Program-made: the position numbers and the translations under genes
Source: an uncultured Synechococcales cyanobacterium
GTDB lineage: Bacteria; Cyanobacteriota; Cyanobacteriia; Thermosynechococcales; Thermosynechococcaceae
Direction of reading: 5' to 3'
Length of the DNA stretch: 48,162 nucleotides
Assembly: GCA_902806435.1 (NCBI GenBank)
Contig: CADCWO010000154.1
Span: 1-48,162, forward strand
Shown: piece after piece, positions 1 through 48,162 of the stretch
Layout of the letters: the number at the start of each line of letters is the position of its first letter
How positions within the stretch are numbered: position 1 is the stretch's first letter
Notes under the pieces: generated by a model
The model's input: the letters and a program-made list of their open reading frames with translations, nothing else
Database searches by the model: none
Told to the model about the DNA's origin: nothing

Positions 1-455
1 ACAATTCTAGCTTATCTCCTCTTAGTAATAAGTTGGTTAAAAGTCAATCCTCAAAGGTTTGCTCTAAGTCATAACTGTACTTAGATTTATGGCTGAAGCA
101 CGGTTACTAAATGAGTCGCCTAACTAAGCTCAATTCCAGGAGGGTCTATCCTTTCCATTGCCAGTTTGTGATTTGCATGAGGTGGATTGCGAGATCTCCT
201 CTTTCCTCTAGTTACACTGCTTAGTCAGTCCAACTTCGGATTACACAATACACTCATCTTCTTTGGCCCTACGACCTTGTATTCTTTGAATAGCTGGAGG
301 ACAGCTTTAATAGGATTTAAGTTGATATTTGCACTTGATGAGGTCTGGCTGAGAAAAGCAGGCCTATCTTTTTTTATGAGACCTCACTCAATCTGCCCAC
401 GGGTAAGTCTCTTTAGCAGCCTTGTCACCCTTTTAACTCCACAAGTAAACTTGCG
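1..455. other. Leader or intergenic region upstream of the broken permease
   Basis: No gene is recognised here. A 90-codon open frame on the plus strand (187-459) has low-complexity, non-family-like composition and no good ribosome site, so it is not called. The only structured element noticed is a hairpin followed by a T-run near 342-375, listed separately. An 8-bp inverted repeat TGAGGTCT/AGACCTCA spans the same area. No known riboswitch core was recognised by eye. Confidence 0.4.
342..375 (+). terminator. Possible intrinsic terminator or attenuator before the permease
   Basis: GGTCT at 342-346 can pair with AGGCC at 360-364, with one G-U pair. An inner GCT/AGC extends it past a bulged G. 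A T-rich tract (TATCTTTTTTT) follows directly. This is the layout of a Rho-independent terminator reading rightwards, about 80 bases before the permease start. It could end an upstream transcript or attenuate the permease. The stem is short, so this is tentative. Confidence 0.3.
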
Positions 456-2235
456 ATGACTTTATCCCCTCGGTTCAAACAACTTTTGTTCGGTAAGTCC
501 TTGCCGACAAGTGCACACGCTGAAGAACGATTAACTAACCCAGAAGCATTAGCGGTTCTTTCCTCTGATGCTTTGTCATCCGTTGCCTACGCCACAGAAG
601 AAATATTACTGGTACTCGTGGCAGCCGGGAGTTCTGCCCTCGGTTTGTCGCTTCCGATCGCTGCCGCAATTGTGCTCCTGCTAGCGGTTGTGATACTTTC
701 TTACCGCCAAACCATCAAGGCTTATCCGGATGGTGGTGGGGCTTATATAGTAGCGCGGGAGAATTTAGGGCTTTACCCAGGGCTAATTGCTGGCGCCTCC
801 TTGATGATTGACTATATCTTGACAGTAACCGTCAGTATCTCAGCGGGAACGGCTGCTCTGACCTCCGCCATTCCAGGGTTGCGACCCTTCACAGTAGAGC
901 TTTGCCTGATTTTTATCTTCTTGTTGATGCTGGCAAACCTGCGCGGGGTCAAGGAATAAGGCAGGCTGTTTATGATTCCAACCTATACTTTTGTGGTGAG
1001 TGTTTTTATCTTGATTGGCTTAGGGCTATTTCAACAAGTAACCGGGCAACTGCCGCAGAATCCTGCTACTGTTCCAGCCCAGGTGTCGTTGAGTACCTTT
1101 TTGATTTTGCGAGCCTTTGCCGCAGGGTGCACCGCTCTCACAGGAGTAGAAGCCATATCAGATGGCGTGCTGGCATTTAAGGAGCCGGAGTGGAAAAATG
1201 CCCGCCTGACCTTACTCTACATAGGGATAATTCTTGGAATAATGTTTCTAGGGATTAGCTACCTCACCAACATCTACCACATTACTCCAGAGGAAGGACA
1301 GACAGCCGTTTCCTTGCTGAGCCGCCAGATTGCTGGGGATGGTCCCTTCTACTACCTGATTCAGATCGCCACGCTATTGATCTTACTGTTGGCCGCGAAT
1401 ACCAGTTTTGCTGACTTCCCCCGATTATGTTACTTCCTGGCTCGTGATGGCTTTCTGCCGCGGCAGTTAGCGTTATTAGGCGATCGCCTCGTCTACTCCA
1501 ACGGAATTATTCTGCTGAGCGTTTTTGCTGCTTGCTTGGTCGTTATCTTTCAAGGGCAGGTCAACGCAATTATTCCCCTTTATGCTGTAGGCGTGTTCAC
1601 ATCCTTTACCTTGTCACAATCAGGGATGGTGGTTCACTGGTTCAAAGAGCGAACAGCTAATTGGCAGGCTAGCGCTCTGATGAACGGAATTGGCGCTATA
1701 GCTACGACAGGAGTTTTGGCCGTAATTGTGTCAACAAAGTTTTTCGGAGGAGCTTGGCTAGTAGTAGTAGCTGTTCCTCTGCTGGTAAGCCTGTTCATGG
1801 CTATTCGTCGCCACTATCAATCTGTAGCCGCTAAACTACACCCATCCAGCTGTAGTAGTGGTCGGTCAGCTAAACCGAGGAACCGTTGAGGCATTGGATT
1901 ATGCCCGTAGTATTGCGGATGAGATTGTGGCAGTGCTTGTCGATGTTGGTTCTACAGACCGAGACCAACTGCAACGAAAATGGCAACAACTAGAGTCAGA
2001 TATCCCTTTAGTGATCTTGGACTCCCCCTATCGCTCAGTAATTACTCCGCTGGTTGACTTTATCCATGATTATGAAGAGCGTCATCCTGGGGTTTTATCT
2101 ACGGTAGTTATCCCGGCATTCGTGACTCGTAATTGGTGGGAAGGTCTGTTGCACAACCAAACGGCCTTTTTCCTGAAGCGAGCCTTGCTAGCTAAGAAGA
2201 GCCGGGTGATCACAACTGTCCGGTATTACCTGTGA
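456..2235 (+). pseudogene. APC-superfamily permease (KimA-like), broken by a stop and a frameshift
   Basis: The three pieces read together as a roughly 593-residue membrane transporter. It has about 12 hydrophobic segments and a soluble C-terminal domain resembling universal stress proteins (from VVVVGQLNRGTVEAL onward). This is the architecture of cyanobacterial APC permeases related to the potassium importer KimA. The first break is an in-frame TAA at 957-959: the frame reads NLRGVKE, stop, GRLFMIP, where relatives usually carry Ser (NLRGVKESG), so one TCA to TAA change explains it. The second is one extra C in the CCC run at 1841-1843, which shifts the frame just before HPAVVVVGQL. Both sides of each lesion remain family-like, so decay is recent or the lesions are assembly errors. 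Substrate assignment is inferred from family resemblance only. Confidence 0.8.
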
Positions 2236-2262
2236 TTTTGAAGCGAAGCTACACTGCACTCC

Positions 2263-2895
2263 TCAATGCTCAAAAATAGCCTCATACCCTTGTAAGTCAA
2301 GCTCAGCTAGGGTGGGGAGACAGGTAAAGCATTGTTGAGCTAGTTCCCAGCGACCTTCGCGTTTGAGCATCCCCATTAGTTTCTCCTGAGCTGGCAGGAG
2401 ATAGCGCACATCATTAGCAGCGTAGCGTAGCTGTTCGGCTGACAGGTTAGCAGCATTGCCCCAGTCTGAGCTTTGAGCTCCTTTATCCAGCTCAACTTGT
2501 TCCAATTCCTTGATTAACTCTTTGAGCCCGTGGCGAGGGGTATAGGTCCGGGCTAGTTTGCTGGCAACTTTTGTGCAAAAGAGAGGCTTGACTAGAATAG
2601 CTAGGTGGTACTGAAGTGTGGCAATGTCAAAGCGAGCGAAATGAAATATTTTGAGGGTATTCTCGGCTTCTAGGAGGCGTTTTAGATTTGGGGCTTCGGT
2701 CTGGCCTTGAGCAACTCGCAGGACAGTAATTTGATTTTTGTGATCACACAGTTGGACTAAGCAAAGGCGATCGCGTTGCGGACGGAGCCCCATGGTTTCT
2801 GTATCAACGGCGATCCGCTCTGCCTGTAAGTACTGGTTCAAGATCGCCGCAGGCAGATCACCATCACAGATTTGAAAGTCATCAAATGTTGCCAC
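2263..2895 (-). CDS. Ribonuclease D-like 3'-5' exonuclease
   Basis: This 210-residue protein is a DEDDy-type exonuclease. Motif I is DTET (about residues 31-34), motif II lies in the FHFARFD stretch, and motif III is the YAANDVRYLL stretch with the paired Tyr and Asp. These acidic residues bind the two metal ions that hydrolyse RNA from the 3' end. It lacks the HRDC domains of E. coli RNase D, as is usual for the short cyanobacterial form, so a role in tRNA or small-RNA 3' trimming is inferred. It is convergent with the broken permease (27-base gap) and lies 72 bases downstream of the hydrolase gene on the same strand, so the two may be cotranscribed. Confidence 0.88.
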   Translation of the reverse strand: MATFDDFQICDGDLPAAILNQYLQAERIAVDTETMGLRPQRDRLCLVQLCDHKNQITVLRVAQGQTEAPNLKRLLEAENTLKIFHFARFDIATLQYHLAILVKPLFCTKVASKLARTYTPRHGLKELIKELEQVELDKGAQSSDWGNAANLSAEQLRYAANDVRYLLPAQEKLMGMLKREGRWELAQQCFTCLPTLAELDLQGYEAIFEH

Positions 2896-2967
2896 TACTC
2901 AACTCAGGCTGAAGGCCAGGATAGAAGATTACCTCTTGTGACTGTAGCGCAGGAAATCGCAAAAAAC

Positions 2968-3882
2968 TTAACTGGCTTGATTTTCCAGGACTGGCGATTG
3001 CTGTAAAAATGCCCTTACCTGCTGTAAGTAGGTAAGGGCATCCTCCAACATTGGAAAATGAGCTGTATCTGAAATCTCGACGTACTGGATATTGTTATTG
3101 AGCGCCGCCGCCCTTCGCCCCATTTCGGCTGGGATAATAATGTCGTACTCCCCAGCCACCAACAGCGTAGGGACAGAGATCTGAGCAAACTCTTGCGGCA
3201 TCACTTCCGCCGCCTTTTTACTGACAGCAGTCAGCATTGTTCCTAGTGCCGCTTCATAATCTGCCAGTAAAAAGTCTTCTAAAAAAGTCTTACTTAAAGC
3301 ATGGGGTAGAGGACGATGTACAAACCGTGCCATGAATAGCTGGTTTACGAAAGGAATTTTGGCCAGTAACCGGGGTCTAAACTTAACCACATAGCCACCA
3401 AATTGATGGAATTGGCTGAACGCCTTTTCGTCATATTCAAAAATACCGCTGCAGGTGAGAATAGCTCGCTCTACTCGCTCTGGGTAAAGATTCAGAAAAA
3501 AAGTGGCAATTGAAGCACCCGTAGAATGGGCATTTAAATACACTCGCTGCAAGTTCAAGGCATCGAGGAGTTCTTTTAGATCAATCGCGTAGGTCTCTAA
3601 CTCGTAGGCTAATGCTTCTGCGGTAGTTGGTTGCTCTTTGGGTAGTAATGAGCGCCCAAACCCTCTCATGTCGTAGAGTAAACAATCAAAGGTATCTGAA
3701 AGAGCTTTTGCCGTGCTTTCCCAATAGCGAGCTGAGCCACCCCAGCCATGTAAGAAAACCATTACTGGTTTGGTTGCCTCATGGGTATCAGAGGAAGGAG
3801 GCTTAAAGTCCGGATCTTGATCACGGTCGTGCGTAACCCATTCGTAGTAGTGATCAACCCCCCGAATCTTGGTATGACGCAT
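2968..3882 (-). CDS. Alpha/beta hydrolase
   Basis: This 304-residue protein is an alpha/beta-hydrolase fold enzyme. The oxyanion-hole motif is HGWGG (45-49). The nucleophile elbow is AHSTGAS with Ser120, the acid is Asp247 in GEYDIIIP, and the base is His275 in DTAHFP. A cap region lies between about 150 and 225. The elbow starts with Ala rather than the consensus Gly. The substrate cannot be told from the sequence; related proteins act on esters, epoxides, haloalkanes or C-C bonds. It lies 105 bases downstream of clpX and 72 bases upstream of the RNase D gene, all on the minus strand. The ATG at 3882 is the natural start. Confidence 0.85.
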   Translation of the reverse strand: MRHTKIRGVDHYYEWVTHDRDQDPDFKPPSSDTHEATKPVMVFLHGWGGSARYWESTAKALSDTFDCLLYDMRGFGRSLLPKEQPTTAEALAYELETYAIDLKELLDALNLQRVYLNAHSTGASIATFFLNLYPERVERAILTCSGIFEYDEKAFSQFHQFGGYVVKFRPRLLAKIPFVNQLFMARFVHRPLPHALSKTFLEDFLLADYEAALGTMLTAVSKKAAEVMPQEFAQISVPTLLVAGEYDIIIPAEMGRRAAALNNNIQYVEISDTAHFPMLEDALTYLQQVRAFLQQSPVLENQAS

Positions 3883-3987
3883 GGACTTAATGAACTTGGC
3901 TAGTAATGAACAATTGTGCTCTTTAAAGGTGCCTAGAGCAATTCAGCAATTCAACGAGAAATGCAACACAACAAACTTTGCTCATCT

Positions 3988-5331
3988 CTAAGCAGACTCA
4001 GGTTTAGGAATAGAAGAAGGATGCAACAGTAGCTCAGCGGTAGAGCGTTTCTCTACCATTTCCTGGGTGATCGCACAGCGAGTTAAATCTTTACGAGAGG
4101 GTAGTTCATACATCACATCTAGCATGATCTCTTCAACAATTGTCCGTAGGGCACGTGCTCCAGTTTTGCGCCGGTGGGCTTGTTGGGCGATCGCCCGTAC
4201 AGCGTCGGGATTAAATTCCAGTTGCACATTGTCCATCTTTAGCAGCTTTTGGTACTGCTTAACTAAAGCATTCCGAGGTTCAGTCAAAATGGCTGTTAGG
4301 GTCTCCTCGTCCAAGGGGTCCACAACCGCCAAGACAGGAATTCGACCGATAAACTCTGGAATCATACCAAATTTCACGAGATCTTCCGGCTGTAGGTGTC
4401 TAAGGATATCCGCTGCCCGCTTTTCTTTCGCTTGCGGTTCACCGGCCTGCACAAACCCCATTGCCTTTTTGCCAATCCGCTGCTCTATCGTTTTCTCTAG
4501 GCCGACAAACGCCCCCCCACAGATGAACAGAATGTCTTTGGTATCGACTTGAATACAATCTTGATAAGGATGTTTGCGCCCTCCTTGAGGAGGAACATTA
4601 GCAATTGTTCCCTCCAGCATTTTGAGTAATGCCTGCTGTACACCTTCACCAGAAACATCACGAGTGATAGAAGGGTTTTCACTCTTGCGCGCGATTTTGT
4701 CAATTTCATCAATGTAGATAATGCCCCTTTGAGCTTCTTCTACATCTAGATCGGCAACTTGTAACAGGCGAAGTAGAATGTTTTCAACATCCTCTCCCAC
4801 ATAGCCCGCCTCCGTGAGGGTAGTCGCATCGGCGACCGCGAACGGGACATCCAAAAGTTGAGCTAATGTTTGGGCTAAGAGTGTCTTGCCGCAACCCGTA
4901 GGGCCCACCAGGAGAATATTTGACTTCTGCAGCTCTACGGCATCATCGGCGCTTAGTTTGCCATTGGTCTTGTCTTCAACCAAGCTCAAACGCTTGTAGT
5001 GGTTATAGACTGCTACAGAAAGAACCTTCTTTGCTTCATCTTGACCAATCACATGGTCATCTAAGTACTTTTTGATTTCCCGTGGTTTGGGGATCTGGCT
5101 CAGGTTGAGATTGCTAGCGCGAGCACGACGCTTTTCCGGTGCTGGCTCCCGACGATTGGATGGTGGAGAAACCGCCGCGCCTGCTTCAAACAGTTCCTCA
5201 TCCAAAATTTCATTGCATAAGTCAACGCACTCGTCACAGATGTAGACTCCCGGGCCCGCAATCAATTTACGAACTTGTTCTTGGGATTTACCACAAAAGG
5301 AACACTTTAGATGGGAGTCGTACTTAGACAT
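3988..5331 (-). CDS. clpX: ATP-dependent Clp protease ATP-binding subunit ClpX
   Basis: ClpX is the AAA+ unfoldase that feeds tagged proteins into ClpP. The 447-residue protein has an N-terminal four-cysteine zinc domain (CSFCGK and CDECVDLC), a Walker A GPTGCGKT, the GYVG pore loop, Walker B IYIDEID, and the IGR-type ClpP-docking region (EFIGRIPV). The C-terminal small AAA domain is complete. A residue linker of about 40 positions after the zinc domain is rich in Arg, Pro and Ala. It starts 9 bases after clpP ends, so the two are one operon. The 3' end (around 4029-4047) by chance looks like a tRNA D-arm on the plus strand, but it is coding. Confidence 0.97.
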
Positions 5332-5340
5332 AAGTGCCTC

Positions 5341-6057
5341 TTAGTTGACTGCGCTAACGGGTTCCGAACGATTAGGAAGGTTTTCTCGCAACAGCACTTG
5401 GTCAATCAAACCGTATTTTTGAGCATCTTCTGCAGACATAAAGAAGTCTCGTTCTGTATCTGCTTCAACGCGCTCAAAAGGTTGGCCTGTGTGATGGGCA
5501 AGTAACTCATTCAATCTACGCTTGTAGTAAAGAATTTCTTTGGCTTGGATTTCAATATCGACTGCTTGACCTTGGGCACCACCCAAAGGCTGGTGAATCA
5601 TGATTCTGGAGTTGGGCAGCGCCATGCGCTTACCAGCGGTACCGGCAGCCAGCAGAAAAGCACCCATGCTTGCCGCTAAACCAAAGCAAATTGTACAGAC
5701 GTCGGGGCGAATATGCTGAATGGTGTCATAAATAGCCATGCCAGCTGTTACGGAGCCACCAGGGGAGTTGATATAGAGATAAATATCCTGCTCTGGATCT
5801 TCAGCATCTAAGAACAGCAACTGGGCAACAATCGTATCGGCAACCGCATCATTAATCCCACGCTGGTCTGAAGCACTGCCACCTAAAAAAACAATCCGTT
5901 CCCGTAATAATCGTGAATAGATATCAAAAGCACGTTCACCACGTCCTGATTGCTCTACGACTACCGGCAAAATATTGCGAGGGCTAGGAGCAGACTCAGC
6001 GTAAATCGCTTGCGGACTGGCGCTAGTAAGAGGCTGGTGGAATTGAGACACAAGCAT
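5341..6057 (-). CDS. clpP: ATP-dependent Clp protease proteolytic subunit ClpP
   Basis: ClpP is the serine peptidase that forms the tetradecameric chamber of the Clp protease. The catalytic triad is visible as Ser130 (GLAASMGA), His155 (IMIHQPLGG) and Asp204 (TERDFFMS), with the same spacing as E. coli Ser98/His123/Asp172. At 238 residues it carries about 30 extra N-terminal residues relative to mature E. coli ClpP; a propeptide or a downstream start is possible. Cyanobacteria encode several ClpP/ClpR paralogues; this one is linked to clpX and tig, and its triad is intact, so it is ClpP, not ClpR. Confidence 0.96.
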
Positions 6058-6208
6058 ATTCCGAGGTTAAAGAATTAAATTAAGCAAATAGCAGGTCAAA
6101 GTGCAATTACGTAACTACTATTCAAGAGCGTTTGCAATGGTTTGCATTTACCCTTCACCAACATTATGCCTTAACTCAGTTGGGAGAGGCTGGGGTTAAC
6201 CGGCAAGT

Positions 6209-7705
6209 TTATTCATTGGTCAGCACTTCAGGGTTAGACGTAGTTGCTTCAGCAGCTTTTGTTTCTTCCTGATTGGTAGTAGCTTCTGGCTCAACAGTTG
6301 CCTCTAGCACACTTGCCTCTAGGGTAGAGGTAACCTCCTCATCTGCCGATAAGCTCTCGGTCGGGTTTTCGGCCTGCGATATTGCCGCTTCTGGTACTAA
6401 CTCAACATGGGAGTGCTCCTGTAGCCATCGGATTACTTTCTCTTCCAATAGCTCCTCTTCCACAACCCCACGCAACTTCTGAGTGTCAACGTCCTGGTCA
6501 CGATAGCGCTCCAATAACTCTTTAACTCGTTCTTCTATCGCTTGAGGTTCAACAGTTATTGACTCTTGTTTGGCAATTTCTGCTAAGGCCAAGGTACGCT
6601 TAATTCGGGTAACTGCCTCGGGTCGTAGTCGCTCTCGCATGCCCGATATTGTGTCCTGATTAAATAACCGTTTAATATCAATCCCTTGAGACTGGAGACG
6701 CGTTGCGGTTTGAGTGAGTAAATGATTAACCTCGTTACCAATTAGGGTTTCTGGAATTTCGACTTCTAAACCTTTTAGCAGCTCGTCCAATAAAGCGGTT
6801 TCAATACTCGTTTCAGTCTTCTGCTTTGCTTCATCCTGGTATCTAGTTTCTAAAAAACTCCGTAGTTCCGCCAGGGTGCTGTACTCACTCGCCTCCTGGG
6901 CAAAGTCATCATCTAGAGGAGGCAGTTCTTTTTCTTTGATTTCCTTCAGGGTAACGGTAAAGGTAGCGGCACGACCTGCTAGTTCCTCCTGAGGATACTC
7001 TTGAGGAAACACAACAGGAATTTCTTTAATCTCATCGACAGTCATTCCCAGAATGCCCTCGACGAAGCCCTCAATAAATTGTCCTTCGCTTAGTTCAATC
7101 TGAAAGTCTTGAGCTTGCCCGCCGGGGATTTCTTCACCTACCTCATCACTACCTTCTTCTGGTACCAGACGACCGGCAAAGTCAACTAGCGCCACATCCC
7201 CCCGCTGAGCGGGCCGTCCCTCAACTGGGATTAGCGTGGCTCGCTCTGACTGCTGAGCTTGAAGCAGTGTTTCCACTTGCATTGGGTCATATTTTGTCTC
7301 AGCAGCTTTGACATTTAGATCAGTGTATTGACCCAGCTTGACTTCTGGTGGGACATCAACCGAAGCAGAAAATCTAAGAGCTTCCCCCGGCTGGTACTGA
7401 GTCACAAGCTCATCAAAGGCAGAGCGAAGCTGAAAGTTACCAATAGCTTGAATTTCAGCCTGACTTACTGCCTCTTTAAGACTATCCTCAATTAGCTCTT
7501 CGACAGCAGCAGCCTTGATTTTTTCACTGCCAAAGCGCTGAAGTACTACCTGTCGTGGGACTTTGCCTTTACGAAAGCCTGGGATTTGGGCAGAGCGCAT
7601 AAACTTGCCAACAACCTGCTCATAGGCTTTTTGGGATCTTTCCCCTGGAATTTCAATCTCTAAACCAACTTGGCTATTGGGAAGTTTTTCTTGAGTTACT
7701 TTCAT
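6209..7705 (-). CDS. tig: Trigger factor
   Basis: Trigger factor is the ribosome-bound chaperone and peptidyl-prolyl isomerase that meets nascent chains. The ribosome-docking loop GFRKGKVP is near residue 44, followed by an FKBP-like PPIase domain (around 160-250) and a long helical C-terminal chaperone domain. The protein is 498 residues, against about 430 in E. coli. The extra length is an acidic, Glu/Thr/Ala-rich tail of roughly 60 residues. A TTG codon precedes the ATG; the ATG at 7705 is preferred because it gives MKVTQEKLP, the family start. It lies 151 bases upstream of clpP, giving the widely conserved order tig-clpP-clpX. Confidence 0.95.
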   Translation of the reverse strand: MKVTQEKLPNSQVGLEIEIPGERSQKAYEQVVGKFMRSAQIPGFRKGKVPRQVVLQRFGSEKIKAAAVEELIEDSLKEAVSQAEIQAIGNFQLRSAFDELVTQYQPGEALRFSASVDVPPEVKLGQYTDLNVKAAETKYDPMQVETLLQAQQSERATLIPVEGRPAQRGDVALVDFAGRLVPEEGSDEVGEEIPGGQAQDFQIELSEGQFIEGFVEGILGMTVDEIKEIPVVFPQEYPQEELAGRAATFTVTLKEIKEKELPPLDDDFAQEASEYSTLAELRSFLETRYQDEAKQKTETSIETALLDELLKGLEVEIPETLIGNEVNHLLTQTATRLQSQGIDIKRLFNQDTISGMRERLRPEAVTRIKRTLALAEIAKQESITVEPQAIEERVKELLERYRDQDVDTQKLRGVVEEELLEEKVIRWLQEHSHVELVPEAAISQAENPTESLSADEEVTSTLEASVLEATVEPEATTNQEETKAAEATTSNPEVLTNE

Positions 7706-8086
7706 CAACGCTTACTCTTAAGCTCAGGGATAGTCTGTAAAGGATAGCAGAGGCATGCCCTCACTTCTTAAATAGGGTACACATGCTTGCAGGCCATCGT
7801 CATTCTAGCGTTTAGACGGCTCTCCCCCATCAGGTGCGCACATACTCAACTGCCAAAACTGCTGGCAGGGTTCAAAGTGTTGTTTGGTGTTAGGATGCCA
7901 AATACAAAGTATTTTCAACCGCCGTGACCTAGGCTGACTAAGCTTGAAATACTTGCATAATTTGATTTACAGCTTCAAATCACTTAAGAAATAATTTTTC
8001 TAGATCAGCTTATTTCTACGACTTAACACAATCTGTATAAAAACCAAACTTTGTGAATGATCTATTTTTAGACGGAGGGACTTAAC
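7706..8086. other. Divergent promoter region between tig and asd
   Basis: This non-coding stretch of about 380 bases separates the divergent tig and asd genes, so it must hold both promoters. A 6-bp inverted repeat (CTGCCA/TGGCAG, about 7850-7870) is visible. A strong ribosome site GGAGGG (8074-8079) sits just before asd. No RNA gene was recognised. Confidence 0.5.
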
Positions 8087-9136
8087 TTGAGGAAAGCTTA
8101 CCGAGCTGCAGTTCTGGGAGCGACTGGTGCTGTAGGTAAAGAACTACTAGATTTACTAGAGAGACGAGAATTTCCTTTGGCAGAGCTGAAGCTGCTAGCT
8201 TCACCTCGGTCTACTGGTCAACTGATGCCGTTCCGGGGTGAGTCGCTCAGAGTGGAAGCGTTAGATGAGCACTCTTTTGATCAGATCGACTTAGTTCTGG
8301 CTTCTGCAGGCAGCTCTATATCTAGGGTATGGGCTCCCCAAGCTGTAGAAGCGGGTGCCGTTGTTGTGGATAACTCTAGTGCTTTTCGGATGGAGCCCCA
8401 GGTGCCCCTAGTGGTGCCGGAGGTCAATCCAGAGGCGATCGCTACACATCGTGGAATTATCGCCAATCCCAACTGCACGACTATCTTAATGAGCTTGGCG
8501 GTTTGGCCGCTCCACCAGGTACAACCTGTGCGCCGGATCGTTGCTGCAACTTACCAGTCAGCCAGTGGGGCTGGAGCACGGGCGATCGCTGAAGTTGAAG
8601 CCCAGGCAACCGCAGTATTGCAGGGTAAAACACCTCCTACAGAGATTTTTCCCTATCCTCTGGCGTTTAATTTATTTCCCCACAATTCTGAGCTGAATCA
8701 GCTAGGCTATTGTGCTGAGGAAATGAAGATGGTGAATGAAACACGCAAAATTTTTGGAGCTGACGACCTAAAAATTACAGCTACCTGCGTGCGCGTACCA
8801 GTGCTGCGCGCTCACTCAGAAGCGATTAACCTGGAGTTTGCCCAGCCCTTTAACGTTCTCCAGGCGCGGGAAATCTTGAGCCATGCCCCAGGGGTGAAGC
8901 TGGTGGAAAACTGGCAAACAAATTACTTTCCGATGCCTATTGATGCCAGTGGCCAGGATGAGGTTTTAGTGGGGCGGATCCGCCAGGATATCTCCAACCC
9001 AAATGGGCTGGAGCTGTGGTTAAGTGGCGATCAGATCCGTAAGGGAGCGGCTTTAAATGCCGTTCAGATTGCTGAACTATTAGTTGAGTCCAATCTCTTA
9101 AAACCTCCTGTTCCTCTGTCTGCCAAAGGCATCTAG
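8087..9136 (+). CDS. asd: Aspartate-semialdehyde dehydrogenase
   Basis: The enzyme reduces aspartyl phosphate to aspartate semialdehyde with NADPH, the branch point to lysine/diaminopimelate, threonine and methionine. The 349-residue protein has the N-terminal nucleotide loop GATGAVG (11-17) and the catalytic cysteine Cys130 in NPNCTTI, with the basic and His residues expected in RVPVLRAHSEA. The start is a TTG preceded at about 8 bases by GGAGGG; no closer ATG gives the family N-terminus, so the TTG start is well supported. It is followed by dapA after 169 bases, matching the next pathway step. Confidence 0.95.
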   Translation: MRKAYRAAVLGATGAVGKELLDLLERREFPLAELKLLASPRSTGQLMPFRGESLRVEALDEHSFDQIDLVLASAGSSISRVWAPQAVEAGAVVVDNSSAFRMEPQVPLVVPEVNPEAIATHRGIIANPNCTTILMSLAVWPLHQVQPVRRIVAATYQSASGAGARAIAEVEAQATAVLQGKTPPTEIFPYPLAFNLFPHNSELNQLGYCAEEMKMVNETRKIFGADDLKITATCVRVPVLRAHSEAINLEFAQPFNVLQAREILSHAPGVKLVENWQTNYFPMPIDASGQDEVLVGRIRQDISNPNGLELWLSGDQIRKGAALNAVQIAELLVESNLLKPPVPLSAKGI

Positions 9137-9305
9137 CCGTTTCCAGTCTAAATCTCATAACACTAAGCTTAGAGATGTTATAGGTAGTACGGGCTTTCGG
9201 GTATTGCAGGTCTAGTCAAATTGCTAGAGCTAAAAGAAATATTATGTTGCAGGATTCTGAAGTTGAGTTCGGCCGGTCTAGTATACGTAAGCAAGGAGTT
9301 TTGAG

Positions 9306-10190
9306 GTGGTGAGTTTCGGGCGCGTCTTAACCGCAATGGTCACTCCATTTACGGAAGCGCAAAAGGTTAACTATGCCGTTGCCGAAGAACTAGCAGTTTA
9401 CTTAAGTGAACATGGAACTGATACTTTGGTACTCTGCGGCACAACTGGGGAATCACCTACCTTAACCTGGTCAGAAGAGTATGAATTATTTCAGGTAGTG
9501 CAAAAAGCTGTAGGAAGTAAAGCAACTATCGTTGCTGGTACTGGCTCTAACTCTACCCAAGAGGCAATTGTGGCCACCCAGCAGGCTGCTAAGCTAGGAT
9601 TAGATGGTGCATTAGTAGTTGTTCCCTATTACAATAAGCCACCCCAGGAAGGACTCTACCAGCACTTCAGAGCGATCGCCCAAGCAGCTCCTGAGTTGCC
9701 GTTAATGCTTTATAACGTCCCGGGTCGTACAGGGCAAAGCTTGAAAGCAGAAACGATTGCTCGCTTAGCTGAAGTGCCGAATATTGTGGCAATTAAAGAA
9801 GCCAGTGGTGACATAGAACAAGCCAGCCAGATTAGACGGCTCACCCCGCCTGAATTTAGTCTTTATTCGGGGGATGACGCTTTGACGCTACCCCTGCTAG
9901 CGATCGGAGGTCAAGGCGTGGTGAGTGTAGCGAGTCATCTGGTGGGAGAGCAACTGCAACAAATGATCCAGGCTTTTTTTACGGGCAAAGTTCAAGTTGC
10001 TAGCCAAATTCATTTAAATTTATTTCCTTTGTTTAAAGCATTGTTTACGACGACAAACCCGATTCCGGTCAAAGCAGCCTTAAATCTTCAGGGCTGGAAC
10101 GTTGGTGGCCTGCGCCTACCCTTAAATTCCTCGCCCCCAGAAGTGACTCAGGTCTTAAAAATGGCGATGCAAGAACTCTCGTTGCTCTAA
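9306..10190 (+). CDS. dapA: 4-hydroxy-tetrahydrodipicolinate synthase
   Basis: DapA condenses pyruvate with aspartate semialdehyde, the product of the preceding asd gene, as the first committed step to diaminopimelate and lysine. The 294-residue TIM-barrel shows the Schiff-base lysine Lys164 (VAIKEASGD), the Tyr136 proton relay (LYNVPGRTG) and the GTTGES loop (45-50). Two GTG codons lie in tandem at 9306 and 9309; AAGGAG at 9293-9298 fits the first best. Asd, DapA and the following RNase J gene are all on the plus strand, an order seen in many cyanobacteria. Confidence 0.96.
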
Positions 10191-10399
10191 AAATTCCAAA
10201 CCTCCTTATATAGTCATCCCAGAATTCTAGTGAGGAACCCTCCCACTATTTTTAAGCTCACCGTTGTGCTTCGCTTGTTCACCCATTCAACCAAAGGATG
10301 GCTGTCTCCTCGACCACAATGCTCCGGCTGAGCTACTTAGTTTGAATCCCGTATTTCACAGGCTTGAATTGCAATTGATAATTGATGTTAAGGATGCCC
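10191..10399 (+). other. Leader region of the RNase J gene
   Basis: This is a gap of about 209 bases between dapA and rnj. It contains a short stretch that on the minus strand looks like a tRNA D-arm (around 10321-10335), but no complete cloverleaf can be drawn, so no tRNA is called. AAGGA at 10390-10394 is the ribosome site for the ATG at 10400. Confidence 0.4.
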
Positions 10400-12178
10400 A
10401 TGACAAATAATGGTTCTCTACCCGCACTTAAAATCATTCCCCTAGGCGGGTTACATGAAGTTGGTAAAAACACCTGTGTGTTTGAAATCAATGACGAAAT
10501 TATTCTGGTAGATGCTGGATTGGCTTTTCCCACCGATGGAATGTACGGCGTTAATATTGTGCTGCCTGACATGACCTACCTGCGCGAAAATCGCCATAAG
10601 ATCAAGGGTATGGTGGTCACCCACGGCCATGAGGACCATATTGGGGGCATTGCTTTTCATTTAAAGCAATTAGATATTCCGGTAATTTACGGCCCCCGTT
10701 TAGCGATCGCGATGCTCAGGGGCAAACTCGAAGAAGCCGGAGTCAGCGATCGCACTCAACTGCGGACGGTTCTTCCCCGTGACGTAGTGCGCCTCGGCTC
10801 AGCATTTTTCGTTGAGTTTATTCGTAACACCCATTCCATCTCCGACAGCTTCACTGTGGCCCTGCATACACCGGTTGGTGTCGTTATTCACAGTGGAGAC
10901 TTTAAAGTTGACCACACGCCGATAGATGGCGAGTTCTTTGACTTTCAAAGGCTGGCAGAGCATGGGGAAAAAGGAGTTGTCTGCCTGATTAGTGATTCAA
11001 CGAATGCGGAAGTGCCGGGACAAACTCCTTCCGAGCGATCCGTTTATCCCAACCTGGATCGGGTATTTAGTCAGGCAAAAGGCCGGTTACTAGTCACCAC
11101 CTTTGCCTCCTCGATCCATCGTGTCAATATGATTCTAGAGCTGGCAAAACAGCACAACCGAGTCGTATCGGTGATTGGTCGCTCGATGTTGAACGTGATT
11201 GGCCATGCTCGAAACTTAGGCTACATCAAGTGTGAGGATAGCTTGTTTGAGCCGCTACACGTTGCGCAACAACTACCGGACGAAAAAGTTTTAATTTTGA
11301 CGACGGGCTCTCAAGGAGAACCGATGGCGGCGCTATCGCGAATTACGCGGGGAGAACACCGCCAGATTCAAATCCGGAAAGGAGATACCGTTGTTTTCTC
11401 CGCCAATCCCATTCCGGGGAACACCGTGACTGTAGTTAAACTGATCGACGAGCTGATGATGCAAGGCGCCACGGTAATTTATGGGCGAGATAAGGGAATT
11501 CATGTTTCCGGCCACGGTTGCCAGGAAGACCAGAAGCTGATGATTGCCTTGACCCGTCCCAAGTTCTTCTTACCTGCCCACGGGGAGCACCGGATGCTCG
11601 TGAAGCATGCTCAGATTGCTCAGAGTATGGGTATTCCTGCCGAAAATACGGCAATTATGCAAAACGGTGATGTGGTAGAGCTGACGCCAGAGTCGATGCG
11701 GATCGCGGGCAAGGTACCAGCGGGGGTGGAACTGGTTGACGCCACCCGGGCTGGCATTGTTCATGATAGTGTCCTTAAACAGCGGCAGGAACTAGCTGAA
11801 AGTGGAGTAGTTACCGTTGCCGCAACGATTGGTTTAGACGGGAAGTTAGTCGCTCAGCCGGAGGTGCACCTGATGGGTGTCGCGCTACCCGTTGAGCGCG
11901 CACATCTTCAGCAGCAATTGGTAGTGCTGATTGGACAAGTGCTAAGCAATCATTGGCAAGACTTTGCTCGCTCGATTGCTGATCAAACCATTGATATTGA
12001 CCGGACGGGGCTGCAAACTCAGATCGAACTTGAACTGCGGCGACTGATCCGGCGGGAACTACACAGTAGTCCTTTGTTGGTGTTGTTGTTACAACAAAGT
12101 ACAGAAGCACCACCTCAATCGACAAGATTGCTCCGTCAGCGATCCTCAGCCAAGATTACCTCACAACCGTTGCTTTAG
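10400..12178 (+). CDS. rnj: Ribonuclease J
   Basis: RNase J is a metallo-beta-lactamase/beta-CASP nuclease with endonuclease and 5'-3' exonuclease activity in mRNA decay and rRNA maturation; cyanobacteria use it with RNase E. The 592-residue protein has the metal motif HGHEDH (75-80), further ligands in NTHSISDSF and HSGDFK, the beta-CASP region (TTFASSIHRV and TTGSQGEP), and the PAHGEHRM motif. The C-terminal roughly 120 residues are a dimerisation domain. The ATG at 10400 follows AAGGA; two in-frame codons upstream (10382 and 10394) are less well placed. Its last 18 bases overlap the convergent acyltransferase gene. Confidence 0.95.
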   Translation: MTNNGSLPALKIIPLGGLHEVGKNTCVFEINDEIILVDAGLAFPTDGMYGVNIVLPDMTYLRENRHKIKGMVVTHGHEDHIGGIAFHLKQLDIPVIYGPRLAIAMLRGKLEEAGVSDRTQLRTVLPRDVVRLGSAFFVEFIRNTHSISDSFTVALHTPVGVVIHSGDFKVDHTPIDGEFFDFQRLAEHGEKGVVCLISDSTNAEVPGQTPSERSVYPNLDRVFSQAKGRLLVTTFASSIHRVNMILELAKQHNRVVSVIGRSMLNVIGHARNLGYIKCEDSLFEPLHVAQQLPDEKVLILTTGSQGEPMAALSRITRGEHRQIQIRKGDTVVFSANPIPGNTVTVVKLIDELMMQGATVIYGRDKGIHVSGHGCQEDQKLMIALTRPKFFLPAHGEHRMLVKHAQIAQSMGIPAENTAIMQNGDVVELTPESMRIAGKVPAGVELVDATRAGIVHDSVLKQRQELAESGVVTVAATIGLDGKLVAQPEVHLMGVALPVERAHLQQQLVVLIGQVLSNHWQDFARSIADQTIDIDRTGLQTQIELELRRLIRRELHSSPLLVLLLQQSTEAPPQSTRLLRQRSSAKITSQPLL

Positions 12179-12880
12179 AGAATTGCCTTCACAGGATACC
12201 GTTGCTGTCATTGCAGCGTTAAAAATGCTTGTTAACGCTGCTTCAAGATCGGCGCTTAATCGTTGGGCTGACTGCTTGGTGGGACCCGTACAATATTGGC
12301 TGACAGCGATCGGAGAGCCAATCTGGATATTCACCTCACAGCCCCAGCGAGGAAATAGCTGATTGTAGTAAATCGCAATCGGGACAATTTTGAGGTTTAG
12401 TTCTGGTTTATCGGCTGCCGCTTGAATTGCCAGCCGAGCTAACCCAGGTTTAAGAGGACAAATCCGGCGCTCGCGAAAGATGTTGCCTTCAGGAAAGATG
12501 ACCAAATTTTTCCCGGCTTGCAACAGTTCTACGCCGTGGCGCAGGGTGGCAATGGTGGGACGTTTGGTATCAACGGGGAACCCCCCAAAGCGGCGGACAA
12601 ACCACCCTTGAACTCCCTGCATTTCATCTAGGGAAACCATAAATCGTAAATCATGCCCAGTAATATCTTGACCTGCGACATAGGGCACCATAAAGGCATC
12701 CCAGCGGGAGCGATGAGTAGGTGCTAGGAGTAAAGGACTCGACTGCGGTAAATTCTGCCAGCCGCTAACTCGAATCCGGCCAAAGTAAAGCGGCAATAAG
12801 ATACGGCGACCCAGAAGGTATAGCAACGGAGCCAGCCAAGGGGAAACGTAAGAGGTGATACTTGAGGTCGTGAGAGCCAC
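12161..12880 (-). CDS. 1-acyl-sn-glycerol-3-phosphate acyltransferase family protein
   Basis: This 239-residue PlsC-family acyltransferase has the catalytic HX4D motif His56-Arg-Ser-Arg-Trp-Asp61 and the glycerophosphate-binding FPEGN motif (129-133). A hydrophobic N-terminal segment (about 12-32) anchors it to the membrane. Likely role: acylating lysophosphatidate to phosphatidate in membrane lipid synthesis. Cyanobacteria carry several PlsC homologues, so the exact acceptor is not certain. It is tail-to-tail with rnj, and the two reading frames overlap by 18 bases. Confidence 0.85.
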   Translation of the reverse strand: MALTTSSITSYVSPWLAPLLYLLGRRILLPLYFGRIRVSGWQNLPQSSPLLLAPTHRSRWDAFMVPYVAGQDITGHDLRFMVSLDEMQGVQGWFVRRFGGFPVDTKRPTIATLRHGVELLQAGKNLVIFPEGNIFRERRICPLKPGLARLAIQAAADKPELNLKIVPIAIYYNQLFPRWGCEVNIQIGSPIAVSQYCTGPTKQSAQRLSADLEAALTSIFNAAMTATVSCEGNSLKQRL

Positions 12881-13113
12881 TAAAGGTTGGATCAGGTATT
12901 AGACAAGCAGATTCTATTTAGAGGAGCCCAAGCATTCTTGAGTAGCTCCATGGCCCAATTGACCGTAGGCCCTAAAACTCAAAACATTGAGGTGGGGCCT
13001 TCAAAAGCTATAGTAAAACTTCTTCTTGATGAGTAAGGTCACCAAAGATGACAGCCCGGTTTTAGCAGTCGTAATCTGTCAAGGCAAACAGAGGTAAACA
13101 TTTTTCAAGTCGC

Positions 13114-13629
13114 CTAATTCTTGAATATAGAGAGGGCCCAAGTGCCAACATAGCGGGGTACAGGCACGTCGCCAGGGCTGCTGACCCGAGCATTAAAAAA
13201 GTACATGCCACCCGTGCGGGGATTCTTCACATTTGACAGTACCACTTCAACTGGAGTTTCTGCTGGGATAACCTCTTGTGGGGTAAGTTCAATCAATCGA
13301 TTTTCTTTGTCCAGATTGACTTCTGATAGAGCGACCTTCTTCCGGTTGGCAAAAAAACTAATTGCTTTGGGATCAAATTTTCCCTTGTAATAATCGGGAT
13401 AGGAAATAGATAGTTGTGAAATCGCAATCTTTTGCGGCTTTAACCGCAGATGATAGCGATCCCATTGATTAGGAGTGCCATAATCTAGCCGGTAGCTTAA
13501 TTGCTGCTTTCTTGGTAAGTCACCTCCCCAGTTGATCGTAAATCCGGGATTGTTTTGAGCAAAGCTGATTGCCGGCAATCCTCCCAATAAAGAACCTGTA
13601 ACTAGGAGGACAGGGATAATACGACGCAT
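13114..13629 (-). CDS. DUF2808 domain-containing secreted protein
   Basis: This 171-residue protein has a clear signal peptide (MRRII, then a hydrophobic core) with likely cleavage after SFA at residue 24. The rest matches the DUF2808 family, which is common in cyanobacteria and has no established function. Family-like features include the YPDYYKGKFDPKAI region and the LSNVKNPRTGGMYFFNA stretch. Exported, so probably periplasmic or outer-envelope. A GAGGAG ribosome site lies just before the ATG at 13629. It stands alone, with a long gap on its 5' side. Confidence 0.85.
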   Translation of the reverse strand: MRRIIPVLLVTGSLLGGLPAISFAQNNPGFTINWGGDLPRKQQLSYRLDYGTPNQWDRYHLRLKPQKIAISQLSISYPDYYKGKFDPKAISFFANRKKVALSEVNLDKENRLIELTPQEVIPAETPVEVVLSNVKNPRTGGMYFFNARVSSPGDVPVPRYVGTWALSIFKN

Positions 13630-14190
13630 AAATACTCCTCAGCAAATGACGCAGGGTAAAGAAAGTGGCAGCTTTCTATATTGACTCTATCAGAGTTAAA
13701 AAAGTCAGCTGCGGTTCTCAGACGTCAGCAAATTATAAAAGTTGCCAGTCCTGTCATTGCTATGACTCAGCCCCGATCCACAATAAAGATCATCTATGAC
13801 AAGAATATTCAGTAACAGCTTGCACAAAGCAAGGCTAATTCGGTAATCTAACTATTCTATGCTGTAACTGCTTAGCCCACCGGGTACGCTAAGTAACTGT
13901 GAGCTATTCTTTGGCTGAACTTTAAACCGATGAGCTAAGTCATCTAACCCCAACGGAAGAAAATACCAGTCAGTAACCGTAATTAGCTTCAAGACTGTAA
14001 TCTTTAGTTTGCGGGCGCTGAGGTTAATCAAACTTTCTCCTAAGTGATGGTACTAAATGAGCGGTGCCGCTAAGCCTAGAAATTGTGACGTTCTGGATGG
14101 CTTAGGGTTGAAAATGTAATTTAGAAAGTTTTTAATTTATTCGGTTAGCTGAAACTAGCGCATCAAAGTAAATTCAATTAAGGAGCATTG
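13630..14190. other. Long intergenic region before pntAA
   Basis: About 560 bases lie between the divergent DUF2808 and pntAA genes. No coding region or recognisable RNA was found. A 6-bp hairpin CTTAGC/GCTAAG (13871-13893) is bracketed by direct copies of TAACTG. The last bases carry AGGAG (14181-14185) before the pntAA ATG. The length suggests two independent promoters or an undetected small RNA. Confidence 0.4.
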
Positions 14191-15354
14191 ATGAAGATAG
14201 CGGTTGCTAAAGAAATTGAAGTGAGTGAGCGCCGGGTTGCCTTAGTTCCTGATGTTGTGGCGCGGCTGGTGAAGCAGGGCTTGGAAGTGTGCGTTGAATC
14301 AGGAGCGGGAGAGCGAGCTTTTTTCTCTGATGTTGCTTATGAAGCAGCGGGGGCGACTGTAATCAGCGACCCTTCAAAGCTATGGCGAGAGGCCGATATA
14401 GTTTTGAAGGTAAATCCACCTCAGGAACGCGATGACGGGCAACGCGAGATCGACTTTCTACGAGAAGGTTCAGTCTTAATCGCCTTTCTCAACCCTCTAG
14501 GGAACCCTGAATTGATGCAGGACTTGGCTGAGCGTAAAGTCACGGCTTTCAGTATGGAATTGATCCCCAGGACGAGCCGCGCCCAAAGCATGGATGCTCT
14601 TTCTTCGCAGGCGGGGGTTGCAGGTTACCAGGCAGCCTTGATTGCAGCAGCTGCTTTGCCTAAGTTCTTTCCGATGCTGACGACTGCCGCCGGCACGATC
14701 CCACCAGCAAAAGTATTTGTGCTAGGTGCAGGTGTGGCGGGGTTGCAAGCGATCGCTACAGCTCGTCGCCTGGGGGCAGTGGTTGAGGCATTTGACATTC
14801 GCCCGGCAGTGAAGGAAGAAGTCCAAAGTCTAGGCGCAAAGTTTGTGGAAGTGCCCCTAGAAGAAGATACGGTGGCTGCTGGTGGTTACGCAAAGGAAGT
14901 CTCAGAAGCGGCTAAACAAAAAACCCAGGCAGTCATTGCTGAGCACATCAAACTCTCTGATGCTGTAATCACGACAGCACAAGTTCCCGGTAGAAAAGCG
15001 CCGCTTCTGGTGACGGAGGAAATGGTGGCTCAGATGAAGCCCGGCTCTGTGATCGTTGATCTGGCGGCAGAGCAGGGAGGCAACTGTGCCTGTACCGAGG
15101 CTGGCAAAGATGTGGTTCGTCAGGGTGTGACGATTATTGGTCCAATGAACCTGCCTTCTGACTTACCAGTTCACGCCAGCCAGATGTACGCCAAGAACCT
15201 GACCACGCTGGTGCAGCACTTGTTGAAAGAGCAGGCGCTACAGCTTGATTTTGATGACGATATTACTAACAGTGCCTGCGTCACCCATGCAGGAACGGTT
15301 CGCAATCAACGAGTCCGAGATGCTTTAGCAGCCGTGCAAGCGCAAGTAGTATAA
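14191..15354 (+). CDS. pntAA: Proton-translocating NAD(P) transhydrogenase subunit alpha, part 1
   Basis: PntAA is the NAD(H)-binding domain I of the membrane transhydrogenase, which uses the proton gradient to drive hydride transfer between NADH and NADP+. The 387-residue protein begins MKIAVAKE and has the Rossmann motif GAGVAGLQAI (about 178-187), the mobile-loop region and the Ala dehydrogenase-like fold. An in-frame TTG sits immediately before the ATG; the ATG at 14191, five bases after AGGAG, is the start. It is first of three genes; the alpha subunit is split in two, as in other cyanobacteria and Rhodospirillum. Confidence 0.95.
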   Translation: MKIAVAKEIEVSERRVALVPDVVARLVKQGLEVCVESGAGERAFFSDVAYEAAGATVISDPSKLWREADIVLKVNPPQERDDGQREIDFLREGSVLIAFLNPLGNPELMQDLAERKVTAFSMELIPRTSRAQSMDALSSQAGVAGYQAALIAAAALPKFFPMLTTAAGTIPPAKVFVLGAGVAGLQAIATARRLGAVVEAFDIRPAVKEEVQSLGAKFVEVPLEEDTVAAGGYAKEVSEAAKQKTQAVIAEHIKLSDAVITTAQVPGRKAPLLVTEEMVAQMKPGSVIVDLAAEQGGNCACTEAGKDVVRQGVTIIGPMNLPSDLPVHASQMYAKNLTTLVQHLLKEQALQLDFDDDITNSACVTHAGTVRNQRVRDALAAVQAQVV

Positions 15355-15370
15355 GGAAAGGTATAGCGCA

Positions 15371-15661
15371 GTGGAAGGAATAATAGTTGGTTTATCGGTG
15401 TTTGTCCTGGCCTCATTTGTCGGGTTTGAGGTGATTAATAAAGTTCCTCCTACCCTGCATACTCCTCTGATGTCTGGGGCCAATGCAATTTCCGGGATTG
15501 CGGTGATCGGCGCCTTGATTGTTGCTGGCCCTCACGATTGGAATGTGGCTGTTGTCCTTGGGTTCATTGCCATAATTTTGGCAACGATCAACGTAGTAGG
15601 TGGCTTCCTTGTCACGGATCGGATGTTGCAAATGTTTAAGAAGAAAGAGGTGAAAGCGTGA
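15371..15661 (+). CDS. pntAB: NAD(P) transhydrogenase subunit alpha, part 2 (membrane)
   Basis: This 96-residue hydrophobic protein provides the alpha-side transmembrane helices of the transhydrogenase (domain II). About three helices are visible: residues 4-18, 32-50 and 57-80. The start is GTG at 15371, and 16 bases separate it from pntAA. Its TGA stop overlaps the GTG of pntB in GTGA, so the two membrane subunits are probably translationally coupled. Confidence 0.93.
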   Translation: MEGIIVGLSVFVLASFVGFEVINKVPPTLHTPLMSGANAISGIAVIGALIVAGPHDWNVAVVLGFIAIILATINVVGGFLVTDRMLQMFKKKEVKA

Positions 15662-17058
15662 CTGACTTTCTACCAACAGCCATCCAGGTTGTTTACTTGG
15701 TGGCGGCGTCTTTATTTATCGTCGGGTTGAAGAATCTTGGCTCCCCAGCCACCGCTCGCAAAGGAAATACCCTCGCCTCTGTGGGAATGCTGTTAGCGGT
15801 CGTGGTGACGTTACTAGATCGCTCTGTCCTCAACTACCAGCTGATCCTGTTAGGACTGGCGATTGGCTCTGGAATTGGAGCGGTGGCTGCCTACAAGGTC
15901 GCAATGACTGACATGCCGCAAATGGTTGGGCTACTGAATGGGCTAGGGGGAGCTGCCTCAGCGCTAGTTGCTGTAGGGGAATTCTGGCGACTTAGAGGCA
16001 CAGGAGATATCCCTGTAGATGCGATCATCACCATGATCTTGGGTGTGCTGATTGGGGGTGTCACATTGACTGGGAGTTTAATGGCCTTTGCTAAGCTACA
16101 GGGGTTAATCAGCGGTTCTCCCATTACTTTTCCTTTTCAGCAAGGGTTAAATGCTCTGCTGTTGATTGGATTTTTGATTGGTAGTGGCTATTTATTCGTG
16201 GCCCCAGAAAACTCCATCATCTTTCTGGGCTTGGTCAGCGTTTCTCTATTATTGGGTGTTCTAGTTGTGCTGCCGATCGGCGGCGCAGATATGCCCGTCG
16301 TGATCTCCCTACTCAATTCTCTGTCTGGGATTGCCGCTAGTGCTGCTGGCTTCGTGGTAATGAATAACATGTTGATCATTGCCGGAGCCTTGGTAGGGGC
16401 TTCCGGATTGATTCTCACCCAGATCATGTGCAAAGGAATGAACCGCACCCTGAGCAGCGTGTTGTTCAGTGCTTTCGGGTCAACGAATTTGACTGGTGGT
16501 GGGCCTAATGTCACTGCCACTGATAAAGCCGTTCGTACCCTTGACGCAGAGGAAGGCGCGATGATGCTGGGCTATGCCCGTTCTGTCGTGATTGTTCCCG
16601 GTTATGGCATGGCTGTTGCTCAAGCCCAACATACGATTCGGGAGCTGGCAGACCAACTGGAGCGCTTAGGTGTGGATGTAAAATATGCTATTCATCCGGT
16701 TGCCGGCCGCATGCCGGGGCATATGAATGTGCTGCTAGCTGAAGCCAATGTTCCCTACCCGCAACTCTATGACATGGACGATGTCAACCCGGAGTTTGAG
16801 CGGACCGACGTTGCGTTGGTGGTTGGAGCCAATGATGTTGTCAACCCGGCAGCTCGTCATGATACCACTAGCCCCGTCTATGGGATGCCAATTCTGGAAG
16901 TAGACAAAGCGCACAACACAATTGTAATTAAGCGCAGTCTTAACCCCGGTTTCGCTGGCATCGACAATGAATTATTTTACAAAGCCAAGACCGTGATGAT
17001 GTTTGGCGGCGCCCGCGATGTGGTTGCTAAGCTTGTCGCTGAGGTCAAACAGTTGTAG
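15658..17058 (+). CDS. pntB: NAD(P) transhydrogenase subunit beta
   Basis: PntB combines the remaining membrane helices of domain II (about residues 1-265) with the NADP(H)-binding domain III (about 290-466). The domain III motifs are present: GYGMAVAQAQ near the start of the nucleotide fold, the HPVAGRMPGHMNVLLAEA stretch, DDVNPEF, and VGANDVVNPAA. The start GTG overlaps the pntAB stop by four bases. The complete pntAA-AB-B set indicates a functional transhydrogenase in the membrane that maintains the NADPH/NADP balance when light supply changes. Confidence 0.96.
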   Translation: MTDFLPTAIQVVYLVAASLFIVGLKNLGSPATARKGNTLASVGMLLAVVVTLLDRSVLNYQLILLGLAIGSGIGAVAAYKVAMTDMPQMVGLLNGLGGAASALVAVGEFWRLRGTGDIPVDAIITMILGVLIGGVTLTGSLMAFAKLQGLISGSPITFPFQQGLNALLLIGFLIGSGYLFVAPENSIIFLGLVSVSLLLGVLVVLPIGGADMPVVISLLNSLSGIAASAAGFVVMNNMLIIAGALVGASGLILTQIMCKGMNRTLSSVLFSAFGSTNLTGGGPNVTATDKAVRTLDAEEGAMMLGYARSVVIVPGYGMAVAQAQHTIRELADQLERLGVDVKYAIHPVAGRMPGHMNVLLAEANVPYPQLYDMDDVNPEFERTDVALVVGANDVVNPAARHDTTSPVYGMPILEVDKAHNTIVIKRSLNPGFAGIDNELFYKAKTVMMFGGARDVVAKLVAEVKQL

Positions 17059-17066
17059 TCATAAGT

Positions 17067-17102
17067 TGGTACACTTGCCAACGGCAGCTAGCAAGTGTGC
17101 CA
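17067..17102. terminator. Hairpin between convergent pntB and response regulator
   Basis: TGGTACACTTGC (17067-17078) and GCAAGTGTGCCA (17091-17102) form a 12-bp stem with one G-U pair and a 12-base loop. It lies only 8 bases after the pntB stop and 44 bases after the end of the opposing regulator gene. There is no strong T-run on either side, so it may stabilise 3' ends or block readthrough rather than act as a classic intrinsic terminator. Confidence 0.5.
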
Positions 17103-17146
17103 GTTATCTCAACCTGAGGGTGGATATTACACCCCGTTATGCAGCT

Positions 17147-17857
17147 TTAGTGAACTAAACCGGAGCGCAAAGCACGGACTGCTGCCTGAGTCCGGTCATC
17201 AGCACACAGTTTATTCAAAATATTGCGGACATGAGTTTTGACTGTGCCGACGGTAATAAAGAGTCGCTCCGCAATTACTGCATTACTGCAGCCTTCGACA
17301 ATCAGTTGTAATACTTCTAGCTCACGCTCTGTCAGTGGGTAAGCCTCAATAATTTGGTTGTATTCTGGCCCGGCAGCATCAATGGTGACGGTTTCTATGT
17401 CCCCATTGGAGCTATTTTTCGTTACGGTTTGGCGGGTTCTTTGCAAGACAACGCCTGCGATCGCTGGATCAATCCAAGAGTTACCCTCGTGGGTCACCTG
17501 AATTGCTTCTAGCAAGTTGTCTGAACTAACATCTTTCATACAATAAGAGTCGGCTCCCGCTCCGAAAGCAGCTAGAACTATCTGCTCATTATCCCGGAGG
17601 GTTAAAATCAAAACTTTAGTATGGCCTTCTCCTGGCTGTTCTTTAATGTGCCGTGTTATTTCAATGCCATCAATGTCAGGTAGCCCAATATCAACAATCG
17701 CGATATCCGGCTTGTGCGTTTCAACTAATTTCAGCCCTTGTGTTCCGTTAGCAGCCTCAGCAACAACTGAAATGTTGCCATGTTGCTGTAGGGCCATACG
17801 CATACCAACTCTAGTAAGGTCGTGATCTTCGATTAGAACAATGCTAATTGGATTCAT
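17147..17857 (-). CDS. NarL/FixJ-family response regulator with LuxR-type HTH
   Basis: This 236-residue DNA-binding response regulator has a receiver domain (acidic pocket EDHD at 10-13, phosphoacceptor Asp56 in IVDIGLP, Lys in CMKD) and a LuxR-type helix-turn-helix (about 173-230, LTERELEVLQLI ... GTVKTHVRNILNKL). The linker of about 45 residues is longer than usual. No kinase is adjacent, so its partner and target genes are unknown. It follows the glycosyltransferase gene on the same strand after 214 bases, which is loose for an operon. It converges on pntB. Confidence 0.92.
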   Translation of the reverse strand: MNPISIVLIEDHDLTRVGMRMALQQHGNISVVAEAANGTQGLKLVETHKPDIAIVDIGLPDIDGIEITRHIKEQPGEGHTKVLILTLRDNEQIVLAAFGAGADSYCMKDVSSDNLLEAIQVTHEGNSWIDPAIAGVVLQRTRQTVTKNSSNGDIETVTIDAAGPEYNQIIEAYPLTERELEVLQLIVEGCSNAVIAERLFITVGTVKTHVRNILNKLCADDRTQAAVRALRSGLVH

Positions 17858-18071
17858 TTTTGGCCCATCTAAAGTAGAAATTTAAACGACAAGTGAGGCA
17901 GTAGTTAAGTTAGGGTAGCCAAAATTACTTAAAATTATCCATCCTCAAAGACGATATTAACATTAGCTCCTATCGCTAAAGCTTTAATCTTAGGTCAGCC
18001 TTTGAGCACCTCTTGCAAAAGCTGATTGCTAAGCGGGGTAATTTGCTCAAGGTATCAAGTGGCGATCACCT

Positions 18072-18872
18072 TCAACCGTTAAGCTTCCTATTTTGTACTT
18101 CGCTTAGGTGTGTGTCTCGATGCTTTGTCTCATTCCCAATTTTCAAGATATTCAAAGTGGCCCGCCAAAACCAAAAGCGTACTTTGAAAAGTTTCATCCA
18201 CTCTGGAAAGGCCTGCTTTGCTGTCAGTGCTAGGTGGTTCAGGGTTGTGGCACACCAACCGTGTTTCTGGTATTTGCGGGCGCTTGTTTGAAGTAACTCC
18301 CCGGTGCAGCGCAGGCTAATCCCCTGGATGTGGGCTTGCCAAATCAAAAGGTGATCTTCACCGTAACTCACATCTTCACGCAACCCCCCCAGCTGATTAA
18401 AAAGCGTACGAGTTAAACAGAATCCTTGGTCCCCAAACGGAAGACCCAGCAGGTGAGACCTAAACCATACACCTACTGCATTGATGGCTGTAAGCGCGGG
18501 TCCATCATTCAAAAACGCCAGGTTGAAGTAATGAAGTGCATTCGGTTGCTGTTGTAACGACTTCTGGAGTGCGTGTAATGCAGACTGATCAAAACGAGAG
18601 TCCGCATGTAGAAGCCAAAGATAAGGTTTCTGGGTTGCTTTAACCCCGGCATTGAGCTGGTATCCTCGGCCTGTCGGTGCTTGTACCCACCTCGTATTGC
18701 GACACTTGGCGAACTGCTCAAATAAGGGCCTAAGGGTCTTAGTGGGTAATGAACCGACAAACAGAATCTCAGACTCCACGGGTAGGCTGTTGAGATCAAT
18801 GATTAAATCAGTCCAGGCTGCGTCTCCAGGAGCTACTGGAATAATCACCGCTAGCTCACTAAGCGATTTCAT
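18072..18872 (-). CDS. GT2-like glycosyltransferase (TIGR04283-type)
   Basis: This is a GT-A fold family 2 glycosyltransferase of 266 residues. Visible marks are the LAVIIPV start strand, GRGYQLNAGV, the DxD-like HADSRF site, LPFGDQGFCLTR and the acidic GEDHLL motif near the base. The GRGYQLNAG and LPFGDQG signatures match the TIGR04283 transferases (the so-called selenodomain-associated transferase 2 group), whose real acceptor is not known. The frame stays open for 13 codons upstream of 18872 to a TTG; the ATG at 18872 is preferred since it puts the first strand at the usual distance. No membrane anchor is seen. Confidence 0.8.
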   Translation of the reverse strand: MKSLSELAVIIPVAPGDAAWTDLIIDLNSLPVESEILFVGSLPTKTLRPLFEQFAKCRNTRWVQAPTGRGYQLNAGVKATQKPYLWLLHADSRFDQSALHALQKSLQQQPNALHYFNLAFLNDGPALTAINAVGVWFRSHLLGLPFGDQGFCLTRTLFNQLGGLREDVSYGEDHLLIWQAHIQGISLRCTGELLQTSARKYQKHGWCATTLNHLALTAKQAFPEWMKLFKVRFWFWRATLNILKIGNETKHRDTHLSEVQNRKLNG

Positions 18873-18953
18873 GCTAGAGCAGTTCAAAATGCATGCCCAG
18901 CCTGGAACCAAAGCCTTTGGGATATAGAGGATTGATATTGTAGCCGTACTGCA

Positions 18954-19664
18954 TCAAATGAACATTAAGGGTTTATCTTTAAGGGGGGCAAAGGCAGCCG
19001 GGTCGAAGCGATAAAGACTGGCCGGCCGGCCAGTCCCACGACAGACCTTTTCCCCGGTGTCGTATAGGAACCCTAGCTTGAGTAGCCGCGCTCGGAAGTT
19101 TGAGTAATCGGTGAAGTTCTCTCCTAAAACCGTGCTGTAAAGCTGGTAAAGATCTCCTAAGGTAAAGGTCTGGGGCAAGACATCAAAAGCAATAGGGCTG
19201 TACTCCAGCTTGCTGCGGAGGCGACCATAACCGTACTGGAGGATCTGATTGTGATCAAAGGCAATTTGGGGAACTTGCTCCAAGGGGTACCAGGCAATGC
19301 CACTCACCCGATCCGCAACCAGTTCTGCCTCCTCAAACCGGACCAAAGCAAAATAACTGACAGCAAGGTACCGTGCCCCAAAGCTTTGAGGGGATTCCCT
19401 AGGGTCGCGATTAGGACCGCCAAAGCTATACAACTGTTCTAGATAAAGATTTTGGACGCGGATCTTTTCTGCCAAAATTCGGTAAGCAGCATTTTCTAAA
19501 GACTCCCCTTGGCGCACGAGCGTGCCTGGCAGACACCACTGACCGAGAAAGGGTTCTTCCTGGCGCATGACTAGGAGAACTAACAGTCGATTCTGGGCTG
19601 TGTCGACGGAGAAAATAACATTGTCAACACCGACCTTAAACTCTGCCAGTTGCTGATTGCTCAC
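18954..19664 (-). CDS. nrtR: NrtR-type regulator of NAD metabolism (Nudix fold plus winged helix)
   Basis: The 236-residue protein has an N-terminal Nudix-like domain (about 10-150) and a C-terminal winged-helix domain (about 165-230), the NrtR architecture. NrtR repressors bind ADP-ribose or related NAD products and control NAD synthesis and salvage genes. The Nudix box is degenerate: it keeps GES and one later Glu (LAEK), but the REUXEE core reads RILAEK and the closing Gly is Arg. Hydrolysis is therefore unlikely and ligand sensing likely. The frame extends 20 codons upstream inside nadD, but the GTG at 19664 overlaps the nadD stop in GTGA and gives the expected N-terminus, so it is chosen. 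It follows pncB and nadD. Confidence 0.88.
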   Translation of the reverse strand: MSNQQLAEFKVGVDNVIFSVDTAQNRLLVLLVMRQEEPFLGQWCLPGTLVRQGESLENAAYRILAEKIRVQNLYLEQLYSFGGPNRDPRESPQSFGARYLAVSYFALVRFEEAELVADRVSGIAWYPLEQVPQIAFDHNQILQYGYGRLRSKLEYSPIAFDVLPQTFTLGDLYQLYSTVLGENFTDYSNFRARLLKLGFLYDTGEKVCRGTGRPASLYRFDPAAFAPLKDKPLMFI

Positions 19665-20281
19665 GTAACTGTCGGGCCGGGCAGCATGGCTGCTTCCATC
19701 CGGTTCTCGCCTACTTCTACGCATGAATACAATTGCTTCTGATGAATATAGGATGCAACGGCAGGGGTTAATCCTGCAATGCCCTGATCACGATAAGCGG
19801 TTGAGGACACATCAGGGCCAGTAAAGTTGGCGATCGCAATTTTTGCCCCTTTATGCCGCAGTTGATCTAAATCTTGCTCTTGCAATGGATAGCTGGGGCG
19901 AGGAATGATTAACAACTGCACCTGAACTAGTACTGCTTCAATTCGGTACCACTGGTTTAATTTCGGTAACAAGTCTGAGCCAATCACAAAAGTGAACTCA
20001 GCCTCGGGCCAGCGGCTGCGGGCCACTTTCACGGTCGTTAGGGCTTTGGGGTCACTCAGCTCTGGGTAGAGGACAACATTTTGTCTCGGTAAAACTGCGT
20101 CCTTGATCAGTAACGCCAGCATATTCTGGCGGTGGGTAAGGGAAACTTGATGCGCCTTGAAAGGATTGTCTGAAGCCCAAACTGCTATCTGGTCAAAGTC
20201 CTGCGATAGTCCCTCTAGAATCGATGCATGTCCTACCGTCGGTGGATCAGCACTAGTGCCAAACAAAGCAATTGTGGTCAT
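19661..20281 (-). CDS. nadD: Nicotinate-nucleotide adenylyltransferase
   Basis: This 206-residue enzyme adenylates nicotinate mononucleotide to deamido-NAD. It carries the nucleotidyltransferase motif GTSADPPTVGH (8-18; relatives have GxFDPxHxGH, so the His position here is Thr-Val-Gly-His) and the C-terminal VSSTAYRD version of ISSTxxR. It sits between pncB, which makes the substrate, and nrtR. Its stop overlaps the nrtR start by four bases (GTGA). No strong ribosome site is seen before the ATG. Confidence 0.9.
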   Translation of the reverse strand: MTTIALFGTSADPPTVGHASILEGLSQDFDQIAVWASDNPFKAHQVSLTHRQNMLALLIKDAVLPRQNVVLYPELSDPKALTTVKVARSRWPEAEFTFVIGSDLLPKLNQWYRIEAVLVQVQLLIIPRPSYPLQEQDLDQLRHKGAKIAIANFTGPDVSSTAYRDQGIAGLTPAVASYIHQKQLYSCVEVGENRMEAAMLPGPTVT

Positions 20282-20347
20282 AGCTGCATTAGGTCTAGAG
20301 GAGGGAGGAGGGTTGAAGGAATGATTTATACTCTCAGTTGCCTTAGT

Positions 20348-21724
20348 CTAGCGAATCCTACTTTGCTGCTTGATCAGTGCCTTCAGGCCCTCAGAAGCTT
20401 CCACAGATACTGGAACCGGTTGCTCTAGTCGCCGTGTGGCAGTAGGCAAGCTGGCAACAGAAACAGAGGCTCGCTCGGCGATCTCTGCTAGGGTTTCCGG
20501 TGGCTGAACCCGCTCACCCTGCTGCATTATAAGTTGCAATAGAGGTTGTTCTGTCTGGAAGGATTCTGTAACTAATCCTAAGCGGTCTGCTTGGATTTGA
20601 TTACCTTGCCAAGAGCGGAGAATCTGTTTGCGGCCTGGATAGGTTTGCTTGCCATTGGAGGCTTTCGCCACCGGGATGCCATCAATTTCTACCAGCTTAT
20701 ACACCCCATTGATCGCCTCTCCTGTTACCAGTCGCGTGCCAATGCCGTAACCATCAATGCAGGCACCCGCAGCTTGTAGACGTTGGATCTGCCACTCATC
20801 GATGTCACCGCTGGCAAAAATCGGCACACCGGGTAGCAGAGCACGAACTTTTTGAGAGAGCAGCACTAAGTCTCCAGAATCGATGCGAACCCCCTCCAAT
20901 TGGACTTTCCCAGACTGTTGCTGCTGCGCTAGGTTTTCAGCCGCAGCAACAGTGTCGTAGGTATCAATCAGCAGCGTTGCCTGCGGAAAATAGCGGTAGA
21001 AGGCAGTAAATGCTGAGGTTTCACTTCCCAAAATTGCTGTTAGAGCCATGACAAAGGCGTGAGCCATCGTACCGCTGGGAGAGCGCCCCAACTTCAGTGC
21101 TGCTAACACATTAGAGGTTGCATCTAATCCTGCTGCTAAAGCAGCACGGGCGGCCCACAAAGAAGCCTGAGGACTAAAGGCACGGCGTGAACCAAACTCT
21201 AATAATTTCACCTGTGGCCCAGCTACATCCCGCAAACGCGCCGCACGCGTGGCAATCAAGGTTTGGTAATTGAGCGTGTTGAGCAAGTAGGTTTCAAGCA
21301 GTTGTGCTTGCCATAACGGGGCTTCTACCCGCAACAACGGTTCGTTGGCAAATACGGCAGTTCCCTCTGGGACCGCCCAGATGTCTCCTGTGAAAGTGGT
21401 TTCAGTGAGTAGAGTCCAAAATTCTGGCGGAACTTTTGCAAAAATCCCAGTTGCTTGGAGTTGGGCAATTTGAACGGGCGTGAAACGTAGGTTTTGCAGG
21501 TAGGCGATCGCCTGGGATAAGCCCATTGCAATCAAATAGCCAAACCCTTCTGGCAGATGACGCACCGTGAGCTCAAAGCTAGCCTGTCGTTGAGCTAGTC
21601 CTTCACCTAAGTAAGCCGCCATCATCGTTAATTCGTAGAGATCCGTGAGGAGACTATAGTCTTCTGGGAAGACAGTCAGTTCTTGATCTTCCACACAATT
21701 TTGATGATTAAAGTTAGGTGTCAT
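20348..21724 (-). CDS. pncB: Nicotinate phosphoribosyltransferase
   Basis: PncB makes nicotinate mononucleotide from nicotinate and PRPP with ATP, feeding NadD next in the operon. The 458-residue protein has the N-terminal LLTDLYELTM motif, EFGSRRA, SPSGTMAHAFVM and the phosphate-binding stretches RIDSGDL, FASGDIDE and GYGIGTRLV. Length matches bacterial type. It is the first gene of pncB-nadD-nrtR, so the promoter should lie in the following 330-base region; an inverted repeat there (21901-21916) is a candidate operator. Confidence 0.95.
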   Translation of the reverse strand: MTPNFNHQNCVEDQELTVFPEDYSLLTDLYELTMMAAYLGEGLAQRQASFELTVRHLPEGFGYLIAMGLSQAIAYLQNLRFTPVQIAQLQATGIFAKVPPEFWTLLTETTFTGDIWAVPEGTAVFANEPLLRVEAPLWQAQLLETYLLNTLNYQTLIATRAARLRDVAGPQVKLLEFGSRRAFSPQASLWAARAALAAGLDATSNVLAALKLGRSPSGTMAHAFVMALTAILGSETSAFTAFYRYFPQATLLIDTYDTVAAAENLAQQQQSGKVQLEGVRIDSGDLVLLSQKVRALLPGVPIFASGDIDEWQIQRLQAAGACIDGYGIGTRLVTGEAINGVYKLVEIDGIPVAKASNGKQTYPGRKQILRSWQGNQIQADRLGLVTESFQTEQPLLQLIMQQGERVQPPETLAEIAERASVSVASLPTATRRLEQPVPVSVEASEGLKALIKQQSRIR

Positions 21725-22044
21725 AGGTTAGCTCCGATTCCCGAGTTTGGCTTTGGCTTGTTAATGAAGGTGGATTACAGGCAGCCTGACGAGGGTACTA
21801 TAAGCCCAGAATTACAAGTAAGCAGCCAGTCAACTTTCAACTAAGCCTGTTTTCTCTCAGCGGCTTTTTGACCATGGAAAAAAAAGCCTGATCAAACCTA
21901 TTTAGTTACCGCTAAAGAGAGGAAACGTCTTTCGACGTAGGCATGGCTTGGTTAAGTTGCCTCCATCAAAACTCTCACGGAGCTAAAGGGCCACACTTAG
22001 GCACATAATGCTTAGTTTATTTACTGTCCCAAACACGCTAGTGC
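21725..22044. other. Upstream region of pncB, bordered by an IS element
   Basis: This region of about 320 bases should hold the pncB-nadD-nrtR promoter. TTTAG/CTAAA arms with a 6-base spacer lie at 21901-21916, a possible palindromic operator about 180 bases before pncB. No gene was seen. The IS200-like element begins right after. Confidence 0.4.
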
Positions 22045-22051
22045 AAAGCTA

Positions 22052-22066
22052 CGCACTTTCAGTGCG
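22052..22066 (+). repeat. Left-end hairpin of the IS200-like element
   Basis: CGCAC, a TTTCA loop, then GTGCG: a perfect 5-bp stem 54 bases before the transposase start. Its core GCACTTTCAGTGC is mirrored in the right-end hairpin as GCACTGAAAGTGC, the reverse complement, with the same paired bases. This is the type of structure bound by TnpA. Confidence 0.7.
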
Positions 22067-22120
22067 AGACTTTAGTTGCTACCCAACTCTACTCCGGTTT
22101 AGGCTGAGCTCAAAAAGCCG

Positions 22121-22555
22121 ATGGCTGAGAACCGACGAAGTAATCACACGCTCACTCGCCTGACAGTGCATATTGTCTGGGTGACAAAATATCGCTATCA
22201 CGTCCTCAAAGGAGAAGTTCAAAAGCGGTGTCGAGAACTGTTGATCCAAATCTGTGATGCTGAGGATATTCGCATTCTCAAAGGTTCTGTCAGCAAAGAT
22301 CACGTTCATATGCTCATTGAGTATCCTCCGTCCCAGTCTATTAGTGAGATTGTTCGCCGCCTCAAAGGTCGTACTTCAAGGCGGCTGCAACAGGAATATC
22401 CAGAGCTGCAGAAACGATACTGGGGCAAGCATTTCTGGGCAATTGGCTATGGAGCCTGGAGTACCGGAAGTGTCAGCGAGCAGATGGTGGAGGAGTATCT
22501 GGAGCATCATCGCCATCCGTCTAACGCAGACAATGACAACTTTCTGCTGGAGTAG
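22121..22555 (+). CDS. tnpA: IS200/IS605-family transposase TnpA
   Basis: This 144-residue single-tyrosine (Y1) HUH transposase is complete. The metal-binding HUH pair is His61-Val-His63 (DHVHMLIEYP) and the nucleophile is Tyr126 in EEYLEHH; spacing matches IS608 TnpA (His64, His66, Tyr127). It starts at ATG 22121 and ends TAG at 22553-22555. All catalytic residues are present and the frame is intact, so the element may still be mobile or recently arrived. The C-terminal tail (residues 131-144) is polar and extends past the catalytic helix. Confidence 0.93.
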   Translation: MAENRRSNHTLTRLTVHIVWVTKYRYHVLKGEVQKRCRELLIQICDAEDIRILKGSVSKDHVHMLIEYPPSQSISEIVRRLKGRTSRRLQQEYPELQKRYWGKHFWAIGYGAWSTGSVSEQMVEEYLEHHRHPSNADNDNFLLE

Positions 22556-22557
22556 AA

Positions 22558-22570
22558 GGACTTTCAGTCC
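22558..22570 (+). repeat. Extra small hairpin just after tnpA stop
   Basis: GGACT, TTC, AGTCC form a 5-bp stem two bases after the transposase stop codon, ten bases before the right-end hairpin. It shares the CTTTCAG core with the left-end hairpin. It may be part of the transposase-binding right end or an mRNA 3' structure. Confidence 0.55.
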
Positions 22571-22579
22571 TGCTCAAAC

Positions 22580-22600
22580 CTCTGCACTGAAAGTGCAGAG
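22580..22600 (+). repeat. Right-end hairpin of the IS200-like element
   Basis: A 9-bp stem CTCTGCACT/AGTGCAGAG with a GAA loop, 25 bases after the transposase stop. It is longer than the left-end hairpin but shares its GCAC/GTGC core. It fits the right-end recognition structure of IS200/IS605 elements. Confidence 0.7.
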
Positions 22601-22730
22601 TGGTTTAGTTTGCTTGATGCTTCTAGCTACTTAACGCTGAGCGGAGTTTTTTCGGATAAGTATCAGCCTTTCATAGAAGGGTTTAAGCATACTGCCAGTC
22701 AACACTTCTAGAGCTCAAGACAAAACCACT

Positions 22731-23321
22731 ATGGATGACCTAACTTTAATCGAAGCATTTATCGCCAGTTTCATTCAAGGTGAAGTTGTCCTGCTATCTA
22801 ACCCTAACTTAAGGTGTGAGCCAATCTTTAGTACCGCCCAGCTACTAGCGAAGAAAGAAGGAATAATTGCCATCGCCAAACCTAATCAAGAACCGCGCAG
22901 TGCTTTAGTCAAGCAAGATTCGCTCTACTGGGAGGAAATTCACCAGGCAATGGTAGCAAAGAGCTTCCTGCCAATTGGACCTACGCGCAAGGATGGTTTT
23001 GCTAACTATCAGTATTGCCCAGTGCCAAACGGCTACCAAATGAACTACACAGAAGCTTTACAGCTTTGGGTAGCTTGGTGGGGTCGCAGAAGTCGAAGCC
23101 ACTTGAGAATTTCGATGGACCTGTTAATTTTCAACCAGGGTTCCTGGTCCTCGCTTAGAGACCTCAATTGCAGAAATAGTACCCTTTTCCTCAAGACGCT
23201 AGGGCGTGAAATAATCCTGCAGGGATCAGATCGGGTTGTTTGGTTAAAGAAAGCTGAAGAGTGCAACCCACTCTCTAAACCCACTGCAAAAAATGTACTG
23301 GGTACGGTTTTAAGAAGATAG
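22731..23321 (+). CDS. Hypothetical protein
   Basis: This 196-residue protein was not recognised. It starts with an acidic helix (MDDLTLIEAF), is rich in Trp and Arg in the middle (LQLWVAWWGRRSR), and has no signal peptide or membrane segment. Codon use resembles the neighbours, and the reading frame is long for chance, so it is likely a real gene. It lies 100 bases after the IS element and is convergent with the YkvA gene (19-base gap). No function is proposed. Confidence 0.6.
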   Translation: MDDLTLIEAFIASFIQGEVVLLSNPNLRCEPIFSTAQLLAKKEGIIAIAKPNQEPRSALVKQDSLYWEEIHQAMVAKSFLPIGPTRKDGFANYQYCPVPNGYQMNYTEALQLWVAWWGRRSRSHLRISMDLLIFNQGSWSSLRDLNCRNSTLFLKTLGREIILQGSDRVVWLKKAEECNPLSKPTAKNVLGTVLRR

Positions 23322-23340
23322 TTCCGCTGCGATCCTCAAA

Positions 23341-23781
23341 CTACCGGAATACTTGTTCGATCTTTTTCAAGAAACCACCACCCAAGGTTCTATTGGCAAA
23401 CTCCAAGGTCGCTTGAATGACTTCTAGAACGTCACCCTCCCCGGCCCAGTGTTTTTGGACAATTGCCGGCCCAGAGTTTTTAATAATCGAATTGAGAGCG
23501 TAGGCAGCTAGAGCAATGTCATCAACGTATCCTAGTGGACCGAACGCAAAGCCTGGAATTAAGTCAACTGGAGAGATAAAGTAGGCGATCGCAGCGGCTA
23601 ATTTAAGTTTCTCAGCAATCGGGACATCTTGATCAATCGAGAGCTTACAAAGCAGGTGGAACAGGTCAGGGGCAAACATCAGGTATTCTGCTGCTTTGCT
23701 TGTAGAGCCATCTACACTCTTCAGCCAATCCCGAATTTCACCTCTCAGACTTTGATAGAAATCAGCTTGCTGGCTGTTCAT
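23341..23781 (-). CDS. YkvA family (DUF1232) protein
   Basis: This 146-residue protein contains the DUF1232/YkvA signature [13 protein letters not shown] followed by [13 protein letters not shown] (about 72-102). Such proteins are small, partly membrane-associated and functionally unassigned. The gene starts inside the 3' end of glyS with a 20-base overlap (glyS stop at 23762), so it is very likely cotranscribed and possibly translationally coupled with glyS. Nothing in the sequence ties it to tRNA charging. Confidence 0.85.
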
Positions 23782-26035
23782 GGTTTACCTCCGTTGCAAA
23801 TTGCTCTTGATGTTGGCCCTCAGAGCCAGAAATTTTGACGATTGGCCCAAAATCAGCCAAAATACGGGCGTGATTCCGCAGAATACCCAGTAGATTTAAG
23901 CGGTTACGCCGGATCTCCGGGTTGGGGTCCATGACTAAAACACTTTCAGGACCATCAAAAAAGCGGCTAACCGTAGGCGCAATCTGAGCTAGAACATCTA
24001 CAAGTTGATTGTATTCGCGCTGCCTGCTCACCGCTTGCGTCTGGGGGACTAATTCCACTAGTGCCTGGTAAAATGCTTGCTCAGAAGATTGTTGCAGCAA
24101 GTGAGGCTGGATCACGGTTGACGGGTCAAGCGATTTCGTATCTAGGACTCCCTGGGCCGCTAACCGGGAAGCTCGATTGACGGTTTCATAAATGGTTGCC
24201 AGTTTACCGTTGTGGCGGATTGCTTGCAGGAAACAGGCGCGCTGCCAAACGTCTACCAAATCTTGCAATGCTCGTTCAGCATATTCTGGATCACTATCAG
24301 GCAAAACGGCACTGATCAAGTCATAATCTATCCCCTGATCTTCCAGCAAGCTTCGGATCCGTTGGAGAAAGAAGTCCTGCAATTGTTGGAGTAGAGGCGG
24401 AAGTTTTGCGGAGGAGGATTCTGCCGCAGAGCTTCCTTGTGGCAATCCTGCTACCTCTCCTTTGCCAAAGGTAGCGTTAAAATCCTTCACAAGTTGTTGA
24501 AGCAATTGTTCTAGATTTAAATTTAGTGCTTTTGCCCAGGTCACACTAATTACGGCATTGGCCGACCGACGTAGGGCAAAGGGATCAGAAGACCCGGTAG
24601 GTATCATCCCTAAGCCAAAAATACTGACAATAGTATCGAGCCGATCTGCCAAACCTACTATTTGCCCAGTCAAAGATTCAGGTAGCTTATCAAAAGCTCC
24701 TTTAGGCAAATAGTGCTCAAAAATCCCTGTAGCTACAAGTTCCGATTCACCACTAGCAAGGGCATACTTTTGCCCCATCACGCCCTGCAATTCCGGGAAC
24801 TCCCCGACCATTTGCGTCACCAGATCAGCTTTGGCGAGTAGGGCTGTGCGCTGGATCAAACTTCGCTCAGCTTCGGACATTGGCAATTGATCGGCGATCG
24901 CCTTAGCAACGCTACAAATCCGCTCAACCTTATCGCGCACCGAACCGAGTGCTTCTTGAAAAGTCACCGTCTCTAATTTGGGCAAATAGCTTTCTAAGGG
25001 CTGAGCCAGATCCGCCTGATAAAAAAACCGCCCATCTGAGAGCCGAGCGCGAAGTACCCGTTCGTTGCCCGCTGCAATAATTTCTGACTTTGCTGGATCG
25101 CCATTGGAAATTGTGATGAAGTAAGGCAGTAGCTCAGGAGAACCTGGGCTTTTTTGAACAGGAAAATACCGCTGGTGACTGACCATTTCAGTAGTAATCA
25201 CCTCTGGGGGTAAGCTGAGAAATTCTGGGTCAAATTTTCCCACTACGGCAGTCGGCCACTCCACCAGATTCGTGACCTCCTGCAACAGGTTGGGATAGAT
25301 AACCACTGCTCCACCCACTTCCTGTGATTTAGCCCGGATCTGGTCTTCAATCAGATTTCGACGTTCCTGTGGAGCAACCTGAACGAATGCCTGGTCCAGG
25401 CTTTTAACGTAATTCGCAGCATGATCAATCACAACAGGTCCAGGATGCAACACTCGATGTCCCTGAGAGAAGCGATCGCTGTTGATCGTCTCAGACCCAT
25501 TCACTAGTTCAACTGGCAAAACCTCACTATCCCATAGGGCCACAAGCCAGCGAATCGGACGCGAAAACCGCAGCTCACCATCACCCCAGCGCATAAAACG
25601 TTTGCCTTCCAACCCTAGAATCCACTTGGGTGCCAGTTCCCTAAGAATTTCTGTTGTGGGCCGTCCAGCAATTGTCTGCCGGACAAAGACAAAATCTCCT
25701 TTCTCGGTGGTGCGAATCTCTAGGGCCTCTACAGAAACATTGCGCGAACGAGCAAACCCTTCAGCGGCTTTGGTGGGTTTACCATCCTTAAAAGCAGCTT
25801 GTGCGGGAGGGCCTTTAATATCTGACCCTTGATCCGGTTGCCGGCTGGGTAACCCTTGGATCAAAACGGCTAAGCGTCGGGGTGTGCCATAGACTTTCAC
25901 TGCTTCTGGCGCTTCTGGGGTTAGCCAATGCTCCCTAAGGCTTTGCGAAATTCGGGTTTGCCACTGCTCCAGCGCCGACTCTACAAAACTTGCAGGTAAT
26001 TCCTCAGTACCAACTTCTAAAAGAAACGTAGCCAT
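23762..26035 (-). CDS. glyS: Glycine--tRNA ligase beta subunit
   Basis: GlyS is the beta subunit of the bacterial heterotetrameric glycyl-tRNA synthetase; it binds tRNA and works with the alpha subunit GlyQ, which is not in this window. The 757-residue protein starts [18 protein letters not shown], carries the HQRYFPV motif, the HD-like central part and the C-terminal DALR-type anticodon-binding region ([14 protein letters not shown] near the end). The frame is open for 14 codons further upstream, but the ATG at 26035 gives the family N-terminus. It lies 60 bases downstream of gmk on the same strand. Confidence 0.95.
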
Positions 26036-26095
26036 AGCGCACGGTGAGACATCGATAAAGTGAATACCAGCTTCCACAGTTTACCTTGCCCTCCC

Positions 26096-26659
26096 TCAAC
26101 ACTGGGCAGGTGCAAACAAAGCTGCTTCGATCCGACTTAAGGCTTTTTCGAGATCATCATTGATCACTTGCAGGTCAAATTCACCTGCGGCGTTGATCTC
26201 TTCGCGGGCACGGGCTAACCGGCGGGCGATCGCTGCTTCTGAATCTTGATTGCGGCTGCGAATTCGTCGCTCTAGCTCAGCGATCGAGGGGGGCATGATA
26301 AAAATTTGAAGTGCTTCCGGAAAGGTGCGGCGAATCTGGCGGGCCCCAACAAGTTCGATCTCTAGAACGACTGAGTGACCTCGTTGCGTCTGGTCAATCA
26401 CAGGTTGGCGGGGCGTGCCGTAGTAGTTATTGGCAAACTCCGCCCACTCCAAAAATTCTCCCTGTGCTGCCATCTGCTCAAACTGGGAGCGGCTGACAAA
26501 GTGGTAGTGCTGGCCTGACTTCTCTCCTAGTCGTGGGGAACGCGTCGTGACCGAAATCGAGAAATACAGTTCAGGATGGCGCTGCAACAATAACTGCAAT
26601 AGTGTACCTTTGCCAACACCACTGGGGCCTGTCAGAACAATGAGCTTACCGGAGGTCAT
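26096..26659 (-). CDS. gmk: Guanylate kinase
   Basis: Gmk phosphorylates GMP to GDP with ATP. The 187-residue protein has the P-loop GPSGVGKGT (about 11-19), the GMP-binding [11 protein letters not shown] stretch (about 37-47) and the lid and ERRIRSR regions. Length and motifs match the family. It follows remA by 35 bases; remA-gmk is a conserved pair in cyanobacteria and Firmicutes. Confidence 0.95.
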
Positions 26660-26694
26660 GGCTTTACTTACTAAACACTAGGCAATCTTAAATT

Positions 26695-26952
26695 TTAGGA
26701 TTCCTCTTTACTCAGAATAAACCGATTGGCAACAGTTTCTGGTTGGATCGCAGACAGAATGACATGGTTGGAGTCCGTAATAATCACGGCTCGTGTACGG
26801 CGACCGTAGGTCGCGTCAATCAGTTGCCCTTTGTCTCGCGCTTCGGTGATAATACGCTTGATTGGGGCAGATTCGGGGCTGACGATCGCGATTACCCGGT
26901 TGCCGGAAACAATGTTGCCAAAGCCAATATTGATTAGCTTGATATCTATCAT
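26695..26952 (-). CDS. remA: RemA/DUF370 family DNA-binding regulator
   Basis: This 85-residue protein matches the DUF370/RemA family: [26 protein letters not shown], and [23 protein letters not shown]. In Bacillus RemA activates matrix and osmoprotection genes as a ring-forming DNA-binding protein; its cyanobacterial targets are not established here. The frame extends three codons to a TTG, but the ATG at 26952 fits relatives best. It is the first gene of remA-gmk-glyS-ykvA and is divergent from rqcH. Confidence 0.9.
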
Positions 26953-27216
26953 GACAGCCAAGGTATTAGGGATACAGCCCTTGTAAAAAGCTGATCTCTA
27001 TGGTATCGACAAAATTTTGACGCAACAAGCGTAGAAACTGAGAAAAGTAGGCTTAAGCACCTAGTTTTGGGGATACTGAGGTTGACTGGATTGGTTTGTA
27101 ATCCTACTGGCAGTTCTGATTTCCGGTTTTAAAGTCGGTTCAGCCGGCCCAGAAAATCAACTTGTTCATCCGTTAGGATTAAATCCTTTAGGGCCTGCCA
27201 CGCTTCAGGACAACTC

Positions 27217-28956
27217 ATGCAACCTGTAGACTTCACCACTGTAACCGCCGCTTGTTGTGAACTGCGGACCACTTGGTTACCCGCCCGGTTTGAACAAGTC
27301 CACCAGCGCGATCGCTATACCCTGAGCCTGGGATTGCGAACTCTGGATCAACGGGGCTGGCTAACCGTCTCCTGGCATCCCCAGGCCGCTCGCCTTTGTC
27401 TTGGCGATCCCCCGCCCCGGACGACAGATACCTTTAGCTTTAGCCAACAAATCCGCAACCAACTGAGTGGCTTAGCCTTGATAGCGATCGTGGCGATCGC
27501 ACCATGGGAGAGAGTTATAGACTTGCAGTTTGCCCCTCGTCCCGGTGAGGTTGCTCGCTGGCACCTATACGTGGAAATTATGGGCAAATACAGCAACGTC
27601 ATCTTGGTAAATGCAGATAACCTGGTTGTAGCGGCTGCCCATCAAGTCAGCCCTCAACAATCACGTCTGCGTCCAGTCCAAACCGGCCAGTCCTACGAAC
27701 TACCCCCAGGGCTTACGGAAGCTGCACCAAGCCTGAATGAACTCCAAACCCGTTGGCAAGCGCGAGTTAGTTTAGTCCCAGGACCGCTGCGCCAAATGCT
27801 ACTTAAAAACTATCGGGGCCTGAGCTCTGCTGTACTGTTGTCAATGATTGCAACTGCGGACTTAGACCCGGAACAGTCAACCGCTACACTCCGAGAATCT
27901 GACTGGCAAAGACTGTTCCATTACTGGCAGTTATGGTTACAGGCGCTGCAGGAAGAGCAGTTTAGTCCTGGCTGGTTGAGTAAAGGATATACCGTCCTGG
28001 GTTGGGGTGCGATGAGAGCGGCTCCAAACCTCCAAACCTTACTCAACACTTACTATACAGACCAATTGCAGCAACAGGAGTTTAGCCAATTACGTCAGCG
28101 GATTGCTCAAAAACTAATTTCAATCCTGGCAAAACTGCGGGTAAAAGCGCACACCTTTAGCGAACGATTAGCAGCTTCCGAGCAAGCTGATCACTATCGG
28201 GAGCAGGCTGATTTACTCATGGCTCACCTTCAAGACTGGCAACCGGGCATGCAGGCCATTACTTTACCCAACTTTGACACCGGCGAACCAAACACCATTG
28301 CCATAGATCCAGAAAAGAATGCCGTTCAAAATGCACAAATGCTTTACAAAAGGCACCAAAAGCTTAAACGGGCCCGGAAGGCAACGGAACCCCTGCTTGA
28401 TGAGGTAACCCAAGAGATTCACTACTTAGAGCAAGTTGAGGGGGCAGTACAACAGATTGAAGGCTATCAGTCTACTGAGGATTTACTTGCTTTAGAAGAA
28501 ATATACGATGAACTGATCCAACAGGGATACATGACAGAGCCAGAGTATCGCCAGCCGGGAAAGCGGAAGCATAACTTTTATCACTTTCGGTCTCCCAGTG
28601 GCTCTGAGCTGTTGGTCGGTCGCAACAATGCCCAAAATGATCAATTAACCTTTCGGCTAGCCGGGAATTATGACCTTTGGTTTCACACCCAAGAAATTCC
28701 TGGCAGCCATGTCCTCCTAAGGCTAGAGCCAGGAAGCATCCCCGACAAAGCAGATATTCAATTTGCGGCTGACATGGCTGCCTACTACAGTCGAGCGCGT
28801 CAAAGTAAGCAAGTGCCTGTGGTCTACACTCAACCCCGCCATGTTTACAAACCCAAAGGTGCCAAACCAGGGATGGCAATATATAAACATGAGCAGGTTT
28901 TCTGGGGTTATCCTGAAGCTGCTGATGCTTATTTAACAGCTCAGAATCAAAGATAG
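27217..28956 (+). CDS. rqcH: Rqc2/RqcH family ribosome-rescue factor (NFACT protein)
   Basis: RqcH binds obstructed 50S subunits carrying peptidyl-tRNA and adds alanine tails to mark the chain for degradation. The 579-residue protein has the NFACT-N domain (1 to about 260), a long coiled coil (around 300-430) and the NFACT-R domain (about 450-560, HFRSPSGSELLVGRNNAQND then DLWFHTQEIPGSHVLLR). The tail-synthesis pair Asp-Arg of Rqc2 and Bacillus RqcH is Glu98-Arg99 here, a conservative change. It is divergent from remA-gmk. The name FbpA/fibronectin-binding protein used in older annotations is the same family. Confidence 0.9.
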   Translation: MQPVDFTTVTAACCELRTTWLPARFEQVHQRDRYTLSLGLRTLDQRGWLTVSWHPQAARLCLGDPPPRTTDTFSFSQQIRNQLSGLALIAIVAIAPWERVIDLQFAPRPGEVARWHLYVEIMGKYSNVILVNADNLVVAAAHQVSPQQSRLRPVQTGQSYELPPGLTEAAPSLNELQTRWQARVSLVPGPLRQMLLKNYRGLSSAVLLSMIATADLDPEQSTATLRESDWQRLFHYWQLWLQALQEEQFSPGWLSKGYTVLGWGAMRAAPNLQTLLNTYYTDQLQQQEFSQLRQRIAQKLISILAKLRVKAHTFSERLAASEQADHYREQADLLMAHLQDWQPGMQAITLPNFDTGEPNTIAIDPEKNAVQNAQMLYKRHQKLKRARKATEPLLDEVTQEIHYLEQVEGAVQQIEGYQSTEDLLALEEIYDELIQQGYMTEPEYRQPGKRKHNFYHFRSPSGSELLVGRNNAQNDQLTFRLAGNYDLWFHTQEIPGSHVLLRLEPGSIPDKADIQFAADMAAYYSRARQSKQVPVVYTQPRHVYKPKGAKPGMAIYKHEQVFWGYPEAADAYLTAQNQR

Positions 28957-29054
28957 CTTGATTCCCGAAAATTTTGATTAGCAACAGTTATCGGAAACAG
29001 GTTGACTCAATGTTAAGTTTTATGGCTGACTGATTGTGCCTTACGTTACATTAC

Positions 29055-29060
29055 TATAAA
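29055..29060 (+). promoter_or_regulatory. -10-like element of the intergenic small RNA
   Basis: TATAAA (29055-29060) lies in TTACTATAAATACAG, with an overlapping TACTAT. It is placed to start transcription near 29066. The -35 element is weak, as is common in cyanobacteria. There is no open reading frame behind it that ends in this gap. Confidence 0.45.
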
Positions 29061-29065
29061 TACAG

Positions 29066-29178
29066 TGCTAGTGAGAGCAAACCTACCGCAATGGGAACGG
29101 GCGGTTTGCCGTCTGTTTTGGGAGAACAACGTAATTGGTTTTAATTGAACCAGCTTTTCTCAAGCTGGTTGTTTTTTG
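29066..29178 (+). ncRNA. Small RNA candidate, Yfr2-like
   Basis: The region between rqcH and the pterin dehydratase gene contains a compact unit: a -10-like box, a stem GCAAACC/GGTTTGC (29077-29083 with 29103-29109), a 19-base loop carrying ATGGGAACGGG, a single-stranded linker with another GGGAGAAC, and a textbook intrinsic terminator (29148-29178). A hairpin with a GGGAAC-type loop followed by a terminator, at about 110 bases, resembles the Yfr2 family of cyanobacterial small RNAs; the family name rests on memory of that layout and was not checked by covariance search. An inner ACCGC/GCGGT pairing inside the loop is possible. A leader for the downstream gene is unlikely because of the terminator. 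Confidence 0.6.
29148..29178 (+). terminator. Intrinsic terminator of the small RNA
   Basis: AACCAGCTT (29148-29156), a TTCTC loop and AAGCTGGTT (29162-29170) form a perfect 9-bp stem followed by GTTTTTTG. This is a strong Rho-independent terminator on the plus strand, 192 bases upstream of the next gene and 190 bases after the rqcH stop. Confidence 0.88.
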
Positions 29179-29370
29179 ATTGTACGTGGTGGGTCTAGCG
29201 CCTTTTTGGCAATATCCCTCCTGCTGGGGCGATCGCAGGAAGCAAGATTTTGCAAGTGTATATCTTAGCTATCTGCTAAGAAAGTCAATCTTACCCGCTG
29301 AAAGCGGCTTATCACAGCCAGAATATTCATCTAGGATGGTCTACTAGTTCAGTCTACAGCTGTAAAATTC

Positions 29371-29712
29371 ATGACTAATCTATCCGCACAGCGTTGTCAG
29401 CCTTGTGAAGGTGGTATTGCCCCCCTAGAGCCAGCGCAAGCTCAAGAACTGCTGCAGCAAATTAACGTTGAGTGGTCGCTTAGCCCTGGTAGTAATGAGA
29501 TTAGCCGCAATTTTACGTTCAAGAACTACTACCAGACAATTGCTTTTGTGAATGCGATCGCCTGGATTGCCAACCAGGAAAATCATCATCCTGACCTAGA
29601 AGTAAGTTATAACTATTGCCGCGTCCGTTATAGCACTCACGCAATCAAGGGCCTTTCAGAAAATGACTTTATTTGCGCGGCGAAAGTTGATGGTTTGCTA
29701 TCCGAGCCTTGA
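29371..29712 (+). CDS. 4a-hydroxytetrahydrobiopterin dehydratase (pterin dehydratase)
   Basis: This 113-residue protein belongs to the PCD/DCoH family, which dehydrates 4a-hydroxy-tetrahydropterin. The active-site signature is visible as NHHPDLEVSYNYCRVRYSTHAIKG split by conserved His residues (about 72-95), with GLSENDF following. In bacteria the enzyme supports aromatic amino acid hydroxylase or molybdopterin-linked roles; no hydroxylase is adjacent, so its partner is unknown. An N-terminal extension of about 15 residues precedes the core. It follows the small RNA terminator by 192 bases. Confidence 0.9.
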   Translation: MTNLSAQRCQPCEGGIAPLEPAQAQELLQQINVEWSLSPGSNEISRNFTFKNYYQTIAFVNAIAWIANQENHHPDLEVSYNYCRVRYSTHAIKGLSENDFICAAKVDGLLSEP

Positions 29713-29771
29713 TAGCGCTTGCTACGGATGAATCCTATGCATCCTACTGGAGTGTCTTACCAATAACCTGA

Positions 29772-30278
29772 TTAGGCATCTGTTTTGGAAGATAACTGAT
29801 GGCTAGGCAACTGCTTTAATACCCACTGCACAGCTTCTACGGGCGTTTGGGCTTGCGGAAAGACCTTAATAATTTGATTGTGGCGAGCTAGCTCCCAGGT
29901 CTGTAACCCAATTAAGGGAACACGGAGTTTAAGGGCAAAAGCAATTTCGGAAAGAGTGCCATATTCGCCACCCACTGCAATCACAGCTTGAGCAGTACGA
30001 ACAAGGATTGTATTTCGGGCTTCGCCCATACCCGTCACAATCGCTATGTCCACCCAGGAATTCGCTGCCGCCGCCTCAGTCCCGGGCAAGATGCCAATCG
30101 TCTGTCCGCCAGCCGCTTTGGCTCCGCGACAAACCGCGGCCATCACGCCTCCTAATCCCCCACAGATCACCGTCATACCATATCTAGCTAGCTGGCCGCC
30201 TAAATCTTCAGCTAAGGCAGCTGTTGCTGGGTCACAGTCTCCAGCTCCAATCACCGCAATCACTGCCTGCGAAATCAC
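29772..30278 (-). CDS. LOG-like nucleotide-binding protein (TIGR00725 family)
   Basis: This 168-residue Rossmann-like protein resembles the LOG/YvdD family (TIGR00725). It has the CGGLGGVMAAVCRGA motif (about 39-53) and VGGEYGTLSEIAFAL (about 102-116), corresponding to the GGxGTxxE signature of LOG phosphoribohydrolases with Glu-Tyr in place of the usual residue pair. LOG enzymes cleave cytokinin-type nucleotides; TIGR00725 proteins are less well defined, so function is open. It starts with GTG at 30278 and is divergent from the ATP-grasp operon. Confidence 0.8.
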   Translation of the reverse strand: MISQAVIAVIGAGDCDPATAALAEDLGGQLARYGMTVICGGLGGVMAAVCRGAKAAGGQTIGILPGTEAAAANSWVDIAIVTGMGEARNTILVRTAQAVIAVGGEYGTLSEIAFALKLRVPLIGLQTWELARHNQIIKVFPQAQTPVEAVQWVLKQLPSHQLSSKTDA

Positions 30279-30411
30279 TCTGTCTACTGCTCCTTGTGCT
30301 CCTTGCTACTGACTACTCACAAACAGAAGTGGTATCAACAGCTACAGTTAAACTGGTCACAAACTCTTATCCAGTAGTTTAGACGTTATAACAATTAAGA
30401 CTTAGATATTA

Positions 30412-31845
30412 ATGCGATTTAACACTTATGATCCAGAACACTTTTATGATGAACTTTTTATTGAGAAGGGCCAACCTCGCCCAGCGGCTACGCCTTTAAC
30501 CACAAGAATTGACTCCCTGCCGGAGGGGGAACTTCAGCAGCGCCAGTTAGCTGCCCAGAATGCGCTTTTCAAGTCTGGGGTAACCTTTAATGTTTCCAAC
30601 GATACCCAAGGCCGGGAGCGGATTTTTCCACTTGATATCACGCCCCGGATTGTCCCTGCTCAGGAATGGAGCCGGCTAGAACGGGGTTTGAAGCAACGGG
30701 TTTATGCCTTAAACCATTTTTTGGCAGATATCTACAACCACCAAAAAATTCTCAAAGATAAAATCATCCCGCAAGCAGTGGTTGAATCAGCAGATGGGTA
30801 TCTTGAACCCTGCCTAGGTCTGCAACCGCCGCGTGGTGTTTGGTGTCATATCACGGGCAGCGATCTGGTCCGAGACCGCGATGGCCAGTGGTACGTCCTG
30901 GAAGATAACCTGCGAATTCCCTCTGGGGTATCCTATCTTTTGGAGAACCGCCGGGTGATGAAAAGCATTTTCCCGGAGTTGTTTCGGACTATGGCGATTC
31001 AGTCCGTAGATCATTACACTAGCCACTTGTTAGATACGCTACTCTATCTTGTTCCGGATAACGTACCCGATCCGACAGTTGTCGTACTGACATCAGGCAG
31101 CACCAACTCCGCCTACTTTGAGCACTCTTTTTTGGCTCAGCAAATGGGGGTGGAACTCGTTGAAAGCCAAGATCTAGTAGTTGCAGATGGTTATTTAAGA
31201 ATGCGGACCACGAAAGGCTTACAGCGGGTGGATGTGGTCTACCGCAGAGTGGATGACTATCTGTTGGATCCCCTAGCCTTTCAGAGAAATGACCCTGAGG
31301 CAATTCCGGGGCTGATGGAGGTGTATCAAGAGGGCCGAGTGGCGATCGCTAATGCCATGGGCACCGGAATTGCCGATGATAAGGTGATCTATGCCTACGT
31401 ACCGGAGATGATTCGCTACTACCTGGGCGAAGAACCAATTTTGCCTAATGTTGAAACTTACATGTGTTGGGACCGGCAACAGCAGAATCATGTCTTAGCC
31501 AATCTGGATAAACTTGTCGTCAAATCGGCCAATGGCTATGGAGGAACTGGGATGTTGGTTGGCCCTGCTGCGACTACTGCAGAACGGCAAAAGTTTGCTG
31601 AACTCATTCAATCGAATCCGCGCAATTACATTGCCCAGCCAACCCTCAGCTTGTCCCGCGTCCCGGCACTAGTAGACGATCATTTTGAGGGTTGTCATGT
31701 GGACCTGCGGCCTTATATTCTCTATGGCAAGGATATTTACGTCAGTCCGGGCGGTCTGACTCGCGTGGCCCTCAAAAAAGGCTCTTTAGTTGTCAACTCT
31801 TCCCAAGGTGGGGGCAGCAAAGATACCTGGGTACTTACTGATTAG
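30412..31845 (+). CDS. Circularly permuted ATP-grasp family protein (DUF404/DUF407)
   Basis: This 477-residue protein is a circularly permuted ATP-grasp enzyme. Visible blocks are WYVLEDNLRIPSG (about 161-174), VVYRRVDDYLLDP (about 275-287) and LDKLVVKSANGYGGTGMLVGP (about 364-384), the last being the ATP-binding lysine and glycine loop. ATP-grasp amidoligases join carboxylates to amines by an acyl phosphate. This family is usually encoded beside an alpha-E protein and often with a transglutaminase-like protein or the proteasome-like Anbu peptidase; the product has not been established. It is followed by alpha-E after 15 bases. Confidence 0.9.
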   Translation: MRFNTYDPEHFYDELFIEKGQPRPAATPLTTRIDSLPEGELQQRQLAAQNALFKSGVTFNVSNDTQGRERIFPLDITPRIVPAQEWSRLERGLKQRVYALNHFLADIYNHQKILKDKIIPQAVVESADGYLEPCLGLQPPRGVWCHITGSDLVRDRDGQWYVLEDNLRIPSGVSYLLENRRVMKSIFPELFRTMAIQSVDHYTSHLLDTLLYLVPDNVPDPTVVVLTSGSTNSAYFEHSFLAQQMGVELVESQDLVVADGYLRMRTTKGLQRVDVVYRRVDDYLLDPLAFQRNDPEAIPGLMEVYQEGRVAIANAMGTGIADDKVIYAYVPEMIRYYLGEEPILPNVETYMCWDRQQQNHVLANLDKLVVKSANGYGGTGMLVGPAATTAERQKFAELIQSNPRNYIAQPTLSLSRVPALVDDHFEGCHVDLRPYILYGKDIYVSPGGLTRVALKKGSLVVNSSQGGGSKDTWVLTD

Positions 31846-31860
31846 GAGAGAGTTAGCCCT

Positions 31861-32823
31861 ATGCTTAGTCGTGTTGCCAATTCAATTTACTGGCTGAACC
31901 GTCATATTGAACGCGCTGAAAATACCGCCCGCTTTATTGATGTCAATTTCAATTTGATCCTGGACTCACCTGCTGCCATCAGCCAGCAATGGGAACCTCT
32001 AGTTGTGACAGCTGGAGATTTACCTCTATTTCAGGAACGGTATGGTGAAGTTACTGCTGAGAATGTGATCCAGTTTCTCACCTTTGACAGTAATTACCAG
32101 CACTCCATCCTCTCCTGCTTACAGTCGGCCCGTGAAAATGCGCGCTGTGTGCGCGAAATGATCTCCAGAGAAATGTGGCAGCAGGTAAATAGCTTTTACT
32201 TTATGGTCAAAGAAGCTGCCCCAGAGCAACCTACCTGCGTGCTGCACGAGTTTTTTACGCAAGTCAAGCTGGCCTCTCACCTGTTTGCTGGGGTGATGGA
32301 TGCAACGATGGCGCACAATGAGGGTTGGCACTTTGGGCATCTGGGGCGGCTTTTGGAGCGAGCTGATAAAACTAACCGCCTCCTGGATGTGAAGTATTTC
32401 ATGCTGTTACCCGCCGCTGTGGCCACAGTTGGTACCCTAGACGAGGTTAGCTGGATGGCTTTATTGAAGTCTGCCAGTGCCTATGAAATGTATCGTAAGC
32501 GCAATCAACGCATTACTCCCACTGGGGTGGCAGACTTTCTTGTCCTCGACCGCGAATTTCCGCGCTCAATTCTATTTTGCTTGCAGCAAGCGGACCTATC
32601 GTTGCATCACATTACGGGAACCCCCACCGGCACCTGGGAAAACTCTGTAGAGTGTACTTTGGGACGAATGCGCTCGGAATTGGACTACTTGACGATTGAA
32701 GAAATTCTCCAGCGTGGTCTGCATGAATTCCTGGATGACTTGCAGCGCCAAGTCAATGATCTTGACGATAAGATTACCAAAACCTTCTTTTCTCTGGAGC
32801 CGGCTCAACCCTTACGCGTATGA
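31861..32823 (+). CDS. Alpha-E domain protein (DUF403)
   Basis: This 320-residue all-helical protein matches the alpha-E (DUF403) family. It opens with MLSRVANSIYWLNRHIERAENTARFIDVN, the characteristic start, and shows the HLGRLLERADKTNRLLDVKYF stretch around 158-178. No catalytic role has been shown; it is inferred to work with the ATP-grasp protein encoded 15 bases upstream, either as a partner or a substrate carrier. Its stop overlaps the surE start in ATGA, so translation of SurE is probably coupled to it. Confidence 0.9.
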   Translation: MLSRVANSIYWLNRHIERAENTARFIDVNFNLILDSPAAISQQWEPLVVTAGDLPLFQERYGEVTAENVIQFLTFDSNYQHSILSCLQSARENARCVREMISREMWQQVNSFYFMVKEAAPEQPTCVLHEFFTQVKLASHLFAGVMDATMAHNEGWHFGHLGRLLERADKTNRLLDVKYFMLLPAAVATVGTLDEVSWMALLKSASAYEMYRKRNQRITPTGVADFLVLDREFPRSILFCLQQADLSLHHITGTPTGTWENSVECTLGRMRSELDYLTIEEILQRGLHEFLDDLQRQVNDLDDKITKTFFSLEPAQPLRV

Positions 32824-33497
32824 CTGTAGTTTTGACCAACGATGATGGCATCGACGCCCCTGGCTTGCAAGCCCTGGCGAAAGCAGTCAATGGTAAGGCT
32901 GTAATTGTTGCGCCTCAGCAGCACCAATCCGGCTGTAGCCACCAAGTTACGACTAATAGTTTGATCCAGATCGAGCGTCGTTCTGAAACTGCCTTTGGGG
33001 TTGCAGGTATGCCGGCTGACTGTGTCCGCATTGCTCTAGCTCACCTTTGCCAGGGTGTCGAGCTTGTGCTGTCAGGAATTAATGCCGGTGGTAATTTAGG
33101 GGTTGATGCTTACATCTCAGGGACAGTAGCAGCAGTCCGGGAAGCTTCCTTTTACCGGGTTCCGGCGATCGCGGTGTCTCACTACCGCAAACCAAATCAA
33201 CAAATTGATTGGAATATGGCTACCCGGTGGACGGCTGACATTATTCCGAAGCTGCTAGACCTGCCCTGTGAACCAGGAACATTTTGGAATGTGAATCTAC
33301 CCCATTTGAAATCGGACTCTCCGATGCCAGAAATGGTGCTTTGTCATCCCTGTACTCAGCCGCTACCAGCTCAATACCGGGTTGAAGGCGATAGTGTGCA
33401 TTATGTAGGTGACTACGCTAGCCGCGATCGCACCCCCGGCAGCGACGTTGACGTCTGTTTCTCTGGCCGGATTGCTGTGACTCAGATTCGGCTTTAA
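32820..33497 (+). CDS. surE: 5'/3'-nucleotidase SurE
   Basis: SurE is a metal-dependent phosphatase that dephosphorylates nucleoside monophosphates and, in some species, polyphosphate. The 225-residue protein has TNDDGIDAPG with the paired Asp8-Asp9, the phosphate-binding Ser in APQQHQSGCS, and SGINAGGNLG with the metal-binding Asn. The ATG overlaps the alpha-E stop by four bases. Such tight coupling to an ATP-grasp/alpha-E pair is unusual for surE. The gene ends 16 bases before the convergent EF-G-like gene. Confidence 0.9.
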   Translation: MTVVLTNDDGIDAPGLQALAKAVNGKAVIVAPQQHQSGCSHQVTTNSLIQIERRSETAFGVAGMPADCVRIALAHLCQGVELVLSGINAGGNLGVDAYISGTVAAVREASFYRVPAIAVSHYRKPNQQIDWNMATRWTADIIPKLLDLPCEPGTFWNVNLPHLKSDSPMPEMVLCHPCTQPLPAQYRVEGDSVHYVGDYASRDRTPGSDVDVCFSGRIAVTQIRL

Positions 33498-33513
33498 TGG
33501 CGCGATCAGATTG

Positions 33514-35520
33514 CTACTGCTTAACCAGAACTTTAGCAACTTTTTCCGGGACCTCTTGCAGGTGATCATATTGCCAGTCAAAGGTACCAATGCCCAAGGT
33601 GAGCGATCGCAGTTCACCAATTAGGTTCTGCATCTCCGCCTGCGGTAAATAAGCCGATACTTGATCCCAGCCCTGCCAGCCTGGGCGAGCTTCGTAACCC
33701 AGAATCTGGCCTCGCCGACCACTGACCAAGCCCAGCACTTTGGCGGTAAACTCACTGGGTGTCGAAATCTTCAGTTGCCCAACGGGTTCCAAGAGTACCG
33801 GGTGGCATTGGGGTAGGCCCGACTGCATAGCAATGCGAGCCGCTTGCTTAAAGGCTTGCTCTGAGCTGTCTACGGTATGGTAGGAACCATTGGTCAGGGT
33901 GACAGCAATATCCACAACCGGAAAACCTAACACCCCACGTTCTAGAAATTCTCGTACCCCTATCTCAACCCCAGGGATATACTGGCGGGGAACAACCCCG
34001 CCAACAATCGTCTCACTGAACCGAAAGCCGTCACCCCGAGGTAAGGGGTGAATATCTAAGTGCACATCACCAAACTGGCCGTGGCCACCACTCTGGTGTT
34101 TGTAGCGGCCATGGCTGGATGTCGATTGACGAATACTTTCCCGGTAAGGTACCTGGGGGGCCTGCGTCTTCACAGGCAGATTGTATTTACGCTGCAAGCG
34201 CTCTAGAGTTACTGCAAGATGTATCTCACCCTGACCCCACAGGAGCATCTCGTGGCTGTCTTCTCGATATTCCCAATCTAGAGCTGGATCTTCTTCCAGC
34301 AGTTTTGCGATCGCACTACTGAGCTTGACCTCATCACTGCGTTTTTGGGCAGTAATTGCCAAAGCAAAGACAGGTGCAACTACCTCTACTTGGGGAAGGT
34401 TCAAGCGAGAGGAGGGGTTGGCAGTTAATGTGTCTCCTGTCTTGATTCCTTCTAAACGTCCTAGAGCTACAATGTCGCCCGCTACAGCTGCCTTCAATCC
34501 TAATTGCTGCTGGCCGATCAGCCGGTAAAGACCACCCACTCGAACCCCATTTAACTCCATACCGTCCTCAATTGTCCCCTGCCAAACCCGGACTAGGGAG
34601 AGCTTGCCGCCTTGAGAAGATACGTAGGTTTTGAGGACTTGCGCCACGGGGGAACTGGTACTGTCAGCAATACCCCGGCGATCAGCCGTAATCGTTGGCT
34701 CTGGTGCTTCTTTCAGTAGCGCATCCAGTAAATGCCGTACCCCAAAATCCCGTTCAGCCATCCCCACAAATACCGGTACAATTAAATCGGCGCCGAGGTC
34801 TAGCTTCAAGTCTTGCACTACCTCCTCCTGTGGAGGGTCAATTTCTGCTAGAAGTTCCTCCAACAAATGATCATCAAAGTCAGCCAGCACCTCCAGCATT
34901 TCTGACCGTGCTGCTTGCTCTTGCTGTCGCAGGCCATCCGGTAGGGGAATTGGGTCGGCCGGAGCTCCAGCATGGTATTGAAAAGCTTGTTCGCTAGGTA
35001 AATCAATAAATCCTTCCCCTTGGCCAATTGGAAACTGATGCAAGACAAGCGGGCGACTGGACACAGACTGCAAAGATTGCAGTACCTGGCCAAAGTTTGT
35101 GTTGGCCCGGTCCATCTTGTTGATGAACACCAAGTGGGGAATTTCCCAATCATCTAAAAACTTGAATAGGGGGGATAGCGCTAAAACCTTTTCTGCTTCA
35201 GGCTCGCAAACCACAACTGCGGCATCAGCACCAATCAAAGCACTACGGGTTTCTTGAGTAAACTCGACGGACCCTGGACAGTCCAAAAATGTGAATTGAA
35301 TACCACTACATTCAGTGCTGGCAGCCGTTACTTCCGTGCTCATTTGGTGTTTACGAGCCTCTGGAGAACTGTCGCCAACTGTGTTTTGATCCTGAACACG
35401 GCCTTTGCGCGTGATGGTCCCTGTTACAAACAACAAACTTTCTAGTAAAGTTGTTTTGCCACTTGCATAAGGCCCAGTAATTGCAACGTTCCGTAATCTG
35501 GCAGTGACTTGGCTGTTCAT
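33514..35520 (-). CDS. Elongation factor G-like GTPase (divergent paralogue)
   Basis: This 668-residue protein has the EF-G domain order: a GTPase domain (1 to about 280), domain II, III, IV and V. The P-loop reads GPYASGKTT (16-24) and NKMD (134-137) is intact. The G3 motif, DTPGH in canonical EF-G, reads DCPGS, so the catalytic His is Ser84. The switch I region is not of the canonical sequence. Domain IV is present (around 470-580). This matches the group of EF-G-like proteins distinct from the translocase; the role in translocation or recycling is not settled. The frame is open upstream to a TTG at 35556; the ATG at 35520 is preferred. Confidence 0.88.
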   Translation of the reverse strand: MNSQVTARLRNVAITGPYASGKTTLLESLLFVTGTITRKGRVQDQNTVGDSSPEARKHQMSTEVTAASTECSGIQFTFLDCPGSVEFTQETRSALIGADAAVVVCEPEAEKVLALSPLFKFLDDWEIPHLVFINKMDRANTNFGQVLQSLQSVSSRPLVLHQFPIGQGEGFIDLPSEQAFQYHAGAPADPIPLPDGLRQQEQAARSEMLEVLADFDDHLLEELLAEIDPPQEEVVQDLKLDLGADLIVPVFVGMAERDFGVRHLLDALLKEAPEPTITADRRGIADSTSSPVAQVLKTYVSSQGGKLSLVRVWQGTIEDGMELNGVRVGGLYRLIGQQQLGLKAAVAGDIVALGRLEGIKTGDTLTANPSSRLNLPQVEVVAPVFALAITAQKRSDEVKLSSAIAKLLEEDPALDWEYREDSHEMLLWGQGEIHLAVTLERLQRKYNLPVKTQAPQVPYRESIRQSTSSHGRYKHQSGGHGQFGDVHLDIHPLPRGDGFRFSETIVGGVVPRQYIPGVEIGVREFLERGVLGFPVVDIAVTLTNGSYHTVDSSEQAFKQAARIAMQSGLPQCHPVLLEPVGQLKISTPSEFTAKVLGLVSGRRGQILGYEARPGWQGWDQVSAYLPQAEMQNLIGELRSLTLGIGTFDWQYDHLQEVPEKVAKVLVKQ

Positions 35521-35827
35521 GGCGATTCTCAAAAGCGTGTGATGATAAATGGTCAAGATTTTGGGCAGACTTCATACCACTTCACGTTTTGCCAGCGATC
35601 CACCGCAAGATGAGTGCTCCAACGATAGGGAAACTGGCTCAAGCCTTAAATTGGGCAAATTCGCAGGTTTAATTTGTGGTAAAAATTTTGGGAAATGGTA
35701 CAGGCATAATTTCTATCTATCCTGTTTCTGAGCCCTTAGCCCAAAATCGCAGCTTGTTTTAACAAGGAACACAAAGAATGACGTAAATTAAACATTTGTA
35801 AACTGTTTTTTTGGCAGGAGGGATGCC

Positions 35828-36916
35828 GTGCATCTAAAACGTACGTTCATGTCGACACTAATATTGGTTGGACTTGGGATTGCCACACCCCAAGCCGCCT
35901 CTAGCAATCCTGCGCCAATCCAACAGGCGCAAGCTCCTCAGCTCAACAAGCTGCTTGAGCAAGGACACAAGTTGGTCAAAGCTGGAAATTGGCCTAACGC
36001 TCTTAGTACCTATCAACAAGCAGCCAGTTTGGATCCTAAAAATCCGCGTGTGTTCTCTGCGATTGGTTACCTGCAAGCCCGTCTAGAGAATTTTGCAGCA
36101 GCAGCAGAGGCTTACCAACAAGCGATCGCCCTTGATCCTAAAAATGCGGACTTCTACTACGCTCTCGGTTACAGCTTGGGGCATGCTGGTAATACTGCTG
36201 GAGCAGCCGCCGCCTACCAGCGCGCGACGCAACTGAAGCGAAACTATATTCCTGCCTTGTCAGGGCTAGGCACCATCCTGGTACGCCAGGGAGAGTACGA
36301 TAAAGCCTTAGCTGCCTATGAGCAGATCATCCGGCTTAGTCCCAAAAATTGGAAAGCTTACGAGGCGAGCGGCGCGATTCTACTACATGAGGGCAAGTTT
36401 TCAGAAGCGACCAAGATGCTAGACAAAGCGGCTCTTTTGGCCCCTGACAGTGCCAGCATTCAAGCAAATTTAGGCTTGATCCTACTGAGCCAAGGGAATT
36501 CAACAGCAGCCTTGAAGGCACTCAAACGTGCAGCAAAACTAGAACCTACTAACCCAGATATTGACCTGCGGATTGCCTCAATTTTACAGGCTCAAAATGA
36601 CTTAGATGGAGCACTTGCAGCTTATCGTCGGGCCACCTCAACCCGTCCAGAGCTGCCTGAAGCCTATGCTGGAATCGGGAACATTTTGCTCGTCAAGCGG
36701 GATGCTGTTGGTGCTGTAGTAGCCTACCGTCAATTAGTGAGCTTGGCGCCAGAAAATGCTGGGGGATATTATAGATTGGGTATTGCCTTAAAAGCTCGTG
36801 GACGCATTCAAGAAGCAGCTGTAGCACTTAAGCAATCACGTCGACTTTACGCGCAGCAAGGCAACGCAGAAGGTGTGCAGAAAGCCAAAATAGCGTTACG
36901 TAATTTGCTCTACTGA
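35828..36916 (+). CDS. Tetratricopeptide repeat protein, exported
   Basis: This 362-residue protein has a signal peptide (cleavage likely after TPQA near 23) and then about nine consecutive 34-residue TPRs from residue 42 to the end, with ALDPKN or similar closing several repeats. TPR arrays mediate protein contacts; in cyanobacteria exported TPR proteins take part in envelope or photosystem assembly, but no partner is suggested by the neighbourhood. Start: a GTG at 35828, 6 bases after GGAGGG; a closer ATG at 35823 runs into a stop after four codons, so GTG is used. Convergent with the next gene. Confidence 0.88.
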   Translation: MHLKRTFMSTLILVGLGIATPQAASSNPAPIQQAQAPQLNKLLEQGHKLVKAGNWPNALSTYQQAASLDPKNPRVFSAIGYLQARLENFAAAAEAYQQAIALDPKNADFYYALGYSLGHAGNTAGAAAAYQRATQLKRNYIPALSGLGTILVRQGEYDKALAAYEQIIRLSPKNWKAYEASGAILLHEGKFSEATKMLDKAALLAPDSASIQANLGLILLSQGNSTAALKALKRAAKLEPTNPDIDLRIASILQAQNDLDGALAAYRRATSTRPELPEAYAGIGNILLVKRDAVGAVVAYRQLVSLAPENAGGYYRLGIALKARGRIQEAAVALKQSRRLYAQQGNAEGVQKAKIALRNLLY

Positions 36917-36958
36917 AGCAGTTCACCCCCCTCTGCCGGCCAAGATGTTCTCCCAAGC

Positions 36959-37354
36959 TTAAGCAGTCATTGTGATCATCGCCTGTCGCACCTTATCAGG
37001 CAGCCCTTCCAATAAAGCGTCGAGGGCTTTCTTGTCGACTACTATCCCTCCCTCAGGGTGAGCCGTAAAGTTTTTACCGCCTTCAAAGCCCTGGGCCGTT
37101 AACTGCTGGCTCGCCATCTGGGTTGCCACTTCCCCCAACTTGATAACTGTCGTTTGAGAAAGTGTCGTTTGGGCCAGCCAGGTGAAGGTTTGTGGGTCTT
37201 CGTTCACCACTTGTGCGATCGCAGTGCTAACCACAAGCGGAACCTGGTCATCGGGCATCAACTGCATGAAAGACTGAATTGTACCGGCGACCCGATCTAG
37301 ATCTCGACTCTGGATTACTTTTTTCAGCAAAAAAGTAAAGTTGGATAAGTTCAT
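36959..37354 (-). CDS. Hypothetical protein
   Basis: This 131-residue, mostly helical soluble protein was not recognised. It starts MNLSNFTFLLKK and ends in LPDKVRQAMITMTA; there is no signal peptide and no membrane segment. It has a balanced composition and normal codon use, so it is probably a real gene. It lies 83 bases downstream of the M16 protease on the same strand and may share its transcript. No function is proposed. Confidence 0.65.
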   Translation of the reverse strand: MNLSNFTFLLKKVIQSRDLDRVAGTIQSFMQLMPDDQVPLVVSTAIAQVVNEDPQTFTWLAQTTLSQTTVIKLGEVATQMASQQLTAQGFEGGKNFTAHPEGGIVVDKKALDALLEGLPDKVRQAMITMTA

Positions 37355-37437
37355 GGGGGTATCTCTGGCTAAGTAGGAATAAATTACTCCCCCACGGCTT
37401 AGGACCCAAGCCTGCCGTGTTTAGTTCCACTCATTCC

Positions 37438-38712
37438 TCATGCCAATCCCGGTTTTGAAATCACAACACCATAGGCAGTTGCCGATAGGTAACGTTGCGC
37501 GGCAGTTTGCAGGCTGGCACAAGTTACGGCCTGGATTGCGGTGGGATAGTTGAGAGCTGGAGCCAGGTCTGATACTGTCGATTGGTAGTAGCCGTAGAGA
37601 CTGGCACGATTAGCTGGGGCTTCATTGTTAAATACAAAACCGTTAGCGGTCCGAGTCTGAATCTGTGCTAATTCTTCGGCTGTGACTAGCTCATTTTGCA
37701 TTCTCGCAATATGTTGGGCGATCGCTGACTCCACAACAGATAAATTTTCAACGGGCAATTGGGCCGATATATAAAACACACCTTGGACCACTTGCGTCAT
37801 ATTGCTGACCGAAATACTCGTCACCCAACCTTTGTCCTCGCGCAGGTCTTGAACCAAGCGTGAGGTCCGTCCCTGACCTAAAACCTTGGCTAAGACATCT
37901 AAGGCATAGGTTTGCTCGAGCTGCTCAAGACCCGGAACGCGCCAGAGCATGAGTAGACGGGCTTGCTGCAACCGCTCATCTACAATTTCTTGCCGCACAA
38001 CCTCGCAAAAAGGCGGTTCTGGCTGTCGGCGTGATGGCGACGCAGCCTGGACCTGTTTAGCGTCGCTGAAACCCGCCTCAATTGTTGTAATTAATTCTGC
38101 TACAGGTAAATTCCCGACTGCAACCGCGGTTAGAGACTGGGGCTGGTACCAGTGCTGGTGAAACTGCCGCATTTGCTGGGGGGTAAGTTGCTCAATCACA
38201 CTGGTAGGACCAAGAACGGGGCGGCGATAGGGTAACTCCGCGAAGGCAACTTCCATCGCTTGCTGAAATATCCTGCGCCGGGGGTTATCTTCCGCGCGGC
38301 GAATTTCTTCTAAAATGACTAGTCGTTCGCGCTCAAAGGCTGCATCGGGGATACTGGCGTTGAGCACAACATCCATTTGAGCGATCGCCACTGCCGCGAA
38401 ATCTTGAGGCGCAACCGTTGCGTAGTAAAAGGTGTAATCTTGACTAGTGGCCGCGTTCGTGGCTCCCCCTCGCTGTTCAACCAGCCGCTCAAACTCGCCA
38501 CTCTGCAACTGAGCTGTTCCCTTAAACACCATGTGCTCTAGAAAATGAGCCATGCCATTAATTGCATCAGCTTCCCTTGCCGAACCAGCCCCTACCCAGA
38601 GACTAAAATTAACGACATCAATCGGTACCTGCTCAGCAATGATCGTTAGCCCATTGGATAACTGATGAACAGTTGGGGTGGGCCCAGAAGACTTAGTGGG
38701 AGCTTGAACCAT
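37438..38712 (-). CDS. M16 family zinc peptidase
   Basis: This 424-residue metalloprotease of the M16 (pitrilysin / processing peptidase) family carries the inverted zinc motif HFLEH (His56, Glu59, His60) and the third ligand Glu136 76 residues later in LVILEE. The C-terminal half keeps the LYGYYQ region with the conserved Tyr. Members cut signal or transit-type peptides or small peptides, and several work as a pair of homologous subunits; only one is encoded here. It has no visible signal peptide. Its ATG is at 38712. Confidence 0.92.
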   Translation of the reverse strand: MVQAPTKSSGPTPTVHQLSNGLTIIAEQVPIDVVNFSLWVGAGSAREADAINGMAHFLEHMVFKGTAQLQSGEFERLVEQRGGATNAATSQDYTFYYATVAPQDFAAVAIAQMDVVLNASIPDAAFERERLVILEEIRRAEDNPRRRIFQQAMEVAFAELPYRRPVLGPTSVIEQLTPQQMRQFHQHWYQPQSLTAVAVGNLPVAELITTIEAGFSDAKQVQAASPSRRQPEPPFCEVVRQEIVDERLQQARLLMLWRVPGLEQLEQTYALDVLAKVLGQGRTSRLVQDLREDKGWVTSISVSNMTQVVQGVFYISAQLPVENLSVVESAIAQHIARMQNELVTAEELAQIQTRTANGFVFNNEAPANRASLYGYYQSTVSDLAPALNYPTAIQAVTCASLQTAAQRYLSATAYGVVISKPGLA

Positions 38713-38795
38713 GGGGCAGGCATCGAGATAACTGCCTTTCTATGATGACACTTTCAAACGGTTTGCCCGGTGAAAAACCGATGTTTGGAAGTTCT

Positions 38796-41465
38796 CTATT
38801 GCTTGTCAAGAACCTCGTATAAAGTGTTCAATAAATCCTTGGCTGTGTAAGGCTTAGCCAAAAATGCCTGAATGCTAAGGGATTGCGCTAGTTGATTGTT
38901 GGTCATCAACCCACTGGCAGCAATAATCTTCACCTGGGGGTTCATTTGACGCAAGGTGCGAATAGTTGTGGTACCGTCCATTGCCGGCATCATCATGTCC
39001 ACCAGTACCACCGCAATTTCAGCCTGATGCTGAGCATACAGGGCGATCGCCTCAATGCCATCGCTAGCAGTGAGAACCCTGTGATTGTATATCTCCAGCG
39101 TTGTTTTGGTAACTTCCCGAATCGGAGCTTCATCATCCACAACCAAAATCAACTCCCCGCCCCCTAAAGAGATTTGCATATCTGGCTCTTTCTGTGTTTC
39201 AACTCCTTCAGATGCGGGTAGGTAGACCTTAAATTGAGCGCCCCTCCCAAACTCACTATAAACGTTGATAAAACCGCCGTGGCTTTTGATGATGCCAATC
39301 ACGGTTGAAAGCCCTAGCCCTGTTCCTTTGCCCACCTCTTTGGTGGTGAAGAACGGCTCAAAGATTTTATCAATTACCTCAGGGGGTATACCAGCTCCAG
39401 TATCCGCAACGCTAATTGCAATGTGAGGGCCAACTTGGGCATCCAGATGCATTTGAGCATAGTGGGCATCTATGATGAGGTTTTCAGCACAGAAACTCAG
39501 CCTACCTCCTTCTGGCATGGCGTCACGAGCATTGACCGCCAGATTCATCAGCACCTGATGCAGGTGAGTGGCATCTCCAAAGACAGGCCATAGGTCTGGT
39601 GCTAGGTCTGTAGAGACTTCAATGGTTTTAGGAAAGGTCTGTTTGACGATCTGCTTCACTTCCCCAATCAGATGCCTGACTTGAATAACTGTGCGCTTGC
39701 CTTCCACACCCCGGGCAAAGGACAGCACTTGCTTGACTAATGCCGTACCCCGCCTAGCACTTGCCTCCAGGATCTCAAGGATCTTCTGACTTTGCTCATC
39801 AACGTGAGGAAGTTTTAACGGCAACAGTTGAGCGGCCGCCAGAATGGGAGTCAAGATATTGTTGAGGTCGTGGGCAATGCCACTGGCAAGGGTACCAAGG
39901 CTCTCTAATCGTTGGGTGCGTAGGTACTGCGCTTCAAGTTGCTTCTTCTGCGTAATGTCAGTATCAACGGTGAGGACTGATTTTGGTTGTCCAGCGTCAT
40001 CGCGTACCAGTGCCCACCGGCTTGTAACAATGATATTTTTGCCGTGTTTAGTCAGGTTAGGTAACTCACCTTGCCACTCACCCTGCTCAATAACGCTCCT
40101 CAACGCGGTTTCAAGTTGTGCCGAATCCTGGTATAGCAGCTGGTGAGCATACTCACCGCAAGCCTCCGCCGCCCGCCAACCGTACAGATGCTCAGCGCCT
40201 TTGTTCCAAAACAAAATTTGGTCCTCTAGATCTCGAACAAAAATAGCATCTGTCGCTACATCAAGCAGGGCAGCTTGTTCCCGCAACTTTTGTTTCGTTT
40301 GCTTGCGATCAGTGATATCGGTGCAAACCGCAATCAGACCAATCTGGTTGCCGAACTCATCCACAATGCAGTCAGCCCGCAATAGCGTAGATACAATGCC
40401 ACCGTGCTTGCTCTTCAGTTCGACCTCACCATTCCAGGCACGGCCATTTCGAATTGCTTCGAACGCCTGCTTGGCAATCTCAGCCTCGGTAAATATTGCT
40501 GACAGACCACCCGCCGCATTCAGCTCGTCAACTTTATAGCTGTATAACTCAATGAACGCCGGATTGTGGTAAATTGAGCGCCCAGCCATGTCAGTCATGC
40601 CAATCGCATCGCTCGTGCTCTCGACGGCCTTACTAATCCGTAGCAGCGTTTCTCTGGTGCGCTCTCGCAAAACTGCTTCAGTTTGCTTTCGTTCAGTAAT
40701 GTCACGCCAGGCAACAACAAAACCATCGCCCAACTTAGCAGCGCGAACGTCAAGCGCACTGGTCAAAGACTGCTTGTCAGCTCCATAAATTAATACTTCT
40801 TTGAAAAAGGGTTCACCCGTTTCAACCACTTGGCAGTATGCCTCAAATAGTCCCGTTTGCTGGTGTCCGGGTAGTAACTCAAACAGATGCTTGCCCACCT
40901 GTTCGGCTTGGCTGAGGCGATTGTTCGCGCAAGCCGCCGCGTTGACATACTCAATCGTGAAGTCGACAATCCGGTTTGATGCGTCACGAACGCAGGTGTA
41001 GATGCCAAAGCAGTCAAGTAGGTTCTCTACGGAAGTCCGAAATCGTTCTTCGCCCTGCTCAAGTAAACGTTGGAGACGATCGCGTTCAACCACATTGTGA
41101 ATGGCCAGTCGCAGACTTTCAGAAGTTGTATTTCCTTTGATCAAATAGTCCTGGGCGCCACCTTTCATCGCGGCAACTGCGATCGCCTCATTTCCTTGAC
41201 CGGTGAGCATAACTACCGGTAGGTGCGTTCTACCGCTTTGGGTTTGCAACTCGTGTAAGAATTCCAGCCCATCAATATCGGGAAGCAAAAAGTCTAGCAG
41301 AATGACATCCGGCTTAACCAGTTGGCACAAGTCCAGCCCGCTTTCCCCGTACTCTTCCTCCAGAATGGTGTACGTGTAGTTGGCATCCTGAAGCAAGAAG
41401 CGGCGGTAGGTTTCCCGGTCTTCCGCAGAGTCATCAATGATCAGAACCGTTCGCTGTGGGCTCAT
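38796..41465 (-). CDS. Hybrid sensor histidine kinase, REC-PAS-PAS-PAS-HK-REC
   Basis: This 889-residue protein has a receiver at each end. REC1 (about 5-125) has phosphoacceptor Asp58. Three PAS-like sensory modules follow (about 140-260, 275-390, 395-510). The kinase core has His532 in the H-box GIAHDLNN, the N-box [10 protein letters not shown] (641-650), the DTG of ADTGAG (688-690) and the GKGTGLGLS box. REC2 (about 773-889) has Asp823. The kinase core is of the type with the HDLNN H-box and no DNA-binding domain. The ATG at 41465 overlaps the stop of the Rcp gene in TGATG; a GTG one codon upstream is less likely. It is the last gene of the cphB-rcpB-hybrid-kinase operon. Confidence 0.92.
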
Positions 41466-41923
41466 CACGGTCTCCTCAACGTATTGGGAAGAATGACGGC
41501 TTCAAACCAGTAGTCAGCCAGGATTTGAATCGTTCTCATCAATTTATCAATATTGATTGGCTTAACAATGTACCCATTAACGCCATACCGGTAACAGACC
41601 TCAACATCTTTAGGGTTAGAGGAGGTTGTGAACACGACAACCGGAATAACCTTGAGATCGTTGTCTTGCTTGATCTGCTCAAGCACCTCCCGTCCATCTG
41701 TGCCTGGCAAGTTGAGGTCGAGCAAAATAATAGCGGGTCGCGGTATGTTGGGCAGCCCATCGTAATTACCAGCCCGGCGGAGAAAGTCTAAAGCATCATC
41801 ACCATCGGTACAGCGATAAATTGGGTTAGCAATGGATGCCTTCTGCATCATGCGTCCCAAAGCTTCAAAATCTTCATCACTGTCTTCAATCACCAGTAAG
41901 GGCTGAGTTGGGTCACCTGCCAT
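41465..41923 (-). CDS. rcpB: Rcp-type single-domain response regulator (phytochrome partner)
   Basis: This 152-residue stand-alone receiver has the acidic pocket EDSDED (13-18), phosphoacceptor Asp69 in [11 protein letters not shown], and the Lys of VKPIN. It resembles Rcp1/RcpB, the cognate acceptors of cyanobacterial phytochromes, including the insert in the early loop and the C-terminal extension that forms dimers. It has no output domain. It starts directly after the stop of the phytochrome gene (TAAATG), and its own stop overlaps the next kinase start, so all three genes are probably coupled. The symbol follows the CphB/RcpB pair of Calothrix by analogy. Confidence 0.88.
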
Positions 41924-44218
41924 TTACTCACCTCGGCGCAATGTGAAATAAAAAGTGCTGCCTGTACCGTAGGTAGACTCAACCCAGAGCTTCCCGCCAT
42001 GTCGCTCCACAATTTTTTTGGCGATAGTTAGGCCAGCACCCGTTCCGCCCCCATACTTGTTAGCAGTATGTAGACGCTTGAAGATCCGAAAAATGGTATC
42101 CAGGTGTTTCTCGCGAATCCCAATACCGTTGTCGCGGATATAGAAAATGAGCAACGGCTCGCCTGCCTCTTCTTCAGCCTGAGGATGCTCTGGTGGGGCC
42201 GCGTCTACGAGCCAGCCGATTTCTACTTGCTTGTCTGTCTTGTCGTTGTATTTAATCGCATTACTAATTAAATTACTGAATACCTCACTGACTTGCACCG
42301 GATCACAGCGCACGATTGGTAAGGGCTGTGGAATGCGAATATCTACTGCTGCCTCTTTCCAGCTGATCTGCAAGACATCGACAACATTCTGAACTAATTC
42401 GTTGAGGTTAGTCCGCTGCATCGTCAGTTCCACCCGACCTAGGCGAGAAAAATGCAAAAGCGAATCAATTAAGTCTTCCATCCGCTGGGTGAGGCGAACC
42501 AAAGTTTGCAGTTTGGAGTTGCCCTCTTCGTTGAGCACCTCAGCATAATCTTCAATCAGGAAACTAGAGTAGTTGTGGATTCCCCGCAGCGGCTCTTTCA
42601 AGTCATGGGAAGCAATATAGGCAAAGGCATCCAATTCACTGTTGCTTCGCTCTAGTTCGATATTGATTCTCGCTAGTTCATCTGCCTTGCGTAGCACAAT
42701 GCCAATAACTGCGCTTTTGAGCTCCAAGGCTGCCTCAATTTCGCACGGTTTCCAAGCTAAGGACTTGCAACGCACGGTTTCTTGCCACAGCTCAAAGGAT
42801 TTACGGGGCGAAAGATGCAAACTGCCATCCGGGGCAATCTCCACGGGTTTTTCAGGATTGCCACCCCAGTTCACCGTTTGGATCACTTCTGGACGGAACC
42901 ACAAAACGTAATTGTGTTGGGTTTTAGAAATAGCCAGGGCCAACAACCCACTGGCAACCGCTTTGAACTTCTCGGCTGGCGGGTAAATTTTAGGCAAAGC
43001 ATCAGTTGAAAATACATCCTGCTGAATTTTGGTGCCTAGCCATTCAATCAAAGCTTTGATCTCAGCTTCTGGCGGCGTTTTGCCAATCAGTACTAAGTCA
43101 TCACCGGAACTCAGGGCCACGCCTTGGGCACTGGCTAAGTTGAGCAGGTTGGATTCGGACTTAGCTAAACCCTCAATAAAATCTTCGGACTGCGGAATGG
43201 ATGCGACAAATTGTGACTGGATTAACTTCAATTTCATCCGGTAGTCTAGGTCTTCATTGTCTTGTTTCGCCGCCAGTTCTAGGGACATCACTTGCCCCAA
43301 AAACTCGCAAGCAGTCCGCACCTCGTAACTAAGATACTTCGCTGACTGGTGATGACAGGCAATCAAGCCCCAGAGCTGTTTATCTTTCACCAAGGAAATA
43401 GACATTGAAGCTGCTACCCCCATATTGGTGAGGTATTCAATGTGAATCGGGGAAACACTCCGCAGCACGGAAAAGCTTAAGTCAAGGGGACGATCGGTAA
43501 CTGGATTGTTGAGCGGTATTAGTTCTACGGGCTGGTAGCTAACATGGGGAATTAACCGCAGCCGGTTGAGGGTATAGAGTTGGCTTGCTTGCTTAGGAAT
43601 ATCAGAAGCAGGGTAGTGCAGACCTAGGTAGGGGCTTGGGCCTTCTAACTTATCTTCCGCAATTACTGCGCCTGCCCCTTCAGGATTGAATCGATAGAGC
43701 ATTACCCGATCAAAGCCAGTCAGGTTTCGCACTTGCTGGACAATGACTTCACTCAACGCCTGGACGCTAGAAGCGTTTTGCATCTTGGCCGTTGGACTTT
43801 TGACCAGATGGTAAAAGCTAAAGAAGTTAGCTTCTTGCTCAAGTTGTGTCGGCTCTAACTCTAAAATGAGTACCCCATCTGAGCGATGAATAATTCCATC
43901 AAACGCCAAATTTTGCTCTGTAGTTTCAATGGTGAGTTTTAAAGGGTTGACGCTTTCAAAGTCTTTCAATAAACATTTTTCTAAATATTCAATTTGCTCG
44001 GAGCCTAGCAAGTCTTTTAAGGGACGGTTAAGCAACTGCTGAGGGTGCAGCTTCAGAAATTGGAAGGTGTTATTGCTGAGCTGGATAATTTCTAGCTGGG
44101 GTTCCTTGAGGACTAAAAGTAGCCCGTGGGGCTGAATTAAACCCGGAATATGAATTGGCTCGCGATCGCAATTCGTGAGATCAACCGGGGATGGGTTTAC
44201 AGCACTGCGCTGGTTCAT
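41924..44218 (-). CDS. cphB: Bacteriophytochrome (CphB-type) sensor histidine kinase
   Basis: This is a red/far-red photoreceptor kinase of 764 residues with the order PAS-GAF-PHY-HisKA-HATPase. Cys17 in NCDREPIHIPG is the N-terminal bilin-binding residue of biliverdin phytochromes. The GAF domain keeps PASDIP (Asp206) and SPIHIEYL, where Cph1 has its chromophore Cys; that position is Ile258, so binding is through Cys17. The PHY tongue has WGG (451-453) and PRKSF (471-475). The kinase has His538 (ASHDLKEPL), NLISNAIKYND (649-659), DNGIG and GTGAGL. ATG at 44218 is chosen over an upstream TTG at 44266. The next two genes are its likely phosphorelay partners. Confidence 0.95.
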   Translation of the reverse strand: MNQRSAVNPSPVDLTNCDREPIHIPGLIQPHGLLLVLKEPQLEIIQLSNNTFQFLKLHPQQLLNRPLKDLLGSEQIEYLEKCLLKDFESVNPLKLTIETTEQNLAFDGIIHRSDGVLILELEPTQLEQEANFFSFYHLVKSPTAKMQNASSVQALSEVIVQQVRNLTGFDRVMLYRFNPEGAGAVIAEDKLEGPSPYLGLHYPASDIPKQASQLYTLNRLRLIPHVSYQPVELIPLNNPVTDRPLDLSFSVLRSVSPIHIEYLTNMGVAASMSISLVKDKQLWGLIACHHQSAKYLSYEVRTACEFLGQVMSLELAAKQDNEDLDYRMKLKLIQSQFVASIPQSEDFIEGLAKSESNLLNLASAQGVALSSGDDLVLIGKTPPEAEIKALIEWLGTKIQQDVFSTDALPKIYPPAEKFKAVASGLLALAISKTQHNYVLWFRPEVIQTVNWGGNPEKPVEIAPDGSLHLSPRKSFELWQETVRCKSLAWKPCEIEAALELKSAVIGIVLRKADELARINIELERSNSELDAFAYIASHDLKEPLRGIHNYSSFLIEDYAEVLNEEGNSKLQTLVRLTQRMEDLIDSLLHFSRLGRVELTMQRTNLNELVQNVVDVLQISWKEAAVDIRIPQPLPIVRCDPVQVSEVFSNLISNAIKYNDKTDKQVEIGWLVDAAPPEHPQAEEEAGEPLLIFYIRDNGIGIREKHLDTIFRIFKRLHTANKYGGGTGAGLTIAKKIVERHGGKLWVESTYGTGSTFYFTLRRGE

Positions 44219-44591
44219 GCGGCTACTTCCGTTTATAGAAAAGCTGTAAGTTAACTTACGGTACAAGAATACCTAAGATGACTGAAAAGCTCTAAAAAGA
44301 GTCCTGAGCATTAGGGATGTTGACTCGGTTGCTTAGCAATCAGCTTCTTACTAGCTTATTCTTTTTGGGATCTATCTTGCCGTCAGAAGCGATCAAGCAA
44401 GATATTCACTCATCCTATGTTCTCAACAATCGTCATTACCTTAATTAATTATTAAGGCTCGCTTCAAGTAACATTCAAAATTAGTGGATGTAGGGGTTAT
44501 AAATTTAAAGTGCTGCTGAAGATTTTGCGAGGCAACGATCGCGACTCTACGCTAGATATCAAGACTAACCAGTACTGCCTATGCGATCGCA

Positions 44592-44605
44592 ACAGGATAT
44601 CCTGT
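44592..44605. repeat. 14-base perfect palindrome
   Basis: ACAGGATATCCTGT is a perfect palindrome, next to a HIP1 copy. The core CAGGATATC recurs about 100 bases downstream (44691-44699). It could be an operator or a remnant of a repeat; no assignment is made. Confidence 0.5.
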
Positions 44606-44623
44606 GGTTATATTCTCTGACGC

Positions 44624-44661
44624 CGTAGCTCTGACGACACAGCGCCATCAGAAGAGCTACG
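44624..44661. repeat. 9-bp hairpin upstream of Uma2 gene
   Basis: CGTAGCTCT and AGAGCTACG form a 9-bp perfect stem with a 20-base interval that can itself pair CTGA with TCAG. There is no T-run after it, so it is not a clear terminator. It lies about 100 bases before the Uma2 start codon. Confidence 0.45.
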
Positions 44662-44765
44662 TTCTGATCATTTCAAGGCTAGGCGCACACCAGGATATCG
44701 TAATCATACTAGGAAATACTTTGCCACCGGGTAGAATAGGGATACGCTAATCCAGACCAAACAGC

Positions 44766-45551
44766 ATGGTCTTTATCCAACAACCCGATTTTCCTCTTGT
44801 TCCGCCTAGAGAACTCCTAAGTGATGAGCCACCTTTGGAAACTTACCGCCACCTGGTTCAAATCTTGCTGTTCTTATCCTGCTTGGAGTGGTGCTGGCAA
44901 GAGCGGAATGACTTTTTTGCAGCTGGCAACCTGAGTATTTACTATAACCTGCAACAGCTTAAGACTAAAGATTTCCGAGGGCCTGACTTCTTTGTTGTTC
45001 TTGACACTGAGCGTAAAGAGCGTAAAAGCTGGGTAGTCTGGGAAGAAGGTGGCAAGTACCCCAACTTTATTCTGGAGATTCTGTCTGATAGCACGGCTGC
45101 CAATGACCGGGGATTGAAAAAGCAGCTTTATCAAAATATTTTCCGTACCCCTGAGTACTTCTGGTTTGACCCTTACACTTTAGAGTTTGCTGGGTTTCAC
45201 TTAAGCAAAAGTGTTTACGAACCCATCTCACCAAGCGAACAGGGGTGGTTATGGAGCCAGCAGTTAGAGCTATATCTAGGAATTCACAACGAGCAATTAC
45301 GCTTTTTTACACCAGAAGGAGAGCTAGTTCCCACACCGCAAGAAGAAGCTGCTAGACAAGTGGAATTAGCTCAAATGGCTCAACAGCAGGCCGAGCAAGA
45401 ACGCCAATACGCCCAGAAAGAGCACCAACACGCCGAGCAAGAACGTCAACGCGCCGAGCAAGAGCACCAACGCGCTGAGCAAGAGCACCAACGGGCGGAA
45501 CGTCTTGCAGCTAAGCTGCGAGAACTTGATATTGACCCAACGCAGTTATAA
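44766..45551 (+). CDS. Uma2 family (DUF820) nuclease-fold protein with coiled-coil tail
   Basis: This 261-residue protein has the PD-(D/E)XK fold of the Uma2 family, which is greatly expanded in cyanobacteria and of unclear function. Candidate active-site residues are Asp74 (FRGPDFF), Glu104 (PNFILEILSDST) and Lys118/119 (DRGLKKQLYQN). Residues 195 onward form a Gln/Glu/Arg/His-rich coiled coil made of five 7-residue repeats (45390-45494), ending with the family tail LAAKLRELDIDPTQL. The start ATG at 44766 is without a strong ribosome site. It stands between the phytochrome operon and the Rpn gene. Confidence 0.85.
   Translation: MVFIQQPDFPLVPPRELLSDEPPLETYRHLVQILLFLSCLEWCWQERNDFFAAGNLSIYYNLQQLKTKDFRGPDFFVVLDTERKERKSWVVWEEGGKYPNFILEILSDSTAANDRGLKKQLYQNIFRTPEYFWFDPYTLEFAGFHLSKSVYEPISPSEQGWLWSQQLELYLGIHNEQLRFFTPEGELVPTPQEEAARQVELAQMAQQQAEQERQYAQKEHQHAEQERQRAEQEHQRAEQEHQRAERLAAKLRELDIDPTQL
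45390..45494 (+). repeat. 21-bp tandem repeat inside the Uma2 gene
   Basis: Five in-frame units of 21 bp encode heptads AEQERQY, AQKEHQH, AEQERQR, AEQEHQR and AEQEHQR. The last two are nearly identical in DNA. The array extends the coiled coil by one heptad per unit, so unit number can change without a frameshift. Similar arrays in other Uma2 genes are known to vary in length. Confidence 0.85.
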
Positions 45552-45560
45552 GTTTCAATC

Positions 45561-45635
45561 TTAATCTTGCTTCGCAGGTGCAATCTTCACTTCGCCTTGA
45601 GGTGAGATAGACACTTGGGCTGCTAAGGCTTCGAT
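45561..45635 (-). pseudogene. C-terminal fragment of the gene at 47290-48079
   Basis: On the minus strand these bases encode IEAL, then QVSISP, GEVKIAP and KQD, followed by a stop. Twenty of 24 residues match the C-terminus of the large gene at the right end of this window, and the DNA is clearly related. The match stops abruptly at about 45636. Nothing upstream of it continues the protein, so this is an orphan 3' remnant, not a functional gene. Confidence 0.85.
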
Positions 45636-45654
45636 GCATTTGATCGTCCTCACC

Positions 45655-45749
45655 TTTACGATCGCTGTCTAAGGGTTGTAACACCAGACATGGCGATCGC
45701 TTAATATCAGTGGAAAATTAAATCTAGCTTTGGGCGATCGCACTCAAGC
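45655..45749 (+). repeat. Direct repeat A, left copy
   Basis: About 95 bases from TTTACGATCGCTGTCT through CACTCAAGC, with two HIP1 copies, recur at 46919-47014 in the same orientation at about 80-85 percent identity by eye. The two copies flank the Rpn/DUF4351 gene. No coding potential was seen in it. Confidence 0.8.
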
Positions 45750-45848
45750 TTACTAAATAATGCAACCGCTGCGATCGCATTGGTAGAAATCCTATTGTTT
45801 GAGCACTACGTCTTTCTTGAGTGAGCTTAGATAGTGCACAATAAGATT

Positions 45849-45864
45849 TCATGATCGATCATGA
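45849..45864. repeat. 16-base palindrome across the Rpn gene start codon
   Basis: TCATGATCGATCATGA is a perfect palindrome that includes the ATG (45851-45853) and codons 2-4. Part of it is set by the family N-terminus MIDHD, but the flanking bases extend it by two positions on each side. It could act as an operator or a translational control structure. Confidence 0.5.
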
Positions 45865-46834
45865 CCGTCTATTCAAAGAATTGCTCTCCACGTTCTTCTT
45901 AGAGTTTGTGGAGCTGTTTTTGCCAGATGTACTGAGTTATTTAGAGCGAGACTCTCTGGTTTTTCTAGACAAGGAGTTATTTACCGATGTCACCTCTGGT
46001 GAACGGCATGAAGCTGACTTGGTAGTCAAAGCCCAGTTTAGAGGGCAAGCCTCGTTTTTTCTGATTCATGTGGAAAGCCAGGCCCAACATCAAGCCGCTT
46101 TTAGCCAGCGCATGTTTCGCTATTTTGCCCGTTTGTATAACAAATACAGCTTACCTGTATATCCGGTGGTCATCTTCTCTTACGATTCACCTCAACGGGA
46201 AGAGCCACGTTCTCATTGGGTAGAATTTCCCAATAAAGTTGTTTTGCAATTTAACTATGAAGTCATCCAGCTTAATCGGCTCAGCTGGCGAGATTTTGTT
46301 CGTCAGAGCAATCCTGTAGCAAGCGCACTCATGGCTAAGATGAACGTAGCCCCGGAGGAACGCCCCAGGGTCAAGCTGGAATGTCTAAGACTGTTAGCGA
46401 CGCTGCGGCTCGACCCAGCTCGGATGCAGTTAATTTCAGGGTTTGTCGATACCTATCTGCGCTTGAGCACAGAAGAAGAACAGCGATTCAGAGTAGAGCT
46501 TGATAGGATTGAACCAGAGGAGCAGGAAGGCGTGATGCAGATTGTGACAAGTTGGTTAGAGGAAGGGCTGCAACAAGGGCTGCAACAAGGGCTGCAACAA
46601 GGGCTGCAACAAGGGCTGCAACAAGGGCTGCAACAAGGGCTGCAACAAGGGCTGCGGGAAGGAGAACTGGCACTCATCTTGCGGCTATTGACTCGTCAAG
46701 TTGGTACTGTTAGTTCTGAATTAGAAGTAAAAATTCGTAAGTTATCTCTATCTCAGTTAGAGGACTTAGGCGAGGCACTACTAGATTTTTCAGATCCAGC
46801 AGAGTTAGTAGCCTGGTTAGAAAATTGCCGCTAA
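45851..46834 (+). CDS. Rpn family recombination-promoting nuclease-like protein with DUF4351
   Basis: This 327-residue protein belongs to the Rpn/YhgA-like PD-(D/E)XK family. It opens MIDHDRLFKELL and carries the active-site set Asp56 (HEADLVV), Glu75 and Gln77 (HVESQ). Rpn proteins of E. coli promote recombination independently of RecA. A seven-fold GLQQ array (residues 239-266) links this to a C-terminal DUF4351 domain (ELALILRLLTRQVG onward). The start lies in a 16-base palindrome. The gene is between two direct repeats (45655 and 46919), which fits a history of local recombination; whether the gene causes this is inference. Confidence 0.88.
   Translation: MIDHDRLFKELLSTFFLEFVELFLPDVLSYLERDSLVFLDKELFTDVTSGERHEADLVVKAQFRGQASFFLIHVESQAQHQAAFSQRMFRYFARLYNKYSLPVYPVVIFSYDSPQREEPRSHWVEFPNKVVLQFNYEVIQLNRLSWRDFVRQSNPVASALMAKMNVAPEERPRVKLECLRLLATLRLDPARMQLISGFVDTYLRLSTEEEQRFRVELDRIEPEEQEGVMQIVTSWLEEGLQQGLQQGLQQGLQQGLQQGLQQGLQQGLREGELALILRLLTRQVGTVSSELEVKIRKLSLSQLEDLGEALLDFSDPAELVAWLENCR
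46565..46648 (+). repeat. 12-bp tandem repeat inside the Rpn gene
   Basis: Seven identical copies of GGGCTGCAACAA encode (GLQQ)7, ending in GLRE. The lack of any sequence difference among the copies points to recent expansion or contraction. Being a multiple of three, changes in copy number keep the frame. All three reverse frames stay open through the array, which creates false reverse-strand reading frames. Confidence 0.95.
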
Positions 46835-47289
46835 TCGCCGTTGGTTTGATGAACTAGGGGTAACTATCTTTCAATCAACTCAAAGATGCGATCGCGCTAC
46901 AGGTAAGCAGTAGTGCCATTTACGATCGCTGTCTACGGGTTGTAATACTGGGCATGGCGATCGCTTAACACCAGTTGAAATTAAACGTCTAGCTTTGTGC
47001 GATCGCACTCAAGCCCAAACAGTATTGCTCTTTCAAATCCCTAAAGGCTAAGCAGTCGCTTCAGCCAAAACTGCCTTGTAGTGCTCTGGTATAGAGGTTT
47101 ATCGCTGTACAAAGATGAACACAGAAAATTATCAGCAATGCTGCCGCTGCGATCGTATCTCTGAAATCATGCTTAGCGATCGCGCTTGTGAGCCCTAAAT
47201 CTAATTTAAAGCAACTACACTAGGTTAGTTCAGTAGAGGTGGTGGCGAAGGGCCAAAAGTTTTAAGCACCCAGAAGTGAGATCGTAATA
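46835..47289. other. Intergenic region with direct repeat A and HIP1 cluster
   Basis: About 455 bases with no gene. It holds the right copy of direct repeat A (46919-47014). Several HIP1 palindromes occur close together. A stretch near 47140-47160 (GCCGCTGCGATCG) resembles the bases right after the left copy (CCGCTGCGATCGCAT near 45768-45780), so the duplicated block may once have been longer. Confidence 0.6.
46919..47014 (+). repeat. Direct repeat A, right copy
   Basis: This is the second copy of the 95-base repeat at 45655-45749, same strand. Both begin TTTACGATCGCTGTCT and end GCGATCGCACTCAAGC. Mismatches and one length change show they diverged some time ago. The pair brackets the Rpn gene. 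Confidence 0.8.
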
Positions 47290-48079
47290 TTAATCTTGCT
47301 TCGGAGGTGCAATCTTCACTTCGCCTTTAGGTGAGATAGACACTTGTCCTCCTAAGGCTTCGATTCGATCAATGGCAAGTTGGCGGGTGCGACCGTCAAC
47401 GGCATTAACTAAAATCATTGTCCAAGAGTTCACTTGAGCTTTTTTACTATCAGGATTACGAGCTAGAAATTGGGCAGATTGGTTAGACAATGCTGCTATC
47501 CTTTTTCCATCTGACTCGTTACTCATGCTGGCCCAGCGTGCCGCCATCTCGTGAGAGTGCTGGGCTGCTTCAGTGTCCCCTAAAAACAGTAATTCATCAG
47601 TGCCTTTATAAAGCCAAATGTAATAGGCCTGTGGCATATCAGGTGAAAGCGACTTTAATCCCTGATTCATTAGGGTAACAGTTCGGTCTGGCCTGCCTGC
47701 ATAGATAGAGCTAGCGACTGAGAAAAAGAGATACGATTTTATAAACCGCGGATCTCGATTAACAATGATTTCAAAATACTCAGGGACCAAGGAGTAGCCT
47801 GTTTGTTGACGAACCTGGCCATCTCCAAAATATTGGAGAAATCCAAGAAAAACCCAATCTGCGATCAAGTTACTGAAGCCAAAAGAAGGAATTTTCTTTA
47901 AGGAATCAAGAGTAATTTTACTAATGCTTCTTCCTTCCTAAGATTTTCAGAAGACGTTGTTTGGGCTGCAATTTTTTTAATCGGGAAAGTTGAAGAGAAA
48001 TGATTACTAATATACACAACGCAGCTAGTGAAAAGTTGCCTAGTGTTCTGAATATGCTTCGATGAGCTTGAAAAACCAT
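47290..48079 (-). pseudogene. Conserved cyanobacterial TPR-like membrane-anchored protein, frameshifted near its N-terminus
   Basis: The main open frame (47290-47868) encodes the C-terminal 192 residues of a cyanobacterial protein with TPR-like helices (IADWVFLGFLQYFGDGQVRQQTGYSL to KIAPPKQD). It has only a TTG to start from. In the same frame family-like residues continue upstream (SLKKIPSFGFSNL) to a stop at 47938-47940. Further upstream on the same strand an ATG at 48079 opens a membrane anchor (MVFQAHRSIFRTLGNFSL then a hydrophobic run), and an intermediate frame encodes SSENLRKEEALVKLLL. Joining the three needs two -1 frameshifts, near 47980 and near 47907. The whole would be about 264 residues. 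No function is known for the family. Confidence 0.7.
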
Positions 48080-48162
48080 TCTAAGTAGAAGGATCTAATT
48101 AAACTTAAAACGCTCGACCAGGTAGCTACCCCGTTGTCCTCTAGATTCAATGCTAGTGATAA

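Follow-up and report, generated by a model that had tools for sequence, protein, structure and literature searches.

A phytochrome–RcpB–hybrid kinase operon of an uncultured cyanobacterium as a candidate branched red/far-red signalling cassette

The window analyzed here, the whole stretch of 48,162 nucleotides of contig CADCWO010000154.1 from an uncultured Synechococcales cyanobacterium, carries on its minus strand three adjoining genes encoding a phytochrome, an RcpB-type response regulator and a hybrid kinase with a receiver at either end. In the reading we prefer, to which we assign a probability of about 75%, the phytochrome would act on two receivers side by side, phosphorylating both RcpB and REC1, the N-terminal receiver of the hybrid kinase; REC1 would in turn tune this kinase, so that the three proteins form a branched red/far-red cassette. 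What is new here is that, judged by their sequences, the small regulator and REC1 are alike chiefly in helix alpha1, across 91 operons. The features are the following:

41924..44218, minus strand: phytochrome sensor kinase, BphP/CphB type, 764 aa, ATG start (Pfam and residue check)
41921..41926, minus strand: joint of phytochrome gene and rcpB, gagTAAATG, a TAA stop followed at once by ATG
41465..41923, minus strand: RcpB-type single-domain response regulator, 152 aa, Asp69 (Pfam, PDB match and residue check)
41463..41467, minus strand: joint of rcpB and hybrid kinase gene, ccgTGATGa, TGATG with one base common to stop and start
38796..41465, minus strand: two-receiver hybrid kinase, 889 aa, REC1-PAS1-PAS2-PAS3-HisKA(His532)-HATPase_c-REC2 (Pfam and residue check)
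41061..41465, minus strand: REC1, PPHK-type N-terminal receiver, residues 1-135, Asp58 (PDB 6oap, alpha1 comparison)
40674..41456, minus strand: front part of the hybrid kinase, REC1-PAS1, residues 4-264 (66-67% identity to the third genes of phytochrome operons L032 and L033)
38799..40328, minus strand: back part, PAS3-CckA-like kinase-REC2, residues 380-889 (identity to C34, C133 and L099)
38799..39182, minus strand: REC2, approximately residues 762-889, Asp823 (Pfam, residue check, alpha1 comparison)

The first-pass annotation had described a light-sensing operon, and its genes, coordinates and domains, the residues H538, D69, D58, H532 and D823 and the joints TAAATG and TGATG are all confirmed in the sequence. 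The phytochrome, for which a longer version starting from a TTG at 44266 is possible, shows the Pfam order PAS_2-GAF-PHY-HisKA-HATPase_c (PF08446, PF01590, PF00360 with 207.7 bits, PF00512 and PF02518), with the phospho-site His538 in HisKA; no other PHY domain was detected in the genome. It has the N-terminal Cys17, with Ile258 where the GAF cysteine would sit; an N-terminal cysteine without a GAF cysteine is seen in 34/50 phytochromes of related operons, while 16/50 have the GAF cysteine. Biliverdin is probably bound via Cys17. RcpB consists of a single Response_reg domain with no output domain according to Pfam, its top PDB match is Calothrix RcpB (1k66, E 1e-59), and its alpha1 docking segment comprises 14 residues. 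In the hybrid kinase, Pfam detected a Response_reg domain, three PAS stretches, HisKA (PF00512), HATPase_c and a second Response_reg domain; no GAF domain was found by Pfam, the three PAS stretches standing in its place. REC1 matches PDB 6oap with 149 bits, the next PDB match reaching 58.

Shine-Dalgarno-like runs precede the starts of rcpB (GAGGTGAG, within the phytochrome gene), of the hybrid kinase gene (GAGGAG, within rcpB) and of the phytochrome gene (GGAAG). Promoter and terminator scans gave 8 matches vs 6.7 in shuffles and 3 vs 6.5, respectively; as the matches were no commoner than in shuffles, we claim no promoter and no end of the operon. An M16-peptidase-like gene (37438-38712) lies on the same strand, 83 bases downstream of the hybrid kinase gene, and may be co-transcribed with the operon. 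In agreement with the first-pass annotation, which saw no DNA-binding output, none of the three operon proteins matched a DNA-binding family in Pfam at E 0.001.

Helix alpha1 of receivers forms the kinase-docking surface. Among the 83 receivers of the window's own genome, RcpB and REC1 are each other's best alpha1 match; over the rest of the domain, their mutual ranks are just 11th and 23rd of 82. Across 22 representative operons, the Rcp–REC1 alpha1 score is 24.2 within operons vs 7.7 between them (z 9.4, p 0.0002, the floor of the test), compared with z 1.66 and p 0.059 for the rest of the domain and z 0.08 and p 0.49 when the C-terminal receivers are taken instead (n=15). Within four classes, alpha1 gives z 6.1 (p 0.0002). 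The pair set holds 91 distinct pairs of 103, identical pairs having been removed, and keeps two questionable loci, L105 (probably spurious, alpha1 segments unmatched) and L170 (broken locus). In the least strict test, with 90 redundant pairs, alpha1 reaches z 16.6, and here the remainder of the domain, too, is closer within operons (z 4.5, p 0.0002; within classes z 2.1, p 0.026), a likeness that weakens in the non-redundant sets. Plasmid trios are few and of similar alpha1 type; taken alone, they give p 0.13 (9 trios) and p 0.26 (6 trios, one Rhizobiaceae representative), probably falling short of significance because most of them have one alpha1 type. Joined to the main set (25 representatives), they yield z 9.2 and p 0.00005 for alpha1 and p 0.07 for the rest.

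These comparisons divide an earlier proposal, in which the phytochrome would serve RcpB and the receiver at either end of the hybrid kinase. The N-terminal end is favored by the common alpha1 and by the BphP1-AgR-ExsG precedent (accessible part of PMC3899027), whereas the C-terminal end is not: against RcpB, the alpha1 of REC2 ranks 68th of 82, which is no match, and REC2 resembles the C-terminal receivers of other CckA-like hybrids. The probable role of REC2 is that of an acceptor in cis from His532.

A common alpha1 also predicts competition for one docking surface, and RcpB carries no output domain. A phosphate-sink role is known from chemotaxis systems, and RcpB might similarly act mainly as a phosphate sink or docking competitor of REC1, setting the threshold and speed of REC1 charging. 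We consider this rather unlikely as the main function of RcpB, although it is compatible with the branched cassette. At one locus (L123, a Bryobacterales MAG), a REC1 gene directly follows the phytochrome gene, and a search nearby found nothing above thresholds that would count as a separate Rcp, so Rcp may be dispensable there; on the other side, the dimeric, phosphorylation-stabilised form of Rcp1 described in the accessible part of PMC3899027 suggests a signalling role.

The docking helices of both receivers were also compared with the kinases of their operons, leaving aside four gappy kinase rows (K29, H37, H72, H88). Once the ATPase domain is allowed for, REC1 alpha1 varies with the first kinase's DHp (partial r 0.65, p 0.0005, floor, n=17); against the DHp of the kinase in the third gene, the partial r is 0.09 (p 0.31, n=9). 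Larger sets give 0.22 (p 0.04, 19 operons) and 0.37 (p 0.0005, 52 operons) for the third kinase, below the 0.54 and 0.62 obtained with the first. RcpB alpha1 behaves alike, with -0.09 (p 0.69) for the third-kinase DHp and 0.38 (p 0.04) for the first in the same 9 operons, and a weak third-kinase link of 0.19 (p 0.04) in 19 and 0.29 (p 0.0005) in 52 operons. Outside alpha1, the relation to the first kinase is weaker, with 0.27 (p 0.03) for Rcp and 0.19 (p 0.12) for REC1 at n=17, and 0.22 and 0.31 at n=34 (both p < 0.01). Between first and third kinases themselves, distances correlate in the phytochrome group (r 0.79, n=44), as they do in the redundant mixed set (r 0.60, n=52). The claim of third-kinase exchange therefore rests on the diverse sets (r 0.11 for 19 operons, -0.27 for 9) and on the domain comparison.

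This pattern bears on a linear phosphorelay from His538 via RcpB Asp69 and His532 (or an Hpt) to REC2 Asp823, with REC1 as a regulatory side domain. Such a relay would suit an RcpB devoid of an output domain, the Asp823 kept in REC2 and the 5 Hpt domains of the genome, though none of them lies in the operon. However, RcpB alpha1 follows the DHp of the first and not of the third kinase at n=9, the third-kinase link being weak with 19 or 52, and the Rcp/REC1 match remains where no kinase was found in the third gene. For example, it persists at C257 of the same genome, where the third gene has GGDEF-EAL at its end and lacks a kinase, and is also seen in L141, L129 and L159 and, more weakly, in L231, where BLAST detected no kinase in the third genes. 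Altogether, the linear relay appears improbable.

The gene order itself is widely conserved. A phytochrome gene lies upstream at 50/52 other cyanobacterial RcpB loci, and a REC1 gene follows downstream within approximately 1 kb at 38/52 and lies upstream at 2 more; none was found within the stretch fetched at the remaining 12/52 (a REC1 gene was accepted at >40% identity and >75 bits if it started no more than 3 kb away; gaps reached about 1 kb at most). The REC1 domains of these downstream genes are 41-73% identical to that of the window, and the modules after them vary. Counting overlaps, the gap between rcpB and the REC1 gene is at most 5 nt at 18/39 loci with a downstream REC1, including the window, when measured to the residue aligned with the first residue of the window's REC1. 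The named loci belong to the best 80 of 499 confirmed stretches; of these 80, one set covered 52 and another 25. On plasmids, the phytochrome-Rcp-receiver trio occurs at 9/12 phytochrome loci opened, out of 67 records with a match over at least 80% of the phytochrome. Two or more receivers were present in 11 of the 29 third-gene products, out of 40, covered by the Pfam scan. The third gene, which the first-pass annotation had regarded as an unusual addition to a standard pair, is thus a more ordinary companion than that, and the three-gene order is more than chance, since it recurs so widely.

REC1 is present in 39/40 genomes with RcpB vs 17/346 without it (cut-offs E 1e-30 and 1e-35); the latter make other donors possible, and REC1 may have donors besides the phytochrome. 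That the hybrid kinase is a chance neighbour, whose REC1 receives phosphate from another kinase or from His532 of its own protein, would agree with the many genes bearing REC1-type receivers (at least 118 matches in 56/386 genomes, several without RcpB, a lower bound given ten candidates scored per genome) but is very improbable in view of the conserved order, the phyletic RcpB-REC1 coupling, the common alpha1, the stronger covariation with the first kinase and the recurring gene overlap.

By its make-up, the hybrid kinase looks like a fusion of the REC1-PAS1 unit of phytochrome operons with a CckA-like PAS-kinase-REC2 back end. This back part is about 62% identical to C34 and C133, two further kinases of the same genome, and 60% identical to the third gene of phytochrome operon L099; C34 is the kinase of another, non-phytochrome trio. 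The CckA model NF046020 matches residues 494-887 with 371 bits, the equivalog cut-off of 1000 not being reached.

In the branched cassette, the phytochrome would autophosphorylate His538 according to its light state, and the phosphate would pass from there to two receivers made from one message, RcpB at Asp69 and REC1 at Asp58, both offering one type of docking helix to the phytochrome DHp. Phosphorylated REC1 would then turn the autokinase activity of the hybrid kinase up or down, while the PAS domains could bring in other cues; an integration of light and other cues by this protein is plausible. From His532, the phosphate would move in cis to Asp823, and the signal would leave REC2 through a distant Hpt or regulator. 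REC1 would represent a conserved adaptor behind which modules are swapped between species, here fused to a CckA-like output module also used by the second, non-phytochrome trio, and the two trios might converge on one output. More tentatively, at somewhat less than even odds, HK-Rcp-REC-X trios could form a plug-and-socket family with a private alpha1 code for one kinase and two receivers, and with freely swapped sensors and outputs; in this genome, such swapping would have fused a single kind of CckA-like kinase-REC2 cartridge to the light trio and to one or more trios not concerned with light (C34), bringing their separate, insulated inputs together on one downstream pathway.

These results suggest that in many cyanobacteria the phytochrome output is a switchable second kinase and not Rcp alone, a point relevant to what role Rcp proteins play. 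The wiring rule would be that the small regulator's docking helix tells which other receiver its kinase serves. If true, sequence would suffice to predict the targets of many so far unassigned phytochrome-like kinases, and REC1 could serve as a ready-made adaptor to bring other kinases under red-light control.

Cyanobacterial CphB/RcpB is usually described as a pair, and to our knowledge the third gene is absent from its textbook description. The operon resembles this pair in its PAS-GAF-PHY sensor with a histidine kinase, its N-terminal cysteine without GAF cysteine and the adjoining RcpB-type regulator. Light systems of the RcaE-RcaF-RcaC and RfpA-RfpC-RfpB type employ an output protein that binds DNA and carries a receiver at either end; in contrast, the window's operon has no DNA-binding domain. 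PPHK reportedly works with an upstream photoreceptor. The receivers nearest to that of PPHK in our set (L087 85%, L049 83%, L056 81%) all belong to genes after a phytochrome and an Rcp, and the hybrid kinase shares with PPHK an N-terminal receiver of one subfamily followed by sensor and kinase. According to the accessible parts of PMC8584932 and PMC8199190, PPHK is a dual-sensor histidine kinase of Leptolyngbya JSC-1 (PDB 6oap; Shin et al. 2019) whose second sensor is a bilin-binding GAF domain, unlike the PAS domains here. With CckA (NF046020, PDB 5idj), the hybrid kinase has in common the kinase core and C-terminal receiver, but its score stays far under the equivalog cut-off. In Leptospira, LvrA phosphorylates the N-terminal REC of LvrB and raises LvrB autokinase activity, again from an upstream kinase to the N-terminal receiver of a second one and with no DNA-binding output in either protein; LvrA, however, is itself a hybrid kinase, and neither a phytochrome nor a separate Rcp is described in the accessible part of PMC5863495.

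The closest parallel is the branched BphP1-AgR-ExsG(-ExsF) pathway of Rhizobium NT-26 and Agrobacterium (accessible parts of PMC3899027 and PMC1552090), in which one cluster encodes, in the same order, a phytochrome kinase, a single-domain regulator resembling Rcp and a second kinase that begins with a receiver. In NT-26, BphP1-HK was shown to phosphorylate AgR as well as ExsG-REC (at Asp62), and the ExsG kinase is inhibited by phospho-REC (PMC3899027, accessible part). The third kinase here is not an ExsG, since it has a CckA-like HisKA core (PF00512) and not an HWE one; in addition, it carries three PAS domains and a second receiver, whereas ExsG, as described there, combines an N-terminal receiver with a kinase core. 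The operon may represent a new form of the branched light pathway described earlier from rhizobia.

Gene coordinates, Pfam domains and joint sequences bore out the three-gene light operon, with its TAAATG and TGATG joints, that the first-pass annotation had proposed. Its genes occupy 44218-38796 on the minus strand:

First gene, minus strand: phytochrome kinase, 764 aa (Pfam PAS_2-GAF-PHY-HisKA-HATPase_c)
Second gene, minus strand: RcpB-type single-domain response regulator, 152 aa (Pfam Response_reg)
Third gene, minus strand: hybrid kinase, 889 aa (Pfam Response_reg, three PAS, HisKA, HATPase_c, Response_reg)

The ATG of rcpB directly follows the TAA of the phytochrome gene, and at the second joint one base is common to stop and start. 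All phospho-sites checked are present, namely His538 of the phytochrome, Asp69 of RcpB, and Asp58 (N-terminal receiver, REC1), His532 and Asp823 (C-terminal receiver, REC2) of the hybrid kinase. The phytochrome shows a biliverdin-type pattern (Cys17 and Ile258) and carries the sole PHY domain detected in the source genome (4.79 Mb, 278 contigs); none of the five Hpt domains of this genome lies in the operon. Elsewhere in the window, 45851-46834 encodes an Rpn-nuclease-like protein with a QQGL repeat run (weak TIGR01784 match, under cut-off), and 22121-22634 holds overlapping ORFs of 144 aa and 126 aa, the first of which resembles an IS200-type transposase, perhaps frame-shifted at its end.

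The gene order, a point the first-pass annotation had marked for checking, is conserved, and the conserved element is the first receiver, REC1. RcpB matches (E <= 1e-35) were found in 40 of 386 genomes of the phylum, and 52 matches outside the window's genome were fetched together with flanking stretches of at most 8 kb at both ends. A same-strand phytochrome lies upstream in 50 of these 52 loci (in one of them 1.8 kb off); the exceptions are L063, which is truncated at a contig end, and L065, which lacks one. In 38/52 loci, a gene that opens with a REC1-like receiver follows rcpB within up to ~1 kb, and in 2 further loci such a gene lies upstream of the phytochrome. These receivers are 41–73% identical to REC1 of the window, in proteins of ~510 to 1810 aa that carry PAS, GAF or both and in some cases extra receivers; among the 29 of 40 third-gene products taken in by the domain scan, 11 have at least two receivers and 17 a GAF domain. 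At the genome level, REC1 occurs in 39/40 RcpB genomes versus 17/346 others (Fisher p 7e-39, uncorrected for shared ancestry). The search for REC1 found none in the RcpB genome G127. In G300, G352 and G376, rcpB or one of its two copies has no REC1 behind it, and a high-scoring REC1 gene lies elsewhere in the genome. One RcpB match (L045, G042:C1:5938020-5938469) contains an in-frame TGA, with the third gene still there. Two genomes, G133 and G078, hold at least eight REC1-type receivers each, mostly not adjoining RcpB; a single phytochrome might serve many REC1 proteins here.

The phytochromes of related operons (loci L032-L083) fall into two chromophore-site classes: 34/50 have only the N-terminal Cys, as in the window, and 16 the GAF-motif Cys, one of them having both. 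L032, one of the two closest REC1 relatives, belongs to the GAF-Cys class. The mode of chromophore attachment has thus changed while the trio was retained.

Trios of first kinase, Rcp-like regulator and receiver-bearing third gene also occur beyond cyanobacteria and beyond phytochromes. In some trios at named loci, among them the first three listed below, the first kinase is phytochrome-like in its kinase core with no match to the phytochrome sensor. Plasmid records in which the match spanned at least 80% of the query numbered 67; 12 of these phytochrome loci were opened and 9 held the trio: Sinorhizobium, Allorhizobium, Azospirillum, Methylobacterium, Ensifer, Indioceanicola and Rhizobium within the alphaproteobacteria, and Deinococcus and Hymenobacter outside them. 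The Cupriavidus locus has phytochrome and Rcp only; at the Caballeronia and Leisingera loci, neither Rcp nor receiver gene was found. By annotation, the third gene is an HWE kinase in Azospirillum and in Ensifer. In Methylobacterium (L307) it encodes a CckA-like kinase flanked by receivers at both ends, and for the remaining plasmid third genes the kinase type was judged by BLAST only. On Sinorhizobium sp. B11 plasmid p2 (L301 566-7641), the trio adjoins kaiB-family and kaiC genes. In a Bryobacterales MAG (L123 ~1646-5893), the REC1 kinase gene stands directly behind the phytochrome gene, with no separate Rcp above the thresholds used.

Further trios and related loci
Record labelled Rhodopirellula: identity 59% (kinase), 57% (Rcp), 59% (REC1)
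Nitrospirales MAG: identity 56%, 52%, 50%
Nitrosospira: identity 40%, 34%, 48%
Own genome, C34: kinase, Rcp, REC-GAF-PAS-kinase-REC
Own genome, C257 (L164 2740-8693): CHASE4-HAMP-GAF-PAS kinase, Rcp-like regulator, REC-PAS-PAS-GGDEF-EAL; a possible route from membrane sensor to c-di-GMP
Own genome, C121: Rcp, REC-kinase; upstream kinase looked for, not found
Own genome, C103: fragments of a parallel set

A histidine kinase recognises a receiver chiefly through the receiver's helix alpha1. We compared this helix over the 14 columns that follow the acidic pair. When the 83 receivers detected in the genome are ranked in this way, RcpB and REC1 come out as mutual best matches; outside alpha1 their ranks to each other drop to 11th and 23rd of 82. 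REC2 alpha1 ranks 68th against RcpB and 18th against REC1. The comparison was extended to 91 distinct pairs of neighbouring genes, an Rcp-like regulator and behind it a gene with N-terminal receiver; 79 of them have a kinase match just upstream. In 22 pairs (one representative per 60% identity), the mean alpha1 score was 24.2 within versus 7.7 between operons (z 9.4; p 0.0002, the lowest value that 5000 permutations allow), compared with z 1.66 (p 0.059) for the rest of the domain and z of at most 1.65 for the listed receiver windows starting beyond alpha1. The 90 pairs of the redundant set were also more alike within operons outside alpha1 (z 4.5, p 0.0002), and far more so in alpha1 (z 16.6). 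C-terminal receivers of third-gene proteins showed no such signal (15 pairs, z 0.08, p 0.49), and the plasmid trios alone did not reach significance (9 trios, p 0.13). With permutation confined to within four classes, alpha1 kept z 6.1 (p 0.0002) in the 22 pairs and z 10.3 in the 90, against z 1.55 (p 0.064) and z 2.1 (p 0.026) for the rest of the domain; the match is therefore not merely a class effect. Its restriction to one helix is not what simple tandem duplication would give.

The shared surface could belong to the first or the third kinase, and most likely it is that of the first. Receiver distances were correlated with distances of the kinase DHp domain, corrected for the ATPase domain (floor of 2000 permutations, p 0.0005). 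Across 17 operons, REC1 alpha1 tracked the first-kinase DHp with partial r 0.65 at this floor (rest of REC1: 0.19, p 0.12), as did Rcp alpha1 with 0.42 (p 0.0005; rest of Rcp: 0.27, p 0.03). No tracking of the third-gene kinase DHp by REC1 alpha1 was seen in 9 operons (partial r 0.09, p 0.31). Larger, more redundant sets gave a weaker third-kinase link of 0.22 (n=19) and 0.37 (n=52), below the first-kinase link of 0.54 and 0.62 in the same sets. In C257, whose third gene has no kinase by Pfam, the receiver still resembles its Rcp in alpha1; L141, L129 and L159 also match, with no kinase detected by BLAST in their third genes, and L231, likewise without a BLAST kinase there, matches more weakly.

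The third protein of the window is probably a fusion. Its residues 4-264 (REC1-PAS1) share 66–67% identity with the L032 and L033 third genes; the kinases of these two are only ~28% like that of the window. Residues 380-889 (PAS3, kinase, REC2) share ~62% identity with two proteins of the same genome, the C34 third-gene product and the C133 kinase. A phytochrome operon of an Aphanocapsa MAG (L099) has a third gene 60% identical to this stretch, with REC1 joined directly to the CckA-like back end. By NCBIfam, this back end is nearest CckA (371 bits, far under the cut-off of 1000 bits). The back ends of C34, C133 and L099 have almost the same alpha1 as REC2. This suggests REC2 to be the receiver of its own kinase, and a downstream partner that the light and C34 trios may have in common. 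Possible acceptors for REC2-type signals are encoded on two contigs of the same genome (L172 on C70, L175 on C87): in each case a ~800-aa protein that combines three receivers with an Hpt and lies next to a kinase and a small receiver.

Most likely, light would set the activity of the phytochrome kinase, which would pass phosphate to RcpB and to REC1 in parallel. REC1 would then adjust the hybrid kinase, up or down, and the hybrid kinase, listening also through its PAS domains, would hand phosphate on to REC2.

Related systems have been described. In Rhizobium NT-26, one cluster encodes BphP1, AgR, ExsG and ExsF; the BphP1 kinase phosphorylates AgR and the ExsG receiver (Asp62), phosphorylation inhibits the ExsG kinase, and phosphate passes from ExsG to ExsF in a cascade its authors term intrinsically branched (PMC3899027). 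For Agrobacterium, a single operon is said to contain agp1, AgR and ExsG (PMC1552090). The receiver of the Leptospira LvrB kinase is a substrate of LvrA, which also increases the activity of LvrB (PMC5863495), and for Anabaena CdgK/CdgS a kinase acting on an N-terminal-receiver protein was proposed (PMC9927289). Because such precedents are published, the branched topology is already known; a search of openly licensed papers turned up neither the CckA-like two-receiver version nor the alpha1 rule. The closest solved relative of REC1 is the PPHK receiver (PDB 6oap; 149 bits versus 58 for the next), and the genes nearest to it in the analysed set stand in phytochrome-Rcp operons.
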